Below, in pieces: positions 1 to 64,000 of a DNA stretch of 64,000 nucleotides. Each line of letters opens with the position of its first letter. Within the stretch, counting starts at the first letter, position 1. The stretch comes from Agaribacterium sp. ZY112 (GTDB lineage: Bacteria; Pseudomonadota; Gammaproteobacteria; Pseudomonadales; Cellvibrionaceae): contig NZ_CP166840.1 in NCBI RefSeq assembly GCF_041346925.1, positions 1,426,001 through 1,490,000 of the forward strand, read 5' to 3'. The position numbers and the translations under genes were made by a program. The notes under the pieces are model-generated. The model did no database searches. It had not been told where the DNA came from and worked only from the letters and a program-made list of their open reading frames with translations.

Positions 1-214
1 CTGGGTCTAATGTACCGTTGCGGTTCTTATCCATACCACTATCGACTTGAACACCACCGAAGGTACATGCGCTACCTGTACTGATGTTGGTCTCTGTAGT
101 TAGTGACTTAAGGCCTTTTTTCGTATCATCACCGCCACACGCGGTTAGTATAAATGAAGTGGCGACTACACCAACGGATAGCATGCGGCGTAGCTGATAG
201 CTTTTGTTCATCAT
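1..214 (-). CDS. Lipoprotein, DUF7151-like (3' part outside window)
   Basis: Only the first 71 codons are present; the gene runs off the left edge. Translation from the ATG at 214 gives a signal peptide ending in the lipobox LTACGG, so the protein should be an outer-membrane or periplasmic lipoprotein. After it comes a CTFGGVQVDSGMDKNRNGTL stretch. This Gly-rich, Asp/Asn-rich pattern resembles the DUF7151 modules (GG..I..G.D.N.NG.L) common in secreted proteins of marine gammaproteobacteria. An ATG also lies at 211; an AGGA motif sits about 11 bases before the first one. Function is unknown, and the family call rests on this short stretch only. Confidence 0.6.
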   Translation of the reverse strand, partial: MMNKSYQLRRMLSVGVVATSFILTACGGDDTKKGLKSLTTETNISTGSACTFGGVQVDSGMDKNRNGTLDP

Positions 215-512
215 CGTAAAGGTGTCCTAAGGGCGGTTAACTTAAAGCGAGAACAAAGAACGGTAAATCAGATGGGTTAAAGCTTTATGACAGTATTCAT
301 CTCAGAAGTTGATTTTTTATGTTCAGGGGCATAGACCACCCTTGCCACTCAAAACACACCTTCTTTGATTTGGAAGTTATTTATAGCGAGGTAGCTTATA
401 GAAGAGCAGTGCCTTCTAAAGAATTTTATTAAATGAAGTTTCAGGTTTTACAAAATCAACTATGCGTTGACGTAGCATTAGGTAGATCGCTACTGTCTTT
501 TGGTTATAGAAA
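215..512. other. Intergenic, no gene seen
   Basis: This spacer separates the start of the leftmost lipoprotein gene from the 3' end of the dioxygenase gene. It must carry the promoter of the lipoprotein gene. I see no strong terminator hairpin or RNA gene. A short plus-strand reading frame from 433 has no ribosome binding site and runs antisense into the dioxygenase gene, so I do not call it. Confidence 0.5.
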
Positions 513-1277
513 TTACTCAAACAACCATGATGAATTATTTAGCGAGCCGTATTCCCAACTTTCATGGATAAGCCTTGTTGAGGATTTTTTCGCGGCACCC
601 ATGGCAATAAGCAATGGAGCATAGTGCTCTAAGCTTGGATGAGCAAGCTGGGCGTGTTCGCAGTATTTATAAGGCTGACAAAGTTGGTCTATATCCCATT
701 CGGCCACACAGCGCTGTAACCATGTAACAAAATGTTTAGCCCACAGAGGTGTTTGGCCACTTAGGCTTAAGGCCCGTAAATTATGGGTGGCGCTGCCTGA
801 AGCTAAAATCAATACACCTTGCTGGCGCAGATCGGATAGGGCTTGGCCTAATTCATATAGTTTTTTTAAGTCGTTGACTTGGGGCAGGCTAAGTGCGGCT
901 AAAGGAATTTGTTGGTTGGGGTAGGCTAATTTCAGTACCGACCATATTCCGTGATCGAGCTTATACGAAACGGGTTTGGCTTTAAGTGAGTGTGTGTTTA
1001 GGCTTTTGTTTATTGCGTCACTTAACCATGCAGGTTGTTCTGACTGATAAGAAAAGTTGTATAAATCCTTAGGAAACCCCCAGAAGTCATGTTGGCTATC
1101 TAGTTTTCCAGTTTGGCTTATGCAGAGCTCTCGGCTTTGCCAGTGTGCAGAAATAACAACAATTGCTTTAGCCTTTTTAGTTAATAGGTTGGGAAACTTT
1201 TCTAAGAACTGTTTTGCTGGTGAGTTATAAAGTAGGCGGTCAGGAGGCCCATGAGAAATAAAGCTTGAAGCTATCAT
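513..1277 (-). CDS. ygiD: 4,5-DOPA-type extradiol dioxygenase (LigB family)
   Basis: The 254-residue product matches the class III extradiol dioxygenase family that includes E. coli YgiD and plant DODA. Visible hallmarks are SHGPP (His9), ISAHW (His45), the DHG.W motif, the GSATHNLRAL motif and the C-terminal HPSLEHYAPLLIAMGAA. The histidines form the metal site in this family. These enzymes open catechol-type rings with O2; the true substrate here is unknown. The start overlaps the stop of the upstream glutathionyl-hydroquinone reductase gene by ATGA, so the two are translationally coupled. That pairing suggests a shared role in handling quinone or catechol compounds. Length is normal for the family. 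Confidence 0.85.
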   Translation of the reverse strand: MIASSFISHGPPDRLLYNSPAKQFLEKFPNLLTKKAKAIVVISAHWQSRELCISQTGKLDSQHDFWGFPKDLYNFSYQSEQPAWLSDAINKSLNTHSLKAKPVSYKLDHGIWSVLKLAYPNQQIPLAALSLPQVNDLKKLYELGQALSDLRQQGVLILASGSATHNLRALSLSGQTPLWAKHFVTWLQRCVAEWDIDQLCQPYKYCEHAQLAHPSLEHYAPLLIAMGAAKKSSTRLIHESWEYGSLNNSSWLFE

Positions 1278-2347
1278 AACTTACCGCCTTGATTGCATTG
1301 TTCTATGTTATTTTGATTTATCTTTTTATAAAAATCACTATCTGGCCCAGAAGGCACAATAGAATTTGGATTTAGATCTGAAATAGAGTAATAACCCTGT
1401 TTGATATGGGCTACATTGACAGTTTCAGCTACGTCTTTAATGTCATAGATGTTTTGAATGTAGCGATAGAGATGCGGGTAATCTTCTATTCGTTTTAGAT
1501 TGCATTTAAACAAACCATAATATGCCAAATCGAAACGGATAAGAGTTACAAATAAGCGAATATCACTTTCTGTGAAATGTGAGCCTAGTAAGTATTGGCT
1601 AGTGCTTAGCCTTTTCTCTAACTTGTCTAAGCTTCCAAATAAATTAAATAAGGACTTTTCATAAGCTATTTGAGTTTGTGCAAAACCTGCTTTGTATACC
1701 TCATTGTTGATGTTTTCATATAAAAATAAATTAAGATCGTTTATTTGTTTGATTAATGCTTTGGGGCGTAAATTTATTGTATCTGGACAGCTGTTTTTTT
1801 CTTGCTCGTCGTGTCTTGACCCCTGTTTTGAATTTCTATCCTTTGAGTGTTTTCCATTTGCAAAATCCAAAAAAACTTCATTCATCATAATAAGGATGTC
1901 GGCGCTTTCATTATTGACGATACATTGATTTTTCTTATCCCATAATACCGGTACTGTAGCTCGCCCGTTTACTGTATTAAGGCTGTGGCTATAGAGCTCG
2001 TGTAGAAAGTTGTAATTATGTATGTGATCCTCTGTAGCACCGGGAAAGTCGCCAAAGCGCCAGCCTTGCTCTGTTAGTGTGGGCTCTACAACACTTAGGC
2101 TGATAAGGTCTTTTAAGCCTAATAGGCTGCGGGCCATTAAGCAGCGGCTTGCCCACGGGCAAATTAGCGCTACATAAAGATGGTAGCGTCCAGCTTCAAT
2201 ATGAAAGCCAGCCTTGCCAGTGGGGCCGGCTGTACCGTCTTTTGTGACCCAGTTTCGAAAGTTTGATACCTGACGAATAAAGGTACCTTGTTGATCGCTT
2301 GCTTGATATGGGTCCCATTTTTTTGTCCACTTGCCATTTACTAACAT
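1274..2347 (-). CDS. yqjG: Glutathionyl-hydroquinone reductase (omega/Xi-class GST)
   Basis: The 357-residue protein has the family N-terminus (W..Y..SDQQGTFIRQVSNFRNWV) and a thioredoxin-fold domain with the CPWASR active site. Cys63 is the catalytic cysteine that reduces glutathionyl-hydroquinones in the YqjG/ECM4 family. The C-terminal all-helical GST domain follows, with LLGSHFTESDIRLFVTLIRFD and YPHLYRYIQNIY. A hydrophilic insert of about 35 residues (near 165-200, rich in K, S, D and N) lies between the two domains and is not usual for the family. A strong AGGAGG site precedes the ATG by 4 bases. It is followed directly by the dioxygenase gene (4-base overlap) and lies downstream of a LysR gene. 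Confidence 0.9.
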   Translation of the reverse strand: MLVNGKWTKKWDPYQASDQQGTFIRQVSNFRNWVTKDGTAGPTGKAGFHIEAGRYHLYVALICPWASRCLMARSLLGLKDLISLSVVEPTLTEQGWRFGDFPGATEDHIHNYNFLHELYSHSLNTVNGRATVPVLWDKKNQCIVNNESADILIMMNEVFLDFANGKHSKDRNSKQGSRHDEQEKNSCPDTINLRPKALIKQINDLNLFLYENINNEVYKAGFAQTQIAYEKSLFNLFGSLDKLEKRLSTSQYLLGSHFTESDIRLFVTLIRFDLAYYGLFKCNLKRIEDYPHLYRYIQNIYDIKDVAETVNVAHIKQGYYSISDLNPNSIVPSGPDSDFYKKINQNNIEQCNQGGKL

Positions 2348-2362
2348 CGAGCCTCCTAGGGT

Positions 2363-2443
2363 GTGTTAACACTCTCTCAGGTGTTAATAATCGTCCTAGT
2401 TGATAGTGTTAACAATTGCTATTTAATGAAAATTATTGTTAAC
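2363..2443. promoter_or_regulatory. GTTAAC repeat cluster upstream of yqjG
   Basis: The spacer before yqjG holds a perfect GTGTTAACAC palindrome at 2363-2372, a GTGTTAAT copy at 2381-2388, a GTGTTAAC copy at 2406-2413, and an inverted repeat GTTAACAAT (2408-2416) / ATTGTTAAC (2435-2443). LysR-type regulators usually bind such interrupted dyads. The neighbouring LysR gene is the obvious candidate regulator, because the same GTTAAC core recurs on its other side at 3488-3493. The sites are seen directly; the binding protein is inferred. Confidence 0.5.
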
Positions 2444-2559
2444 CAAATTGAATTAATTGGTGTTTTTGTAATGTTAGGGCCGTATCGATAGTATTGTGGG
2501 GTTGAGATTTTTCTTGCTTAGGCTGGAAGCTCTGCGAGCTATTTAGCTGGTGTTGTCGG

Positions 2560-3456
2560 TTAAAGCAGGCGTTGATCGAAATATGTTTGCATGGCTGTCT
2601 GCAGGATGGATACTTTTGCACTGAGGTGCTTACGATGGCTATAGACCAGGTAGATGCCTCCCCTCATTAATTGCCACTCAGGCAGGAGGCGTATTAGTTC
2701 ACCGCTTTCGAGTTCATGCCTAATCATAAACGATGGGCAAAAGCCTATGCCTAAGCCCTGTTTGATCAGACTGCTGCTGGCTTGCGAGCTGTTAATACGA
2801 ATTCGGCCATGTAACTTAATATGTAGCTTTTCTGTGCCACGTGAAAAACTACAGCTCTGCCCTCCACGATAATTACTGTCTATAACCAGATCATGTTTTA
2901 GTAGATCTTCGGGGTGTTTGGGTGGGCTGACTTGATCAAGGTAGTAAGGGTTTGCACACAGTATAAGCTCCATATTTGCTAGCTTTTTAGCGATTAAACT
3001 GGAGTCTTCAAGTGCACCAATACGGATGGCTGCATCAAAACCTTCATCGACAATATCAACATAGCGATCAGCTAATACGACATCGAGCTCAAGTTGCTGA
3101 TGCTGACGAGCAAAGTCACTAATAAATGGTAGTAGATGTCGTCCAGTGAAAGCCTCGGAAGGAACTGCGAGGCGTAGCTTGCCGCTGGCTTCTTTAGTTC
3201 TATCTTTGATGGAGTCCTCTAAAGAGTCAAATTCCTCAAGTAAGCTTAGACAGCGTTCGTAATAGGCTTGGCCATCGGCGGTGGTGCTCATTTTGCGAGT
3301 GGTACGTTGTAATAATCTCAGCCCTAAGTCATGTTCAAGGGCACTTATATTGCGGCTAACCATTACTTTTGAACAGCCTAGGCTGCGAGCTGCTGATGAA
3401 AAGCTGCCCATTTTAACTACGCTGCAATAGGTTCTCATGCAATAGAGTTTATCCAT
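2560..3456 (-). CDS. LysR-family transcriptional regulator
   Basis: The 298-residue protein has an N-terminal winged helix-turn-helix (about residues 1-60: MRTYCSVVKMGSFSSAARSL, then MVSRNISALEHDLGLRLLQR) and a LysR substrate-binding domain from about residue 90 to 290. The layout is the standard one for the AaeR/DmlR-like branch. Quinones or aromatic compounds are plausible effectors, judging from the yqjG-ygiD genes 213 bases downstream on the same strand; that is inference. The divergent spacer toward the GlcG/HbpS-like gene is short (139 bases to the start chosen here), so one bound regulator could control both sides. Confidence 0.88.
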   Translation of the reverse strand: MDKLYCMRTYCSVVKMGSFSSAARSLGCSKVMVSRNISALEHDLGLRLLQRTTRKMSTTADGQAYYERCLSLLEEFDSLEDSIKDRTKEASGKLRLAVPSEAFTGRHLLPFISDFARQHQQLELDVVLADRYVDIVDEGFDAAIRIGALEDSSLIAKKLANMELILCANPYYLDQVSPPKHPEDLLKHDLVIDSNYRGGQSCSFSRGTEKLHIKLHGRIRINSSQASSSLIKQGLGIGFCPSFMIRHELESGELIRLLPEWQLMRGGIYLVYSHRKHLSAKVSILQTAMQTYFDQRLL

Positions 3457-3485
3457 AATTAACCGTCGCTTTTCTTAGGTTTCGA

Positions 3486-3495
3486 TAGTTAACTA
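3486..3495. promoter_or_regulatory. TAGTTAACTA palindrome in LysR/GlcG-like spacer
   Basis: A perfect 10-base palindrome with a GTTAAC core lies 30 bases upstream of the LysR start codon, in the divergent spacer. The same core appears several times upstream of yqjG, so it is a candidate operator for the LysR protein and may give autoregulation. Confidence 0.4.
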
Positions 3496-3595
3496 ATATG
3501 TAATAGTGAGTTAGCCAATGCAAGTATTGTTAGATATTTGTGACGAAAGAATAATAGTACTTTTAATGAGTGATATGGCTTGTTGTGGAGATGCT

Positions 3596-4054
3596 ATGCG
3601 TGAAGATATTACGAGTGTTGATGTGTTGAGAGGTATTAATTTGAAACAGGCTCGTTTACTTTTGGATCAATCTATTGAGCACGCGAGGCATTTAGCTTTA
3701 CCTGCAATGGCCGTCGTAATTTTAGATTCGGGTGGTTATGTTAAGGCCTCAGTGACAGAAGATGGGGCCTCTACATTGCGGCATAGTATTGCAGAGGGTA
3801 AGGCGAATGCTGCGTTAGCTATGGGCATGAATAGCTCTCAGTTTGACCACTTATTAAAACAGGGGGTATTGAGTGAGGCCTTTAGCGCATCTTTAACAGC
3901 CGCAGCTAATGGCCGTTTTAATCCTAACTCGGGTGGTCTGCTGTTACGATATAAGGGGGCGCTAATAGGAGCTATGGGGGCTTCGGGGGCGTCTGCCGAG
4001 CAAGATGAAGTACTTTTGAAATCAGTACTTCAACGCAATAAGATATTTATTTAG
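3596..4054 (+). CDS. GlcG/HbpS-like (DUF336) family protein
   Basis: The product belongs to the GlcG/HbpS family: LKQARLLLDQSIEHARHL, then AVVILDSGGYVKASVTEDGA, a central helix with the GKANAALAMGM pattern, and a Gly-rich C-terminus (GGLLLRYKGALIGAMGASGA). Family members bind haem or small ligands; HbpS is an extracellular haem-degrading sensor accessory. No signal peptide is seen, so this one is probably cytoplasmic. I chose the ATG at 3596, which has GGAG five bases upstream. An earlier in-frame ATG at 3518 would add 26 Cys-containing, non-family residues and lacks a clear ribosome site. It is divergent from the LysR gene and may be its target. Confidence 0.8.
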   Translation: MREDITSVDVLRGINLKQARLLLDQSIEHARHLALPAMAVVILDSGGYVKASVTEDGASTLRHSIAEGKANAALAMGMNSSQFDHLLKQGVLSEAFSASLTAAANGRFNPNSGGLLLRYKGALIGAMGASGASAEQDEVLLKSVLQRNKIFI

Positions 4055-4056
4055 CT

Positions 4057-5553
4057 TTAAGCTTGCGGCAAAGCAAAAGAGAAAGTTGTGCCTGTATTTA
4101 ATTGACTTTGCACTTCAATAGCCGATTCGTGAAGCTCTAATAGCTTTCTTGTAATGGCCAATCCTAAGCCACCGTGGGCGGTGTTTTCTCTTACGCTATT
4201 GCCTGCTTTAAAGTGGGGTTCAAAGATGTGTTGTAAATCTTGCTCAGGAATACCGATGCCATTATCACTGACATTGATAGACACAAGGCCCGAACCTTCT
4301 TTAATGTTGACTTTGATGTGGCCACCATCGGGCGTATGCCTTAGCGCATTTTCAATTAAGTTGGTAAATACGCGCTCTAATTTTTCGATATCAGCTCTTA
4401 CAACGATGCCACTGTCTCTTGGGTCAACACTTAAGCTGATATTCTTTTCTGCGGAGCTTAGTTGAAATTTCTGTAAGACATCTTGGACAAGTTCGGCGAT
4501 AGCAACGCTTTCTTTTCTTACATTGACGTTGCTGCCATCTAAGTAGGCAAGCTCAAACAATTGTTCAATAAGACGAGATATTTTCTTGGCGCTATTTCGG
4601 GCTGTAGCAATAAACTGTTTGCTTTGTTCTGCCGTCATTGAATCTTGTTGTAATTCCCAAGTTTCTAGGTAACCAAGTAAAGAAGCCAGTGGTGTACGTA
4701 AATCGTGGCTTACGTGAGACAATAACTCTTTACGTAATTCATCGATAGAAACAACCTTATCGTACTGTTGCTGAAGGCGTAATAAGGCATCATAAAATGC
4801 GTGGCCAAGAATTTGAATGTCATTATCACTTTCGGCTTGCCATTTACTCAACTCTGTCAGAAGTTCATTGTTGTCAGACGTTAAGCTTTTATCAAAACCA
4901 AGCATTTTTACATTTTGAGCTTGTTTGATTAGCTTGTTGAGTGGGCGAGTAATACAAGCGATAAGCATAGTGATGGCAAATGCCGAAAATACGACGACAA
5001 GTAGCAATAGGCCTAAACCAGATTGCAATATGTTTTTATACCAGTGGGCATTCTGCAGAGCCTCTTTAGCCTGGCTGCCTATGATGATATATAAATAACC
5101 ATAAACTTCGCCCATTTGATAAATAGGAGCTACAGAAAAAACTTTTTCTTTATTTATATTTTTGGGGTCTGGCCCCAGAACAATGCTGCCTTTCTCTGCA
5201 GCAAGAAAAGCTTGTATCGGTTCAAGCTTTATCTTATCTAGCTTGACTTGCTCAGGAGCAGCGTCAAAAGAAACGATACTTCCTGTTTTATCTAATAAGT
5301 AAAATTCAAAGTTGGGGCCTAATATCATTAAATCACGAAAGGTGCTTTTAGCTGCTTTTCTATCTGGCTTACCGTCTTTAAATAATAAGTAGTGATCAAC
5401 GACATGCTGAGCAAGGTCTCGATGGATCTCTTGAGTGCTTTGCCGTTCACTTTGCTTTGAGTTATAAACAAACAGGGCAGCGCTTAAGCTACCAAAAACA
5501 AGAAGCAAGGCAAGCAAGCTGAGGGTGATGCGTGTACTTAAGCTATTGATCAT
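4057..5553 (-). CDS. Sensor histidine kinase
   Basis: This 498-residue inner-membrane kinase has a first membrane helix (about 9-30), a periplasmic sensor region (31-175), a second helix (176-200), a HAMP segment (about 200-265), a HisKA domain with SHVSHDLRTPLASLLGYLE (phospho-acceptor His283), and a HATPase domain with the N box NLIENALRHTPDGG, DNGIGIPEQD and GGLGLAITRKLLE. All catalytic motifs look intact. The start overlaps the end of the response-regulator gene by 11 bases (ATGATCAATAG), so the two are coupled. The pair ends a cassette that begins with two exported spondin-domain proteins, which could be its targets or its signal source. The ligand is unknown. Confidence 0.9.
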   Translation of the reverse strand: MINSLSTRITLSLLALLLVFGSLSAALFVYNSKQSERQSTQEIHRDLAQHVVDHYLLFKDGKPDRKAAKSTFRDLMILGPNFEFYLLDKTGSIVSFDAAPEQVKLDKIKLEPIQAFLAAEKGSIVLGPDPKNINKEKVFSVAPIYQMGEVYGYLYIIIGSQAKEALQNAHWYKNILQSGLGLLLLVVVFSAFAITMLIACITRPLNKLIKQAQNVKMLGFDKSLTSDNNELLTELSKWQAESDNDIQILGHAFYDALLRLQQQYDKVVSIDELRKELLSHVSHDLRTPLASLLGYLETWELQQDSMTAEQSKQFIATARNSAKKISRLIEQLFELAYLDGSNVNVRKESVAIAELVQDVLQKFQLSSAEKNISLSVDPRDSGIVVRADIEKLERVFTNLIENALRHTPDGGHIKVNIKEGSGLVSINVSDNGIGIPEQDLQHIFEPHFKAGNSVRENTAHGGLGLAITRKLLELHESAIEVQSQLNTGTTFSFALPQA

Positions 5554-6283
5554 AGAATTTATAACCTACGCCCCAAACAGTTAGAACATATTTGGGTTTG
5601 GATGAATCGATTTCTAATTTCGCACGTAAACGGTTGATGTGCGAGTTGACTGTGTGTTCAAAACCGTTGTGTTGGTAGCCCCATACGGCATTGAGTAATT
5701 GCTCGCGAGTAAATACCTTGCCGGGGTAGTTTGCCATATATAAAAGCAGATCAAACTCTTTAGCTGTTAATGAAATGGCTTTGTTTTGTAGTTCAACATG
5801 ACGCTTTTGAATATCAAGTACTAAGTCATCAAAGGCTAGTTTGTCGTTGCTGTCGTCATCTTTAGTGTCGTTCTCAGCTTGAGAATGTGTATTTGAGTCT
5901 TGTTGCGAAAATGAAACACGGCGTAATAAAGCTTTAATACGTGCTTGTAATTCACGAACGCTAAAGGGCTTGGTTAGGTAATCATCGGCGCCTACTTCTA
6001 ACCCGACAACTCGATCGGCTTCGGATTTTCTGGCCGTCAGCATTAATATAGGGGTGTGATTATTTTGTTGCCTGAGCTGCTGGCAGATATCTAATCCGTT
6101 CATGTCGGGCAGCATAATATCAAGCACAATAGCATCAAAGGTGTGTTGCTGGGTGAGGGCCCAGCCTTCACTACCGCTTAGGCAGCTGGTGACCTCAAAA
6201 TTTAGGCTTTCGAGGTTGAGGGCAATCAGCTCGTTAATGTCAGGCTGATCTTCAATAATCAGAATATGCTTTTTGGCATCCAT
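5543..6283 (-). CDS. OmpR/PhoB-family response regulator
   Basis: The 246-residue protein has a receiver domain (HILIIEDQPDINELIALNLE; acidic pocket Glu11/Asp12, phospho-acceptor Asp55 in VLDIMLPDMNG, Lys in LTKPFSVREL). A variable Ser/Asp-rich linker of about 20 residues follows, then a C-terminal winged helix (ISLTAKEFDLLLYMANYPGKVFTREQLLNAVWG, VNSHINRLRAKLE, VWGVGYKF). It should be phosphorylated by the overlapping kinase. Such regulators bind tandem direct repeats spaced 11 bases. Exactly that arrangement is seen at 7961-7990, upstream of the spondin genes. Confidence 0.92.
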   Translation of the reverse strand: MDAKKHILIIEDQPDINELIALNLESLNFEVTSCLSGSEGWALTQQHTFDAIVLDIMLPDMNGLDICQQLRQQNNHTPILMLTARKSEADRVVGLEVGADDYLTKPFSVRELQARIKALLRRVSFSQQDSNTHSQAENDTKDDDSNDKLAFDDLVLDIQKRHVELQNKAISLTAKEFDLLLYMANYPGKVFTREQLLNAVWGYQHNGFEHTVNSHINRLRAKLEIDSSKPKYVLTVWGVGYKFYDQ

Positions 6284-6290
6284 AATAGTT

Positions 6291-6308
6291 GGAGGCCCGA
6301 AGGCCTCC
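6291..6308 (-). promoter_or_regulatory. UUCG hairpin before the response-regulator gene
   Basis: On the minus strand GGAGGCC-TTCG-GGCCTCC forms a perfect 7-bp stem with a UUCG tetraloop, 7 bases before the regulator's ATG. No U-tract follows, so it is a poor terminator. The only AAGGAGG-like ribosome site lies in its 5' arm, about 18 bases from the ATG. It could tune translation or stability between the spondin and regulator cistrons. The structure is seen; the role is inferred. Confidence 0.5.
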
Positions 6309-6335
6309 TTGTCTCTCTTATTGTTTGCAGTAATG

Positions 6336-7136
6336 TTACTGCGTTCTTTCCACCATCAAATACAATACACCTTGTTGAAAGCGGTGGCTTTCGTTAAGGG
6401 TTGAGTCAGCAAGACCATCAGCACTGGTCACGACACCGGTATGGATGCTAACTACATCAACATCATCACGCTCGGCATTAAAGCCTTCTCCGCCGCCTGC
6501 AGGCCCTGGAATGGTCGCTGCGGTTTCGCTATTGGACTCGGTACCGGCATCATAAACACGTAAAAGTGTTGAGTATTGCATACCCACGTCAAGATGCCCT
6601 ATTGCCATGGCATTGAGGCCTGCAAATGCGTCGTTAGTATTGACTGGCATTGCCGCTGCAGTGAGATATAAATCACCACTGTAGTTAGTCTCAAGTTCTA
6701 CGCTAGTACTTACACCTGGCATTAAAACACCTTCGCTGGCCTTGGCGTCATATGCGCTTTCAGCCGCCTCTACGAGCATGGCTGGTGAACCCGATTCCGC
6801 AAGGTTTTCTAGGGCAACAGACGCTGGCGCGCCTAAATCCCATGCGTAATAACTGTCGTTGTGCAATATAAGCGCTGCTGGAGCAATGGGTTGATTTGCG
6901 GTGACATTCGTTAAGGTCACCGTGTAGTTATACGTAGGCATCGCACTGGGTGAGGGGCTAGGCTCCGGGCTCATACTTGGCTCTGGGCTCATTTCGGGCT
7001 CAGGGCTCATGCTTGTATCAGGGCTGGGGCTGACCATGTCTTTGGGGTCTGAATCCGAATCACCACCGCAGGCCGTTAAGGTAGCGGCGACAATAAGCAG
7101 CGCGCTAGCTCGTATTGAAAGTCTTGTTAAGTTCAT
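6336..7136 (-). CDS. Spondin_N-domain lipoprotein with PSPEPS linker
   Basis: The signal peptide ends in the lipobox LTACGG (Cys23). It is followed by a linker of SPEPEM/SPEPS repeats (about 30-66) and a spondin N-terminal-like domain (about 68-266: YNYTVTLTNVTANQPIAPAA, then LYLTAAAMPVNTNDAFAGLN and RVYDAGTESNSE). In bacteria this domain occurs in exported proteins of unknown function, in animals in extracellular matrix proteins. It is probably anchored to the outer membrane with the linker as a stalk. An AAGGAG site precedes the ATG by 6 bases. It is the second of two adjacent spondin genes (10-base gap) and is followed by a two-component system. Confidence 0.82.
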   Translation of the reverse strand: MNLTRLSIRASALLIVAATLTACGGDSDSDPKDMVSPSPDTSMSPEPEMSPEPSMSPEPSPSPSAMPTYNYTVTLTNVTANQPIAPAALILHNDSYYAWDLGAPASVALENLAESGSPAMLVEAAESAYDAKASEGVLMPGVSTSVELETNYSGDLYLTAAAMPVNTNDAFAGLNAMAIGHLDVGMQYSTLLRVYDAGTESNSETAATIPGPAGGGEGFNAERDDVDVVSIHTGVVTSADGLADSTLNESHRFQQGVLYLMVERTQ

Positions 7137-7146
7137 ATCTGGCTCC

Positions 7147-7878
7147 TTATTCTACGGTGATCACAACTTTAGCTACTGGGTTCAACCAGCGATGTATACT
7201 AGAATCAAGATCGCTATAACCGCCTGCAGGATCGCTATCGCCTAGAGTGCCACGGTGAACATGTACGGTTTCATTTGTTTCCACGTCGGTTACACCCATT
7301 GCGCCAGTGCCGCCGTCGCCATTAGGAGCCATTGGAATGCCAGGGGCACCTAATGCACCGCCACCGTTAATAATTTCATCATTTGCTTCACTGCCGGCAT
7401 CGTAGGCATTTAAGTACAAGGTATAAGTGCCTGCTTCTGTAGGAATTGGCCAGCTATCTAAACCAACAAAACCATCGTTACTTGGCAAAATCATTGCCGT
7501 TAAACTCAAGTGGCTGTAGCCATCACTGTTGATATCGGTGCTTACCATGCCTGCAGGTGCCAATAAGCCGCCAGCGGGATTTTCTACTGTTATACCGCTC
7601 ATGCCGGTTACGTACTCTGCAAGAGGGGTAATGTTGCCACCTTCAGCCATGGTTGCGAGAGCGTCACTGGCAGTTTGGCCAAGCTGATAAAGTTGGGTGT
7701 CGTCGTTATGGGCGGCAACAAGAATAGGCGTAAAGTGCAAACCATGGCTTAGGTTACTAATAGTGATGTCCGTGATTTCTGCGTTAACACTTGCGCCAGT
7801 GGCGCTGAGAGCTAGACCAAGCAGGCAAGACTTTAGTTTTAAACTGGATTTTTTGGCTGGTGATAGTTGTTTTGTCAT
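7147..7878 (-). CDS. Exported Spondin_N-domain protein
   Basis: The 243-residue product has a signal peptide (about 1-33, ending near SVNA) and a single spondin-like domain: DITISNLSHGLHFTPILVAA, LSLTAMILPSNDGFVGLDSW, LNAYDAGSEANDEI, then a C-terminal ITVE strand. It lacks a lipobox, so it is soluble or loosely associated, unlike its lipidated neighbour. The shared domain suggests tandem duplication followed by divergence. The start has AAGGAAA five bases upstream. It is the first gene of the run spondin, spondin lipoprotein, regulator, kinase, and the 11-base-spaced repeats lie just upstream of it. Confidence 0.82.
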   Translation of the reverse strand: MTKQLSPAKKSSLKLKSCLLGLALSATGASVNAEITDITISNLSHGLHFTPILVAAHNDDTQLYQLGQTASDALATMAEGGNITPLAEYVTGMSGITVENPAGGLLAPAGMVSTDINSDGYSHLSLTAMILPSNDGFVGLDSWPIPTEAGTYTLYLNAYDAGSEANDEIINGGGALGAPGIPMAPNGDGGTGAMGVTDVETNETVHVHRGTLGDSDPAGGYSDLDSSIHRWLNPVAKVVITVE

Positions 7879-7960
7879 AGCGCTTTCCTTGTTGTTAGAA
7901 CAGGGTTTTGAATGAGGTTTAATACAGCGCTAACTAAGTTAAATAAAAAAGATCCGCACA

Positions 7961-7990
7961 AGATCACATACTTATCACAGAATTATCACA
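7961..7990 (-). promoter_or_regulatory. Three 11-bp-spaced TGTGAT repeats, likely response-regulator site
   Basis: Read on the minus strand, TGTGAT occurs three times with starts exactly 11 bases apart: ATCACA on the plus strand at 7963-7968, 7974-7979 and 7985-7990. Two copies extend to TGTGATAA. OmpR/PhoB-type regulators bind such head-to-tail repeats, one helical turn apart. The array lies 83-112 bases upstream of the first spondin start codon. It is therefore well placed for the regulator encoded in the same cassette to control its own operon. Confidence 0.6.
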
Positions 7991-8122
7991 AAGCGGCAAA
8001 AGCGAACTAGGTCACATTTATTATGGTTTTGTTTTTTTACTTAGATGTCTTGAATCTGTAGTAAAAGCTAGGAGTGTTTTTATAGAAGGACGTTTATAAA
8101 ACAGTGTTTATAAAGCAGAGTA

Positions 8123-8158
8123 TAAAGGGAAGGCTCTTGTAAGTTTGCGTTCCCTTTA
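8123..8158 (-). terminator. Stem-loop after the TonB receptor gene
   Basis: TAAAGGGAA (8123-8131) and TTCCCTTTA (8150-8158) form a 9-bp stem with an 18-base loop, 12 bases past the receptor stop on the minus strand. No clear U-tract follows, so it may be a weak or factor-assisted terminator. Confidence 0.4.
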
Positions 8159-8170
8159 TTGGTATTACTA

Positions 8171-10174
8171 TTATTGAATTGTATAGCTGGTGCTTAAGCG
8201 AAATTCTCGGCCATTAGCATAAATACCGCCATCAACAAACCAGATGGATGGTTCTATGTTTTCATGATCGAGCAGGTTAAACACTGCAGCTGTAATAGTG
8301 ATGTTATTGATGGCGTAACCTAGGCTAACATTAAGTTCATGCCAGTCTTTAAGTTTTTCAGCGCCCGGCAGACGGCCCTCTTTACGGTTGAATTTAGCAA
8401 TGTGGCGCACGTCGAGTTTCCATTGCTCTTTTTCGTAGCGGCCACCGAGAGAGGCTTTAAAGCGTGGGTACATATCGTAGAGCGTGTTTAAGGTTTCATT
8501 TTTGGCGTAGTTGTAGCTACCGTTAATATAAAATAAAGTGCTCAATGGCTCATATAGATAGTTGGCGTCAGTCTCAAAACCTATCGCATTATTTTCACCC
8601 TGATTTAAATACTCACCACTTTTACCGGCTTCTAAAGCGAGCTCTGTTGGCAGGGTGATGATGCCATCTTGCCAGTCGTTGCTATAGGCGCTGTTTGTCC
8701 ACTTGAAGTTATTTGAAATATATTGATGGATGACTTCAAGGCTTTTTAGACGCTCGCCATTTAGCTCCTCATTGCCTAGCCAAGCACCCGCACCATAGTA
8801 TTCACCCGATGCTGGAGCTCGATAACCTTCGGAGTAAATAAATTTCAGTGAGTTTTCATCGTTTAATAGCCAAATTAAACCCAACTTAGGTGAGTTTTCA
8901 CCTACCTTAGAATTACTAAAATAATCGTAACGTAAGCCTAGGTTTAGTAAGAGCGTGTCGGGAATAAGGGTGGCTCGATAATCTATAAATACCGCGTAAA
9001 TATTTTTCTGATGATCGCTGTGCTCATTTTCGGTGGGTGGCTGAGCGCCACGATATGATTGCGATTTTACATCTTTAGAGTGAATTAATTCTGTACCAAA
9101 CGTATATTCCTGCCTGTCGCTAAACATCCAGTCTAAGTGCGCTTTGGCTCCGTATTGTCTGTCATGCCATGTTTCGTATTGGCCAGGGTCGGGCTCTAAT
9201 GCGTTAAAATCTTCATATAAAGCGAAGTCGGAATCATGGGCCCAAACGTAGGGTAATAAGCGCCATTGATCTGCTAATTTAATATCGTGTTTGTAATAAA
9301 GTAATAAGGTCTCGGCTGAATCTATACGAGCAAAATCTCCCTTGCCTTGGAACATTTGATGAAAATCGTCGGTTTCGGCATCGTGGTATAAGAGGCTGAA
9401 TTGGCCGATATCACTGTATATATTTTGGTTGATGGTATAAGCCTGAATATAGTTCTTAAATTCTTGCCCTAGATTGGGTGCTTCTAAAGCGGCGTCAAAT
9501 TGTTTGATGACATTGATATTGGTAGAGCCACTTACATTGGCATGGATGCCATAGCTAGAGCGTGCATTGGCTTCGTAATCTTGACGGGTGCCCGCAGAAA
9601 GAGAAAACACACTTTGTTTTAAATCGGCACCGCCCCAAGGGTTAAGTTGAATGGCGCCGTGAAAGGCATCGGGGCCATAAAATGCAGAGGAGGGGCCTTT
9701 GACTAATTCCAAAGAACTGACAATATTGGCCGGTAAGGTGCTTTTTGAATAAAGGGCTGAACCAAAAGCAAAACCGTTGACAGGTACACCATCAAATAAT
9801 ACAGCCTTGCCACGAGCTGATTGGGTGGTGTGACTATAGCCTCTGATACTGACCATACGTGTACCACCTAAAGAGTGCTGGGTATCGACACCGGGTAAGA
9901 CATCTAAGGCATCAAAAATAAGGCGGCCGCTGCTGGCGTCCCATTCGCTGGCATCCATTTTATGAACTGAGCCAAAAACGCTTCTTTCGTCGCGTTCACG
10001 ACTGGATGCAATGCTAACTTTAAAGTTGATTAGGTCTTCCAAACTCATATTTAAGAGTTGGTCGAATTCGGATTCTAAGGGTTCGGGACCATTGCTCTGG
10101 GCTCGACTGTTCATGCTAATACTGCTGCTGAGCAAGAGGCCGGAGGCTAGGCTTAAGGCTAGACGATAGTTCAT
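8171..10174 (-). CDS. TonB-dependent outer-membrane receptor
   Basis: After a signal peptide (about 1-26 from the ATG at 10174) comes the plug domain: IFDALDVLPGVDTQ, VSIRGYSHTT, VLFDGVPVNGFAFG, LPANIVSSLELVKGPSSAFY. A beta-barrel follows to the aromatic C-terminus (FRLSTSYTIQ). The short LEDLINFKVSIASSRERDE segment before the plug is typical of vitamin, haem or siderophore-type receptors; the substrate cannot be told. I prefer the ATG at 10174, with AAGGG upstream, over a GTG at 10201. It lies upstream of the spondin/two-component cassette on the same strand, separated by 292 bases that hold a hairpin and the regulator-type repeats, so it is probably a separate unit. Confidence 0.88.
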   Translation of the reverse strand: MNYRLALSLASGLLLSSSISMNSRAQSNGPEPLESEFDQLLNMSLEDLINFKVSIASSRERDERSVFGSVHKMDASEWDASSGRLIFDALDVLPGVDTQHSLGGTRMVSIRGYSHTTQSARGKAVLFDGVPVNGFAFGSALYSKSTLPANIVSSLELVKGPSSAFYGPDAFHGAIQLNPWGGADLKQSVFSLSAGTRQDYEANARSSYGIHANVSGSTNINVIKQFDAALEAPNLGQEFKNYIQAYTINQNIYSDIGQFSLLYHDAETDDFHQMFQGKGDFARIDSAETLLLYYKHDIKLADQWRLLPYVWAHDSDFALYEDFNALEPDPGQYETWHDRQYGAKAHLDWMFSDRQEYTFGTELIHSKDVKSQSYRGAQPPTENEHSDHQKNIYAVFIDYRATLIPDTLLLNLGLRYDYFSNSKVGENSPKLGLIWLLNDENSLKFIYSEGYRAPASGEYYGAGAWLGNEELNGERLKSLEVIHQYISNNFKWTNSAYSNDWQDGIITLPTELALEAGKSGEYLNQGENNAIGFETDANYLYEPLSTLFYINGSYNYAKNETLNTLYDMYPRFKASLGGRYEKEQWKLDVRHIAKFNRKEGRLPGAEKLKDWHELNVSLGYAINNITITAAVFNLLDHENIEPSIWFVDGGIYANGREFRLSTSYTIQ

Positions 10175-10294
10175 AGACTGACCCTTATGCTCGCTGAGCA
10201 CTTATTCTAAAAAACGAGTTCTAAATCAGTATAGTTAGAGCTAGTAGGGCTGCTTCAGGCTGCTTATGTTGCTTTGATATAAGGCTGTTAGCGC

Positions 10295-11015
10295 TTATCG
10301 ATAAGCTATATGTGGATAGTTAGCTCTAAACATGCCCTTATAGGCGTGGCCTTTCATAACGCTGGCTACGGTTCTGTACATAGCTATCCAAGCTTGGCGA
10401 GTCTCGTCGCTAAAGTCTGAGCCCAGGCCTTTTTTTTAAGTGTTTTTAAGAGGGCGTTGCCAACGGTTGTGTAATCGCTGGGGCCTAGGGCCTGTCAACA
10501 CTAATTAAATGCGCTCTGCTGGAGCCTGCATTTTCAGGCGGTAAGGCACTTTGAGCGTAGTTTAGCGAGCTAAATGAGCGAAAAGTAACGCAGTAGCGTG
10601 AAAATTCAGGCCCAGCCCTTCGGGTTGCCCCCCAGATCCCGCTCTCAGCGTTGTTTCTCATTCATTTGGAGCAACCAAACTACATTCGAAACGCCTTGAT
10701 AGCTGAATCTGGGATGCAACAGAGAGTATTTAATTAGTGTTGACAGGCCCTCACACCGTAGTCGACATGTTTTGCAGCCAATTTTTCTAAAACAGGGATG
10801 AGGGAGTTCAGGTCGTTTAATCTGGCTATGGCGACTTTAAGTGTGCTCATCAGCTTCTTGCCCTGGTCTTTCATATTGCCTTTAAACAGCATTTTTAATT
10901 TAGGGTCGTATTCAAAAAGTTGGGCGTAGAAGAGTTCTGCTGCTGTTTCGGAAATGGCTTCAACTTTTGCGAAACTATCTTGAATCAATTGGACTTGCTG
11001 GGCGCTTAAAGACAT
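10295..11015 (-). pseudogene. Globin gene broken by an insertion and a frameshift
   Basis: The gene starts well at 11015 (GGAGAG before ATG; MSLSAQQVQLIQDSFAKVEA...) and gives 88 residues of a bacterial globin of the flavohaemoglobin/single-domain type, up to HVDYGV. There a 265-base element interrupts it and adds RACQH and a stop. The missing half resumes beyond the element: SDYTTVGNALLKTLKK is encoded near 10434-10478. A run of eight A's on the coding strand (10430-10437) then shifts the frame, and GLGSDFSDETRQAWIAMYRTV continues in the other frame to a stop at 10295. The reassembled protein has normal globin length, about 140 residues. Both lesions inactivate it, unless the 93-residue fragment has some use. 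Confidence 0.85.
10487..10751. mobile_element. 265-bp MITE-like element with 24-bp perfect inverted repeats
   Basis: The ends are perfect 24-base inverted repeats (10487-10510 and 10728-10751) beginning AGGGCCTGTCAACACT. The interior has no open reading frame of note, so the element is non-autonomous and would need a transposase in trans. It sits inside the globin gene, which fixes its boundaries. A 3-base CCT next to both ends could be a target duplication, but it overlaps the repeat and is not certain. The interior holds further short inverted segments. I see no second copy in the window. Confidence 0.8.
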
Positions 11016-11113
11016 AGAACTCTCCGTGTATTTGTACTAACGCTAGTTCGTAGTCAGTATTAGTTCAAACACACAAAAAGTAGGGTTTTATCTTTATAGG
11101 GGGGAAAGATGTG

Positions 11114-13207
11114 TTAGTGAGACTTTAGCCTGATTTCCTGAATAGAACCCTGGGGCATGCGCTGAACATTAAGATAAATATCAGCGTTGCTAGGGTCTAT
11201 CCAGCTAACCCATGAGTTCTCAGGGGCGTACTGATGTATGACCAGGCCTTGTTGATCGTTTTGTTGTTCAGGTTCTGTGCTTAGTTGGTAGTTATCGCTA
11301 TAAAGCCGGCCTTTATAGGGATAATAGACTCGAAGCTCTTTATCAAATACGGCGGCTTGGCCTGGTCTCAACCATTTGAGATTGCGTATTTTACGGCTAA
11401 TAACTTGGTCTTTGTTATCTTTGCGCTGCACAAGGGCTTGCTCAGAGTAATCAATAAAATATAGGCTCTTGCCATCGTCACTTTCTTGAGTAAACAAACC
11501 AGCGCTCTCTTTGATGATCTGTTGTTCGTTAAGCTCGATATTAAAGCGATATAAAACCACCTTGCTTTGATGTTCACTGATATAAATGTGCTGCTGATCT
11601 TGGCTCCAGCGCAGTGGAAACATCGGAATGTCGGTTGTTTTTCTGTGTACTATCTTGCCTGATTTGGTTTCTAATACAGCAAGTTGATGCTTGTCGGCCT
11701 GTTGGTAGCCAATGGCAATATAGTTACCGTTATTTGAAAATACATAACTGCTGATATTGATTGCGCCAAGCTGACTCAGCGGGCTAAGGTTTTGAGTGCT
11801 GGCATCGTAGCGCCATAACTCGACGGATTCACTGCGGTTGGAGACAAAATACAAATCTTGATTAAGAGGGTGGCGTTTGATTAAGCCATCTCTTGCTAAG
11901 TTGTTAAGTTTATCTAAGGCTTTTAACTCTTTATTCTGAGTGGAATAATGTAATAAATCGAAGTCGTAGCGCGTGTTTTCATAATAAATAGCTTGTCGCT
12001 GTGGACTGGCGGCCACATGGTAAATAGCGGGAGCATCGGAGCTGCGCAATAATAAGCTCGAATCGCGTTGGTCTATGTTTAATAACCAGAGCCCCTGAGC
12101 CTTATGTTTTTGTCCGCTGACGATAAGTTCTGAATTGCGAGTAGATAAGTTAAAACTGTCTATGCGATCGAATTCGGAACTCAGTATTGTGAGTGTACCT
12201 AACTCTTGATTTGGGTTTGTCGAGGACTTTAATTGCAGCTCGTAAATATCTACACCCTCTTTCGTTTGAGCAACAAAATACAAAGCTTTACCGTCGCGGC
12301 TATAGTGCATAAAACCAATTCTATTGGGCAGCTTGCTATTCTGGTGTAGGTCTTCTAGCTCCCCACTTTGTATATCCAGTTTATATAGGTGGGTGTTCTC
12401 GGGGTTAATACTTTCTGTTAGCAGCAAGTTATCACTGTCTTGAGGGGTATAGGCGATTCCAGTGATAAAGCGGTCGCTGCTATAGATAAGCTCTGGAGCT
12501 TGCCCCGTACGTTGCTTAAACACCTGCCATTGAGTACCGTCGTATTTAACGTAGAACCAACTGCTGTTGTCTATCCACTGTAGAGAAAAGTAGCTGTCGC
12601 TGAACTCACTGACAGCTTGCTCATCTTGGTTATTGAGTTGTTTTAGGTAGATGCGATTACCTTCTGGAGCAAAGCGTACATAGAGCATTTGCTGACCTGA
12701 GGCGTCAATTGTCATAAAACGTTCAGCCCCCTCGTGATAGGTCACAGGTTTAATGCTGTCAATTTCTAAGGTGCGTGGTTCTGATGTGGTAAAAAATAAA
12801 GTCAAGCCACCAGCAAGGGTCAAGAAAAGAGCGATGATCAGTACAAGCAAGGGGCGCTGTTGCTTTCTGCTGTGCTCAACCTTAACCACGCTTAAAAAAC
12901 GATAACCGCGCTTAGGAATGGTTTCGATATAGCGGGGCTTTTTTGCGTCGTCACCCAAAGCACCGCGCAAAGCAAAAATTGCACGATTAAGTGCGTCATC
13001 GCCCACAACTTGTTCATGCCAAATTGCTTGGTTTAGCTGATCTCGAGTGAGCACCTGTTTGGGGTGCTGGGCAAACAGGCATAAAAGCTCGATGAGCTTG
13101 GGTTCAAGGCGTTTCTCTCGGCCATTGCGCGTAAGGCTATTGGTTTGAGGCGTTACTTTAATGCCATCAAAAACAAACTCCGATTTAAAATGACACTCTA
13201 GAGACAC
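11114..13207 (-). CDS. CadC-like membrane regulator with C-terminal beta-propeller
   Basis: The 697-residue protein has an OmpR-type winged helix at the N-terminus (about 10-110: LEPKLIELLCLFAQHPKQVLTRDQLNQAIW, ALNRAIFALRGALGDD, YIETIPKRGYRF). One membrane helix follows (about 119-142), then a large periplasmic domain with repeated TolB/WD-like blades (for example LQWIDNSSWFYVKYDG, PLRWSQDQQHIYISEHQ). There is no receiver domain, so it should sense directly across the membrane like CadC/ToxR. It is divergent from the SnoaL-type lipoprotein gene 142 bases away, its most likely target. A second gene of the same design lies at 34353. Confidence 0.85.
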   Translation of the reverse strand: MSLECHFKSEFVFDGIKVTPQTNSLTRNGREKRLEPKLIELLCLFAQHPKQVLTRDQLNQAIWHEQVVGDDALNRAIFALRGALGDDAKKPRYIETIPKRGYRFLSVVKVEHSRKQQRPLLVLIIALFLTLAGGLTLFFTTSEPRTLEIDSIKPVTYHEGAERFMTIDASGQQMLYVRFAPEGNRIYLKQLNNQDEQAVSEFSDSYFSLQWIDNSSWFYVKYDGTQWQVFKQRTGQAPELIYSSDRFITGIAYTPQDSDNLLLTESINPENTHLYKLDIQSGELEDLHQNSKLPNRIGFMHYSRDGKALYFVAQTKEGVDIYELQLKSSTNPNQELGTLTILSSEFDRIDSFNLSTRNSELIVSGQKHKAQGLWLLNIDQRDSSLLLRSSDAPAIYHVAASPQRQAIYYENTRYDFDLLHYSTQNKELKALDKLNNLARDGLIKRHPLNQDLYFVSNRSESVELWRYDASTQNLSPLSQLGAINISSYVFSNNGNYIAIGYQQADKHQLAVLETKSGKIVHRKTTDIPMFPLRWSQDQQHIYISEHQSKVVLYRFNIELNEQQIIKESAGLFTQESDDGKSLYFIDYSEQALVQRKDNKDQVISRKIRNLKWLRPGQAAVFDKELRVYYPYKGRLYSDNYQLSTEPEQQNDQQGLVIHQYAPENSWVSWIDPSNADIYLNVQRMPQGSIQEIRLKSH

Positions 13208-13303
13208 TTCTAACCTATTGAAAATAAAGGGGATAATAAAAAAATGGAAACATCATAAGCCCTTCATTGGCTCACAGAATGCTGAACGGAACTATACGTG
13301 CCA

Positions 13304-13316
13304 CGCACGCCGTGCG
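13304..13316. promoter_or_regulatory. CGCACG-C-CGTGCG dyad in divergent spacer
   Basis: A perfect 6+6 dyad around one central base lies between the CadC-like regulator and the lipoprotein gene, 33 bases before the latter's ATG. It is a candidate operator for the membrane-bound regulator; binding is not shown. Confidence 0.3.
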
Positions 13317-13349
13317 CAATTCAAATACTTATTGTGAGGAAGGATAGAG

Positions 13350-14390
13350 ATGAATCAAACACTGTTAAATCGCGGTCGTATTAAGGGCTTGTTGTCGTTA
13401 TTCAATGGAGTTGGCTTAGTGGGGGCAGTCTTTATATTAAGTGCCTGCGGTGGCTCGGATAAACCTTCAGTACCAACAGGCAGTATTTCGCCTTCCCCGG
13501 TTGCTACAGTTGTAGCCTCTCCATCTCCGCAAGCTTCTGTTTTACCATCGCCATCGCCATCGCCATCGCCATCGCCTTTGGTTTCATCTTCACCTAGTGC
13601 ATCGGGCGCTCCAGTTGCTGTGCAACCGGATTTAAATTGCAGTGCCCTAGAGTGTGAAAACAATAATAAGCAGATTGTTGAGCAAGTATATGAGCATGTG
13701 ATCAATGGTCATTTCACGGAGTTACTTGATGATATTTTTGCCGTCAATGTTATTGATAGAAGTCCTGTGGCAAATGGCTTGCAGGCACAGCGCGATGCTT
13801 ATGAGTTATTGCTTTTAGATAACCCAGATAAAACGGCCACGATTAAACATATTGTTGCCGATGGTGATTATGTCGCCGTGCATTGGCATTACAGCACAGC
13901 GCCTAGTGATGAAAAAACAGGTAACGCTTATGTAGACTTGTACCGTTTAGATAATGGTCTTGTGGTGGAGCGCTGGAGCGTAAGCCAGAACTCAAGTGGT
14001 GAAACTGAAAGTCGCAACTCGATGTTTAGTGATTTATATGACTACGGATCAAACTTAGCTAATAGTGATATCGAGATCGAAGAGCAAAATAAAATCTTTG
14101 TGGTCGAATTTTATGAAAACACCTTCAATAATCACGATTTAGAACTATTTGATGCTTCAATTTCACTTGATTATATTCAACACAACCGTGGTATAGGTAA
14201 CGGCTCTGCAGAACTAAGGGGCTGGATAGCAGACGGTAGAACCGGTGGTATCGATGTTTTCTTAGCTTTAGCCGAAGGCGATATTGTTTGGACTTTCCGT
14301 CGTCAGCCGAACGGTAGTTTATTGGTGGCCGACTTGTGGCGGGTAGATAATAATATCAATCGAATTGTTGAGCATTGGGATGTTTTTTAA
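13350..14390 (+). CDS. Lipoprotein with PSPSP linker and two SnoaL-like domains
   Basis: The signal peptide ends in the lipobox ILSACGGS. A Ser/Pro-rich linker (about 45-90) is followed by two related alpha+beta domains. Each starts with a helix of the NKQIVEQVYEHVINGH / NKIFVVEFYENTFNNH type and ends in D.WR..N..I.EHWDV or D.YRL.NG.VVERWSV. These are hallmarks of the SnoaL-like/NTF2 fold, which hosts small-molecule isomerases, cyclases and binding proteins. The two halves suggest internal duplication. GAGGAAGGA precedes the ATG. The gene is divergent from the CadC-like regulator, so it may respond to an envelope signal. Enzymatic function is unknown. Confidence 0.8.
   Translation: MNQTLLNRGRIKGLLSLFNGVGLVGAVFILSACGGSDKPSVPTGSISPSPVATVVASPSPQASVLPSPSPSPSPSPLVSSSPSASGAPVAVQPDLNCSALECENNNKQIVEQVYEHVINGHFTELLDDIFAVNVIDRSPVANGLQAQRDAYELLLLDNPDKTATIKHIVADGDYVAVHWHYSTAPSDEKTGNAYVDLYRLDNGLVVERWSVSQNSSGETESRNSMFSDLYDYGSNLANSDIEIEEQNKIFVVEFYENTFNNHDLELFDASISLDYIQHNRGIGNGSAELRGWIADGRTGGIDVFLALAEGDIVWTFRRQPNGSLLVADLWRVDNNINRIVEHWDVF
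13545..13574 (+). repeat. Hexanucleotide CCATCG x5 inside the lipoprotein linker
   Basis: Five perfect copies of CCATCG encode the PSPSPSPSPS part of the linker. Copy changes by slippage would alter linker length by two residues without shifting the frame. Confidence 0.85.
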
Positions 14391-14419
14391 GGTTTTGATT
14401 TTTATCAGCTAGGGCGTGC

Positions 14420-14451
14420 ACAAGCTTGTGTCTTTAGGGGCGCAAGCTTGT
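14420..14451 (+). terminator. Stem-loop after the SnoaL lipoprotein gene
   Basis: ACAAGCTTG (14420-14428) and CAAGCTTGT (14443-14451) can pair, followed by TGTTTAAG. The T-tract is short, so this is a weak intrinsic terminator candidate, 30 bases after the stop. The left arm also lies in a self-palindrome CACAAGCTTGTG. Confidence 0.35.
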
Positions 14452-14475
14452 TGTTTAAGTGCTGACTTGGTGCCT

Positions 14476-15090
14476 TTAATTAGATAGCGGCAGTACTTTT
14501 TTCATCACCACTTTTTGCTTGTTGCGTTCAATTTCTTGCCAACCAAGATATTGATACAAGCTTAGGTTTTCATTAAGTAGGTGGTGAGTGGCTAAATACA
14601 GTTCGTTAAAGCCGCGTTTACGTGTTTCTTGCTCGGCAAACTTAATCAGTGCTGAGCCCATACCCAAACCTTGGCTGCTGGGCCTCAGCGCGATATTGGC
14701 AATAAAGGCCTGCTTGTGGAAATCCATAAATAAGGCGCCAAGCAGGTCTGTTTGTTTTCCCTCTTGTTTTTTCGGTGGCTGTTCTAGCTGCTGTTCTAGC
14801 ACCCAAGCAGGGTAGTTTCGAATCTCACTTTGATAGTCTGCTGTAAGTGGTGGTAAGAATGCTCCTTGTAGTCGAGCTTTATAAGGCTCGTAGGCTTCTT
14901 GCATGCATATGCTTACCTGTTCAACATCACTGACTTGGGCTGGGCGTATATGCCACTTAAGGGGTGTCTTTTTAATTGTGTGGGCCCTCTGTTTTGGCTT
15001 GCCATTTGGCCAGCGGCACGCTGAAGCAAAAAAGAGTGATAGCAACAAACAGCGATAGCAAGAATTGAGTTTGGCTGAGCTGTATAACAT
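14476..15090 (-). CDS. GNAT-family N-acetyltransferase (start uncertain)
   Basis: The GNAT fold begins at WHIRPAQVSDVEQVSICMQEAYEPYK and has the acetyl-CoA motif IALRPSSQGLGMGSALIKFAEQ, then LYLATHHLLNENLSLYQYLGWQEIERN. The target is unknown. The only in-frame ATG (15090) lies 118 bases inside the upstream gene and would add about 45 Cys/Arg-rich residues that are not part of the fold. A likelier start is not obvious: an ATT at 14976 overlaps the upstream TAA as ATTAA, which would be an unusual coupled start. The coordinates give the longest form; the true protein is probably nearer 165 residues. Confidence 0.75.
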   Translation of the reverse strand: MLYSSAKLNSCYRCLLLSLFFASACRWPNGKPKQRAHTIKKTPLKWHIRPAQVSDVEQVSICMQEAYEPYKARLQGAFLPPLTADYQSEIRNYPAWVLEQQLEQPPKKQEGKQTDLLGALFMDFHKQAFIANIALRPSSQGLGMGSALIKFAEQETRKRGFNELYLATHHLLNENLSLYQYLGWQEIERNKQKVVMKKVLPLSN

Positions 15091-15274
15091 TTAGGCCAGC
15101 GGCAAGCCAAAGCAGCCAAACAAGTACACCATATGTTTGACAGGCTGCAGTTTTGGGGCTTTTCTTAAGCCACTTTTTACAGCGAGGGCATTCTATCTCT
15201 GTTTTAAACGGGCTGCTGTGGCGGTGTTCGACCTCTGTTCGCTTGAACTGTTCTTTGCATAGTACGCATTGCAT
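14972..15274 (-). CDS. Small zinc-ribbon membrane protein
   Basis: The 100-residue protein begins with a paired-cysteine ribbon (CVLC at 4-7 and CPRC near 29-32) and continues with two hydrophobic segments (about 48-66 and 70-88). Such small proteins are common and mostly uncharacterised; the ribbon would face the cytoplasm. It precedes the GNAT gene on the same strand, and its 3' end overlaps that gene's reading frame. I do not recognise a named family with confidence. Confidence 0.65.
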   Translation of the reverse strand: MQCVLCKEQFKRTEVEHRHSSPFKTEIECPRCKKWLKKSPKTAACQTYGVLVWLLWLAAGLNVIQLSQTQFLLSLFVAITLFCFSVPLAKWQAKTEGPHN

Positions 15275-15444
15275 GGTTTATATCCTTATTATATGTGCAG
15301 CAGCATCATAGCTTAGAGTGCCGTTGCTTTGAATAAGATGAATACTTTGAAATTGTTTATAAATCTCTTCTCTACTGACTAGTATCAAATGTAATGGTAC
15401 TTGGCTACTGGACAATGGCGGCTAAAAGAAAACGGGGAAAATCC

Positions 15445-16653
15445 ATGCGAACAATGTTTAAAATGGCGGCACTGCCTGCGGCCTTAGCCTTATCTATTGC
15501 TTCATCAGCGGCTATAGCCGAACCTGGTACGCTCAAGCTACCTGACAATATTGATATGAAATTAGGTGGCCGCTTGCATGTACTGGCCAGCCACTCCGAT
15601 GATAGCTCTTTAGCTGAAAAGGATGAAACTGAATATCAAGTTCGCCGTGCCCGTATTCGTTTCTCAAGCACGGTTGATGATTGGATTACCTTCTTTTTAC
15701 AAACCGATATGGTCGGTCAGCAAGATAAATCAGGTTCTGGCGTTGCTCTGATTGATGCCTTTGTTCAATTTAAACCTAAACAAGAAGCGCAGGTAGTTAT
15801 TGGGCAGCACATGTCGCCAGCCTTGCGCCAAAACGTGACCTCTTCAGGAGCCTTGCTTGCTATTGACCGCCCCTCGTTAACTTATAAGAGCTTAACTTGG
15901 GGAACCCGAGCTCTTGCGGGTTTTTCCCGTAAGACTCAGCCAGAAACTGACGCAGGCTTACGCGGTGATGTTGATGTTCGAGATACGGGTGCCACGTTCT
16001 TTGGTGCTGCAGATTACAGTGAGAAGATGCACTTTAGCTATTACGCGGGTACCTACGAAGGTGCGCAAAGTGCTTCAGGTGATAAGCGCTACACCTTACG
16101 TGGCCAAGTAAACTTTGGTGATGCTGAAAATGGCTATTTTAATGCGGCAAATTACCTAGGTAAAAAAGACACCATTGGTTTGGGAGTAAGCTACGACCAA
16201 CAAGGCAGTGTGGCCAAGGATGTAACTAGCGGCCATGAAGTTGACTATGCGCTTAGCAGTGTCGATTTATTTGTTGCTAAAGCTAAAGTCACCTTTGAAG
16301 CTGCTTTGATTAATCTTGATCTTGGTGGCGCAGATCAATTGACCTTCCAAGATGGCAGTTTGTTAGGGGCAAATAAAGCGCGTGGTAAAGAAGCGGAAGG
16401 TACTGGTTATTATTTACAGGCCGCATATCAGCTTGGCGAGAAATGGCAGCCTTGGGCAGGTTACGAGCAGTGGAGCAGTAACGGTGATAACGATGCTGGT
16501 AGTTTTAGCAGTGCACGTTTGGGGGTCAGTTATTTATTGAACGACTATTCAAGTTTTAAAGTAGGTGTTGAAACTTGGAATAACGAAGTGGTTCCTGCTG
16601 GCGAAGAAAATGAATTCTTAACCGCTACGGCAGGCTATTTTATTACCTTTTAA
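15445..16653 (+). CDS. Outer-membrane porin, phosphate-selective O/P type
   Basis: A signal peptide (about 1-25 from the ATG at 15445, ending AIAEP) is followed by a 16-strand-type barrel of the OprO/OprP family: MKLGGRLHVLASHSDD, QVRRARIRFSSTVDDWITFFLQTDM, FVQFKPKQEAQVVIGQHMSP, and the C-terminal aromatic ending TATAGYFITF. The family carries phosphate, pyrophosphate or other anions. I moved the start 51 bases downstream of the longest frame because GGGGAAA lies just before this ATG and the signal peptide starts there. It is a single gene closed by a strong terminator. A PhoD-like phosphoesterase lies about 7.5 kb away, but no direct link is visible. Confidence 0.87.
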   Translation: MRTMFKMAALPAALALSIASSAAIAEPGTLKLPDNIDMKLGGRLHVLASHSDDSSLAEKDETEYQVRRARIRFSSTVDDWITFFLQTDMVGQQDKSGSGVALIDAFVQFKPKQEAQVVIGQHMSPALRQNVTSSGALLAIDRPSLTYKSLTWGTRALAGFSRKTQPETDAGLRGDVDVRDTGATFFGAADYSEKMHFSYYAGTYEGAQSASGDKRYTLRGQVNFGDAENGYFNAANYLGKKDTIGLGVSYDQQGSVAKDVTSGHEVDYALSSVDLFVAKAKVTFEAALINLDLGGADQLTFQDGSLLGANKARGKEAEGTGYYLQAAYQLGEKWQPWAGYEQWSSNGDNDAGSFSSARLGVSYLLNDYSSFKVGVETWNNEVVPAGEENEFLTATAGYFITF

Positions 16654-16684
16654 GCCTAGTACTTACTTTTTCGTATTTAAAAAG

Positions 16685-16709
16685 CCCGCAGTTTTCCTGC
16701 GGGTTTTTT
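16685..16709. terminator. Bidirectional intrinsic terminator
   Basis: CCCGCAG (16685-16691) pairs with CTGCGGG (16697-16703) and is followed by six T's. The opposite strand has CTTTTTAAA after the stem. It ends the porin gene on the plus strand and can end yghU on the minus strand. Confidence 0.9.
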
Positions 16710-16723
16710 CTTTATAGAGACCT

Positions 16724-17590
16724 TTAGTCAATATCGTGAGTGCTGTGCCGCTCTATCACCTGCTCTGATTCCTCGCCCCAATAACGATTCACTTTACGTC
16801 CGCGAATCACTGCTGGCCGCAGACTGATTTGCTTTGCCCAGCGTAATACGTGCTTATATTCATGAACAGCTAAAAACTCAGCAGCATCATATTGATTATC
16901 TAATATCAGGCTTCCATACCAAGCGTAGATAGCGATATCGGCAATGCTATATGTGTCTCCAGCAATGTAGGGCTTATGTTCAAGCTCGCGGTTTAACACA
17001 TCAAGCTGACGTTTAACCTCCATGGTAAAGCGTTCAATGGGGTATTCCATTTTCTCTGGTGCGTAAGCGTAAAAATGACCAAAACCGCCACCAAGATAAG
17101 GTGCACTGCCCATTTGCCAAAATAGCCAATTAAGAACCTCTGCTCGTTCGGAGCCTGTTTCAGGGATAAACGCTGAAAACTTGTCGGCCAGATAGAGCAA
17201 GATAGAACCTGATTCAAATACCCGCACAGGGCGATCAGAGCTGTAATCAATTAAAGCTGGGATTTTAGAATTTGGATTCATATCGACAAAACCACTGCTA
17301 AATTGTTCGCCTTCAGTAATGCGAATAAGCCAAGCATCGTATTCGGCCTCCGTCATGCCCAGCGCAAGTAGTTCTTCAAACATAATGGTGACCTTTACCC
17401 CATTGGGGGTGGCCATAGAATAAAGCTGGAAGGGGTGTTTGCCTCTGGGGAGTTCTTGATCGTGAGTCGGCCCTGCTATGGGGCGATTTATATTGGCAAA
17501 TTCACCACCGTTGGCTTTTTTCCAAGTCCAGATTCGTTCTGGCTGGTAGGCTTGTTCCGCGTCCATATCGGTTTCAGTTATATCTGGCAT
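16724..17590 (-). CDS. yghU: Glutathione S-transferase family, YghU type
   Basis: The 288-residue product has the length and sequence hallmarks of E. coli YghU, a glutathione-dependent disulfide-bond oxidoreductase. The N-terminal extension reads RIWTWKKANGGEFANINRPIAGPTHD, the thioredoxin-fold part has LYSMATPNGVKVTIMFEELLALG and MNPNSKIPALID, then FESGSILLYLADK. The helical domain has LFWQMGSAPYLGGGFGHFYAYAPEK and YSIADIAIYAW. These enzymes bind two glutathiones and reduce organic disulfides or peroxides in the cytoplasm. It is a single gene that ends at the bidirectional terminator. Confidence 0.93.
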   Translation of the reverse strand: MPDITETDMDAEQAYQPERIWTWKKANGGEFANINRPIAGPTHDQELPRGKHPFQLYSMATPNGVKVTIMFEELLALGMTEAEYDAWLIRITEGEQFSSGFVDMNPNSKIPALIDYSSDRPVRVFESGSILLYLADKFSAFIPETGSERAEVLNWLFWQMGSAPYLGGGFGHFYAYAPEKMEYPIERFTMEVKRQLDVLNRELEHKPYIAGDTYSIADIAIYAWYGSLILDNQYDAAEFLAVHEYKHVLRWAKQISLRPAVIRGRKVNRYWGEESEQVIERHSTHDID

Positions 17591-17786
17591 TTACTTGCTC
17601 CTTGGTATTATCGAACTTGCTTAATACCTGCAGTTCATTGTGATATTAGCGCTTAGTCTTGCTTGAGCTTAAGAATCTTACTAAAGCTTAGTGGTGCCCT
17701 TTACAGTGAAAACAAGGCCTGTGCAGGCATTGATATATGGCTAGGTGTTGTTAGGCAGGGCAATTGCAGTTTGTATAAGCTTTGGC

Positions 17787-18098
17787 TCAGGGTTTCCAAG
17801 CATAAGTTGCTAGTGCTATTTTCTCTTTAATGAAGCATATACCTTCAGTTTCCAGCCGCTTTTTTTGTTCTTGGTAGGCTGGGCTATTTGGGGGAAAGGA
17901 TAATTCACCTTTGGCGTTTACTACTCTGTGCCAAGGTAGTTGAGTGCCTGAGGGGAGTTTCTTTAAGGTACTGCCAACATAGCGGGCGTGATTTGCAAGG
18001 CCGGCAAGGCTTGCAACTTGGCCATAAGAGCAGACTTTACCCTTGGGGATGCTGGCGATAACTTGCCAGATAATTTGCTGTTTGTTGAGCTCTTTCAT
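17787..18098 (-). CDS. atl: Alkyltransferase-like protein (ATL)
   Basis: The 103-residue protein matches the DNA-binding half of O6-alkylguanine-DNA alkyltransferase: WQVIASIPKGKVCSYGQVASLAG, RYVGSTLKKLP, then PWHRVVNAKGELS. The active-site motif PCHR is replaced by PWHR (Trp56), which defines ATL proteins such as YbaZ/Atl1. These bind O6-alkylguanine without repairing it and recruit nucleotide excision repair. It is a stand-alone gene with no repair genes next to it. Identification rests on the PWHR motif and the family length. Confidence 0.92.
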   Translation of the reverse strand: MKELNKQQIIWQVIASIPKGKVCSYGQVASLAGLANHARYVGSTLKKLPSGTQLPWHRVVNAKGELSFPPNSPAYQEQKKRLETEGICFIKEKIALATYAWKP

Positions 18099-18210
18099 AA
18101 CCTACATAAGTGGTGGTTAAGCTTGAGCATATTAACTTAAGCCCCTCTCTGTAAAGCTAAAATAAGTTTAATGTTTAGTCGTTTTTTAATTCTTTTGGTT
18201 TCACCCGATG

Positions 18211-19818
18211 TTAAACCTTAAATTGATCAACCGTGTCTTTAAGCTCATAGGCGAGTTCACTGAGTGAGCTGGATATGGCTTTTGAAGAGTGGCTGTTGCT
18301 AATTAGTGATTCACGGCTTGCACTAATCGCATCGACATCACTGCGCATGTCAATGGTTTGTTTGGCGGTAATGTTGGCATAGTTTGCCAATGCACTATTC
18401 TCTTCGCTGAGCGCTTCAATTGTTTGTTGGATTTCTTGTAGTGAGTCAACAGTGCCTGCAGCCAGCTCTACGGTTGTATTTGCTTGTTCGCGATTTTTTT
18501 CCATGGTGCCAACGGTGTCGGCAATGGAGTTGACGATGGTATCGAGAATAGTGCTGATTTCTAGGGTTGATTCCTGTGTGCGTGAGGCCAGAGTGCGTAC
18601 TTCATCTGCCACGACGGCAAAGCCACGACCTGATTCACCTGCGCGTGCGGCCTCAATGGCTGCGTTTAATGCGAGTAAATTGGTCTGCCCGGCTATTTCA
18701 TCAATGGATTTGACCACGGTGCTGACGCTATCTCCGGCGCCTTTGAGTTCTGTTAAAAGGCTAGCGGCGTGTTCAATCTCTTTTGCCAGGCTGCTTAGGT
18801 GTTGGGTTGTACTACCAAGTTCTTGTGCGCCTTTGGCTACTTGGTTGGCGCCGGTTTGAGCCATGTTGGAGGCGTCTTTAGCACGCAGGGCGCAGTTATC
18901 GATACCTTGTTCAACAGTATCAATATTGTTTAAGAGGCTATCGACACATGAAGAGAGTTCGGCGGCCTGCTGATCGGTTTGGGTGCTGCTATTCTCAACG
19001 CCTTGAGCCTTTTCGCCAAGAATGTGAATTGAGCTTTGCAGCTTACGATTCTCTTGTAAAAATGCATTTAACAACTGATTTACACTGTTGGCTGTCACAC
19101 CTATTTCATCACTGCTTTCACTATCGATACTTAAGCGCAGGTCTCGGCTGTGGGTAATCTTAGATATTTGCTCCGCGAGCTTTTTGACTGGGTAAGCGAT
19201 GCTGCGTTGACTGGCAATGTAGGCCACTATGGTGATAGCAATACACAGGAATAGAGTCAGTAGAATAAGGCTGCGCATACCGTCAATTTTATTCGATATT
19301 TGCTGGCCGCCTTGTGTTGCCTCGTTAGTAATGTTGCTGTTAAGCCTGCCCAGCTCGCTTTCAATTTGAGTGCTTGTTTGTGACAGTTGCGCCAACTGAT
19401 TGCGTGCAAGATCCCAGTCAATACTACTGGCTGACATAGTTGTATTTAGAGCGTTTAAATCTTGATTGAGCGTTTCTAGACCTAGACTTATAGCGTGGCT
19501 GTCTGTACCTAGCTTAGTTATCTGTTTTAGCTCCGCTTTGACCGCTTGCTGTAGTTGTTGCTGAGTTTCACGAAAAGCATTGCTGTCTATCGTTGTACCA
19601 TAGAGCGCATAAGCTGCAAGCTGTAGTTTAGAGAGCTGAGACTCAAGGGCAGCACTGGCATTTAGCTTGGGGAGTTGTCTCTCAAGAAAGGCCTGATTTT
19701 GTTCGGTAATACTCACTGCTCGTTGGAATAGTAGTAATGCAGAGCAGGTAAGTAAAACTAATACGGCTATGTAGCCGAGCATAACCTTCTTGTTGATGCT
19801 ATTGAGCGCCAGAGTCAT
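18211..19818 (-). CDS. Methyl-accepting chemotaxis protein
   Basis: From the ATG at 19818 the protein has a first membrane helix (about 13-33), a periplasmic helical sensor region (about 35-180), a second helix (about 180-200), a HAMP domain ([14 protein letters not shown]) and a long signalling coiled coil. The conserved hairpin tip reads [46 protein letters not shown]. It should report a small-molecule signal to the flagellar chemotaxis system. I shortened the longest frame (which begins at 19959) by 47 codons: AGGAAAG lies five bases before this ATG, and the extension would overlap ppiC. Confidence 0.92.
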
Positions 19819-19935
19819 GGGCTTTCCTGTGCTGAACTTAGTGGGAAGAAAGGTAAGCTTAAGTGTAGTTGCTGTGGCGCAGAGCGAGAGTAAATATGAG
19901 ATGATAAGCACAAAGAAATACGTAGAGAGTGTCTT

Positions 19936-20214
19936 ATGAAGCGAGCGAGTGCCCGTCATATCCTAGTAAAAACGAAAAGCGAAGCCGAAAAACTAAAGCA
20001 GCAACTTGCTCAAGGCGCCGATTTTGGCACATTGGCTAGGAAACACTCTCAGTGTCCATCAAAAAGAGAAGATGGCAACCTAGGTGAGTTCTCGCCTGGG
20101 CAAATGGTTAAGGCCTTTGACAGCGTTGTATTTAATAAGCCTATTTTGACTGTACACGGTCCAATTAAGACCCAATTTGGTTATCATCTTATCGAAACGA
20201 TTTATCGAGACTAA
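19936..20214 (+). CDS. ppiC: Peptidyl-prolyl isomerase, parvulin type
   Basis: The 92-residue protein is a stand-alone parvulin domain like E. coli Ppi[58 protein letters not shown] in the first part, ending [13 protein letters not shown]. The histidines in HILV and YHLI and the Cys in SQCPS are the conserved active-site positions. It works in the cytoplasm, with no signal peptide. It is divergent from the chemotaxis-receptor gene; the start codons are 117 bases apart. Confidence 0.94.
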
Positions 20215-20367
20215 CTGTTTGTTTTATGTGCATTGGGCGTTCCGCAATGGCTGTGAACAAGGCTCTAGTTAATTGATTCAGAAGTTTTAGTTTGTCCTGT
20301 GTATAAGGCTGGTAGTGCATAAGGCTATATAGTTGATAGTTCCAGTTAACAGTTACAAGGAAGTGAG

Positions 20368-22065
20368 ATGATCATTATTCCTACAGAAAAACGCTTCGAT
20401 TTATCGCGTGCGCCAATCGTTTTGTTTTGTCTGGTTATTCTCAATGTGGTGGTGTTTTTTGCCTACCAGTCGGGGGATGATAGCAAGTTCGAAAAAGCCT
20501 TTGAAAGCTATGCGCCCGATGTTTATTTGGCTGCGGACTGGCCTGCATTTATTCATTACAGCACCCAAGCCATTATTAAGGTTGAAGAGCCGCCAGTTGA
20601 AGGTGAGCCAGCCCCTCAGGCAGCTAGTTCGTTTAAACCTTCGACCCAACGCTTAGTCAAGCTTGAGCAAGTACAAAAAGTTTATGAAAAAGGGGATCTT
20701 TTTCACTTAAGCTATTTGCTGCTTGCAGATAAAGGCTTTCAGGTGTTTTTGCAAGAAACCTATGCCGATACCAATTACATTAAGCCTCAACTGTTAAATG
20801 CTACTAGACAAGGGGCTTGGGAACTTGGCCAGATTCCTCAGGATCTAAATTACGATACGTCGTATTCACACGCTTATAGCGGTGCCGATGAGATGGACTT
20901 TAATGAGTTAGCCCTGCGTGAAGAGTCGCTATTATTGACAGACAATTGGTTAAAGACTCGTCAGCAGGCCCATCAGATAATTCGCACAACCAGTAACCTT
21001 AAGTTTGGCTTGATTCCTGCCGATCTGTTCGACAGTGTGCTGTCTGTAACAAGTTTAGTTACTTATCAGTTTTTGCATGGTGGCATTATGCATCTGATGG
21101 GCAATTTATTTTTTTTGATAATCTGCGGTTTTGCTGTTGAAGCTGCCATCGGTCATTTGAAGTTTTTATTATTTTATTTGGCCAGTGGTACAGCTGGTGG
21201 TTTATTGCACTTTGCTTTCAGTCTAGATAGTTATGTTCCCTTGGTTGGTGCCTCCGGTGCTGTGTCTGGTGTTATGGCAATGTATTTAGCGGTTTTTAAA
21301 CTTAGGAAGATTGAGTTCTTTTATTGGTTTTTTGCTTTTGTTGGTTATTTTCGTGCTCCGGCTTTATTTATTTTACCTGTATATATTGCTAATGAGCTTG
21401 TGCAATATTTTATGGAGGACAATAGCTCAACCGCATTTATGGCCCATGTTGGTGGTTTTGTTTTGGGGGGAGTATTAATCACTATTAGCCAATACCTGAA
21501 GCCTGCGGCCATTGATATGGACTACGTAGAAGAAGACCAAAGCATCTCGGCGGAGCAGCTTTCATTAGCGGAAATATATGCAGCTTTAGAGAACTATCAA
21601 TTTGTACGTGCACTCAAATTGTTGCCCGAACATATGCAAAGCTATGGTTCAGATATTGAGCTGGACTATATGTATTTCAATTTACTCATTAAAGAGAATC
21701 CCAAGCAGGCAGCTAAAACAGCCTTGGCAATATTGAAGTCCAGAAGTATAGAGGCTAAGTACCTAAATAAAATATGTCGCTTGCTTGATGCATATCCGGT
21801 GTTACGTAAACATTTAAGTATTCAAGAACTTGCTCAATTAGGTATGCAGTTTGTGGATGGTGAAGCAGCTATGGATAAAATTAACTATGCTGAATCCCTG
21901 TTTAATGATGCACTTAACAAACAGAAGAGCCAGAGTGATCGCTCTGTGGCTAATCAGTTGCCCTTATTGGCTCGCCATTTAGCCAAAGCGTTTGCAGAGG
22001 TGAATAATGAAAAGAAGCGGCAAGTTTACTTATCATATGCTGATAATTTGCTAGCAGAGTCCTAG
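20368..22065 (+). CDS. Rhomboid-family intramembrane serine protease with long extensions
   Basis: The 565-residue protein carries a rhomboid core from about 220 to 375: HGGIMHLMGNLFFLIICG (His237, His242, Asn246), GASGAVSGVMAMYL (catalytic Ser296) and AHVGGFVLGG (catalytic His360). A first membrane helix (about 15-33) is separated from the core by some 180 soluble residues. A C-terminal helical tail (about 390-565) looks TPR-like. Rhomboids cut membrane proteins within the bilayer. All catalytic residues are present. It forms a two-gene operon with the zinc-finger membrane protein 20 bases downstream; AAGGAAG precedes its ATG. Confidence 0.9.
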   Translation: MIIIPTEKRFDLSRAPIVLFCLVILNVVVFFAYQSGDDSKFEKAFESYAPDVYLAADWPAFIHYSTQAIIKVEEPPVEGEPAPQAASSFKPSTQRLVKLEQVQKVYEKGDLFHLSYLLLADKGFQVFLQETYADTNYIKPQLLNATRQGAWELGQIPQDLNYDTSYSHAYSGADEMDFNELALREESLLLTDNWLKTRQQAHQIIRTTSNLKFGLIPADLFDSVLSVTSLVTYQFLHGGIMHLMGNLFFLIICGFAVEAAIGHLKFLLFYLASGTAGGLLHFAFSLDSYVPLVGASGAVSGVMAMYLAVFKLRKIEFFYWFFAFVGYFRAPALFILPVYIANELVQYFMEDNSSTAFMAHVGGFVLGGVLITISQYLKPAAIDMDYVEEDQSISAEQLSLAEIYAALENYQFVRALKLLPEHMQSYGSDIELDYMYFNLLIKENPKQAAKTALAILKSRSIEAKYLNKICRLLDAYPVLRKHLSIQELAQLGMQFVDGEAAMDKINYAESLFNDALNKQKSQSDRSVANQLPLLARHLAKAFAEVNNEKKRQVYLSYADNLLAES

Positions 22066-22085
22066 AGTCTTTTCAGAGAGTTATT

Positions 22086-23630
22086 ATGAATTACTGTAAA
22101 TATCACCCTAGCGTAGCCGCAACACATTATTGTAGTCGTTGTGAACTGCATAGCTGCGATGCCTGTGTTGATGATAAAAAAGGCCTTGGTGAAGGAGCGA
22201 CGTGCTTTACTTGTTCTCGCAAAGTGCAATCACTAGGTGCGAGCCACACAGCCCTGCCTTTTTGGCGTCGACTTAAAGAAAGTTTGCATTACCCTGCCAG
22301 TACAGACGCCATTATTTTAATTATCGGCTGTGCGGTATTAACAAGTTTGTTGGCCTATGCGCCCCTTGGTTTTATCTGGATATTGATGCTATTTGGCGTC
22401 TTTATGAAATACTGCTTTTCTTGTTTAAAAAGCACTGCTGAAGGAGGGAGTAAGGCACCCAGTATTACAGAGGCTTATAGTGGTGGTTTAGTATTACTAC
22501 TGCAGTTGTTCTTTTTAAGTATTGTTCTAGGTGCTGTTGTTTCTCTTGCCTATGCTTATCTTGGCCCCGGTGCGGGAATGTTTATTGCGGTATTGATAGT
22601 AGCGGCTTCTCCGGCAATGATTATTAACTTTGCTATGCATGACACCATTATCGCTGCTTTAGACCCAGTTAAAGCCATTCAGTTGATTAAAGCCATTGGC
22701 CTTTCTTATGGTTTGCTCTTGGGTTTTATTATGCTGATGTTTGCATCAATGGAGTTTGTCGGCACTTTAGCTGGTGAGTATGTGCCGGTATTGGGATCAA
22801 TCCTGCAAGCTTCAATTGCTAATTATTACACCATCGTCATTTTCCACATTATGGGTTATATGATTTTTCAGTATCAAGAGCAGTTGGGTTTTGCCGCACG
22901 TATGGATGGAGATGTCGTTATTCGCAGTGACTACGATCGCGTTCGAGCCAAGATGGATGTGATGCTGAAAGAAGGTGATCAGAAATTTGTTCTCGATGAG
23001 TTTATTCGCTTGATTCAACAGCAGCCAACAGACCGCTCTTTGCATAGTGAGTTTTTTAACTATGTATGTGCAACAAAAGATATTGGCAGCTTGGTGAAGT
23101 TATCAAATGTGTATTTTTCTTTATTGCACAGTCAAAAGCAGGATGCGCTGCTCTACAGTGAATATCGTCGTTGCGTTTTACTTTCTCCAAAGTATTTGCC
23201 TGATACCGCGGTTGTTCGTCATGCCATTGCCGAAAAAACCTTAGAGAGTGGTGATTTCCCAGCAACAATCAGGTTGATCAATGGCCTACATAAACAATAT
23301 CCAAAATATCGATTTTTAGCCGAAGCGTATAAGCTTATGCTTCAGGCTCTAGAATTTAGCGGTGCAAAAAGTCAACATATACAAGCCTGTAAGAAGCTTG
23401 TTGTAATGTTTAGCCCAGAAAGCCAGGAGGAAGAAAAGAAACCTAAAAAGCGCAGGCTTCCCCCTAAGAATAAAGTAAGAGCGGAGTCCTTAGAGGAGTC
23501 TATTCGGGCTAGGGCAGGTGATGAATTAGCGCTTGATAGCATGGATGAAGTCGCATCTTCTATGGAAAACAGCGCAAAAGAAAAGGACCAGATTTCTGGT
23601 GATTTACCTCCCATTGATTTTAAGTTGTAG
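22086..23630 (+). CDS. Zinc-finger polytopic membrane protein, rhomboid partner
   Basis: The N-terminus is a B-box-like zinc-binding segment with Cys4, His7, Cys16, Cys19, Cys24, Cys27, Cys40 and Cys43. A membrane domain of about five to six helices follows (about 73-270, with a Yip1/DUF4013-like feel), then a helical repeat-rich soluble tail and a charged, low-complexity C-terminus (EEEKKPKKRRLPPKNK). The tail resembles the TPR-like tail of the rhomboid protein. The 20-base spacing to that gene argues for a joint function, perhaps as substrate, adaptor or regulator. No catalytic motif is seen, and I do not recognise a named family. Confidence 0.72.
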   Translation: MNYCKYHPSVAATHYCSRCELHSCDACVDDKKGLGEGATCFTCSRKVQSLGASHTALPFWRRLKESLHYPASTDAIILIIGCAVLTSLLAYAPLGFIWILMLFGVFMKYCFSCLKSTAEGGSKAPSITEAYSGGLVLLLQLFFLSIVLGAVVSLAYAYLGPGAGMFIAVLIVAASPAMIINFAMHDTIIAALDPVKAIQLIKAIGLSYGLLLGFIMLMFASMEFVGTLAGEYVPVLGSILQASIANYYTIVIFHIMGYMIFQYQEQLGFAARMDGDVVIRSDYDRVRAKMDVMLKEGDQKFVLDEFIRLIQQQPTDRSLHSEFFNYVCATKDIGSLVKLSNVYFSLLHSQKQDALLYSEYRRCVLLSPKYLPDTAVVRHAIAEKTLESGDFPATIRLINGLHKQYPKYRFLAEAYKLMLQALEFSGAKSQHIQACKKLVVMFSPESQEEEKKPKKRRLPPKNKVRAESLEESIRARAGDELALDSMDEVASSMENSAKEKDQISGDLPPIDFKL

Positions 23631-24135
23631 TTTTTGAGAGATCGCTAATTCGGTGTTGTTTATTTATATGCTTAACTTCTAGAAGTTTTGGTTTGTGTGA
23701 ATGTTTGAAGGGCATTTTATGCTATTGCTTGTTGTATAAGAAAGTAGGTGTCCTCCCTCTCCCCTTTCCTTCCTTGTTTTATTTTTGTCCTTTTCTTCTC
23801 TTGCTTGATCTTGCTTTTGTCTGAGTGTCCGCATGACTGTCCGATTTTTTATTATGATTAATTGGTTTTTTTATGTTTAATTTGGCTGTAGTGAATTAGA
23901 TTGTTTTAGATAAAAACTGCAATAATAGTGGTTGTTAATAGGGTATATATTTTATTGTTCAGGGATTAATATGCACCCTATGATGTGGTCTATATGGCTG
24001 TTTGTTGGTCTATGAAAGGCATGCTTAATAACACATATCTAGGTTAAAAGGGTACAAGCTAGGTGTTTGAGTATGTAAAAGACTATATGGTTTTTACACC
24101 GAGCTCATGGTTCAAATTTTGTTTAAGGAGTTTGT
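23631..24135. other. Intergenic, contains a pyrimidine-rich tract
   Basis: This 505-base spacer has no credible gene. From about 23745 to 23825 the plus strand is nearly all C and T (CCTCCCTCTCCCCTTTCCTT and onward), followed by an AT-rich part up to 24000. It should hold the promoter of the PhoD-like gene. I see no strong intrinsic terminator after the rhomboid operon. Confidence 0.5.
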
Positions 24136-26502
24136 ATGGATAAGAAAATCTCTAGACGTTCAGCGTTTAAGTTTGTCACTGGTGGTGTCGTCGCCGGTAG
24201 CTTGGTTAGCTGTGCGCAAAGTGGTACGAAGCAAGAAGCAAACAATGAGAAAACAGCGACTGAACTAAGCAGTGACCCTTGGTCACGTACTTACGATCGC
24301 GTATGGCTCGGTGGGTCCTATTGGGCGAATCCGATGGAGGACTGGGCGGTAAAGTCTGGTGGCATAGAAAGTGTCGGGCGTGGTGGTAATCGCAGTGTGC
24401 ACTCCTTAACTCATGAATTAAGGGACCTTAGCCAGCCATTTTTCATGTCGGTTCGTATACAGCGTGTCGAGAAAAATCCAGTTGATGGCGGCGCAGGCAT
24501 ACGCTTAGGTATTAGCAGCGACTTGAACGAATATCGTAGTAATTGCTTTGTTCATAAGGGTTTTGATCTTGGCATTAAAGAAGATCTTCTGGTATTAGGG
24601 GATAAAAGTATTGCTTTATCAACAGCATCTGCAGATAAAGAAATTCAATTGTTATTAAATGCTAAGCCCCAGTCAGGGGCTGTCGCTTTACATTTAAGTG
24701 CAACATTGGTTGATACCGGTACCGTTATAGCCGAGTTGGATCACTTACTGCCAGCGGATCAGCTGCGTGGTAATGTGGCTTTGACCAGTAATTTTTCCTT
24801 GGCTGAGACTGGTAGCAGTGAAGATAAAAAAGATGGCCCAGGTTGTCGTTATCGTTTTAATCAGTGGCAGATGCAAGGTCAGGCCTTTGTTGTTAACGAT
24901 GATAGGCGTTTTGGTCCTATTTTATGGACAATGTATTCCTTAAGTGACAACCGCAATGACGAAGGTTTTGTTTTGAAGCTGAGCGCCTATGTTGGGCCTA
25001 TTGGTGAACAAGATAGCCAAGAATTAGAGCTGCAAATTAAAAAGTTGGGTAAGTGGCAGACAGTCGCTAAAGAAAAAATTAATACTGATGGTTGGCTTGC
25101 CACTTTTAGGGTACCGCAATGGGATGAGTCACAAACTTGGCCTTTTCGGGTGGTTTATAACGAGCAGCATAGTGACGGTAGCGAAACGCCAGATACCTGG
25201 CTTGGTTCTATCAAGGCAAACCCACAAGGCGCTCAAGTGAAAATGGCTGCGCTCACCTGTCAGAATGATTACGGCTTCCCTTATGAGCCTGTGGCTAACA
25301 ATGTTGTTAAGCTACAACCTGATTTAGTGTTCTTTTCTGGCGATCAAATTTACGAAAGCCACGGTGGTTACGGTATTGTGCGCTCGCCGGATGAGAGAGC
25401 CATGCTGAATTATTTGAGAAAATTTTATCAGTTTGGTTGGGCCTTCCGTGAGGCTATGCGTAATCAGCCTACGGTTTGTCTTCCTGATGATCACGATGTA
25501 CTTCAGGGGAATTTGTGGGGTCAAGGTGGGCAGTCAATGAAAAACATTGAAAACGACCCAACTGCTTCGGTATTAGCTGGTTATATTCAATCTCCACGCA
25601 TAGTTAATATGGTGCACCGCACCACCTTAAATCATCATCCAGATGCTTATGATCCAACACCGACTAACGGTATTGGCGCTTATTACTGCGACATGGTTTA
25701 TGGCAATGTGAGTTTTGCCATTTTAGCGGATAGGCAGTGGAAGAGTGCACCAGAGACGGTGGGAGCTATTGTTGGGGAAACCGGGCAAGATGAAGATCCG
25801 ACTTCCTTTAATCCTAAGCTCGACCGTGACGGTCTAAGTTTATTGGGACAGCGGCAAGAAGATTTTTTAGAGCAATGGGGGCAAGATTGGCGAGGGCATA
25901 AACTTAAAGCGGTACTCAGTCAGACCGTATTTGCTGGTATTTCTACTCATCAACCGCGTCCGGATCGTTTCCTAAAATATGATTTTGATAGTAGCGGCTG
26001 GCCTGCTTCTGCTCGTAACCGTGCTATCGATATTATGCGTGCATCTAAAGCCTTACATATTTGTGGTGATACCCATTTGGGCACACTGTCGCAATACGGT
26101 GTCAATCAACAGCGAGATAGTAACTGGGCTTTTTGTACACCGGCAATTTCTGCAGGTTGGCCACGCTGGTGGCTGCCCGACCAAATGAACTTCCCTTATC
26201 AAAATCGCCCGGAGCATGGCTTAGCTCAAACTGGGGAGTACAAAGATACTTTTGGCAACCTCATTTATGTATATGCGGTTGGTAATCCTGAAGTAGGTAA
26301 GTCGGGTAATCGTTATATCAAAGCTCATGAGAAGGGCAGTGGTTTTGGCTTTATCACCTTTGATACAGAGAAGCTCAGTTATACGATGCAGGCGTATCGT
26401 TTCTTAATTGATGCGACTGATGGCAGTGCCAGTAATCAGTTTCCTGGTTGGCCAGTGACTATTTATCAAGCTGAGAATGGTGGTGATAACCAGCTCAGTT
26501 AA
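24136..26502 (+). CDS. PhoD-like metallophosphoesterase, lipidated, Tat-like signal
   Basis: The 788-residue protein starts KKISRRSAFKF, close to a twin-arginine motif, followed by the lipobox LVSC (Cys26), so it is probably exported folded and lipid-anchored. Residues 45-245 form a non-catalytic beta-rich domain, possibly lectin-like. The C-terminal part has PhoD/purple-phosphatase motifs: FFSGDQIYES, CLPDDHDVLQGN and LHICGDTHLG, which bind Ca/Fe in alkaline phosphatase D. It would release phosphate from esters at the cell surface. TAAGGAG precedes the ATG. The long N-terminal domain is unusual and its ligand is unknown. Confidence 0.83.
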   Translation: MDKKISRRSAFKFVTGGVVAGSLVSCAQSGTKQEANNEKTATELSSDPWSRTYDRVWLGGSYWANPMEDWAVKSGGIESVGRGGNRSVHSLTHELRDLSQPFFMSVRIQRVEKNPVDGGAGIRLGISSDLNEYRSNCFVHKGFDLGIKEDLLVLGDKSIALSTASADKEIQLLLNAKPQSGAVALHLSATLVDTGTVIAELDHLLPADQLRGNVALTSNFSLAETGSSEDKKDGPGCRYRFNQWQMQGQAFVVNDDRRFGPILWTMYSLSDNRNDEGFVLKLSAYVGPIGEQDSQELELQIKKLGKWQTVAKEKINTDGWLATFRVPQWDESQTWPFRVVYNEQHSDGSETPDTWLGSIKANPQGAQVKMAALTCQNDYGFPYEPVANNVVKLQPDLVFFSGDQIYESHGGYGIVRSPDERAMLNYLRKFYQFGWAFREAMRNQPTVCLPDDHDVLQGNLWGQGGQSMKNIENDPTASVLAGYIQSPRIVNMVHRTTLNHHPDAYDPTPTNGIGAYYCDMVYGNVSFAILADRQWKSAPETVGAIVGETGQDEDPTSFNPKLDRDGLSLLGQRQEDFLEQWGQDWRGHKLKAVLSQTVFAGISTHQPRPDRFLKYDFDSSGWPASARNRAIDIMRASKALHICGDTHLGTLSQYGVNQQRDSNWAFCTPAISAGWPRWWLPDQMNFPYQNRPEHGLAQTGEYKDTFGNLIYVYAVGNPEVGKSGNRYIKAHEKGSGFGFITFDTEKLSYTMQAYRFLIDATDGSASNQFPGWPVTIYQAENGGDNQLS

Positions 26503-26592
26503 TCATCTAAAGCTGGGGTGAATAGCTAATACAGCGCTTATTCATCCCAAGCTTATAAGGGGCAGTTTAATCCTTTTTATTTGGGCGAGTGA

Positions 26593-27165
26593 TTACTGCC
26601 CTTTTTTATAACTGAATTTTTGCCCGCCTATGGACGCTTCGTACATTAAGCCGCCTTTAGCGTAGGTGAACACCAACATACCGTTTACCCATTCCGCGTT
26701 TTGTACTCCTGCATCGGCTTTAGAGCTAGCGCCTGCTGCATTGCCCGTCGTGCCGGCAGAGGCATTGGCTGAAGCGGTAATGGCGACAGCCGTGGCCTGT
26801 GCTCCAAATTCAAACTTGCCAGATGTGAATTGATCGTAGGCCTTTTTATTTTGAAACAAAATGATCTGGCTATAGGCTTGTCCACCTAGTTGTAAGCCAA
26901 TAGTTAACTGGCTCATTTTGCTTGTGCCAGTGACCGCTCCTGATTTATACACCTTGCCCTTGCCGTGAGCACCACCAATACCAAAGCCTCCTTTTCCTAT
27001 GGTGGGGAATAGTGCGTATGCATATGCCGAGTTTAACTTACTGCCGACAGCGGGGTTGGCTTTAAATTTAGCTAGGCTCTCTGCGTATTTGTCATCATCG
27101 GCAAAGCTAGTCGCTGAAAACAGGCATGAGAGCATCAGAGCTAAGGCAAATTTTAATGTGTTCAT
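26593..27165 (-). CDS. Exported SYLF-domain (Ysc84-like) protein
   Basis: The 190-residue protein has a signal peptide (about 1-22, ending SFADD) and a SYLF domain: SAYAYALFPTIGKGGFGIGGAHGKGKVY, LTIGLQLGGQAYSQIILFQNKKAYDQFTSG, FTYAKGGLMYEASIGGQKF. SYLF domains bind lipids and are common as periplasmic proteins in proteobacteria. An Ala/Gly/Ser-rich segment sits before the last part. It is a single gene. The bacterial role is poorly understood. Confidence 0.87.
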   Translation of the reverse strand: MNTLKFALALMLSCLFSATSFADDDKYAESLAKFKANPAVGSKLNSAYAYALFPTIGKGGFGIGGAHGKGKVYKSGAVTGTSKMSQLTIGLQLGGQAYSQIILFQNKKAYDQFTSGKFEFGAQATAVAITASANASAGTTGNAAGASSKADAGVQNAEWVNGMLVFTYAKGGLMYEASIGGQKFSYKKGQ

Positions 27166-27389
27166 TCTTCAATCCTTGATTGTTATTGAGGCTGAGTATA
27201 TGTAGTGCTTGTTTAGCTTAATGTGGCTTTAGTTGATTATAAACACTCTGTTAGTGAATAGTCAGCCATAGATGAGGCGTCACTACGAGTGAATCAGAAG
27301 CATAGCTTTATCAATGCGCTTGCTTGTAATAAATTAACGTCGCTTGCGACTAATTTAGAATTCTTTTTTCTCAGTTTTAATAAGGTCTT

Positions 27390-27929
27390 ATGTCTAATCC
27401 ACAAGATAAGCACAGTAGCCAATTATCAAGGGTATTTTCTTGGCTAAAAAGTGCGGCACTGTATCTGGCGCTATTTATTATTGTCTTCCAGTTGTTAGAT
27501 TTCTGGCGTGCGCGAGACCTTCCTAAAGAAGCACTACCTGAATTGCGCTATCAGAGTATTGATGGCGCCAGTTTAGATGTGAATGCTATGAGCCAAGAGT
27601 CTATAACGGTTTTGTATTTTTGGGCGACTTGGTGTGGCTATTGTAAAGTGACTTCGCCGGCGATAGAGAGGCTTGCGAAAGATGTCAATGTTGTCAGTAT
27701 TGCCATGGCGTCAGGATCGGATGAAGATCTAAAGCGCTATCAAGCTAAAAGAGATTACAGCTTTGTTGTGGTCAATGACGACTCTCAAGCTATTTCGCAG
27801 AGCTGGAAAGTAGGGGTGACCCCTTTTATTGTGATGATAAAAAATGGAGAGGTGGTCGAATATACCTCTGGCCTCAGTTCCTACCCGGGGTTGTGGTTAA
27901 GAGCGAAGTGGGCAGACTTTCGCTATTAG
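27390..27929 (+). CDS. Membrane-anchored thioredoxin-fold oxidoreductase (ScsD/TlpA-like)
   Basis: The 179-residue protein has one N-terminal membrane helix (about 20-38) and a periplasmic thioredoxin fold. The active site reads FWATWCGYCKVTSP (Cys82, Cys85), and the cis-proline loop is GVTPF. Its layout matches the ScsD/DsbE-type protein disulfide oxidoreductases that handle envelope disulfides or copper-stressed proteins. No other scs or cytochrome-maturation gene is nearby. A second exported thioredoxin-like protein lies at 32733. Confidence 0.85.
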   Translation: MSNPQDKHSSQLSRVFSWLKSAALYLALFIIVFQLLDFWRARDLPKEALPELRYQSIDGASLDVNAMSQESITVLYFWATWCGYCKVTSPAIERLAKDVNVVSIAMASGSDEDLKRYQAKRDYSFVVVNDDSQAISQSWKVGVTPFIVMIKNGEVVEYTSGLSSYPGLWLRAKWADFRY

Positions 27930-27956
27930 CTTGTTGATGGTTAGCGTCATTGGCTT

Positions 27957-28253
27957 TTATTCTTTTGCAATAAAGCGTGCATACAGATAAAGGCCAGCAA
28001 TAGCGCTGCCTAAAGGAAAAGAGAGTAAAGCCAGCAAACTGGCTGCTAAGGCAAGGTGGGTAGAGAAAGAGTATTTTTGTAGCAAGCTAATGCCTGCTAC
28101 TAAGCAGAGTCCGTTATATAACAGCGCTAGGCCAAATAAACGCTCTTCTCCTGAAAAATAGAATGAGTGAGATTTGTATAAAAGCGCAAGTGAAAGGCTG
28201 GCGTTGATGATAAATAGCCAAGCACTTAGTTGAACTAACTCACTTTTTTTCAT
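27957..28253 (-). CDS. Small membrane protein, unknown
   Basis: The 98-residue product has three to four hydrophobic segments (about 8-25, 38-57, 65-92). It has no recognisable motif. It lies upstream of nothing obvious on its strand, and downstream of tesA in the same direction would be reached only through the stem-loop at 28265-28284. Codon use resembles that of the neighbours, so it looks like a real gene, but function is unknown. Confidence 0.6.
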   Translation of the reverse strand: MKKSELVQLSAWLFIINASLSLALLYKSHSFYFSGEERLFGLALLYNGLCLVAGISLLQKYSFSTHLALAASLLALLSFPLGSAIAGLYLYARFIAKE

Positions 28254-28264
28254 GTTGTATTGCA

Positions 28265-28284
28265 GCCCAGAGCATAGTCTGGGC
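28265..28284 (-). terminator. Stem-loop after tesA
   Basis: GCCCAGA (28265-28271) and TCTGGGC (28278-28284) form a 7-bp stem with a 6-base loop, 8 bases past the tesA stop. No U-tract follows on either strand. It is a weak terminator or a processing hairpin. Confidence 0.4.
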
Positions 28285-28291
28285 CCCTTAG

Positions 28292-29011
28292 TTATTTCGA
28301 TCTTTGCTTATCTTGCTGTTTAAGCCACTTACTTATCAGCGGATATATGTTGTTAAGTACGTGTTTTTGGCCTTCGGCGTTGGGATGAAGACCGTCTTTT
28401 TTCATAAGTTCACTGTTGCCTGCTACGCCCTCTAAGAGAAAGGGCATTAACATGGCTTTTTCACTTGTGGCTATTTTTTCATACAAGCCAAAAAAGGGTT
28501 CTGTGTAGCGTTTACCTCGGTTTGGCGGTAGTTGTATACCAAGCAATAACACATCTGCACCTGAGTTTTTTGCCTGTTTAACGAGCCTTGTCAGTGATTG
28601 CTGAATATAAGGGATAGGGCGGCCCTGTAAGCCATCGTTAGCACCTAATTCAATAATAATGAGTTCAGGTTTCTGTGCTGATTCTATATGCGCAAATAGA
28701 ATTTGTTCACCGCCTGCTATTGTCAGGCCACTGACCGATGCGTTATTGATATCAACTAGATAGCCTTCACTTTTTAGCTTGTTTTCAAGCAAAGTCACCC
28801 AGCCTTGGTCTTTATCTAGTTGGTAAGCAGCACTTAAGCTATCACCTAGCACTAAGATTTGCCTGCTGCTTTGGTCTTTTGTGGGAACTGTATTGGCAGC
28901 AAGTGAACTAAAGGCGCTCAATAGCAGTAAAACTAAGGTGCAAAGCCGTGCACTTACTTTTACTAATGGTAAGCTATTTCTAATTTTCCACGGGGTCGGG
29001 CTTCTATACAT
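28292..29011 (-). CDS. tesA: Periplasmic arylesterase / acyl-CoA thioesterase I
   Basis: The 239-residue protein is an SGNH hydrolase: a signal peptide (about 12-39), block I ILVLGDSLSAAYQ (catalytic Ser58), the Gly block, the Asn block IIELGANDGLQG, and the catalytic Asp/His in KKDGLHPNAEGQ. It matches TesA, a multifunctional esterase, thioesterase and lysophospholipase of the periplasm. As in E. coli it is divergent from ybbA-ybbP. Its ATG (29011) shares two bases with the ybbA ATG (29010) in a CATG, so each promoter must lie inside the other gene or use a later start. Confidence 0.92.
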   Translation of the reverse strand: MYRSPTPWKIRNSLPLVKVSARLCTLVLLLLSAFSSLAANTVPTKDQSSRQILVLGDSLSAAYQLDKDQGWVTLLENKLKSEGYLVDINNASVSGLTIAGGEQILFAHIESAQKPELIIIELGANDGLQGRPIPYIQQSLTRLVKQAKNSGADVLLLGIQLPPNRGKRYTEPFFGLYEKIATSEKAMLMPFLLEGVAGNSELMKKDGLHPNAEGQKHVLNNIYPLISKWLKQQDKQRSK

Positions 29012-29669
29012 GATTAGCGCTCATAAAGTGTGTCAAACAGTGCCAGTTTATAATGGTGAACTGCATATACTCAAAGATATTAACCTGCATATCGATGCGG
29101 GCGAAAGTGTGGCGATTGTTGGTGCCTCAGGTTCAGGTAAAACAACTCTGCTAGGCATGCTTGCAGGGCTTGATACCCCTAGTTCTGGTGAGATAGAGCT
29201 TCAACAGATTGAAATAACTCAGCTCGATGAAGAGCAGCGTGCTCAAAGGCGTCGAGAGTGTGTCTCTTTTGTTTTTCAGAACTTTCAATTATTAGATAGC
29301 TTAAGTGCCCTTGAAAACATTATGTTGCCCTTAGAGGTAAAGGCCGACCCCGCCGCGCGTGAAAAAGCCCTAAATTACTTAAAGCGTGTTGGTTTAGAGC
29401 AGCGTGCCAGTCACTATCCACAGCAGCTTTCCGGTGGCGAGCAGCAGCGCGTGGCTCTCGCTAGGGCCTTTGCCTGTGAGGCACCGATTATTTTTGCTGA
29501 TGAACCAACGGGCAATTTAGATGCGGAAACTGGCGAGCATATTACAGATTTGTTGTTTGAGCTAAATCAAGAGAATGGAACGACCTTGGTGATGGTGACA
29601 CATTCAAATGAGCTTGCTGAGCGCTGTTCGCGTCAGTTGCGTTTGCATGCGGGGGCGCTCCTTGAATAA
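29010..29669 (+). CDS. ybbA: ABC transporter ATP-binding protein, YbbA type
   Basis: From the ATG at 29010 the protein has Walker [10 protein letters not shown] (about 38-46), the Q loop [10 protein letters not shown], the signature [17 protein letters not shown] and Walker [13 protein letters not shown], with the switch His in VTHS. This is the LolD/MacB-type ATPase that works with an FtsX-like permease, here the next gene. A start at 28881 is possible in frame, but it would read through tesA and does not fit the family N-terminus. The E. coli tesA-ybbA-ybbP order is conserved. The transport substrate is not known. Confidence 0.92.
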
Positions 29670-32190
29670 GTCTCCGTTTCCTCATTTATTCGGCCTTGCG
29701 ACCAAGCTGCTTAAACGAGATTTACGCAGTGGTAACTTAAGTGTGCTTGCTTTGTCCTTATTGTTAGGGGTAGCAACGGTTACCAGTATTAGTTTATTTA
29801 GCTCTCGTATCCATAATTCAATTTATGATGAAGCGGCACAATTTATGGCTGCTGATGCATCGGTTGGCGGTACTCAGGCCATTGAAGCGACGTGGTCTGA
29901 ACAGGCGCGTGAGCAGGGCTTAAAAATAGCTGAAACCGTATCTTTTTCGGCCATGGTTTTTAGTGCTGAGCACATGGCACTAGGGCAGGTAAAAGCGGTG
30001 TCATCCAGTTATCCTTTATTGGGTTCGATAGAGGTTGGTGACAAGCTCTTTAGTTCCGGCGACGATGTTCGTTATGGGCCTGCTGTTGGTGAGTTATGGA
30101 TTGCCCCAAGACTGTTTGATTATTTACAACTTAATATAGGCGATACAGTTGCTCTAGGTGATGCCGAATTTAAGCTGGCTAAGATTATTAATCGCGAGCC
30201 AGATCAAGGCCAAAGTTTTTTTGGTTTTGCTCCTAGAGTGATGATTCACATTGATGATGTGGATAAAACCAATGCGATACAGTTAGGTAGTCGTATAAGT
30301 TATAAACTTATGCTTACTGGTGAGAGTGAGCAGCTTACTAATTACAAGCAGTGGCTCGAACCACTGTTAGGTCAGCATCATTATTGGAGCAGTGCAAAAG
30401 ATGCTAATCAAAGTGTGGTTGGGGCTTTAGAGCGAGCTGAAAATTTCTTATTACTCGCCGGTAGCCTTGGGGTGATTTTAGGTGGTGCTGCGATTGCTCT
30501 TGCTGCTCGGCGTTATGCTTTACAGCATGTGCGTACCGTTGCCTTGCTTAAGACCATGGGCTGCAAGCCAAACGAAGTCATGCAGATTTTCTTTTTTGCC
30601 CTATTTCTTATTGCTCTTATCTCGGTGTTACTGGGAAGTTTATTGGGCTGGTTTGGGCATTATTTGATCTTACTTGCTGTACAGGGCTTGTTTGTAGCCG
30701 AGCCGGCTGCAGCAAGCTTTTCGGCTTATTTTACGGGTGTGATGACGGGTTTTATCTCTCTTTTGGCCTTTGCCGTTCCGCCTTTACTGCAGCTCAAGCA
30801 AGTGACGCCTGCGGTCGCACTCAAGCGCAGTTATAGTCAGAGTTTTTCATCTTGGAAAAGTAATGCTGTTGGCGTTGTTGCTGTGCTGTTGTTATTGTTT
30901 TTATACAGTTCGAGCCTAAGCTTAACCTTTATTTTGTTTTCTGCAGCCTTGGCGACTTTAATTGGAGTTTATGCACTTTCGTGGTTGAGCATTAAATTAG
31001 TACATCACTTAGTGCCCTTAGTTGGCGCTGGTTGGCGTTTAGGCTTAAATAATTTGCAGCGGCACAGGCAGAGTAATGCCATGCAAATTGTTATTTTCTC
31101 TACTCTGTTAATGTTGGTAGCCTTGATTTTTAGTGTTAGAACCGAGCTTGTGTCACAGTGGCAAAATCAATTGCCGGAAGATGCAGCCAATCATTTTGCT
31201 TTTAATATTCAAAGCTATGAGGCCGATGCCGTTAAGTCTCATTTAAAACAGGCCGATATTGATCACAGCCCTTTTTACCCTATGACACGCGGGCGTATTA
31301 CGACCGTTAATGGTGTCCCTTTAAAGGCATTGGTTGAACAGTACGCAACAGGGCGTATTGACTATGAGCGTGAAGTTAATTTAAGTTCGGCTTTGGTTCT
31401 GGGTGAAGACAATGTCATTGTTCAGGGGCAGTGGTGGGGTGGCGAATTAGAGCTTGGTCAGCTCTCCTCTAATGAAGAGCCGCTTCTACTGGCATCTGTC
31501 GAAGAAAGTTATGCCAAAGGTCTTAACCTTAGCATCGGCGATATCATTATCTTTAGTGTTGCTGGGCAGGAGCTTAAAGCCAAGTTAAGTAATATACGAA
31601 CAGTCAAGTGGGATTCAATGAATCCTAATTTTTATATCTTATTTAACCAGCCCTTAGCGGACTCTTATGGAGCCAATTGGCTGACTAGTTTTTATTTGGC
31701 TAGCGAGGATAAAGACAAGCTTAACAAGTTGGCGCGAAGTTTTCCTACCTTGAGTCTGATTGAGCTTGATCAGACTATTAATCAGCTGCAAAGTATTATT
31801 GAAAAAATCAGTGCGGCGGTGGAATTTATTCTTGTCTTGATATTCGCTTCTGGCTTCTTGGTTTTAGTTGCTTCTATTCAAGCTACTTTGGATATGCGCT
31901 TTAAAGAAAGTGCTATCTTGAGAACCCTTGGAGCCGATAAAGCTTTGGTTAGGCGAACTCTACTGATTGAATTTGGTGCTTTAGGTCTGAGTGCGGGTAT
32001 TCTTGCGGCTGTAGGTAGTGAGCTTGCGCTGTACTTTTTGCAATTACGTATATTTAATATGGACTATGTGCCTTTTTATTGGTTGTGGCCGTTTTTACCC
32101 GTGCTTGGTGCCGTGCTAATCGCTTTGGCTGGTTGGCTATCGACCCGCAAGGTCATTAAAGTCACGCCAATGTCCGTATTGAGGAGCTAA
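29662..32190 (+). CDS. ybbP: FtsX-like ABC permease, YbbP type
   Basis: The product, about 840 residues long, has the YbbP layout: an N-terminal membrane helix (FGLATKLLKRDLRSGNLSVLALSLLL), a large periplasmic domain, FtsX-type membrane blocks near 270-400 (RRYALQHVRTVALLKTMGCKPNEVMQ) and again at the C-terminus (FKESAILRTLGADKALVRRTLL), ten helices in all. It pairs with YbbA as an extracytoplasmic mechanotransmission-type ABC system. I chose the TTG at 29662, with GGGGG upstream and an 8-base overlap with ybbA; an ATG at 29647 or an earlier start at 29608 would be alternatives. The GNAT gene follows without a gap. Confidence 0.88.
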   Translation: MNKSPFPHLFGLATKLLKRDLRSGNLSVLALSLLLGVATVTSISLFSSRIHNSIYDEAAQFMAADASVGGTQAIEATWSEQAREQGLKIAETVSFSAMVFSAEHMALGQVKAVSSSYPLLGSIEVGDKLFSSGDDVRYGPAVGELWIAPRLFDYLQLNIGDTVALGDAEFKLAKIINREPDQGQSFFGFAPRVMIHIDDVDKTNAIQLGSRISYKLMLTGESEQLTNYKQWLEPLLGQHHYWSSAKDANQSVVGALERAENFLLLAGSLGVILGGAAIALAARRYALQHVRTVALLKTMGCKPNEVMQIFFFALFLIALISVLLGSLLGWFGHYLILLAVQGLFVAEPAAASFSAYFTGVMTGFISLLAFAVPPLLQLKQVTPAVALKRSYSQSFSSWKSNAVGVVAVLLLLFLYSSSLSLTFILFSAALATLIGVYALSWLSIKLVHHLVPLVGAGWRLGLNNLQRHRQSNAMQIVIFSTLLMLVALIFSVRTELVSQWQNQLPEDAANHFAFNIQSYEADAVKSHLKQADIDHSPFYPMTRGRITTVNGVPLKALVEQYATGRIDYEREVNLSSALVLGEDNVIVQGQWWGGELELGQLSSNEEPLLLASVEESYAKGLNLSIGDIIIFSVAGQELKAKLSNIRTVKWDSMNPNFYILFNQPLADSYGANWLTSFYLASEDKDKLNKLARSFPTLSLIELDQTINQLQSIIEKISAAVEFILVLIFASGFLVLVASIQATLDMRFKESAILRTLGADKALVRRTLLIEFGALGLSAGILAAVGSELALYFLQLRIFNMDYVPFYWLWPFLPVLGAVLIALAGWLSTRKVIKVTPMSVLRS

Positions 32191-32688
32191 ATGTTGTTAA
32201 ACAAGGGAGTGAATGTGAGCTTTACCGTTGTTGAAATTAAAGATGAACAGGGCCTAAGGCGTTGTTTTCCTGCGTTTAAAGAGTTAAGGCCCAAGTTAGA
32301 AAAAGAGGCTTTTGTTAAGCAAGTGCAGCGTCAGTACCAGCAGGGCTATTGTGTTGTTGCGATTGAAGAATTAGAGGAAGAGACACATAGTACGGAGGCA
32401 TCTTATCCTAGTGTATTGGGTTTTCGTTTTATCGAAAACTTGGCTTGGGGAAAAATTATCTATATTGATGATTTAGCCACTATCAGTGGTCATCGTGGCC
32501 AAGGCTTTGCACCTGCTTTACTTGATTGGATTATTGAACTTGCCCAAAATCAACATTGTGATGCCGTACACCTTGATAGTGGTTATGCAAGGAATGCCGC
32601 TCATAAAGTCTATTTAAATAAAGGTTTTATTCTAAGCTCTCATCATTTTTCGTGTGATTTACGCTCTCAAGCTAAAGCTCTTGTTTGA
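32191..32688 (+). CDS. GNAT-family N-acetyltransferase
   Basis: The 165-residue protein has the GNAT core: VLGFRFIENLAWGKIIYIDDLATISGHRGQGFAPALLDWIIELAQ (acetyl-CoA loop RGQGFAPALL) and VHLDSGYARNAAHKVYLNKGF. The substrate is unknown. The ATG follows the ybbP stop directly, with GAGGAG just upstream, so it is in the same operon. A GTG at 32215 with AAGGGAG before it is a second good start; the two forms differ by 8 residues. Confidence 0.85.
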   Translation: MLLNKGVNVSFTVVEIKDEQGLRRCFPAFKELRPKLEKEAFVKQVQRQYQQGYCVVAIEELEEETHSTEASYPSVLGFRFIENLAWGKIIYIDDLATISGHRGQGFAPALLDWIIELAQNQHCDAVHLDSGYARNAAHKVYLNKGFILSSHHFSCDLRSQAKALV

Positions 32689-32732
32689 GGTGCTATGTAC
32701 AATTCCTTGGTTTGTTAATTCTGTACGTAAGT

Positions 32733-33230
32733 TCAGTCTTGTTTATCTTTAATCACTTGCTCTATCTCTACTGCTAATTTATTGAGTTGAGAATGGGTTT
32801 TTTTAACTATATAGCCTTCTTTATTTAAGAGAATAACTGTGGGTGTTCCGGGTACTTTAAAGTAACTACTTAGATACAGCTTAGGGTCATTAATCACTTT
32901 GGCTTGTAGATGGTATTCTTCAATATAGTTTTTTATTTGTGTTAGTGACTTGTAATCTTGGTCTTGGTTAATAGCCAAAAACCTTAGGTCTTGATGGTAG
33001 CTATCGTAGAGGCTGTTTAAGGCAGGCATTTCTTTTTTACAAAAACTGCAGTTGACCGACCAAAAAAACAGTAAACTTGCTTGGCCTTGAGAGAGCTCTG
33101 CTAAGCTACTGAGTTTACCATCGGCAAACATTGGCACATCTAAGTGGCCCGTGTTTGTCTCCGCTGTAACAAAAGTGCTGGATATTGAGCTTAGAAAAGT
33201 AAGTGCGAGTGCTTTAAATAAAGAGCGCAT
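32733..33230 (-). CDS. Exported thioredoxin-like (TlpA/ResA) protein
   Basis: The 165-residue protein has a signal peptide (about 1-23, ending VTAE), then a TlpA-type thioredoxin fold: LLFFWSVNCSFCKKEMPALN (Cys61, Cys64) and the cis-proline loop KVPGTPTVILLNKEG. Such proteins reduce or shuttle disulfides in the periplasm. No partner such as DsbD or cytochrome c genes is adjacent. AGGAGG-like bases precede the ATG. Confidence 0.85.
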   Translation of the reverse strand: MRSLFKALALTFLSSISSTFVTAETNTGHLDVPMFADGKLSSLAELSQGQASLLFFWSVNCSFCKKEMPALNSLYDSYHQDLRFLAINQDQDYKSLTQIKNYIEEYHLQAKVINDPKLYLSSYFKVPGTPTVILLNKEGYIVKKTHSQLNKLAVEIEQVIKDKQD

Positions 33231-33454
33231 TTGCCCTCCTCCTATTGAAATGAACCTGCTTTGCGTGTTTGGATAACTTAAAGGCAGCCGTTGCGTGTTT
33301 TTATTGCCGAGCCTGTAAGAAAAAAGGCTTTATAAGGACTAAATTCAGTTACTAGTGCTCTGACTGGCAGGTGTGTCGCTCTAGTGTTGTCGTCTGAACT
33401 AGCCCCTATAAAGCTAAGCGGGGATGTTAACGATGCTTTTACTGCTTAGTTTTG

Positions 33455-33994
33455 TTACATGGCAGCTTCGATGTAACGCTTGGCACCGGCTGATACAACC
33501 GATAAGCCACCTTGCATATATTGGTGAACAAGCTCTGGGTTCTCAGCTTCTTCAGTGACGTCGTATTTGGCTTCCCAAACAAGCAGTGACTGAGTTTCGT
33601 TTATAGGATGAACTTGCACGGTGTTGTACATATTGATCATAGGTAGCTCACTGCCATCGACCAGGGTGTAAGTGAGGGTCATTGATACTTCATCAAATGC
33701 CACAACTTGCTCGACCAGTTTGCGGCCATCATGATGCACGCAGGTTCGGATAGCGCCTTCGCCTTCGCCTTCAACCGAGGTGCTTGCAAACACTTCAGGT
33801 ACAAAGTTTTCGATGCCATCAACACGGCCGATTTCTTTCCACACTTTGTTGGCTGGAGCATTAATAACCTGGCGGGCGATGGCTTGGTTGTCGCGCTTAT
33901 CAATAGGCGCGTCACTTAGCTCTGCCATAGTAAAAGAGCTAAATAAAAGGGCGCTGCTAAAGGTAAGGGCTTTAATTATTTTGGACTTAATCAT
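33455..33994 (-). CDS. Exported SRPBCC (START-like) protein
   Basis: The 179-residue product has a signal peptide (about 1-24) and an SRPBCC fold: ARQVINAPANKVWKEIGRVDGIENFVPEV, TYTLVDGSELPMINMYNTVQVHPI, SLLVWEAKYDVT, and a final helix. This helix-grip fold binds hydrophobic ligands; polyketide cyclases and START proteins share it. An exported member would bind or carry lipids or hydrophobic small molecules in the periplasm. It is a single gene. Confidence 0.82.
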   Translation of the reverse strand: MIKSKIIKALTFSSALLFSSFTMAELSDAPIDKRDNQAIARQVINAPANKVWKEIGRVDGIENFVPEVFASTSVEGEGEGAIRTCVHHDGRKLVEQVVAFDEVSMTLTYTLVDGSELPMINMYNTVQVHPINETQSLLVWEAKYDVTEEAENPELVHQYMQGGLSVVSAGAKRYIEAAM

Positions 33995-34352
33995 GGTTTC
34001 TTCCTGTGTCTGTATATGTATAAAATCTGTTCTAGGCTCACTTGCTTAAGAAGCGGCTTGGCTTGTTAGGCTCATGTCGTTGCTGACGCTTAAGATTTAT
34101 AAGTGAGGCGCTAAAAAAGTTGATGAAATAAAGCCAGTATTTATCTGAAATAAATCTTTCCTTAATTAAATCAATGGCTTAGCTTGGTGGTTTTAATGGG
34201 CTTGTAGAAGCTGGGGCTTTGGCAAAGCGCCAAAAAGTGAAGCAGATGAAGCCAAATACGTTCATGATGGCCTCTAAAGGCTATGAAAAAACGCGTAAAA
34301 CAAGATAAGAAAAAAGCTAATAAGCCGAGTGCGTTTGGCTAAAGAGATGTGT
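33995..34352. other. Intergenic between SRPBCC and CadC-like genes
   Basis: This divergent spacer of about 350 bases holds no gene. A small GCCT-CTAA-AGGC hairpin lies near 34270. I see no strong terminator or convincing operator. Confidence 0.4.
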
Positions 34353-36554
34353 GTGAGTGAGAAAAAAGTACAAAAATTAAGCGTGGGTTTGTGGCATATA
34401 GACCCTGAAGCACTGTCTTTGACGAAGGGGCAGCAGCAAGAGTCTCTGCGTTTAAAGGCCATGGATTTGTTGCTTTATATGGCTAGTCATCCAGCTGAGG
34501 TGATTGCGCGAGATGAGCTAATTAGCGCCGTGTGGCCTGAAACGTCAGCAACCGATGACACACTTAACAGCACCATCGCCAAGTTGCGTAAAGTCTTGGT
34601 GGCTGATGACTTAGTACCGAAGTACATAGAAACTATTCCGAAAAAAGGTTATCGCTTATTGGCGCCAGTGCATTTTGAGCAAAAGCCAAGCGAACAAGAA
34701 ACACAAACTGAACCGGAGCGGGCTATTAGCAGCGGGGCTGCCTCGCTGAAAAGAAGTGCCGGCAAGCGGCTAATGAGCCCAGCCTTACTCGCATCGTTTG
34801 CTGGCTTTTTCCTGCTGTTGGTCGTACTGCTGATACTTGTGTTGGTGCTTTCGCCGTTTAAGGAGCCGCCCAATTCTTTAGCTCGGCCCGTCTATCAAGC
34901 ATCTATTGTTGCCGCGGAGGAGCAGGGTGAGGCCTTTCCGGCACTCTCACATAAAAATGATAAGGCGGCTTTTATTCGTGCTGATAAGAACTTAAGTAAT
35001 GTACGGATTGTGGTAAAAGATTTAAGCAGCGGTGAAGAACGAGTTGTAAATGATAAGCCTGGCTTGTATTCAAACCCTGTTTGGTCTCCTGATGATGAGC
35101 AAATCGCTTATTTTAGTTTTGAAGGTGCTCGCTGTAGTGTGCGCCTTGTTAGCAGTAGTGGCGGCCCAAGCCGTGAGCTAGCCCTGTGTTCGCCGGCCCT
35201 ACTCGGAACCTTAAGAACCTCGATGGATTGGTTGCCTAGCGGTAAACACCTGCTTATTCCGCAGCTAGCTGAGGGTACAGCCGTGCCCGCCCTGTATATG
35301 CTAAATATAGAGACGGGAGACTCTATTCAGCTCAGCTTTCCAGCCGATGATTTACATGGCGATGCCAATCCACGTGTTTCCCCAGATACCCGCTTAGTAG
35401 CGTTTACTCGTAGCTCGGCAACAGGGCAAGATCAACTAGGATTAATAGATCTTGTAACAGGTAAAGAGCGCATGTTTGAGCGAAGCTTTGCCAAAGTACT
35501 TGGTTTAGATTGGATGACTCATAACGAGATTATCTTGGTCTCAGATTTAAGTGGCCGTGCCGAAACGTGGCTGTTTAATATTGATTCTGAAGAGCTGAGT
35601 TGGTTAGGGCTTGGTGGTCACGACGTGGCCCATGTTGATTACGATTATCGCAGTCAAAGCATGTTGATTTCCGAAATCGAAATCGACAGTAATATTCGTT
35701 TACGTACACTTGCTAATAAGAAACTGATCAGTCATCCGAGCTTTTCTTCCAGTCAAAATGAACACGCTGTTACGATTTCTAACGGCGGTAAACGTTTAGC
35801 ATTTGCCCGTCAGTTGGGTGAGCGCACGGAACTATGGCTTAGCGACTTAGATAAAAGTGAGTTTGGCTTGCGCATCGCAGGTTCGGCTTTATTAAAGAAA
35901 ATACCCAATGCCTATATTTCTAATATCACTTGGTCACCTGATGATAAGGCCCTTGTGTTACAGGTATTACAAGAAGGCGGTAGCTCTCTATATGTTTATG
36001 AGTTTGAGAACCAAAATTGGTATCGCTTAAGTACACCAGTGGAGCAAGATGCTTTTAGCCCGGTTTGGGGGCCGCGTGGTGAGCGGATATATTATTCTGT
36101 ACCCAGTGCACCTAGTTGGCAAATGTGGGTTTATCAGCGTGATCAGGCTAAAGCTGAATTGGTACTGCAGCGTGCCGGTGGCCTATTGCAGCGTGATGGT
36201 GAGCGTATTTTATTTTCGCGTTACGCTGAACCCGGTCTTTGGTCTATTGATGTTTCAGATATGGGCACTGTTAGCGCGACAAATTTAAGAGCTGAAAAAC
36301 TCGCGATCGCTGATAAGGCAATGTTTCGATCTTGGTTATATAGAGATGGTATACTTTATTATATCGATTTAAGTGAAGCCTACGCTTATCAGATTTATAA
36401 ACAAAAACAAGCGGGAGAAAGAGAGTTATTTTTTAGCGACGAGCATGCGTTTGCACAGTTCGATATTCGTGGTGATTTGTTTGTTGCGAGCGAATTCCAT
36501 AGCTACGAGGGTGATGTGTATCTTTATACAAGGTCGGATAGTAATAAACCTTAG
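34353..36554 (+). CDS. CadC-like membrane regulator with TolB-like propeller
   Basis: The product, about 733 residues long, has a winged helix (KAMDLLLYMASHPAEVIARDELISAVWPETSATDDTLNSTIAKLRK, YIETIPKKGYRLL), a single membrane helix (FAGFFLLLVVLLILVLVLSP) and a periplasmic propeller with repeated blades (NPVWSPDDEQIAYFSF, ITWSPDDKALVLQVLQ, FSPVWGPRGERIYYSV). It has the same design as the gene at 11114. I chose the GTG at 34353, which has AAAGAG six bases upstream; the frame opens with a GTG at 34329 and an ATG at 34347. The blades resemble the TolB/PD40 repeats found in TolB itself. The target genes are unknown; the divergent SRPBCC gene is one candidate. Confidence 0.82.
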   Translation: MSEKKVQKLSVGLWHIDPEALSLTKGQQQESLRLKAMDLLLYMASHPAEVIARDELISAVWPETSATDDTLNSTIAKLRKVLVADDLVPKYIETIPKKGYRLLAPVHFEQKPSEQETQTEPERAISSGAASLKRSAGKRLMSPALLASFAGFFLLLVVLLILVLVLSPFKEPPNSLARPVYQASIVAAEEQGEAFPALSHKNDKAAFIRADKNLSNVRIVVKDLSSGEERVVNDKPGLYSNPVWSPDDEQIAYFSFEGARCSVRLVSSSGGPSRELALCSPALLGTLRTSMDWLPSGKHLLIPQLAEGTAVPALYMLNIETGDSIQLSFPADDLHGDANPRVSPDTRLVAFTRSSATGQDQLGLIDLVTGKERMFERSFAKVLGLDWMTHNEIILVSDLSGRAETWLFNIDSEELSWLGLGGHDVAHVDYDYRSQSMLISEIEIDSNIRLRTLANKKLISHPSFSSSQNEHAVTISNGGKRLAFARQLGERTELWLSDLDKSEFGLRIAGSALLKKIPNAYISNITWSPDDKALVLQVLQEGGSSLYVYEFENQNWYRLSTPVEQDAFSPVWGPRGERIYYSVPSAPSWQMWVYQRDQAKAELVLQRAGGLLQRDGERILFSRYAEPGLWSIDVSDMGTVSATNLRAEKLAIADKAMFRSWLYRDGILYYIDLSEAYAYQIYKQKQAGERELFFSDEHAFAQFDIRGDLFVASEFHSYEGDVYLYTRSDSNKP

Positions 36555-36580
36555 CTGTGTTTTAAGTTCTGGGACTAAGA

Positions 36581-36607
36581 AGGGGGCCTGTAAGCTCCCT
36601 CGTTTTT
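36581..36607 (+). terminator. Intrinsic terminator after the CadC-like gene
   Basis: AGGGGGC (36581-36587) pairs with GCTCCCT (36594-36600), with one G-U pair, around a 6-base loop. CG and five T's follow. It lies 27 bases past the stop. Confidence 0.7.
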
Positions 36608-37496
36608 AGTGGCTAAGATCCACTTCCTTCCAATTGTCTACCTCTTCAGGGTAATAGCCAGCTCTGACCAATAGCTGTCGAAGTTCACCGCTTTCTCGCA
36701 TAAGTGCGAGGCCCTCATTCATCGCCTCTAGCAGTTCATCGGCCCATGGGCTTTTTTTAGAAATTAAAAACAAGCGTTCGCCATCTAAATAGGTTTTAAA
36801 ATTAGCGATTGGAAATACCCACTCGGGTTTGTCTTTGTTTTTCATATCCCAGTGAAATCGTCCTAAGCCACCTTTACGTTGAAATTCTAATAAAGCGACA
36901 TCCGCATGGTGGGCTTCAAGTGCGCGCATCAAATAACGAAATTCCTCCGCCTGATGAATATCTAGATGTTTATATTTTTTTAAGGTTTTAATATCAATAT
37001 GCCAATCTTTAACAACGACATAGCTCAGTTTACTTAGTTCATCTTTGCTCTTTGATGCCAAAGCATATTTATTGTTACTGGCCGTAAAAAATCCGACCAG
37101 TGCTTCCCCCTGTTTGATGTAAGTATCAGTGCGTATAAAAATGTCGTCAATATTAGGGTCAGTACTCCAATAGCTGGTGCCAAGTAAGTCAATTCTTCCT
37201 TGCTTTGCCATTGCCGCTGCACGTTGAATGCTGGGGATGGAGATCAATTCGCTTTTATGCTTAAAGCCCGCAACTTTTAATGCTCGTATAACGATAAGCT
37301 GCTCTGCCATGGTACGGTCTATCAACCTAACAGAGCCTTTTTCAAATGCTGATACGGCATTCCCTTCTATCCAAGTAGCCAGCATGGAGTGGTATTCAAC
37401 CGGCATGCCAAAGCGTAGCGTTGGTGGCTCTGCATAAGCCTTAGCGGCTATAAATACCACGCTGTAAACCAAAAGCCAGATAAGGCCGAATTTCAT
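36606..37496 (-). CDS. Periplasmic substrate-binding-like protein
   Basis: The 296-residue product has a signal peptide (about 1-22, ending KAYAE) and resembles the bacterial type-3 extracellular solute-binding fold: PTLRFGMPVEYHSMLATWIE, MAKQGRIDLLGTSYWSTDP, ALEAHHADVALLEFQRKGG, ending SGELRQLLVRAGYYPEEVDNW. No transporter subunits are adjacent. Stand-alone proteins of this kind in marine gammaproteobacteria often act as sensors or have unknown roles. The ligand cannot be told. Confidence 0.75.
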   Translation of the reverse strand: MKFGLIWLLVYSVVFIAAKAYAEPPTLRFGMPVEYHSMLATWIEGNAVSAFEKGSVRLIDRTMAEQLIVIRALKVAGFKHKSELISIPSIQRAAAMAKQGRIDLLGTSYWSTDPNIDDIFIRTDTYIKQGEALVGFFTASNNKYALASKSKDELSKLSYVVVKDWHIDIKTLKKYKHLDIHQAEEFRYLMRALEAHHADVALLEFQRKGGLGRFHWDMKNKDKPEWVFPIANFKTYLDGERLFLISKKSPWADELLEAMNEGLALMRESGELRQLLVRAGYYPEEVDNWKEVDLSH

Positions 37497-37690
37497 ATGA
37501 TGAGCACCGTCATTTATTTTGAACTGTTATCGATCTTTATCTCTAAAGTATAGACCCCGATACAGTGCTTCGAGCGTAGGTTCCTTACAACTACTAGGTA
37601 TAAGTACCTATATAAGCACAAGCGATTTCTTCTTAATAATGCTAAGGTTGGGCTGCTTGTAGATATGTTTATAGGGAATTAGGCAAGAGT

Positions 37691-38230
37691 ATGAAAAAGC
37701 GTATTAAAAAAAGTATTGCAATAGATATGGATGAAACAGTAGCAGATATGCTGTCGCGTCAGTTGCAGTGGTATGAGCGCACCTTTTCAGTAAAGTTGGA
37801 GCGCGCAGACTTATATGGCAAGAAGATATATGACGTGGTGCCCAAGGCGCATCTGGTTGAAGTAAAGGCGTTTCCTGATCATCCAGATTTTTTTAAAGAT
37901 TTACCAGTTATTGATGGCGCAGTCGAGGCAATTAAGACACTGAGCTCTAATTATGAAGTGTTTTTTGTGAGTGCCGCGATGGAGCACCCCAATTCTTTTA
38001 CTGCTAAATATCAGTGGTTAAAGCAGAACTTTCCATTTGTTAGTGATATGAATTATATCTTTTGTGGGTTTAAAGGTATGCTCAATTGCGATTATCTTAT
38101 TGATGATAGCTCTCGGCATTTAGACGTCTTTGAGGGCCAGGGTTTATTATTTGATGCTATGCACAATAAACATCAAAAGGGGTATGAGCGTATGTGTAGT
38201 TGGCAGGAAGTTGTGTGTTATTTGAGCTGA
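37691..38230 (+). CDS. 5'(3')-deoxyribonucleotidase-like HAD phosphatase
   Basis: The 179-residue protein starts with HAD motif I AIDMDETVADML (Asp nucleophile and Asp+2), then FFVSAAMEHPNSFTAKYQWL (motif II Ser) and DYLIDDSSRHLDVF (motif IV acidic pair). It fits the NT5C type, which removes phosphate from deoxynucleotides and helps balance pools. The family length of about 180 residues matches. It is a single gene with no operon partner. Confidence 0.85.
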   Translation: MKKRIKKSIAIDMDETVADMLSRQLQWYERTFSVKLERADLYGKKIYDVVPKAHLVEVKAFPDHPDFFKDLPVIDGAVEAIKTLSSNYEVFFVSAAMEHPNSFTAKYQWLKQNFPFVSDMNYIFCGFKGMLNCDYLIDDSSRHLDVFEGQGLLFDAMHNKHQKGYERMCSWQEVVCYLS

Positions 38231-38307
38231 CCGTTAAGGCTTGTTATGTGCTTGAAATTTACGCTCTTATATTTTCATTAGGCCTTTTTTATTAAACCCA
38301 ATTAGTT

Positions 38308-38907
38308 ATGAAAAAATTTCTTGTTGTTGTTTTGTTTGCGCTTGCTTTTTACTTGTACGACCATTCAAGGCACGTGACTCTTGGACCCGGCGTAAGTGCT
38401 GCTGAACCGCCGCTGCAGAGGGTTATAGATTCGCCTGTAACCTTTGAATTTGAAACTTATAACCTTAGCCCTTTGGCGCGTTTTGAGCTTAAAGCAAAAG
38501 TACTGTCAAAAGAAAACTATTACCTTGGCCGCGAAGCTGATCTGTCGCCTACAGATCTTGCTTTAGGGTGGGGCACTATGTCTGATGAATCGATTCTTGA
38601 GCAAATAGATATTTCGCAATCAGGGCGATTCTATCGCTGGCGAGTAGATTCATTTCCAATCCCAAGAAAAGACATTGAAACTCAGAGTGCGAATATGCAC
38701 CTTATCCCTGCCGACACTCTAGTTAGGGATGCAATTAGCCGTGTTAGAAAAGGCGATCTTATAGAAATGTCTGGCTACTTGGTCAATGTTGTTTCGAATG
38801 ATGGTTCTTGGTACTGGAAAAGTTCATTAACTCGAAATGATACCGGAGGCGGAGCCTGTGAGTTAGTTTTTGTCGAGTCTTTAGCGATTGTGACAGCCAA
38901 CTACTAG
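38308..38907 (+). CDS. Exported or membrane-anchored protein of unknown function
   Basis: The 199-residue protein starts with a membrane segment or signal peptide (KKFLVVVLFALAFYLYDHS). A soluble domain follows with LSPLARFELKAKVLSKENYYLGREADLSPTDLALGWG and VRKGDLIEMSGYLVNVVSNDGSWYWKSSLTRNDTGGGACELVFVE. I recall similar unnamed proteins in many gammaproteobacteria, but give no function. It precedes the membrane protein at 38939 on the same strand (31 bases), so the two may be co-transcribed. Confidence 0.7.
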   Translation: MKKFLVVVLFALAFYLYDHSRHVTLGPGVSAAEPPLQRVIDSPVTFEFETYNLSPLARFELKAKVLSKENYYLGREADLSPTDLALGWGTMSDESILEQIDISQSGRFYRWRVDSFPIPRKDIETQSANMHLIPADTLVRDAISRVRKGDLIEMSGYLVNVVSNDGSWYWKSSLTRNDTGGGACELVFVESLAIVTANY

Positions 38908-38938
38908 TTTCATTGTTCGTAATTAAAGGGGAGGGCCT

Positions 38939-39406
38939 GTGAAAGGGAAAGTCGGTTTTAGTTTGGCAGCAGTATTAAGTTTGTTGGCGGCATTGCTGCA
39001 TATCGCGATTATTATTGGTGGCCCTACTTGGTATCTTGCCTCTGGTGCCGGTGAGCAATTAGCTGCTATGGCAGCATCGGGGTCTTGGTATCCGACATTT
39101 TTAGGTTCAGTGCTGGTTTTTATCTTTATTGCCTGGTCTTTATACGCTCTTTCTGGCGCTGGCTTTATTGCTCGCTTACCGTTTTTAAAATTTGCACTAG
39201 TGGCTATAGCAAGTGTGTGCACATTGAGGGGGCTATATGGCTTTTTTGTGCCTTTTATTAATAAGTCAGAATATGTTGCCAGCTTAGGTTTGAGCTTTTG
39301 GTTTTTTAGCTCGCTAGTATGGCTTGTGCTTGGGTTGTCTTATTGGCTGGGTATTACAAGTTGCTGGGCTGATATCAACAGGATGCATACGGCCCTCCCA
39401 AAGTAG
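38939..39406 (+). CDS. Four-helix membrane protein of unknown function
   Basis: The 155-residue protein has about four hydrophobic segments (8-30, 52-75, 80-100, 115-140) and no catalytic motif. The start is a GTG with AAGGGGAGG close upstream, a strong ribosome site. It lies between an unknown exported protein and a methyltransferase-like gene and probably shares their transcript. Confidence 0.7.
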   Translation: MKGKVGFSLAAVLSLLAALLHIAIIIGGPTWYLASGAGEQLAAMAASGSWYPTFLGSVLVFIFIAWSLYALSGAGFIARLPFLKFALVAIASVCTLRGLYGFFVPFINKSEYVASLGLSFWFFSSLVWLVLGLSYWLGITSCWADINRMHTALPK

Positions 39407-39434
39407 CTGCAGCCGCCCTTAAGCTGAGCATGTT

Positions 39435-40214
39435 ATGATGCCTTCACTTACCCCCTCTGCAAGCAGCTCTAACATGCCTCTATTTGAAGAAATTGATAGC
39501 CAAGCCTCACCTTTAGGTGAGATCTCTCTGCGCAAACGCAAGATGCCTGTTTTTGGTGATAGAGACATCTATGAGGTAAAACTTGGTGAAGAATTTCTTA
39601 TGTCGAGTATGTTTGTTGAGGCTGAAGAGGCTTTATCTACGCTTGGCTTAGCGGCAGTTAAGGGCTGTGATCTTAAGGTTGTTGTGGGTGGCTTAGGGCT
39701 TGGTTATACCGCTGTTGCAGCACTTAAAGATGAGCGTATTAAAGAACTGCTTGTTGTGGATGCGCTCGATACAGTGATTGGCTGGCATCAAGATGAATTA
39801 GTACCACTTGGTAAAATTCTTAATGCTGACAGCCGAAACCGTTATGTGCACGGTAGTTTTTTTGATTTGGCTGTAGAGCCAAAAAGTGGTTTTGATCCGG
39901 CAGTTCTAGCCGAGCCTTCTGTCCGTGCTGAGCCTATCGACGCTATTTTACTTGATATAGACCACTCACCAACGGAGTATTTAAACGAAGCTAATGCCAG
40001 TTTTTATACAAGTGACAACTTAAGTTTAATGGCCGAGCAGCTTAAGCCTGGCGGGGTGTTTGCTATGTGGTCTCAGAATCTTCCCGATGCGGATTTTGAA
40101 GCGTTGTTGTTGACGGTGTTTTCCGAGGTGAATTCGCACGTGGTGTCATTTTATAACCCCTTTCAAACAGTAGAGGCTACGAACTCAGTTTATGTATGTA
40201 TAAAGTCTGTGTAG
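39435..40214 (+). CDS. Spermidine synthase-like SAM-dependent methyltransferase fold
   Basis: The 259-residue protein has a Rossmann methyltransferase core: LKVVVGGLGLGYTAVAAL (motif I), LLVVDALDTVIGWH, DAILLDIDHSPTEYLNEANASFYTSDNLSLM and LKPGGVFAMWSQN. The D.DHSP segment and overall layout resemble the spermidine synthase superfamily, but the amine-binding residues are not clear. Polyamine or small-molecule alkyl transfer is possible. It sits in a plus-strand run with membrane proteins and a pseudouridine synthase. Confidence 0.78.
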   Translation: MMPSLTPSASSSNMPLFEEIDSQASPLGEISLRKRKMPVFGDRDIYEVKLGEEFLMSSMFVEAEEALSTLGLAAVKGCDLKVVVGGLGLGYTAVAALKDERIKELLVVDALDTVIGWHQDELVPLGKILNADSRNRYVHGSFFDLAVEPKSGFDPAVLAEPSVRAEPIDAILLDIDHSPTEYLNEANASFYTSDNLSLMAEQLKPGGVFAMWSQNLPDADFEALLLTVFSEVNSHVVSFYNPFQTVEATNSVYVCIKSV

Positions 40215-40246
40215 TGCTGTTAGTTCAAGTCAAAAGGCTGCTTTAG

Positions 40247-40927
40247 GTGTTTAGTAAAACAGATATCGTTGATGATTTTATTGCGCCTCTCTGCGCAGAA
40301 GAGATAACGGTTGTTTATCAAGATGAGCATCTATTGCTCATTAATAAACCAAGCGGTTTATTGAGTTTGTCGGGTAAAAATCCATTAAACAAAGATTCTG
40401 TTCACTGGCGTTTGGTTCAAAGTTTTCCTAAGGCAACCTTGCTTCACCGTTTGGACTTTTCGACATCGGGGCTGATGCTTGTGGCTTTAAATAAAGAGGT
40501 GAATGGGCTTTTAACTAAGCAGTTTCAAGAGCGGCGTATAAGCAAGCGTTATATAGCTATATTAGAGGGTTGGACTGAAAAAAATCATGGTTTTATTGAG
40601 GCTCCGATTGCGAAAGATCCAACTCTTTTTCCTAGGCTAAAAATATGTGACATTAGCGGGAAAGTGGCAAAGACAGAATACAGAGTATTGATGCGAGAAG
40701 ACGAGCCTCGTCGTACTCGTGTGGAATTCATCCCGCATACAGGCCGTACTCATCAGCTGCGCATTCACAGTTTGGCTTTAGGCTATCCCATCCTGGGTTG
40801 TGATCTTTATAGTAGTGCAACAAGTCATCAGGGCGCAGATCGGTTACTACTGCATGCTAGTCAGTTAGAGTTTGTTCACCCGGTTACACATAAACTATTA
40901 TCAATTCAATGTGAGTGCCCGTTTTAG
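40247..40927 (+). CDS. RluA-family pseudouridine synthase
   Basis: The 226-residue protein has the RluA catalytic motif LLHRLDFSTSGLMLVALNKE (Asp in HRLD), the KRYIAILEGW strand, TEYRVL, and the late motif PHTGRTHQLRIHSLALGYPILGCDLY. It would isomerise uridine in 23S rRNA or tRNA; its short length and lack of an S4 domain place it near RluA. The start is a GTG with AAGG about 9 bases upstream. It is probably cotranscribed with the methyltransferase gene (32-base gap). Confidence 0.88.
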   Translation: MFSKTDIVDDFIAPLCAEEITVVYQDEHLLLINKPSGLLSLSGKNPLNKDSVHWRLVQSFPKATLLHRLDFSTSGLMLVALNKEVNGLLTKQFQERRISKRYIAILEGWTEKNHGFIEAPIAKDPTLFPRLKICDISGKVAKTEYRVLMREDEPRRTRVEFIPHTGRTHQLRIHSLALGYPILGCDLYSSATSHQGADRLLLHASQLEFVHPVTHKLLSIQCECPF

Positions 40928-40950
40928 GTCGCATGCTTACTTGAGTTTCT

Positions 40951-41580
40951 TTAAGGTTTAAAATCAACTTCTATTTTATTGTTGTGTTCTACCGCTTGCC
41001 AGTAGCTGATTCGTCGTCCTTTGTTAACGTGGGGCAGTGCGTGGTCGTTGTTTATATGAGTGGTATCGCAAAACTGGGCTAAGCGAGAGCCAGCATCTTC
41101 ATCTTTAATCGGTAAGAATAAAATTTCTTTCCGGTTTGCATTAACGAATACCTCGAGTTTTTCCCTGTGCTCTAAGTAGCATTGTTGAAGGTAGGTGTGG
41201 CTGTGCGGCATATTACTTTCAAATTTAGGGAAGCAGTTTTGAAAGCAGCGTTTCAAAACTGGGTTAAGGATACCATCAGGCTTATGCCACTGTTTACGCA
41301 TACTGCCAAGCAAGCGCTTTATGGATGCTGTCCATTCATCTAAGGGGCGTTCTAAATACACAAACCTAGCATTAGGGTAGCGCAAAGCTAGTTCGGCATA
41401 GTCTACAAAAACTGGGGTATCGGCAATAACATCGGCGGCTTCTATTGCTGCGTGGTTGTAAGCGGTATGCGCTACTTTTAGGCCGCAGTCTAATAAATAT
41501 AGGCAGGCGCTGGTGGTGCCGCTTCGCGGCAGGCTGATAATAAAGATTTTATCCTTAGTGTTGGGCGCGGTTTTTGTCAC
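40951..41580 (-). CDS. Sulfotransferase-family protein
   Basis: The 209-residue protein starts with the 5'-phosphosulfate-binding loop KIFIISLPRSGTTSACLYLL and has ARFVYLERPLDEWTASIKRLL, the 3'-phosphate region of PAPS-dependent sulfotransferases. A C-terminal part follows with LPIKDEDAGSRLAQFCDT. It would move a sulfo group from PAPS to an unknown acceptor, as cytosolic members of this class do. It stands alone, convergent with the pseudouridine synthase gene. Confidence 0.8.
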   Translation of the reverse strand: MTKTAPNTKDKIFIISLPRSGTTSACLYLLDCGLKVAHTAYNHAAIEAADVIADTPVFVDYAELALRYPNARFVYLERPLDEWTASIKRLLGSMRKQWHKPDGILNPVLKRCFQNCFPKFESNMPHSHTYLQQCYLEHREKLEVFVNANRKEILFLPIKDEDAGSRLAQFCDTTHINNDHALPHVNKGRRISYWQAVEHNNKIEVDFKP

Positions 41581-41700
41581 GTATTTACTTCTAGTCGAGT
41601 GAACGGTCTTAACTTGCTTGAGATCGTTTTTTAAACGAGGCTCATCATTATATAGGCTTTAGTTTTTAATCGCGTAATTGCTTGTGGTGTTACTTGTCTG

Positions 41701-41795
41701 CGCCTTATTATTGTATAAATTAAGGCGTATCTTTATATGCTCAATCGAGCTAGGCCTAAGCATATTATCTAAATATGTGCTTTTGGCCTTCTAGC
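41701..41795 (+). promoter_or_regulatory. Two stem-loops upstream of ggt
   Basis: CGCCTTA (41701-41707) pairs with TAAGGCG (41721-41727). A longer imperfect stem runs from GCTAGGCCTAAGCATAT (from 41749) to ATATGTGCTTTTGGCCTTCTAGC (to about 41795). Neither is followed by a T-tract. They lie 45-140 bases before the ggt start and could be part of its leader or a double operator. Confidence 0.35.
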
Positions 41796-41839
41796 TTAGC
41801 CTGTCAATCTAACTCAAGCCATAAGCTAAGGGCACTCTT

Positions 41840-43594
41840 ATGTTGTTTGTGAAAAAGAAAATACAGTATACGGCGTCGTTACTTGTATCCTGCTGTTTGG
41901 GTTTTTATGGCCCACTTGTTAGTTCTGCAAGTGACAAGGAGCCGGATAGTCTTGTGAGCTATTACGACTTGGTGCACCCGATTATAAGTCGTTCAGGCAT
42001 GGTGGTTAGCCAAAATGATATCGCTAGTGAGGTAGGAGCACAAATATTACGAGAGGGGGGGAATGCCATTGATGCGGCAGTTGCTACCGCTTTTGCTCTT
42101 GCGGTTACCTTGCCTAGGGCTGGAAATCTAGGTGGTGGCGGCATGATGATGATCCACCTAGCTCAAGAGAATAAAAATATTGCTCTGAATTATCGAGAGC
42201 TGGCACCTGAGGCCGCCTATGAAACTATGTTTCTTGATAAGCAAGGTGAGCCAATTTCTGAAAAGTCACTTCATACTTTAGCTGCAGCAGGTGTGCCAGG
42301 TACGGTGGCTGGTATGCACCATGCATTGACTAAGTATGGCACGATGACATGGTCACAAGTGATTGCCCCTGCAGAAAAGTTGGCCCGTGAAGGTATCGTG
42401 ATCAATGATGACATTGTACGAAATATTAATGTCAGCCCAGCACTAAAAGATGATGCAGAGTCGTGCCGTGTGTATTTTAAAAAAGACTGCGTCACTTATA
42501 AGCCAGGTGAACGTTTAAAGCAAACTGATTTAGCCAATAGCCTTTCTGCTTTAAGAAAGGGCGGTGCAGAAGTATTTTATCACGGTGAAATAGCGGAAAA
42601 AATTGTTAAAGCGATGAAAAAAGGCGGCGGTCTTATCACGGCTGAAGATCTAGCTAATTATCATGTTGAAGAGCTGACGCCTATTTACGGTCAGTTTCGC
42701 GATTATCAAATTGTTACCATGCCACCGCCAAGTTCAGGCGGAATACACTTAGTTCAAATGTTTAATATGCTTGATGCTTTGCCACTTAAAACGATTGAGG
42801 TAGGCAGCGCTTTACTTTTGCATTATCAAATAGAAATTTTTAAACGTGCTTATGCCGATAGAAGTAAGTATTTAGGTGATACCGATTTTGTTCATGTACC
42901 CGTTAAAGGTTTAACGGACCCAGCTTATGCCAAGCAGCTAGTTAAGAATATTAAAGCCGATGTGGTGACTCCTTCATCAGCGATTAAAGCGGGTAAAGTG
43001 CCAAGTTATGAAAGCCCTGACACCACTCATATCTCGGTAATGGATAAACAAGGTAATGTGGTTAGCAATACGTATACTTTGAATCATTCCTTTGGTAGTG
43101 GTATTACGATTCCTGGCACGGGAATACTTATGAATAACACGATGGATGACTTTTCTATTAAGCCAGGCTCACCGAATAGCTATGGTTTGATCGGTGGCGA
43201 AGCGAATGCTATTCATGCGGGTAAACACCCTCTAAGCTCTATGACTCCAACCATTGTACTTAAGCAAGGCAAGCCGTTTTTAGCTACAGGCACACCAGGT
43301 GGCAGTAAAATTATCTCTAGTGTTTTTCAGCAGCTGACCTATATATTGGCTTATGATGTTAATTTGGCTGAAGCCACTATAAGGCCGAGAGTTCATCATC
43401 AGTGGATGCCGGATGTCGTCTATGTTGAGAAATCTTTAAATCCAGACACACGCGATAAATTACTGTCTATGGGCTACAAAGTAGAGCAATCCAAAAGCCT
43501 TGGTAGTTTACAGAGTGTGATGTATCAAGAAGATGTGTTCTTTGGCTATGCTGATCCGAGAAGACCTCATGCAAAGGCCGTAGCTGCGGATTAA
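41840..43594 (+). CDS. ggt: Gamma-glutamyltransferase
   Basis: The 584-residue precursor has a signal peptide (about 1-30) and the Ntn-hydrolase fold: GGNAIDAAVATAFALAVTLPRAGNLGGGG, PPPSSGGIHLVQMFNML, then the autocleavage site PDTTHISVMD, where Thr395 becomes the N-terminal nucleophile of the small subunit. The C-terminal part has LNHSFGSGITIPGTGILMNNTMDDFS and PLSSMTPTIVL. It hydrolyses glutathione and other gamma-glutamyl compounds in the periplasm. Length and key residues are normal. A strong hairpin ends the transcript. Confidence 0.94.
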   Translation: MLFVKKKIQYTASLLVSCCLGFYGPLVSSASDKEPDSLVSYYDLVHPIISRSGMVVSQNDIASEVGAQILREGGNAIDAAVATAFALAVTLPRAGNLGGGGMMMIHLAQENKNIALNYRELAPEAAYETMFLDKQGEPISEKSLHTLAAAGVPGTVAGMHHALTKYGTMTWSQVIAPAEKLAREGIVINDDIVRNINVSPALKDDAESCRVYFKKDCVTYKPGERLKQTDLANSLSALRKGGAEVFYHGEIAEKIVKAMKKGGGLITAEDLANYHVEELTPIYGQFRDYQIVTMPPPSSGGIHLVQMFNMLDALPLKTIEVGSALLLHYQIEIFKRAYADRSKYLGDTDFVHVPVKGLTDPAYAKQLVKNIKADVVTPSSAIKAGKVPSYESPDTTHISVMDKQGNVVSNTYTLNHSFGSGITIPGTGILMNNTMDDFSIKPGSPNSYGLIGGEANAIHAGKHPLSSMTPTIVLKQGKPFLATGTPGGSKIISSVFQQLTYILAYDVNLAEATIRPRVHHQWMPDVVYVEKSLNPDTRDKLLSMGYKVEQSKSLGSLQSVMYQEDVFFGYADPRRPHAKAVAAD

Positions 43595-43605
43595 TTATTG
43601 GTATT

Positions 43606-43642
43606 AAAAAGGCTGCATCAACATTGCTGATGCAGCCTTTTT
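43606..43642. terminator. Bidirectional intrinsic terminator after ggt
   Basis: AAAAAGGCTGCATCA (43606-43620) pairs perfectly with TGATGCAGCCTTTTT (43628-43642) around a 7-base loop. The T-run serves the plus strand, and the A-run gives a T-run on the minus strand, where the TIGR03545 gene ends 32 bases away. Confidence 0.92.
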
Positions 43643-43673
43643 AGTAAAGAGAGCCCTTGGTTAAGTAGGCTCT

Positions 43674-45560
43674 TTAGTTAAATAAGTTCTTTAACTTTTC
43701 TTCCGCTTGTTTCTTAAGTTTTTCTTCTTGCTTTTTACGTTCAGCTTCAGCCTTGGCTTTTTGCTTCTCTAGCTCTTTTTTAGCTTGAGCTTCGGCTTTG
43801 TCTTGTTGCTGTTTGGCGTAATCTTGCAGTTGAGTCTTTAATAGATCATCTAGCTTGGTGCCATTTTTACTGAGTAGGTTGGTGTCAGCTGGTAGGCCAA
43901 GATTGGGATCAAGGTCTTTTAAATAAGCATTTAGACGTTCGTTTAGGGCTGTGTCGAGCTTGGCACGCCACTCAGTTTGTTTCTCTTTAAAGCGTTGGTT
44001 AAAGGCTTTTTGTAGCTGGCTATCTAGGTTGGAGCCAATACGTAAGTCGAGCTCATCCACCGCGCCGGTAAAGCCAATATCTAAATCAAAGCTGTGGATT
44101 TTTTCGAGCGCAGCGCCCACTTCCTTGGCAAACTGGGTTTTACCGTCGCTGGAGAACTTAGCTTTACTAAACAGGGCTTTGGCGTCGCCATCAAGCTTGC
44201 CATCAATCAGTTTTGCGCTGCCACTTAAACGACCGTTTGCTTTATCCATCGTAACAGCCAGCTTGTTTGATTCACTTAGCTTCTGCTTGCTTAGGCCTAA
44301 ACTGGCAACGCTAAAGTTGGCAGTGTTGACGGCGGGAGTTTGGCGATAGTCGAGTATGGCGTCCGCATTTAAGCCGCTCATTTGGCCCCACTGCTTACTG
44401 CTTAGGGTCAGTGTTGATGGCTTGCCGGTGATTTCCTGCTGGTGAGTTAGGTTGTTGGCTAGAATAAGTATTTCACCCATATCATCAAGCATGCTTAATT
44501 TACCGCGCTTGATTAGGAAGTCAGGTAGAGGCTCTTGTTCAGGGAAGCGAATAAAGCGGCCTTCAAGGCGTATTGGTTCTTCGGCTTCAGCTTCACTTTT
44601 GATTTCGTTAATACGTGCGATATAAGGCTGAGCCTTATTGTACCAATATAAGAAGGTATTGCTGTATTCACCGACCTCAGAGCCAAAAAGTAAACCGCTT
44701 AGGTTGGCTACGCCTCCAGCATTTAAACCGTATTTGTTTTTGAGGTGTTCGTAATCCGCTTTAGGTGCGTTCTTTAAGTTACTGAGTTCACCTTTAAGTT
44801 CTTTTTGACTGCGCTTGATCAAGGTCTTTGCTTCATCGATCGCCTTTTTGTCGGCTCGCATGGCTTTTTTGATGTCATCAAATTTGCGTTTGCGCGCATT
44901 AAAGTCGGCTACGGATTTAAGCTCGCCAGATGTTAGTTTTTTGATGTCTTGTTCATAGCTTTTCAGTTTGTTGCTGTTAGGCAAGCGTTTTTCTAAGTTT
45001 TCCCAGCTTTTCTTTTTTTCATCAATGGAAGTGGCTAGTGTTTTATAAGCAGCATCGGTTTTAAGCGGCTCTCTAGCTAGCAGTGTTTTTGCGTCTGGGG
45101 CTGCGGCGGCAGCATCTTTTAAGCCTTTGCTAATTTCTTCTTTGAGAGTCTCTTCTTCGGCTTGGGCTTTGACTTCTTCAGGGCTAAGTGGTTTTTTCTT
45201 AAGAAGCCCTGATTTACTGCGTTCCGTATCAAAGGCCAGACCCGTTAGACTCATGTCCTCAATAATTACTTGGCCCATTAATAAGCGCAATAAGCGAAGC
45301 TGCATGGTTGCCTGTTCAAATTCAAATAAGTTGCGCATCGCCGCGTTTTCATCACCAACACTTACGCCGTGCACGGTGATGCCTGCAGGTGAATACTGTA
45401 GCTCAACTTTATTTACATTTACTTTAGCGTTAAAAATTTCTTCACCGCCAGCTTCCATCCCCCACTTGATTAAGGTGCCTGCAAACAAGTAAAAGGCCAG
45501 CGCTAGGCCTCCAACAATGGCGATAAAGGCTAATAGTCCTTGCCAACGCAATGCTTTCAT
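43674..45560 (-). CDS. TIGR03545-family membrane-anchored protein
   Basis: The 628-residue protein has one N-terminal membrane helix (about 10-32), an AsmA-like first part (VNVNKVELQYSPAGITVHGVSVGDE), long charged coiled-coil stretches (about 130-260 and 590-628) and a central beta-rich region. I recognise it as the family TIGR03545, which always neighbours a TIGR03546 gene; that gene lies 14 bases upstream here. The role is not established. The AsmA-like part suggests envelope or lipid transport work. Confidence 0.8.
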   Translation of the reverse strand: MKALRWQGLLAFIAIVGGLALAFYLFAGTLIKWGMEAGGEEIFNAKVNVNKVELQYSPAGITVHGVSVGDENAAMRNLFEFEQATMQLRLLRLLMGQVIIEDMSLTGLAFDTERSKSGLLKKKPLSPEEVKAQAEEETLKEEISKGLKDAAAAAPDAKTLLAREPLKTDAAYKTLATSIDEKKKSWENLEKRLPNSNKLKSYEQDIKKLTSGELKSVADFNARKRKFDDIKKAMRADKKAIDEAKTLIKRSQKELKGELSNLKNAPKADYEHLKNKYGLNAGGVANLSGLLFGSEVGEYSNTFLYWYNKAQPYIARINEIKSEAEAEEPIRLEGRFIRFPEQEPLPDFLIKRGKLSMLDDMGEILILANNLTHQQEITGKPSTLTLSSKQWGQMSGLNADAILDYRQTPAVNTANFSVASLGLSKQKLSESNKLAVTMDKANGRLSGSAKLIDGKLDGDAKALFSKAKFSSDGKTQFAKEVGAALEKIHSFDLDIGFTGAVDELDLRIGSNLDSQLQKAFNQRFKEKQTEWRAKLDTALNERLNAYLKDLDPNLGLPADTNLLSKNGTKLDDLLKTQLQDYAKQQQDKAEAQAKKELEKQKAKAEAERKKQEEKLKKQAEEKLKNLFN

Positions 45561-45574
45561 TTTACTTCTCCCTC

Positions 45575-46096
45575 TTATTTCACTGCGTTAGTTAGGTCAA
45601 CCGCGTCTTGCGCTAGGTTGAACCACTTAGATGCTTTGATGGCTTTTACTAGGTGGGTTTTCATCACCCAAGCAAGAATACGTTCACGGTACTTAACGAT
45701 GATGAATCGAGAAATAAGTAAACAAGGCAAAAACGCTAAGATTGAAAATACGACTGAGCCGAGTACTAAGGTGTGATTAAAATGCGCTAAACGCCAAATT
45801 TCACTTTGGTACATCGCTGTCCAAGTGCCGTTTAATGACTCGTTGTGAAGTAGGCCTTCGCCAATATTGAGAAAAACGGAGTCAAGCAGGTAAGCAAGGC
45901 CGGAGCAAACAACCATGCTGACTAAGACTGCCGATATATTGATACGCAATAGGCAAATCAAAAACAGGGTGAGGATATTATGCAGACTGAATAGTGGGGT
46001 AAAACCCAGCACCATGCCCATAGCAATGCCGGCTGCAATCTGTGTCGGACTGACGTCAGCATTAAGTAATTTAAAGAGTTTTAACAGTTGGCCCAT
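45575..46096 (-). CDS. TIGR03546-family membrane protein (DUF2062-like)
   Basis: The 173-residue protein has four membrane segments and the family hallmark PTQIAAGIAMGMVLGFTPLFSLHNILTLFLICLLRIN, related to DUF2062 proteins. It pairs with the TIGR03545 gene downstream (14-base gap), and the two are kept together across many gammaproteobacteria. Function is unknown. Confidence 0.83.
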   Translation of the reverse strand: MGQLLKLFKLLNADVSPTQIAAGIAMGMVLGFTPLFSLHNILTLFLICLLRINISAVLVSMVVCSGLAYLLDSVFLNIGEGLLHNESLNGTWTAMYQSEIWRLAHFNHTLVLGSVVFSILAFLPCLLISRFIIVKYRERILAWVMKTHLVKAIKASKWFNLAQDAVDLTNAVK

Positions 46097-46244
46097 GGAG
46101 AGTCCTTCCCTGCGGCTTAACGAAGATGATAGCTGTCCAGTTTAAGACTTTATGTTCAGCTTTGAAAGCGGGATGCGGGTGAGTGGGAGCTAGTTTGGAT
46201 AATCGCTTAAGCAAGCACCCAAAGCCGTCCCTTTAAAAGGTTCT

Positions 46245-46266
46245 TAAGCGCCTATGTAGGCGCTTA
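46245..46266 (-). terminator. Stem-loop after the YtcJ-like amidohydrolase gene
   Basis: TAAGCGCCTA (46245-46254) pairs with TAGGCGCTTA (46257-46266); the tight centre implies a working loop of 4-6 bases. On the minus strand it lies 11 bases past the stop and is followed by AGAACCTTTT. Confidence 0.5.
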
Positions 46267-46277
46267 CATAGCGGTGT

Positions 46278-47987
46278 TTATTTTGCGTAGACCTCTTGGC
46301 CTGCATAAATGGTTTTTTCGACTTGGGTTTGATGAATTTTATGAACATCTATCTCAAAAAGATTGTGTCCGAGAATGATCATATCGGCTTGCTTACCTGT
46401 CTCTATCGAGCCCGTTTTCTGGCCTAGGCCGATCGCTTGTGCACCGTTAAGGGTTAAGATTTTAATGCCTGTTGCTAAATCTACGGCAAACTGAGCTCCT
46501 AGTTTTCTGTCGGAGCCTCCCGGCGCCTCGCGGGTAATCATGGATTCTAAGCCGGGCCATGGGCTGGGAGTTAATGATACGGTCCAGTCGGACCCATAAG
46601 AGACTTTGGCTCCGTTTTCTACTAAGGCTTTAATGGGCCACGAGCGGTCGGTTCTATCACCAATATCTTTACGGATAATATCCTCACCATCATTGGGGAA
46701 CCAAAGTGCCGGAGAGGCTTCGTAAACGACCCCCAATTTATGGAAGCGTTTGATGTCTTCAGGCGCAATAAAGGTGCCGTGAGCGATGGAGTGAGACGTG
46801 CCTAAAGTTGCTTTGGGTAAATTTGCGTATATGTCGAGGGCACCGCGAATGGCTCGGTCTCCAATGCCGTGTACCTTTGTGGCAAAACCTTGTTCAACAT
46901 AAACAGCCATGTCTTTTTTTACATCGTTAAAGCTGTAGCGTAAATCACCCCTAAAGTCGGTACCGTGGAAAGGATCTAGCATAGCGGCAGTTTGACCGGC
47001 AGCAGAACCATCCAGAATATACTTCACGGCATTGGGGCGAATACGTTCCGTGCGGTAGTGTGCTGCATTGCGAATTAATGCGTCTTGGGCTGTTTTTTGT
47101 TTGGGGTCATTAAATTCGAGTGGTGTGGCTAAGCTGATATGTACCCAGTGCTTCAAACTGCTCTGTTTTTCGAGGGCCGTATAGGCGTCGAGATTTCTTT
47201 TTACGCCATAAGCGTCATTGATACCGGTGACCCCATAAGAAGACATTTCATTAAGAAATGCTTGCATGCCTTTGCTGGCCCATATGTCGTCAGGGTATTG
47301 GTCGAGGGCGTTGGTAACGAGGGTTGCTGCGGTTTCTCGAAAGACTCCTGTTAACTCTCCTTTGTCATCTTTTACAAAGATCCCGCCAGCTGGTGGCGTG
47401 ATGTCCTTAGTGATGCCTAGCTCTTTTAATGCCATGCTATTTAGAAGCATGGCGTGCGCTCCTTGATCCCAAAGAGCAACTGGGCGATCGGCAACGATGG
47501 CATCTAAGCTGCTTTTATTTGAGGGAAGCGTTGTGCCTGCAATTAAACCGTTATTATCAGCAAGCCAGTTGAGGGTGCCGCCATAGAGCCACTTTTTATC
47601 GGGGTTGTTTTTGCGAAACTCGCGGATGGTCTTCGTAATACTTTGCCAATCATCCGATGCGCTAATAAATATATTTAAATAATTATCCGCCCCCATATCT
47701 GGGTGAATATGTTCATCAATGATGCCCGGCATGACAAACTTTCCACGAAGGTCGATAAGTTTGGTATTGGGACCTTTAAATTTATTAACCTCTTTGTTGG
47801 AGCCAACTTCAATAAATTTAGCATCGCGTATCGCAACGGCTTCAGCCCAAACCTGTTGTTGATTAACGGTATAAATTTTACCGTTGGTATAAATGGTATC
47901 TGCCACGTCACTTGCCAAAGCGCTCTGGCCTAATAACACACTGAAGCTTAAAAAAACGCCAGCCATCTTACCTAAGCTAGTCTTCAT
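46278..47987 (-). CDS. Exported amidohydrolase, YtcJ-like
   Basis: From the ATG at 47987 (AAGGA upstream) the protein has a signal peptide (about 1-27, ending SALAS) and an amidohydrolase fold: TIYTNGKIYTVNQQQVWAEAVAI, then GKFVMPGIIDEHIHPDMG (metal-binding HIH). Further hallmarks are KYILDGSAAGQTAAMLDPF, KVHGIGDRAIRGALDIY, VSYGSDWTVSLTPSPWPGLE and GSIETGKQADMIILG. The YtcJ group (amidohydrolase family 3) hydrolyses N-acyl or amide compounds; no substrate is fixed. The longest frame opens 54 bases earlier without a ribosome site. Confidence 0.88.
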   Translation of the reverse strand: MKTSLGKMAGVFLSFSVLLGQSALASDVADTIYTNGKIYTVNQQQVWAEAVAIRDAKFIEVGSNKEVNKFKGPNTKLIDLRGKFVMPGIIDEHIHPDMGADNYLNIFISASDDWQSITKTIREFRKNNPDKKWLYGGTLNWLADNNGLIAGTTLPSNKSSLDAIVADRPVALWDQGAHAMLLNSMALKELGITKDITPPAGGIFVKDDKGELTGVFRETAATLVTNALDQYPDDIWASKGMQAFLNEMSSYGVTGINDAYGVKRNLDAYTALEKQSSLKHWVHISLATPLEFNDPKQKTAQDALIRNAAHYRTERIRPNAVKYILDGSAAGQTAAMLDPFHGTDFRGDLRYSFNDVKKDMAVYVEQGFATKVHGIGDRAIRGALDIYANLPKATLGTSHSIAHGTFIAPEDIKRFHKLGVVYEASPALWFPNDGEDIIRKDIGDRTDRSWPIKALVENGAKVSYGSDWTVSLTPSPWPGLESMITREAPGGSDRKLGAQFAVDLATGIKILTLNGAQAIGLGQKTGSIETGKQADMIILGHNLFEIDVHKIHQTQVEKTIYAGQEVYAK

Positions 47988-48321
47988 CGATATATCCTTT
48001 CTGTATTGCCAGCAATGGATGGCAGCGCTATTAATAAACAAATGAGGCAGGTTCCGAGAGGGGCTGTGTTATGTAATAAGTGATCTCGTATTTCTAATAG
48101 TTGCATGTGAGTTCCTGAGTCACTGAACCGTCAACATCTAATGATGATACATTATTTACGTATATTTTTAGTGGGCTATTTCAACGGTCTGCGCTTGTTA
48201 AGAATGCTCTCCCTTCCTTTTTACATAAGCACGTCATGCATTGGGCGCTCACAGTTTTGGCAATTGATAGTGCTGATTTTTTTGCAATGCAGGACGTGAG
48301 ATTTGAAGACAGCGGGGGGTA

Positions 48322-49815
48322 TTACAGGTTTATATTTTTAGCTGACAACGTATGCCGTTGATGCACTTCGCCATGCAAAATGACAGTCTCTATACTGTTG
48401 TAGGCTTGGGCACTAGTAAGAGGATTGTCATTGAGTACTAATAAATTGGCTCGTTTTCCGACGTCAATGCTACCGAGTTGTTCTTCTAAACCGAGTGCTT
48501 TGGCATTGGCCAGTGTTAAGGCATGTAAAATAGCTGGTAGTGGCACGCCTGCCTCAGCTAGGCGCTGAATCTCTAAATAGCCATTTAGGCCAGGGAATTG
48601 GGTATAAAAGGGGCCACTGGGCGTATCGCTGCCAAATAATAAGCGCGCATCATGCTGGGCTAGCTGCTGTACTACTACGCTGGCTCTTTTAATTGGGGCG
48701 CTGTACTCCTCTTTGAGATCTTGGTAGCGCACATCACTCAGTTTAAGCCCCATGTTTTTGGCCATTACGCTGCGCATCCACCGACCTTCGGAAGATTGGT
48801 ACCAACGGCTTAACTCCTTAGGCATGGCATGTGCTAGCGATGGCATATCGAAATAGGCATCGTTAAACAGTTCTTGTTCACCGTAAATAACTTGTATGGT
48901 TGCTTGGTAGCCAATTTGCTGTTCAGCTATTTGGTCTATTAATTTAAGGATCTTGGGGCTGGGTTTTAATGTACTTTTATTGCCCCAGCGCCACATACCG
49001 TGAGCGATCACATCGGCACCGGCATTAACAGCAAAGATCTGTGATGCTTGGCTGTTACCGTGAACGAAGACTGGCATAGCGTATTGATGTGCACTGCTGA
49101 TGAGCTCCTGCATCATTGCTTTGCTGGGGTTAGGCAAATTACTTTGGCCACCAAAGCCCTCTTCGTAGAAGGTTTTTACACACTGTGCACCGGCTTGTTT
49201 GATTTTTTTTACAACGGCACTGGGGCTATTGTCTTTTGCATTTATATGTTTAGGGATAGTGTCTTTTTGTTTTTCATCGTAGACGATATAAGGTGCCATA
49301 TCGCTGTTAAAGCGCTCGTGCCTGGGTAGCCATGAAAGCGGATAGCCATTGGCAATAGGCGCGGCTAAACAAAAGTAAGCATCGGGGCGAAGTGCTTGCT
49401 TATTCCATTCATCAATGCTCTTTTTGTTTGCTAATAGATCGAGCACCGTAGTAAAACCAAAATACAGATAGCTACGTGGAATTTGTGCTTTGGCTTGCTC
49501 TGCAATAGCGGGATGCTTATTGATGTGCTCGTCTTTCATTCCGGGAATGCCCTCTAGATGCACATGGCTGTCGATCAAACCTGGAATAAGGTACTTACCT
49601 TCACCGTTAATTACCTTCTCGGCTTTAAAGGCTTGTTTGGAGATGGCTTTGATATAGCCATTTTCAAGCAGTATGTTTTGCGGGCCGAGAGCCCCATTAT
49701 TATTCGAATCTATAAGTTGTATGTTGTTAATAGCGATACGTTGGGCGTGAGCCTGAGTATTCAAGCAGAAAAATACATAGATAAGAAAGGTGTAGCTAAG
49801 GCGTAAGAATTTCAT
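48322..49815 (-). CDS. Exported amidohydrolase, imidazolonepropionase/prolidase-like
   Basis: The 497-residue protein has a signal peptide (about 1-24), then IQLIDSNNNGALGPQNILLENGYI, the metal motif YLIPGLIDSHVHLEG, PVFVHGNSQASQIFAVNAGADVIAHG (metal-site histidines) and LLFGSDTPSGPF. It resembles the metal-dependent hydrolases with an imidazolonepropionase or prolidase-like core found in cell envelopes. The substrate is unknown. It is divergent from an AraC-type regulator, with a perfect 22-base palindrome in the spacer, so it may be that regulator's target. Confidence 0.86.
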   Translation of the reverse strand: MKFLRLSYTFLIYVFFCLNTQAHAQRIAINNIQLIDSNNNGALGPQNILLENGYIKAISKQAFKAEKVINGEGKYLIPGLIDSHVHLEGIPGMKDEHINKHPAIAEQAKAQIPRSYLYFGFTTVLDLLANKKSIDEWNKQALRPDAYFCLAAPIANGYPLSWLPRHERFNSDMAPYIVYDEKQKDTIPKHINAKDNSPSAVVKKIKQAGAQCVKTFYEEGFGGQSNLPNPSKAMMQELISSAHQYAMPVFVHGNSQASQIFAVNAGADVIAHGMWRWGNKSTLKPSPKILKLIDQIAEQQIGYQATIQVIYGEQELFNDAYFDMPSLAHAMPKELSRWYQSSEGRWMRSVMAKNMGLKLSDVRYQDLKEEYSAPIKRASVVVQQLAQHDARLLFGSDTPSGPFYTQFPGLNGYLEIQRLAEAGVPLPAILHALTLANAKALGLEEQLGSIDVGKRANLLVLNDNPLTSAQAYNSIETVILHGEVHQRHTLSAKNINL

Positions 49816-49874
49816 GCGAATAAGGTTTTATAGTTAGACGAAAGCTATTTTTTACCTAATCTGTGCCGCTTAGA

Positions 49875-49896
49875 GACCTAAAACGCGTTTTAGGTC
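49875..49896. promoter_or_regulatory. Perfect 22-bp palindrome between amidohydrolase and AraC genes
   Basis: GACCTAAAACG followed by its exact complement CGTTTTAGGTC spans 49875-49896. It lies 60 bases before the amidohydrolase start and 95 before the AraC-family start. No T-tract follows, so it is an operator candidate rather than a terminator. A related GACCC-TTT-GGGT element lies at about 49936-49947. Confidence 0.55.
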
Positions 49897-49990
49897 GAAA
49901 TTAACGCCTCTATTTTGTACAGTTCTGCTCCTTGAGACCCTTTGGGTAAAGCCCGCCCACCATTATTCTTACCTTATTGTTAAACGAAAC

Positions 49991-51103
49991 ATGCAGTCAG
50001 TTACTATTCACACATCCTTTGTTGTTGCCACGCTGTGGTTTCTGTTAGGTCTACATCTTATTTCTATAAGTGCCCCGAGTGGTGCCACTGGTCGTATTTC
50101 TGCCAGGCTCGCCCCGAGCTTATTGGCTCTTAATTGTTTTTTATGGGCTATTCAAAATACCTTACTGGCTTGCAATTTATTAGGTGCTCCCCAACAGCTA
50201 GTTTTGCTTCGTCCTATTCTAGCTATGTTACTTGGGCCTAGTTTGTATTTTTATTATCTTGTTTCTACAAGGCCTCATTTTCAATTTCGGGCGCACCAGT
50301 TCATACACCTTCTACCTTTGTTAGTACTCACTTTTCTTTTGTTTGCCGATCTTACTAAAGCTTATTTTTTGATTGATGCTTTTATCCTGATAAGTATGAG
50401 CAGCTATACGCTTTTTATTATGCTGAACCTATCTTCAGTACAACGCCTTACGAGTGATGAAAACTTAAACAATGAGGCTGAGGATAAGCGCGAGTATAAA
50501 AAAGAAGTGTATCTATGGTTGTGGTTGGTATCAGGCATGATGCTGATTTCGGTCGTGGTTGATATCGCTATCCTTATCGAACTCATGCTTACGAATAAAC
50601 CCTTGGCGGAGTCTGTCTGGCTTGCGTTCGGTTCGACGCTATTTCTACTTTTTAGCGCTTTTGTTTTGTTGTGTTTTTTGCGGCGCTCGAGCTTATTTGA
50701 GTGGGTGTATGTTCTAGGTGAGGCTCGCAGGCAAAAGTATGCAAGCTCTAAACTAACGGATGAGGACTGTAAGCAGTATTTCAAAAAACTAGAGCGACTC
50801 CTTAACTCCAATAAGCCCTATAAAGATGGCCGCTTAAAACTAGGAGATGTTGCTAAGCTGCTAGAACTTAACCCGCGTGTGCTTTCCGAGGTGGTGAATA
50901 GGCGGTGTGCTATGAATTTTTCTAGTTATTTGAATACCTATCGAGTTGAAGAGGTTAAGCGTTTGTTGCTTGCCGAACCTGAAAAAAACATCACTGAACT
51001 TATGTTCGATTCGGGTTTTGTTACCAAGTCTACTTTTAATAAAGAGTTTGCTCGTGTGTGTGGCTGCTCCCCTTCTGCTTATAGAGCACAGAATTTGCCG
51101 TAA
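49991..51103 (+). CDS. Membrane-bound AraC-family regulator
   Basis: The 370-residue protein has about seven hydrophobic segments in residues 8-235 and a C-terminal AraC-type double helix-turn-helix (about 265-368: LKLGDVAKLLELNPRVLSEVVNRRCAMNFSSYLNTYRVEEVKRLL, ITELMFDSGFVTKSTFNKEFARVCGCSPSAYR). Such regulators sense signals in or across the membrane. The divergent amidohydrolase is the likely target. The gene ends at a strong terminator shared with the GH5 gene. Confidence 0.87.
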   Translation: MQSVTIHTSFVVATLWFLLGLHLISISAPSGATGRISARLAPSLLALNCFLWAIQNTLLACNLLGAPQQLVLLRPILAMLLGPSLYFYYLVSTRPHFQFRAHQFIHLLPLLVLTFLLFADLTKAYFLIDAFILISMSSYTLFIMLNLSSVQRLTSDENLNNEAEDKREYKKEVYLWLWLVSGMMLISVVVDIAILIELMLTNKPLAESVWLAFGSTLFLLFSAFVLLCFLRRSSLFEWVYVLGEARRQKYASSKLTDEDCKQYFKKLERLLNSNKPYKDGRLKLGDVAKLLELNPRVLSEVVNRRCAMNFSSYLNTYRVEEVKRLLLAEPEKNITELMFDSGFVTKSTFNKEFARVCGCSPSAYRAQNLP

Positions 51104-51147
51104 ATATGAGGCTTTAGGTAAGTTAATAGCTACTTGTTGGTAATAAA

Positions 51148-51171
51148 AAAAGGGAGCTTGCGCTCCCTTTT
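51148..51171. terminator. Bidirectional intrinsic terminator
   Basis: AAAAGGGAGC (51148-51157) pairs with GCTCCCTTTT (51162-51171) around TTGC. Runs of A before and T after serve both the AraC-type gene and the convergent GH5 gene, whose stop lies 62 bases away. Confidence 0.9.
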
Positions 51172-51232
51172 AAGGTTTTCTGTTAGGCCATCTTACAACA
51201 AGATAATCTGGCCTAAGCTTCGACCTTACGGC

Positions 51233-53266
51233 TTATTGATTCCAAAGGCGCTTCAACAAGTTCCACTTGGTTTCATCAAAGCCTTGCCACTCGCCCCAAC
51301 CTGCAGTGTTCGAGATTGGATCGTAAGCATGCTTGTACAAACCACCGGTGTCACCTGACTCAGGGTTAATACCCCAGTAACAACCTTGGATTTCTTTTTC
51401 GGCCATGTAGTCAACAAAGACATTCTGCCATTGCTCATCAACACCTGGAGTCACGTGGCCCCAACGGTTGATGTCGCGAACGCTAGAACCATTTGGCCAA
51501 TCTAGGTGTCCACCAAACTCACCGACAACCATGGCGAAACCTTGCTCACGTAGGTAACCAAAGTGCTCGTCCCAGCCTGCGTAAAGTACTTCTGGCTCGA
51601 TCACAATGTCACACTTCGCATCACCGGCTTCGTCGCCTTCTAAGCTCGCACATTCTGGATCGTTTTGATCCATAAAGGCACTCTTAACATAAACTGAAGG
51701 GCCGTAAGCGTGTGGAGAAAGTACTAGGCGCTCTTTAGGAATGTTTAATGGATCTACGCCTTGACCAACAAGGTTTTCACCCCAGTTTGGTACTGATGAC
51801 TCGTCACCGTGAGGCTCGTCGCCAGTGGCGCGTGTGCCACCTGATACACCTTCAACAAAGACAAGAACGTCCGTGTTAACTTCATTGATCGCTTGGTAAG
51901 CGTTCTCAGAAAGCGTTTTCCATTCAGACCATGTGTAGTCATAAGGCTCGTTAAAGATATCAATACCAACGATGTTGTCTACGCCAAGTAGCTCTTGCAT
52001 GCCAGCAAGTTCACGCAGATCGTCAAGCCATAGTTCTTCGTTGTATTCGTGTACGGTAACGCCTGGGCCTACGTCGGTGCCACAAGAGTAAGTTTCACGG
52101 GTGTAGTCGTAATCTTCACGATCAGCATCAACATAAGGAGGCACTGCATCTAAACGACCTGCACGCCAGCCGAGGTAGTTTGAGCATGAGTGAATATCAA
52201 GGATCACGCCCACGTCATTGGCATCAGCAAGTTGGATAAATTCTTCCAAAGACTTACGCGCATTTTCGCCGCGAACAGATGGGTGGTTTTTAAGAACCAC
52301 ACCTTTACCTTGTGGATCGGTAGGATCTAGAGTTTGAGGAGCAATTGGTACACGGATAACGTTAATACCTTGCTCGGTAATCTCGTCAAAAGTTTGCTGC
52401 ATGTCACGGCCAGAACCGGCGCTGCCATTAGTCCAGAAGGTGTTACCTACATAAAGCTCCATCGGTGCGCCGCTTGGGTTGACGCTGTCGTTAGACGGCT
52501 CATGACGACCTTCTAAACCAAACCAGTTGCCACATTGCATAGGCATAATGTCACCGTTCTTGGTGATATTACCTGTTGCGTCTACGCGGTACGTGCCGGT
52601 AACTGGAGAGACTGAAGGCGTTGGTGATGGCTCCATTGAAGGCATCATTGAAGGTTCTGGTGATGGCTCCATAGACGGCATCATTGAAGGTTCTGGTGAT
52701 GGTTCCATAGACGGCATCATTGAAGGTTCTGGTGATGGCTCCATTGACGGCATCATTGAAGGTTCTGGTGATGGTTCCATAGACGGCATCATTGAAGGTT
52801 CTGGTGATGGTTCCATAGACGGCATCATTGAAGGCTCTGGTGATGGCTCCATAGTAGGTATTATCGTTGGCATGGGTGAAGGTGACGGAGATGGTTGACT
52901 GCCGTCTTTGCCATTAAATATAAAGTTGGTAGGAATCGTTGAGCCACCCGGAGATGCAATAAAACCGAAGTTCACTTGCTGGCCACTGCGGATATCGCTG
53001 TTGTAACCCATATCACCCAGTACATAGGTAGAGCCTACATGAGAAATAATTTTGGCATTCCAGATTTGGTCGATGTCAAAGTCGGCTTCAAACTCTACGG
53101 TCCAACCGCTTACGTTTGTAGACTCGTCATTTTCAATAATAGTGGTGCCCTGAAAGGCTGCGCCCCAGTCGCCATTTGAAGACATGTTGACTGTCGCTGC
53201 ACTGGCCCCAGCTGAGGCAATTAAGCTCGTCAGCGTAGCGGCTAATAGTGATTTTTTCATTAACAA
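51233..53266 (-). CDS. Secreted GH5 glycosidase with N-terminal CBM2
   Basis: The 677-residue protein has a signal peptide (about 1-23), then a family 2 carbohydrate-binding module (about 24-122: [43 protein letters not shown]). A linker of about 90 residues follows, with six [12 protein letters not shown] repeats, then a GH5 catalytic domain. The acid/base Glu lies in [18 protein letters not shown] and the nucleophile Glu in [13 protein letters not shown]. It is likely an endoglucanase of cellulose or a related beta-glucan, outside the cell; the exact substrate is inferred from CBM2. Mature size and layout fit secreted cellulases of marine saccharolytic bacteria. Confidence 0.9.
52629..52856 (-). 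repeat. 36-bp tandem repeat, six copies, encoding the GH5 linker
   Basis: Six near-identical 36-base units encode [12 protein letters not shown] on the minus strand. Units differ only at a few synonymous bases (for example GGTTCC versus GGCTCC on the plus strand), which indicates recent amplification or ongoing homogenisation. Copy changes would alter the linker by 12 residues and keep the frame. Confidence 0.88.
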
Positions 53267-53706
53267 CTCCTTGCTAAATATTGGCTCTGCCCCTCGTTTT
53301 CATAACGAAGTCGCAGTTCGATAAAACGCTGTTAATCTAGTGAGCAGTTATGAATGCTTCGCCTAAATTGGTGCATTGCAGGAGTTCAAACGTCTAAAAA
53401 TAAGCAGAATACGTGTAAAAAAACGAAATATGTGCATTAAAAGACGCTGATGGCGCCTTAAATCGCGCCTGTGCTGAATGGAGCAAGGTATTGTGAACGC
53501 ATACACACTTTGAAAAAGAGGCTTTTTTAGATCGTAATAAGCCCGCTTTTATCTACAGGCTAAAGAGGAGGTAAGTAGGAATATATGGACCTTTTAGTTC
53601 GTTAAATTAATGTTTGAGGTTAAGGTCTTGGGCATGACTTTAAGAATGATGCTGTTGAACTGAAGCGTGTAGAGATTAATCATGCTTATGGTCCGTCTTT
53701 GCTACA
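53267..53706. other. Divergent spacer between GH5 and glycosyltransferase genes
   Basis: The 440 bases hold the promoters of both genes but no gene I can support. A TACAAT box at 53702-53707 overlaps the first in-frame ATG of the glycosyltransferase and looks like a -10 element; no good -35 is seen. A six-codon frame MDLLVR near 53585, with AGGA before it, is too short to call. Confidence 0.4.
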
Positions 53707-54777
53707 ATGGGCGTTTTAGATATTTGTATCGACGCTTGGAACTTTGAGTTGACTAACCTAGCTAGTAAACAGCCTCAGCCTATTGTAATTATTTCACACC
53801 GCCCTAATGGCGCGGCGTTTCGTTATCGTATACAGCCTCTTGTTGAACTTTTAACAGAAAAGGGGCTGCCGTGTACGGTAATTCCTCTCGTTAAGAAAAA
53901 TTATGGTTTACGGTTTTTAGCTTATAAAAAACTTATAGAGCAAGCGCCTTTTGTTTTACTTCATAAAGTACGGATGCCTAGGTTAGAGGCTGCATTTCTT
54001 TTCTCTTTGAATCGTCACTTTTATTTTGACATCGATGACGCCATTTATATGCAGCAGCCTAAGTATGTGGGCCATGTTCGCCGACCTAGCTGGGTTCGCA
54101 AAAGAAACTTTGAATATATGGCTCAGCAATGCCGTACAGTTATTGTTGGCAATGAGTTTTTAGCTAAAAAAGTCATTGAAGCAAAGGGTAAACCGCAGCA
54201 AGCGCCAACAGGTATCGATGTACAAAATTATCAAGCACGAGCATTAGATGCGAATTCGTTTCGTGCTGTATGGGTTGGAATGCCGGCCAACATACGTTAT
54301 CTAGACGCCATACGCCCTGCTTTGGTTAAGGTTGCTGAGCAAGAGCCTAGATTTAAGTTGGTTGTGATCTCTTCAGAGTTCCCTGATTGGGATGATGTGC
54401 CAATAGAAAAAGTTGTCTGGAGCTTAAATGGTGAGAAGGCCGAGATTGCTCGCGCTGATATGGGCCTAATGCCACTCGCTCATGATGAGTATTCAGAGGC
54501 AAAGTGCGCTTTTAAATTACTGCAGTATATGGCCGCAGGCATAGCTTGTATTGGCTCTCCTGTTGGTGCAAATTGTGACGTGGTTGAGCAAGGGCAATCT
54601 GGCTTTTTGGCTGATAGTTTAGAACAGTGGAGAGATTCGATTCTGACCTTGCTGAATGATGAAGGGCTTCGCCAAGCCATGGGCCAGCGAGGGCGAGAAT
54701 TAGCCGAAGAGCATTACGACACTCGAAAAATAGCTCAAAACACCTTGGCTTTTTTAGAAGAAGATTCTAAGCGCTAA
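53707..54777 (+). CDS. Glycosyltransferase, GT4-like
   Basis: The 356-residue protein has a GT-B fold: PIVIISHRPNGAAFRYRIQPLVELL at the start, HFYFDIDDAIYMQQPKYVGHVRRP, VIVGNEFLAKKVIEAKG, and the C-terminal nucleotide-sugar part SEAKCAFKLLQYMAAGIACIGSPVGANCDVVEQGQSGFLAD. It would transfer a sugar from a nucleotide donor; acceptor unknown. The ATG at 53707 lacks a ribosome site and lies in a likely -10 box. A TTG at 53749 with GGAA upstream may be the true start, giving a protein 14 residues shorter. Confidence 0.84.
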   Translation: MGVLDICIDAWNFELTNLASKQPQPIVIISHRPNGAAFRYRIQPLVELLTEKGLPCTVIPLVKKNYGLRFLAYKKLIEQAPFVLLHKVRMPRLEAAFLFSLNRHFYFDIDDAIYMQQPKYVGHVRRPSWVRKRNFEYMAQQCRTVIVGNEFLAKKVIEAKGKPQQAPTGIDVQNYQARALDANSFRAVWVGMPANIRYLDAIRPALVKVAEQEPRFKLVVISSEFPDWDDVPIEKVVWSLNGEKAEIARADMGLMPLAHDEYSEAKCAFKLLQYMAAGIACIGSPVGANCDVVEQGQSGFLADSLEQWRDSILTLLNDEGLRQAMGQRGRELAEEHYDTRKIAQNTLAFLEEDSKR

Positions 54778-54867
54778 CGATTCCGTAGCTAGGCCTCACT
54801 GTCGCTGTTCTTCTTAACCAATGGGGTTAATACTAGAGCAAAGATTGCTAAGGCTAAATTACCAAGA

Positions 54868-54898
54868 GAGGGCGGGTAGGACCTTATCGCTCGCCCTC
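54868..54898. terminator. Stem-loop between glycosyltransferase and TauE-type genes
   Basis: GAGGGCG (54868-54874) pairs with CGCCCTC (54892-54898) across 17 bases. Only a short T-rich stretch follows. The two genes are convergent, so the loop could serve either. Confidence 0.4.
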
Positions 54899-54928
54899 GT
54901 TATTGGTCGGCTGTTTCTTTAAACAAAT

Positions 54929-55759
54929 CTACAAAGCGATTTGCAGTAGCATTCGTAAACCCGTCACAAGTAAAATCACCGCAAACACTTTTTTAAGTTT
55001 TGCCGCATCCAGCTTTGCCGCTAGTGAAGCACCTACTGGTGCGAACACCACGGTTAAAGGCACAATACATAAAAAAGCGAGCAGGTTAACTAAACCCAAA
55101 GTACCTGCTGGTGCATCGACAGGAGTATTGCCGAGTAGCAACATGGTTAGTGCTCCGGGCAATGAAATAAGTAAGCCAATGGCGGCCGCAGTACCAACGG
55201 CTTTATGAGCAGGATAGTTGCATAAGGTAAGCATAGGTACAGAAAGGGTACCCCCACCGATACCGATCATTGAGCTAAAAAAACCAATGCATGAGCCCAT
55301 TGCACTTTGGCCTAACTGACCTGGCAGTTGTTGAAATATTGACGACTTACCGGTTCTGAATAACATATTCAACGCTGATAAGGTCGCTATTAGACCAAAC
55401 AAGATTGTAAACCAAGTGCCGTTAACCCGAGTTACCAGCCAGCTACCTGCTAATACGCCAATAAAAATAAATGCGGCCCAGCGTTTTAATAACGCAAAAT
55501 CGACATTACCTTTTTGGTTGTGTGCTCGAATAGAGCTAATAGAAGTCGGCACGATGGTTGCCAGCGAGGTAGCTGTTGCTACGACCATGGCGGTGTCTGC
55601 TGATACCCCAAAGCTTTGAAACAAAAAAAATAATACCGGCACAATAACAATGCCACCGCCTACACCTAAGAGGCCAGCTAAGATACCGGCAAATGCACCG
55701 GTAGCGACCAGTGCTAAAAAGCTAGGTCCATGTTGTGTTAAAAATTCAATGCTGCTCAT
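54929..55759 (-). CDS. TauE/SafE-family membrane exporter
   Basis: The 276-residue protein has about eight membrane segments in two repeated halves. Each half opens with the family Gly-rich motif: AGILAGLLGVGGGIVIVPVLFFLF and CIGFFSSMIGIGGGTLSVPMLTLCN. TauE/SafE proteins export sulfite, sulfoacetate or other organic acids. The gene follows mesX-mesD on the same strand, separated by a 12-bp hairpin, so a link to sulfur-amino-acid metabolism is tempting but unproven. Confidence 0.86.
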   Translation of the reverse strand: MSSIEFLTQHGPSFLALVATGAFAGILAGLLGVGGGIVIVPVLFFLFQSFGVSADTAMVVATATSLATIVPTSISSIRAHNQKGNVDFALLKRWAAFIFIGVLAGSWLVTRVNGTWFTILFGLIATLSALNMLFRTGKSSIFQQLPGQLGQSAMGSCIGFFSSMIGIGGGTLSVPMLTLCNYPAHKAVGTAAAIGLLISLPGALTMLLLGNTPVDAPAGTLGLVNLLAFLCIVPLTVVFAPVGASLAAKLDAAKLKKVFAVILLVTGLRMLLQIAL

Positions 55760-55787
55760 TCACTACTACTTACTATGATCATTTACT

Positions 55788-55815
55788 GCCTTGGTTATAG
55801 GTTTATAACCAAGGC
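55788..55815 (-). promoter_or_regulatory. Perfect 12-bp hairpin between mesD and the TauE-type gene
   Basis: GCCTTGGTTATA (55788-55799) pairs with TATAACCAAGGC (55804-55815) around a 4-base loop, 44 bases past the mesD stop and 28 before the TauE-type start. No U-tract follows on the minus strand. It could protect the mesXD 3' end or attenuate the exporter gene. Confidence 0.55.
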
Positions 55816-55859
55816 ACTGGTTTTGCTTTTTAAGCATCGCTTCTAGATCGACCCAGGCG

Positions 55860-56888
55860 TTAGACTGAAAGTTCTTCTCTCACAATGGCTGCACCTGCGT
55901 TTAGGGCATCAAGTTTGGCTTTGGCAACCCCTCGTGGCAGTGGTGCCATACCACAGTTAGTACAGGGGTAGAGTTTATCAGCATCTACATAGTTAAGTGC
56001 TTTACGTAAGGTGGCTGCGACTTCTTCCGGCGTCTCGATCGTATTACTGGCCACATCAATGGCGCCAACCATTACTTTTTTGCCTCGAATCAGCTCAAGT
56101 AAGTCAATTGGCACATGTGAGTTATGACACTCAAGCGAAATGATGTCGATATTGGATTGCTGTAGTTTAGGGAATATTTGTTCATATTGCCGCCATGCAG
56201 AGCCTAAGCTGAGCTTCCAGTCAGTGTTGGCTTTAATACCGTAACCGTAACAAATATGCACAGCAGTTTCGCATTTTAAACCTTCTATGGCTTTTTCTAA
56301 GCAGGCAATACCCCAATCATTCACATCATCAAAAAACACATTAAAAGCAGGTTCATCAAACTGGATGATATCAACACCTGCGGCCTCTAATTCTTTTGCT
56401 TCTTGATTCAGTATAAGAGCGAATTCCCAAGCCAGTTTTTCACGGCTTTGATAATACTCATCGTAAAGCGTATCAATCATTGTCATTGGGCCGGGTAAAG
56501 CCCACTTGATCGGTTGATCAGTTTGTTGGCGCAAGAACTTAGCATCTTCAGTAAATACAGACCTTGGGCGACTTACTGGGCCTATCACCGTCGGTACGCT
56601 GGCATCGTATCGATCACGTATTTTTACGGTTTTACGCCTATTAAAATCAACGCCCTCTAGGTGCTCGATAAACGTGGTTACAAAGTGTTGGCGCGTTTGT
56701 TCGCCATCACTCACAATATCAATGCCCGACTGGGATTGTTCTTGCAGTGCAATACGCAAAGCATCTTGTTTGCCGCTTACTAATTCGTCATCTTGTAATT
56801 TCCAAGGCGACCAAAGCGCTTCGGGTTCTGCAAGCCAAGAGGGTTTAGGTAAGCTACCGGCCGTTGATGTAGGCAATAATGTTTTCAT
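55860..56888 (-). CDS. mesD: Core-type methionine synthase MesD
   Basis: The 342-residue protein matches only the C-terminal catalytic half of MetE: PTSTAGSLPKP, DGEQTRQHFVTTFIEHLEGVDF, ALPGPMTMIDTLYDEYY, IIQFDEPAFNV, then the zinc site His211/Cys213 (VHICYGYG), Glu253 (SLECHNS) and Cys309 or Cys312 (YPCTNCGMAPLPRG). It lacks the N-terminal folate-binding half, so it should be folate-independent. Small synthases of this type that sit next to DUF1852 are the published MesD family. MesD needs the DUF1852 protein MesX and oxygen to make methionine from homocysteine. MesX is encoded 20 bases upstream. Confidence 0.88.
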   Translation of the reverse strand: MKTLLPTSTAGSLPKPSWLAEPEALWSPWKLQDDELVSGKQDALRIALQEQSQSGIDIVSDGEQTRQHFVTTFIEHLEGVDFNRRKTVKIRDRYDASVPTVIGPVSRPRSVFTEDAKFLRQQTDQPIKWALPGPMTMIDTLYDEYYQSREKLAWEFALILNQEAKELEAAGVDIIQFDEPAFNVFFDDVNDWGIACLEKAIEGLKCETAVHICYGYGIKANTDWKLSLGSAWRQYEQIFPKLQQSNIDIISLECHNSHVPIDLLELIRGKKVMVGAIDVASNTIETPEEVAATLRKALNYVDADKLYPCTNCGMAPLPRGVAKAKLDALNAGAAIVREELSV

Positions 56889-56908
56889 AATAACACTTCA
56901 ATAAAATT

Positions 56909-57886
56909 CTATAGTTGATAGCTTGCGGACCATTGATCAAGAATATTCTGGTATGGCTTTAATAGCTTTTCTTCTGCAAATCTACCCTGTTTAATCGCCA
57001 ACTGGCTGCGCTCTTCTCTGTCATAAACGATTTGAGTTAATGAGTGATCTGAATGCTTTAAGTTAGGTTGGTAAAACTTTCCTGCTGTCGCGTTGGCGTT
57101 ATAAATTTCAGGGCGATAGATCTTTTGGAAGGTCTCCATCGTGCTAATAGTGCTGATGAGTTCTAGGTTGCTGTAATCGCATAGCAAATCACCAAAGAAG
57201 TAAAATGCCAAAGGCGCAACACTGTTTTCTGGCATAAAGTACCTAACTTCAAACCCCATCTTTTTAAAATACTGCTCTGTCAAAGACGACTCATTTGGTA
57301 GGTATTCAATACCTAATACTGGGTGTTGATTTTCAGTGCGGCGATAGATCTTGTTATCCGAAACACTTAGGCATATGACTGGTGCTTTATTAAAGTTTTC
57401 TTTGTACGTGCTCGATCTTATAAAGTCTTGGAAAAGCTTGCCGTGCAAGTCACCAAAATCCTCTGGAATACTAAACTGGGTTTGATCTTTATTGTGATTA
57501 GGCAATAGCACGCTAAAGTCATAATCACGAACATAAGAAGAAAAATTATTGCCTACTATGCCTTCAAACCTTTTGTTGCTTTGGTGGTCGAGAATATGAG
57601 TCTTAAGAATTTCAATCGATGGGAAGTGCTGTCCATTCCCTTCGATATCAATATCAACGGAAATAATTTCCAACTCAACGGAGTAACGATCACCCTTAGG
57701 GTTATCCCAATGGGCGAGCGCATTAAAGCGGCTGTTCACCATGCGTAGGGCGTTACGCAAATTCGCTTGGCGACTCTCGCCCCGAGCTAAATTAGCGAAA
57801 TTGGTAGTGATGCGTGTACTGTCTGAGGGGCAATAGTTTTCATCAAAACTAATGCGTTTGATTGTGTATGCGAAATCGTTGCTCAT
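56909..57886 (-). CDS. mesX: Putative oxygenase MesX (DUF1852)
   Basis: The 325-residue protein matches the DUF1852 family as I know it: FAYTIKRISFDENYCPSDSTRITTNFANLARG, LRNALRMVNSRFNALAHWDNPKGDRYSVELEIISVDI, and the C-terminal YRPEIYNANATAGKFYQPNLKHSDHSLTQIVYDREERSQLAIKQGRFAEE. DUF1852 was named MesX after genetic work showed that MesD needs it and oxygen. The methyl source is thought to be made by this protein, but the chemistry is unsettled. No classic metal or flavin motif is obvious. It leads the mesX-mesD unit. The start follows a 331-base spacer with a candidate operator. Confidence 0.88.
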   Translation of the reverse strand: MSNDFAYTIKRISFDENYCPSDSTRITTNFANLARGESRQANLRNALRMVNSRFNALAHWDNPKGDRYSVELEIISVDIDIEGNGQHFPSIEILKTHILDHQSNKRFEGIVGNNFSSYVRDYDFSVLLPNHNKDQTQFSIPEDFGDLHGKLFQDFIRSSTYKENFNKAPVICLSVSDNKIYRRTENQHPVLGIEYLPNESSLTEQYFKKMGFEVRYFMPENSVAPLAFYFFGDLLCDYSNLELISTISTMETFQKIYRPEIYNANATAGKFYQPNLKHSDHSLTQIVYDREERSQLAIKQGRFAEEKLLKPYQNILDQWSASYQL

Positions 57887-58218
57887 CGTATCTAGTATCC
57901 AACTCTGATTTTTCCTGTGTCCCCATGGCTTTTTTAGATCTCATCTTGTGATCAGCAAAAGCAGGCTGCACGTTATACGCATAGCACTTGATGAATAAAA
58001 TTGATTTTATTTAATGGAACTGTGAGTTTTGCTCATGCTTGTGTGCAGGCAAGGCTGGGCGGGGCTTTTGCTTAGGTGGTATTGGTTAGTCGTTTAGTAT
58101 TTAGCTTTATGGTTGAGTGTAATGGGTAGGTGAGTTAGCCATGTGTGAGTCTATTGGGGGCTTGTTGGTTTGCCTTGTTTTTTCTACATGCCCTTAAATC
58201 GGCGGCATGTGGTAGGTC
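57887..58218. other. Spacer upstream of mesX, holds one operator-like site
   Basis: This 331-base spacer separates mesX from the 3' end of the MetR-like gene. It contains the 23-base site at 57992-58014 and otherwise shows GT-rich sequence on the plus strand without a gene, strong hairpin or terminator. Confidence 0.5.
57992..58014. promoter_or_regulatory. Candidate MetR-type site upstream of mesX
   Basis: The 23-base site begins TGAATAAAA and ends TTTAA; inside it AATAAAAT (57994-58001) and ATTTTATT (58004-58011) form a perfect dyad. It lies 106-128 bases before the mesX start. The reverse complement of the site at 59157-59179 matches it at 17 of 23 positions. The outer TGAA..TTMA frame recalls the MetR consensus TGAA-N5-TTCA, though the spacing is longer. 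Confidence 0.6.
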
Positions 58219-59127
58219 CTAGCTCTTGCTTGCTTCCGCTGCTTGTTTTTGAGTGCGGGCGAGTTCTATAAAGGCTTCAAGATATTCAATGTTGGCGTCA
58301 CTTTCACGGGTGCCTAAAAAAATCTGCTTGTCTATGCCGCTTTCACCCAAGCGCACCACAGCCAGTGGTAACTTAGTGCAGTATTCTTCAGCTAGCCAGC
58401 GAGGTAGAGCCGCCACACCGCGCCCACAAGCCACCATTTGCAGCATGATTTCGGTGGTCTCACTGGTTTTGTGGTGTTTGGGCACCACTGCCGCTGGGTT
58501 AAGAAATTGAGTGTAAATATCGAGCCTGTCGGTAGCGACTGGGTAGGTAAGCAAAACTTGCTCACGTAAATCTTCAGCTTGTGCGTATTCACAAGTTGCT
58601 AAGTGGTGCTGCTTGGGCACCACTAACACCTGCTCGTAATCAAACACCGGTTTAAAGCATAGGCCGCTCTTATAGAACGGATCTGGTGTTACCAATAAAT
58701 CGATTTCGTAATCCAGTAAAGCGCGTACACCGCCAAATTGAAACTTTTGTTTTACATCGACATCGACGTCTGGCCACATATCTAAAAACGGTGAAACAAC
58801 CCTTAATAACCACTGATAACAAGGGTGGCACTCCATACCAATACGCAAGGTGCCACGCTCACCCTGAGCGATTTGTTTGAGCTTGCTATCGGCATTATCG
58901 AGCATGGGCAGCACACGGCTAGCGATATTAAGTAGATAGCGGCCTGCCTGCGTGGGTCGTAGGCTGCGTCCCTCACGTATCCAGATCTCGGTGCCCAGCT
59001 GGTCTTCGAGTTTTCGTATGCTGTGGCTCAGCGCAGATTGGGTTACACACAGCTTTTTGGCTGCAGCGGTTAGGGAACCGTGCTGTTCAACAGCGTGAAC
59101 AATCTTAAGATGGATGCGTTCAATCAT
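58219..59127 (-). CDS. metR: LysR-family regulator, MetR-like
   Basis: The 302-residue protein aligns well by eye with E. coli MetR: MIERIHLKIVHAVEQHGSLTAAAKKLCVTQSALSHSIRKLEDQLG at the start, LRIGMECHPCYQWLLRVVSPFLDMWPDVDVD, GLCFKPVFDYEQVLVVPKQHHLA, LLTYPVATDRLDIYTQFLNPAAVVP and MLQMVACGRGVAALPRWLAEEY. MetR uses homocysteine as coeffector and activates metE and other methionine genes. Here it should control mesX-mesD (same strand, 332 bases downstream) and the divergent reductase-like gene (101 bases away). Both spacers carry the shared site. Confidence 0.9.
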   Translation of the reverse strand: MIERIHLKIVHAVEQHGSLTAAAKKLCVTQSALSHSIRKLEDQLGTEIWIREGRSLRPTQAGRYLLNIASRVLPMLDNADSKLKQIAQGERGTLRIGMECHPCYQWLLRVVSPFLDMWPDVDVDVKQKFQFGGVRALLDYEIDLLVTPDPFYKSGLCFKPVFDYEQVLVVPKQHHLATCEYAQAEDLREQVLLTYPVATDRLDIYTQFLNPAAVVPKHHKTSETTEIMLQMVACGRGVAALPRWLAEEYCTKLPLAVVRLGESGIDKQIFLGTRESDANIEYLEAFIELARTQKQAAEASKS

Positions 59128-59156
59128 TATGTGTATGAGTAAAATTAATGGATGGG

Positions 59157-59179
59157 TGAAAATATACCATTTTTATTCA
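59157..59179. promoter_or_regulatory. Candidate MetR-type site in the metR/reductase spacer
   Basis: On the plus strand the 23-base site starts TGAAAATATACC and ends TTTATTCA; on the minus strand it starts TGAATAAAAATGG. It matches the mesX-upstream site at 17 of 23 positions. It lies 30 bases before the metR start and 50 bases before the reductase start, a position that would suit autorepression and activation of the divergent gene. Confidence 0.6.
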
Positions 59180-59228
59180 CTTTAGAAGGGCTCTAAGCTG
59201 TTTAGCTCTTAAGTGTTGAATTATTAAC

Positions 59229-60023
59229 GTGGGCTTCGATATGGATGAACTTACTGCTGCGCCAAGGTATACGCGTGTGACACATACCTGTCGGGTCGTT
59301 GATGTCATGCCTTTAAACACGGCTACGGTTAAGGTCGAACTGCAATCGTCTTTGGCGCTGCACTATCATGCGGGCCAATATTTAGCACTTGAGTTAGATG
59401 TAAACGGTGATGGAAAAACACACTCGTTATTTTATTCGATTACTAACGCATTTAATCCTGAGCAGCCTCAACGCTTAGAATTATTTATTCAAAACAGCAG
59501 TGAATTTTCAGAAAAGATCATTACACGGCTTCTTGAATTAAGTCAGGTTAATGCCGAAGTTACCGTGAACTTGCCGATGGGCCAAGCCTATTTGCAAACA
59601 GGTTTAGATGCGACTCATGTATTAATTGCGGCAGGTTCTGGTATTTCTAAAATTAAATGCATCGCAGAAGAAATCTTAAAGCAAAAGCCAGATGCCGATA
59701 TCAGCATCTACTGGTCGAATAAAAATATTGGCGACTTTTATCTGCTTGAGCTTTTCCAAGCTTGGCGGTCTCAGCACGATAAGCTGAGATTTACCCCAAT
59801 TTTAGAAACGGATGAAGTCGCTTGGTTGGGGCGCTCGGGCTATATCTACAAAGTGATTGACGATGACTTTGAGCAACTTGAAGCCACAAAACTGTACTTA
59901 TGTGGTTCGCCACAAATGGTCTATGGCACCATTGATAAGCTTAAACACCTTGGTCTACAAGAGGCTAATTGTTATTCCGATGCTTTTGAGTTTGCGCCGC
60001 GAGACCAACAAGAAGCCAGTTGA
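59229..60023 (+). CDS. NAD(P)H-flavin reductase-like protein
   Basis: The 264-residue protein has the ferredoxin-reductase/Fre fold: LHYHAGQYLALELDVNGDGK, SLFYSITNAF (flavin motif, without the usual Arg of RxYS), VTVNLPMGQAYL, the pyridine-nucleotide motif VLIAAGSGISKIKCIAEEIL, SIYWSNKNIGDFYLLELF and YLCGSPQMVYGT. No iron-sulfur motif is seen, so it should hand electrons to free flavin or to a partner protein. Divergent from metR and sharing a candidate operator with mesX, it is a good candidate electron donor for MesX. The start is a GTG without a clear ribosome site; an ATG at 59241 is an alternative. Confidence 0.82.
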   Translation: MGFDMDELTAAPRYTRVTHTCRVVDVMPLNTATVKVELQSSLALHYHAGQYLALELDVNGDGKTHSLFYSITNAFNPEQPQRLELFIQNSSEFSEKIITRLLELSQVNAEVTVNLPMGQAYLQTGLDATHVLIAAGSGISKIKCIAEEILKQKPDADISIYWSNKNIGDFYLLELFQAWRSQHDKLRFTPILETDEVAWLGRSGYIYKVIDDDFEQLEATKLYLCGSPQMVYGTIDKLKHLGLQEANCYSDAFEFAPRDQQEAS

Positions 60024-60604
60024 AATGAGCATATTCAGGCATTTTTTAAACAAGCCGTATGAATAAAGTGAATAGTGATCAAATACGCGCCAATTAGCTA
60101 AAGCCCTTGCTATACATGGTCTGTGGGCGATGCTCCAAGGGCTGTACGCACTTATTCAGGATTTTATCCACAGATGCTGTGGGTAAAGTTGGAGCAGGCT
60201 TAGCCTTTATTCAAAAAGGACTTTGATGCTTGTATGAACTTATATTGTAGTGAGCGCATTTAAGAATGCGGTCGTCTCTTCAGGCTTATCGGGTGTTGTT
60301 TTTAATGAAGATCTTTCCAGTACTGCAGGTGAGTTTACTTGAGTCTTAAATCTGGAAGATGGATGTATTTCGAGGTTTACATTGGCTGTGAGTATGATAT
60401 AGATTTGGATCGCTATATAGATTGTTTGTAGTAGCTCACCGGCTGGTACTACTGTGCCTGCGACACATCCGTCAGAGTATCAAGCGCTCTTAAAAATCAT
60501 ACCTTGATTTGACACCTTCCATCGTGAACACGCCCCTCCGCAATGAGCACACATTGTGGCGGATAAATCCGCCACGTATATAAACCATTAAAAATGGCAC
60601 ATCA
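60024..60604. other. Intergenic with three hairpins
   Basis: The 580-base spacer between the reductase and GH50 genes, which are convergent, has no gene I can support. It holds AGCCCTTG/CAAGGGCT (60102-60109 and 60136-60143), a tight 11-bp stem TTTATCCACAG-ATG-CTGTGGGTAAA (60163-60187), and a perfect GTGGCGGAT/ATCCGCCAC stem (60556-60575). None has a clear T-tract. The last lies 30 bases past the GH50 stop and could end that transcript. Confidence 0.5.
60556..60575 (-). terminator. 9-bp stem-loop after the GH50 gene
   Basis: GTGGCGGAT (60556-60564) pairs perfectly with ATCCGCCAC (60567-60575) around AA, so the loop must open a few pairs. It lies 30 bases past the GH50 stop on the minus strand. 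No U-tract follows. Its GGCGGAT core recurs in the terminator after the GH16 gene. Confidence 0.45.
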
Positions 60605-62839
60605 CTAATCTGAGAATCGACGGGTATAGAGTGCAGCATTCAGCTCTTTTGATGCTTCAACCATCTCAGCATACGGCTCATCAGTCACCGAAATAAAGCC
60701 AATATTATAGTTTTCACCATCATAAGCTCGGCCGGTAAGTGGTCCATCTGCATATTGAAAGTAGTGCGCACCCACAAAATAGGGGTTATCAATAACAGAG
60801 TACATATAGTCTTTAAGCATTTTAGCTCGGTCTTTCTGGTCAGCCGCCACAATTAAGCCTGGGTGATACATACCCCTATCAGTCGCTCCCATATGGAATT
60901 CGCCAATAATTGCGGGCATATCAATTTCTTCCATAAAATCCCATTTTTTCTTAATCAGGCCTTCTTTGTAAACATTAAAGCTAATCACATCAACATGTTT
61001 CGCAGAAGCTTTTACAACTTCAATAGGCATGCCCCAGTCTGGGAAACGTGCACCCAAATAGAGGTGGTTGGGCATATACTTTTTCATCATCGTATTTACA
61101 ATGCTGAAATATTGTTCCCCATACGCACCGAGCATATCACCATAATCTTTTTCCTGAGCCTCGGTTGTGAGCGAAGAATCAATACCTTTATCGAACTCAG
61201 ACCAGCTCGATATATTCTTCTTCCAAGCTTCATTTAGCTCGGCTATTGATGCATAGCGAGCTTTCATCATTTTTGTGAAATGAGCCTTTGTAGGTACTTC
61301 TGCACCGTCCCTTCTTAGAGTGTTTATCACAATGCCGTACAGTGTTGATTTGGAATTTGGTCGACCGAAACTCTTTTCATTATCGATAAATACACCAACA
61401 CACCATGGGCTATCTTGCACTTCCCTAGCGACTTTCATAGCCGTTTTTTCAGTAGCTTCGGCAAATGCAGGGTCAAATACGTCCGGTAATGCCCCCCAAA
61501 AATCCTGCCCACTCGATACTGTTTTGTACTTACCTCGAATCCATCCGTTAGCAAAATAGGGTATTTTATTGTTTTGATACAATTTAGGAGACGTCCAATT
61601 ACCTAACGACGTGAATCCCCAGCTGATCATTCGATCAACGGTTACATCGAGCCATTTCTGCTCATAGTTTTTTCCGTATTTTCTTTCCAAATTTGCCCTT
61701 TGAAAATTAAACGACTCGCCTTTCTTGAGTGCACCTGAGTGTGTATTTGGCATGTAACCAAAGTGCTTTGCGAGCGGCTCACCTTTTTTTGGCAACCACT
61801 CAAACATGTCTGCACGAAGAGCTAGTTCGACGTGGCGACCGGTTCGGTCTTGGACCGATTCGTAGTCATAACCTGTCATTGTTGCTGCATCGCCTAAACG
61901 TATGATATCGAGGCCCGTTGCGAAATATGCATAGCCCTCTGGGTCGATTAGCATCCACTTGCCTTTAACTTTTTCCGCACGAAAATAACCAGTGGCTTTA
62001 CTTTTGGGGCCATTTTTCCAACCGCCAAAACGACTTCGATCGTGCATTAACTCGCCGGTTAACGTTTCCGCTTCCTTTTCGCGCCGTTTAATCAGTTCCT
62101 TTTCCGAGTGGATTTTACCGGGATAGTCTAACTTGGCGTTTTGACCAAACTTATCGACAATATCTGTTAGATAGTCAGGATTTTTAGGTGGGTTCTTTCG
62201 CAGTCGAATATTGTCGATAGTAATCTCTTTGTTAAATAAAGCGGATTGCACGCTGAACCGTATATGCTTGATCGCACTTGTATTAATATTTTTCTTTCCC
62301 CAAAACGAAATAAATTGCTCATCATCAGACTCCCAGGTAACTGGATTGTTACGCAGGCCCGATAAAAAATTCAGCTCTATATCACCACGGCCATCAGGCG
62401 TAGCTAGATCGTGCCCCGCAATCTTCGCGTAATAGGTTCGACTCGGACCCACGGGCACATTTACTGCACGCGTATAATTTGCACCTTTTGCGTCACCTAC
62501 GTCTAAATATATGTGAACTGAGTGCTCACCTTGGTTGCTGATATCGAAAGCGATATTGAAATCATCGTATGCGCTCCAGTCGTATGGTGTCTCTGGCTTC
62601 AATACAAACGCTGACCATGCATTGTTTTCAGAGTTAAACTTAACATTTAAAGCGGTTGAACCGGTCTCTACTAACGCTCCTTTTGAGGCGGGAAAAGCCA
62701 TCTCTGGGGCAATAACACCGTCTTCAAAATCGTAAAGTATTTCAAGCGTTTCATCTGTATCGACAGGAATATGCGCGTTCTCTGTTTGAGTACACGATAT
62801 GGACAAGGACGCGAGTATGAGGAAAAGCACTTTTTTCAT
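60605..62839 (-). CDS. GH50 beta-agarase-like lipoprotein
   Basis: The 744-residue protein has a short signal peptide with a lipobox-like SISC (Cys16), an N-terminal carbohydrate-binding-like beta domain (about 30-220), and a GH50 catalytic barrel. Visible hallmarks are GYFRAEKVKGKWMLIDPEGYAYFATGLDIIRLG, the acid/base Glu in VGVFIDNEKSFGRPN, and the nucleophile Glu in MPAIIGEFHMGATDRG, with AHYFQYADGPLTGRAYDGENYNIGF near the end. GH50 agarases cut agarose to neoagarobiose or neoagarotetraose, from the cell surface here if it is lipidated. It lies downstream of a GH16 agarase gene on the same strand. Confidence 0.93.
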   Translation of the reverse strand: MKKVLFLILASLSISCTQTENAHIPVDTDETLEILYDFEDGVIAPEMAFPASKGALVETGSTALNVKFNSENNAWSAFVLKPETPYDWSAYDDFNIAFDISNQGEHSVHIYLDVGDAKGANYTRAVNVPVGPSRTYYAKIAGHDLATPDGRGDIELNFLSGLRNNPVTWESDDEQFISFWGKKNINTSAIKHIRFSVQSALFNKEITIDNIRLRKNPPKNPDYLTDIVDKFGQNAKLDYPGKIHSEKELIKRREKEAETLTGELMHDRSRFGGWKNGPKSKATGYFRAEKVKGKWMLIDPEGYAYFATGLDIIRLGDAATMTGYDYESVQDRTGRHVELALRADMFEWLPKKGEPLAKHFGYMPNTHSGALKKGESFNFQRANLERKYGKNYEQKWLDVTVDRMISWGFTSLGNWTSPKLYQNNKIPYFANGWIRGKYKTVSSGQDFWGALPDVFDPAFAEATEKTAMKVAREVQDSPWCVGVFIDNEKSFGRPNSKSTLYGIVINTLRRDGAEVPTKAHFTKMMKARYASIAELNEAWKKNISSWSEFDKGIDSSLTTEAQEKDYGDMLGAYGEQYFSIVNTMMKKYMPNHLYLGARFPDWGMPIEVVKASAKHVDVISFNVYKEGLIKKKWDFMEEIDMPAIIGEFHMGATDRGMYHPGLIVAADQKDRAKMLKDYMYSVIDNPYFVGAHYFQYADGPLTGRAYDGENYNIGFISVTDEPYAEMVEASKELNAALYTRRFSD

Positions 62840-63128
62840 TTTTTTACCTTGGAGGAAACGTATGTTTTTATCTTTAGGACGGATTAGATCAATGCAGCTT
62901 AAACACCGTGAGCTTTAGACACGACAACGAGCTATGCGATCATAGCTCTATTGCAATATCGTTATAGTGAATTTTAGTATAGCAACTGTGGAGAACTGTA
63001 CGGATATAAAGCACTGAGGGGTAACTGAGCTTAAAGCCTGCCTTCAAAGTACCAGGGGGCGCCATGCCACTGTAGATAGACTTCGGTATTGCGACTTCCT
63101 CACCAAGTAAACAGCCCAGCACCAGACT

Positions 63129-63160
63129 ATTGCCTTTAGTGCTAATCAAAGGCAATTTTT
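63129..63160 (+). terminator. Orphan plus-strand intrinsic terminator
   Basis: ATTGCCTTT (63129-63137) pairs perfectly with AAAGGCAAT (63148-63156) around a 10-base loop and is followed by TTTTC, five T's in all with the last stem base. No plus-strand gene lies upstream for more than 3 kb, so it suggests a small plus-strand transcript. Confidence 0.6.
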
Positions 63161-63324
63161 CGGACGCTTACTGATCGAAGTTACGAAGCCATAGCTCTCC
63201 CAAACCAACTAAACCAAGCTCACCTAAGGTGCGCGTAATATCTAACTAGCCAAGCGTTCTGCGTGTATTCTCTGAACAGTGTTCGAGCGACAAGTAAGCG
63301 AAACGATATGCGCTGTAAAGCAAA

Positions 63325-63354
63325 AGATCCGCCGTTAACAAAAATGGCGGATCT
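63325..63354 (-). terminator. Intrinsic terminator after the GH16 gene
   Basis: AGATCCGCC (63325-63333) pairs with GGCGGATCT (63346-63354) around a 12-base loop. On the minus strand TTTGCTTT follows, 23 bases past the GH16 stop. Confidence 0.65.
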
Positions 63355-63376
63355 CGATTCTCGCATTTATCTATAG

Positions 63377-64000
63377 TCAGGGAGCAAGATCTACACGCTG
63401 ATAACTGCGAATCCAATCAATCTCGAAAATATTATCGGCTTCTATAGATAGCTCATTTACCGTTGGCCAAACTCCTCCGTTTACCTGCCAGCCCTGAGCT
63501 GCGCCGGAGAATAATATTGTTTCTGGCCGACTAAGCCCATTGCCATCCAAGTGCTCATTTGGATCAATCATCTCAGGCCCAGTGACCGTGCGTACCAATA
63601 CACCATCAACGTAATACTCCAGGTGGAAAGGGTCTCGCCAGTAAACGCCAACACGATGAAAACCATCTCTCCAATAAATGTTGTCGGTATGTACGTGCCA
63701 GCTACCAGCATCTTTTGGTTGATAATCTGTTATCGGCGTGGCATCACGATCGAAGGTGTGGTGCGACAAGTGCATACGCTTCGCGTACCACTCGCGACTT
63801 GAGACCGAGCTTTCCGACCAACTGGAGCCGTACGCCTCGACAATATCGATTTCCTCGGCACTGTTATCGCTGAGCATCCAGACCGCATTGGCCATGACAG
63901 AATTCATGACTTTGACGCGTGTTTCGATGAAAGCAGGATAACTAATAGACTGGCGCGCATGAATTGCGCTGAAATAGTTAGTGTTTTGAGCGGCGTCTTT
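63377..64000 (-). CDS. GH16 beta-agarase-like protein (5' part outside window)
   Basis: The frame stays open to the right edge, giving 207 residues of the catalytic domain. The upstream part reads YFSAIHARQSISYPAFIETRVKVM and leads into ANAVWMLSDNSAEEIDIVEAYGSS, where the two Glu of EIDIVE are the nucleophile and acid/base of GH16. FHRVGVYWRDPFHLEYYVDGVLVRTV, IDPNEHLDGNGLSRPETILF and the final IFEIDWIRSYQRVDL follow. These fit the agarase/porphyranase subgroup of GH16, and agarase is likelier given the GH50 neighbour. It is an endo-acting enzyme that would feed the exo-type GH50 enzyme. No C-terminal CBM or sorting tail follows. Confidence 0.92.
   Translation of the reverse strand, partial: KDAAQNTNYFSAIHARQSISYPAFIETRVKVMNSVMANAVWMLSDNSAEEIDIVEAYGSSWSESSVSSREWYAKRMHLSHHTFDRDATPITDYQPKDAGSWHVHTDNIYWRDGFHRVGVYWRDPFHLEYYVDGVLVRTVTGPEMIDPNEHLDGNGLSRPETILFSGAAQGWQVNGGVWPTVNELSIEADNIFEIDWIRSYQRVDLAP

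Follow-up and report, generated by a model that had tools for sequence, protein, structure and literature searches.

The mesXD locus of Agaribacterium sp. ZY112 is best read as a MetR-controlled, oxygen-dependent module in which a Fre-type reductase feeds free reduced flavin to MesX, a reading that we place at a probability of about 0.6; MesX itself is most likely an O2-using enzyme supplied with free reduced flavin. Loci of this kind are known, since both the tie between mesDX and "a putative flavin reductase" (Price 2021) and the control of PF08908-metE2 by MetR (Leyn 2014, PMC4239095) are already in print. The way in which MesX obtains a methyl group matters for core metabolism, and the occurrence of unrelated reductases in one neighbourhood, together with MetR-type sites, makes possible flavin use by MesX directly testable and names the genes for it.

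Genes and products of the mesXD locus

The window (the whole stretch of DNA analysed) comprises 64,000 nt of contig NZ_CP166840.1 (1,426,001-1,490,000, forward strand), and all coordinates given here are window positions. Five open reading frames were confirmed (TauE/SafE, mesD, mesX, a MetR-type LysR gene, and a divergent Fre-type flavin reductase; Table 1), and the five gene identities that a first-pass annotation had assigned at 54929..60023 were all borne out by these reading frames and by Pfam and NCBIfam matches.

Table 1. Features of the mesXD locus, in window positions
Feature	Position	Strand	Basis or remark
TauE/SafE-family membrane protein, 276 aa	54929..55759	-	PF01925; 100 bp 3' of mesD
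13-bp hairpin, mesD-tauE gap	55787..55816		between the two genes
mesD, core methionine synthase without folate half, 342 aa	55860..56888	-	PRK09121 match
mesX (DUF1852), 325 aa	56909..57886	-	PF08908; 20 bp 5' of mesD
46-bp MetR-type operator copy B	57991..58036		pattern match; ~105 bp 5' of mesX
LysR-type regulator, 302 aa	58219..59127	-	genome's top match to MetR
46-bp MetR-type operator copy A	59135..59180		pattern match; in lysR-reductase gap
FNR/Fre-type NAD(P)H:flavin reductase without 2Fe-2S domain, 264 aa	59229..60023	+	GTG start; alternative ATG 59241

The mesD product has Meth_synt_2 as its sole domain in a Pfam profile search, scores 686.8 bits against NCBIfam PRK09121 ("methionine synthase"; cut-off 392), and finds its closest solved chain in 3rpd_A (660 bits). 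The N-terminal folate half is absent from mesD by both reading frame and domain search, and the motifs HIC (from 211), SLECH (from 251), and TNCGM (from 310), whose residues we take to bind zinc in MetE, line up with MetE in the alignment. With the MetE catalytic domain alone, the presumed zinc-site motifs kept, and a DUF1852 gene adjoining, MesD is by sequence a core methionine synthase, as the earlier description of a MetE-core enzyme with an intact zinc site had it. The emphasis needs one correction: mesD is not the sole methionine synthase of this genome, which also encodes MetE, MetH, and MetF (genome search).

MesX is a full-length member of PF08908 (603.7 bits over residues 1-321; cut-off 25) with an AF2 model of pLDDT 86.8 and pTM 0.88. 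No clear fold match to this model was found among solved structures in the PDB, and Pfam, sequence, and structure searches revealed no likeness of MesX to any flavoprotein in sequence or fold. Such a confident model, for which no solved relative was detected, suggests that known enzymes do not simply reveal the chemistry of MesX.

The gene described as a TauE/SafE exporter after mesD does belong to that family (178.7 bits against PF01925; cut-off 32.6), members of which lie within 4.5 kb of mesX at 75 of 170 distinct loci. A literature search found this recurrent association with mesX in no paper, and the neighbour also hints at what the substrate or by-product is. The protein might conceivably transport an anionic compound, sulfur-containing or otherwise, linked to the pathway.

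Fre-type reductases and other flavin reductases beside mesX

The window reductase carries the NAD_binding_1 Pfam domain and matches the NCBIfam NAD(P)H-flavin reductase model at 157.6 bits, below the equivalog cut-off of 230. It is of the Fre type, being small, with an FNR fold and without a 2Fe-2S domain (Pfam and AF2 model; pLDDT 91.2), and its top PDB match and closest solved relative by sequence and fold is E. coli Fre (1qfj_A; E 1.2e-21, TM 0.91 by target). Identity to Fre is about 24-28%, and where Fre has its R-P-F-S motif, the reductases of the 10 FNR loci read L-[FS]-Y-[ST], in a region where the alignment is gapped; judged by sequence, the window reductase forms a subfamily of its own. 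A second Fre-like protein is encoded in the same genome (C1:3711187).

In a sample of 244 genomes from the order (41 with mesX, 203 without), orthologues of the window reductase (at least 268 bits) occur in 10 genomes, all of which bear mesX, and in none of the 203 genomes lacking it. All 10 are divergent from mesX and lie 470-1358 bp upstream; the next match in this sample scores 155 bits and is unlinked. The hypergeometric probability of the co-occurrence is 6.6e-9, a value that treats genomes as independent of kinship (five family codes are represented). In a phylum sample of 398 genomes searched at E 1e-45, the window-type reductase was found in its own genome only. The restriction of this reductase to sites beside mesX in the surveyed genomes suggests a pathway driven by reduced flavin.

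Across the 170 distinct mesX loci, compared for neighbours within 4.5 kb, three unrelated reductase families recur. A RutF/PF01613-type reductase follows mesD in the same orientation at 23 loci, an MsuE-like reductase occurs at eight (directly 5' of mesX in seven of these), and the FNR/Fre type is present at 10. Altogether 41 loci have one of the three, the kind of linked reductase expected of a two-component flavin monooxygenase, and 129 have none of them within 4.5 kb. No locus of the 170 has two kinds, where ~2.7 would be expected by chance among the 155 loci flanked on both sides by 2.5 kb or more; this non-overlap is weak evidence alone. Pfam searches with representatives returned PF01613 (4 of 23 tested) and PF03358 (2 of 8 tested), and NCBIfam searches with three representatives gave one RutF/HpaC-like and one HsaB-like match, both below cut-off, and one match above the MsuE cut-off. 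Partly from the model names, we take the families of these last matches to feed two-component flavin monooxygenases. Such systems (SsuD/SsuE, MsuD/MsuE, RutA/RutF, HpaB/HpaC, LuxAB/LuxG) resemble the mesX loci in pairing an O2-dependent enzyme with a separate small flavin reductase from the same families, whereas Pfam, sequence, and structure searches detected no relation between their oxygenase halves and MesX.

The reductase could instead pass electrons to MesX by direct protein-to-protein transfer, or reduce iron for a metal-dependent MesX, with no free flavin involved. One homologue among the 120 listed (P0180) keeps a 2Fe-2S domain, which would fit direct transfer and to that extent weakens the free-flavin view, and an alignment of 85 MesX sequences shows H188 to be invariant and H148 nearly so, as a metal site might require. 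We nevertheless regard both variants as unlikely, since three unrelated reductase families share reduced flavin as a product but hardly a docking surface, and since these two histidines are the only conserved ones in the 85 sequences, with no obvious metal triad.

The window locus can be set beside those already described. Acinetobacter baylyi ADP1 and Sphingomonas koreensis share with it the mesX-mesD pairing, a core MetE without the folate half, and a nearby putative flavin reductase (ACIAD3522 and Ga0059261_2931, respectively, compared here by name rather than by sequence; Price 2021). At two Acinetobacter loci, the reductase is of the RutF/PF01613 type and lies 3' of mesD, whereas that of the window is of the unrelated FNR/Fre type, divergent, and furnished with its own operator copy. 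As the candidate for a missing electron donor, which the first-pass annotation made of it, the window reductase is a good one, all 10 orthologues standing beside mesX, but the proposal is not new in outline (Price 2021). Conservation near mesX elsewhere, on which that proposal was made to depend, is seen within the order and subfamily (10 of 10) and not for mesX loci overall (10 of 170). Moreover, E. coli given mesD and mesX alone makes methionine (Price 2021); a cognate reductase is therefore no strict requirement.

The MetR-type regulator and its predicted operators

The LysR protein has a LysR helix-turn-helix and a substrate domain, and its top NCBIfam model is MetR (210.1 bits, below the equivalog cut-off of 382). 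With E. coli MetR as the query, it scores 196.6 bits, and the next protein of its genome 68.5; on these scores it is termed MetR-type, not a certified MetR equivalog. A scan of the window for RTGANNAAAA-N26-TTTTNNTCAY that tolerated up to one mismatch gave exactly two hits, both perfect, against an expectation of 0.03, which upholds the shared operator-like site noted earlier. Among the 10 FNR loci, copy A (up to one mismatch per half) stands beside the reductase in all 10, the mesX-side copy is recognised under the strict test in four, and a 20-bp operator core with up to four differences precedes mesX in all 10 by eye; before mesX in the eight MsuE-like loci, no strict MetR-type site was found. 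The shorter pattern TGAR-N5-YTCA lies within 300 bp before mesX at 115 of 154 loci (shuffled mean, 4.3).

A related site is located ~82 bp before metE in the same genome. MetR-like predicted sites thus precede the putative targets of the LysR protein, which would be the cell's MetR and probably controls mesXD together with the reductase gene and metE through related operators. The regulator is MetR-type, as first described, but probably not exclusive to the locus, since it would serve metE too. The MetR regulon with PF08908-metE2 (Leyn 2014) likewise has a MetR-type regulator and ATGAA-N5-TTCAT-like sites before mesX; the window site differs in its greater length, being a double element of 46 bp, and in recurring ahead of the FNR reductase. 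The same study lists a "hypothetical reductase (PF08908 in Xanthomonadales)" (PMC4239095), a label that may be a slip for another family.

Another possibility is that the reductase belongs to the MetR regulon but does something else, such as reactivating MetH, and is near mesX only as a fellow MetR target. MetH is encoded in this genome, and metH is among the well-conserved MetR targets (Leyn 2014, PMC4239095). This account is the least probable of those weighed here, given that the reductase tracks mesX (10 of 10 carriers against 0 of 203 genomes without it) and that unrelated reductases occupy the same neighbourhood, partly on the same strand directly 5' of mesX or 3' of mesD.

Proposed roles of reduced flavin and oxygen

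In other strains, methionine synthesis by MesD needs O2 and MesX, and MetF is dispensable (Price 2021). In the preferred reading, the divergent reductase would oxidise NAD(P)H to yield free FMNH2 or FADH2, and MesX would use the reduced flavin with O2 to produce or expose a methyl donor. MesD, as a putative zinc methyltransferase, would then convert homocysteine to methionine with a methyl group that, from the literature on other strains, depends on MesX and O2. This would make MesX, whose fold found no clear match among solved structures, the oxygenase partner in a two-component flavin-dependent system.

Flavin could alternatively serve as a reductant, with MesX taking the one-carbon unit from 5,10-methylene-THF and delivering it to MesD in the form of a methyl group, the need for O2 then being indirect; TrmFO and ThyX, which are flavin- and folate-dependent methyltransferases, provide a model. 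Deletion of metF rules out methyl-THF but not methylene-THF (Price 2021), P. aminovorans has two folate genes close to mesXD, and an MTHFR-like gene lies near mesX at five loci (the one tested has MTHFR and DUF5981 domains). This route appears quite improbable, however, because growth support by mesXD is lost without O2 (Price 2021), Pfam profile searches detected no folate-binding family in MesX or MesD, and the MTHFR-like neighbour is rare.

Extending the flavin- and oxygen-dependent reading, we tentatively suggest, at less than even odds, that MesX founds a new structural class of O2-dependent, reduced-flavin-using enzymes that turn a central metabolite into a methyl donor with neither folate nor cobalamin, to which at least three unrelated reductase families have been recruited and which TauE/SafE repeatedly joins, moving a by-product. 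In Acinetobacter baumannii AB5075, according to PMC12892962, B12 lowers the transcripts of mesX and of the "flavin reductase" ABUW_3196.

Gene content of the mes locus

The first-pass annotation had placed five genes at this locus, and ORF calling, Pfam and NCBIfam recover all of them exactly there (see table): a TauE/SafE membrane protein, MesD, MesX, a LysR-type regulator and a divergent flavin-reductase-like protein. MesX scores 603.7 bits against PF08908 (Pfam). MesD consists of the catalytic MetE domain alone, passes the NCBIfam methionine synthase model, has 3rpd_A as its closest solved relative, and aligns with MetE at the His-x-Cys, Glu and Cys-Gly motifs, which bind zinc in MetE. The mesX and mesD genes are spaced by 20 bp, tauE lies 100 bp beyond mesD, and a 101-bp gap separates lysR from the divergently oriented reductase gene. 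The 4.28-Mb, single-contig genome further encodes MetE (an 805-aa frame, the gene starting ~2.4 kb left of the window's left edge), MetH (a 1240-aa frame) and MetF, and MesDX is one of its three methionine synthases.

Coordinates of the mes genes and of other features observed (L, mesX loci compared; G, genomes sampled)
Feature	Sequence	Position	Strand	Observation
Repeat protein	window	51233-53266		tandem linker repeat
Antisense frame	window	52527-52898		open within the repeat-protein gene
tauE	window	54929-55759	-	100 bp after mesD
Hairpin	window	55787-55816		13 bp, mesD-tauE gap; no T run after it on the mesD strand (by reading)
mesD	window	55860-56888	-	no folate half
mesX	window	56909-57886	-	DUF1852
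lysR	window	58219-59127	-	MetR-type
Reductase gene	window	59229-60023	+	FNR/Fre-type
Agarase CBM-like gene	window	60605-62839		encodes an agarase CBM-like domain
Operator-like place	G000 (own genome)	C1:1499710-1499755		genome's only other with 1 mismatch; ~10 kb to the right of the window
mesX fragments	G082	C1:2175963-2176446		two extra, one with an inner stop; intact copy elsewhere in genome
mesX	L104	6001-6969		one inner stop; likewise in G442
Small gene	L207 (Pantoea plasmid)	7214-7489		antibiotic-biosynthesis-monooxygenase-like, right after mesD, the flavin-reductase place elsewhere
Formate-THF ligase and folD	L205 (Paracoccus aminovorans plasmid)	8387-10981		downstream of mesXD

Reductases and other neighbors of mesX

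The comparison covered 171 mesX loci (the window, 43 from a phylum sample, 80 from named genomes, 36 from the order Pseudomonadales minus 6 duplicates, and 17 drawn from 209 plasmid records), of which 170 are distinct because one plasmid locus (L218) repeats another (L068). MesD is encoded within 4.5 kb of mesX at 168 of the 170, the only two exceptions both being from Pseudoalteromonas luteoviolacea (L113, L126). Three kinds of reductase occur within the same distance: a RutF/PF01613-type at 23 loci, always on the same strand and 3' of mesD; an MsuE-like type at 8 (seven just 5' of mesX, one between mesX and mesD); and the FNR type of the window at 10, every one divergent. None of the three lies within 4.5 kb at the other 129 loci, and no locus carries two. 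Restricting the comparison to the 155 loci flanked by 2.5 kb or more on each side gives counts of 19, 8, 10 and 118 (none), and since chance overlap of the kinds would amount to only ~2.7 loci, mutual exclusion is suggestive rather than proven. Pfam places PF01613 in 4/4 and PF03358 in 2/2 (MsuE-like) representatives; by NCBIfam, the closest models are RutF and HpaC for one PF01613 protein and HsaB for a second, with scores under the cut-offs in both cases; an MsuE-like protein exceeds the MsuE cut-off. These families are reductase partners of two-component flavin monooxygenases, as some of the model names say. Label changes counted on a quick FastTree of MesX proteins number 9 for PF01613 (5 forced by starred branches), 4 for MsuE-like (2) and 3 for FNR (2); nine of the ten FNR loci belong to a single starred set with ten members, which makes this type mostly one lineage.

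Linkage of the reductase to mesX, which the first-pass annotation had named as a check, is seen for this subfamily in the order and is not general to mesX loci. Among 244 genomes of the order, 41 contain mesX and 10 contain reductase orthologues (at least 268 bits), in each case in divergent orientation at a distance of 470-1358 bp upstream of mesX. The score then drops to 155 bits, for a match that lies away from mesX, and none of the 203 genomes lacking mesX has a match of 268 bits or more. Were the genomes independent, the probability that all ten carriers would be among those 41 is 6.6e-9; they are not, the carriers representing five family codes with six sharing one. In the 398-genome phylum sample (E 1e-45) the reductase was found in the window's own genome only, though 43 others contain mesX. 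Among the matches listed (up to 120 for each protein), 29 of 119 other reductase homologues come from a genome whose longest contig has exactly the length of that of one of the 119 other MesX homologues (counted by eye). One relative (P0180, 58% identical) has an N-terminal 2Fe-2S ferredoxin domain, and paralogues in the order (38-39%) lie in longer frames of 357-383 aa.

At 75 of the 170 loci (64 of the 147 with full flanks) a TauE/SafE gene occurs no more than 4.5 kb from mesX, compared with ~1% expected for a 3.7 Mb genome from the background of the window's order (254 copies in 56 genomes, 4.5 on average). These neighbors (e.g., the window, L218, L215) are far above that background and differ in subfamily and position, with three main arrangements and 31 changes on the MesX tree. 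The literature search found no paper naming both TauE and DUF1852, and TauE is absent from the accessible text of Price 2021; its role at the locus, like the regulation of the locus, is one that we infer. Other genes near mesX include an MTHFR-like gene (L071, L072, L149, L163, L215; two split over two frames, and that of L215, the only one domain-checked, with MTHFR and DUF5981 domains) and an isocitrate lyase/PEP mutase family gene (L038, L043, L169, L208, L213, L214).

Operator-like sites and the MetR-type regulator

The shared operator-like site claimed from the sequence was borne out: the 46-bp element RTGANNAAAA-N26-TTTTNNTCAY occurs exactly twice in the window (expected 0.03), before mesX and in the lysR-reductase gap. 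Allowing one mismatch per half, it stands beside the reductase gene at 10/10 FNR loci and before mesX at 4/10, and its 20-bp core (up to 4 differences, by eye) precedes mesX at all ten. A looser MetR-type site, TGAR-N5-YTCA, occurs within 300 bp before mesX at 115 of 154 loci, versus a shuffled mean of 4.3 and maximum of 9 (50 shuffles). By class, among all 171 loci, it precedes mesX at 4/10 FNR, 17/23 PF01613-type, 0/8 MsuE-like and 101/130 loci with no reductase; five of the eight MsuE-like loci have it before the reductase gene instead, which stands immediately ahead of mesX, by 43-58 bases in four and by 65 in the fifth. A 46-mer related to it, with 2 mismatches, stands ~82 bp before metE in the window's genome, where the mes-linked LysR is by far the best match to E. 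coli MetR. A single regulator is probably common to the MesDX and MetE synthases.

Part of the first-pass annotation's main idea was already in print. Earlier studies describe PF08908-metE2 among the well-conserved targets of MetR, whose motif is ATGAA-N5-TTCAT (Leyn 2014, PMC4239095), a putative flavin reductase often near mes genes (Price 2021), and decreases in A. baumannii given vitamin B12 of 8.3 log2 units for mesX (ABUW_3198) and 2.5 for flavin reductase ABUW_3196 (2026, PMC12892962).

MesX and its proposed use of reduced flavin

Three unrelated reductase families occupy the mesX neighborhood, partly under MetR-type sites, and their common product is reduced flavin. E. coli has its own reductases of such kinds. 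According to Price 2021, MesD depends on MesX and O2 and not on MetF, and in E. coli the MesD-MesX pair suffices. Given the O2 need, the three unrelated reductases and function in E. coli with no supplied reductase, the most parsimonious interpretation is one in which MesX would take up free reduced flavin and use it with O2. The rival, in which methylene-THF would be the methyl source and flavin the reductant, is compatible with the metF data of Price 2021.

The reductase model (pLDDT 91.2, from 53 sequences) has E. coli Fre as its best PDB match (1qfj_A, E 1.2e-21, TM 0.91 by target length), in agreement with sequence search. The whole-chain MesX model (pLDDT 86.8, pTM 0.88, from 85 sequences) has no match at E 0.001 in PDB or BFVD, a second structural look gave a top Z of only 3.7, and no PDB chain is related to it by sequence at a significant E-value; since the same pipeline gave Fre at once for the reductase, the modeled MesX fold may be an unseen one. 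Tyr, Arg, Asp and Glu are abundant among the invariant residues of the 85 sequences, and no classic metal triad stands out there; H188 is invariant and H148 nearly so.
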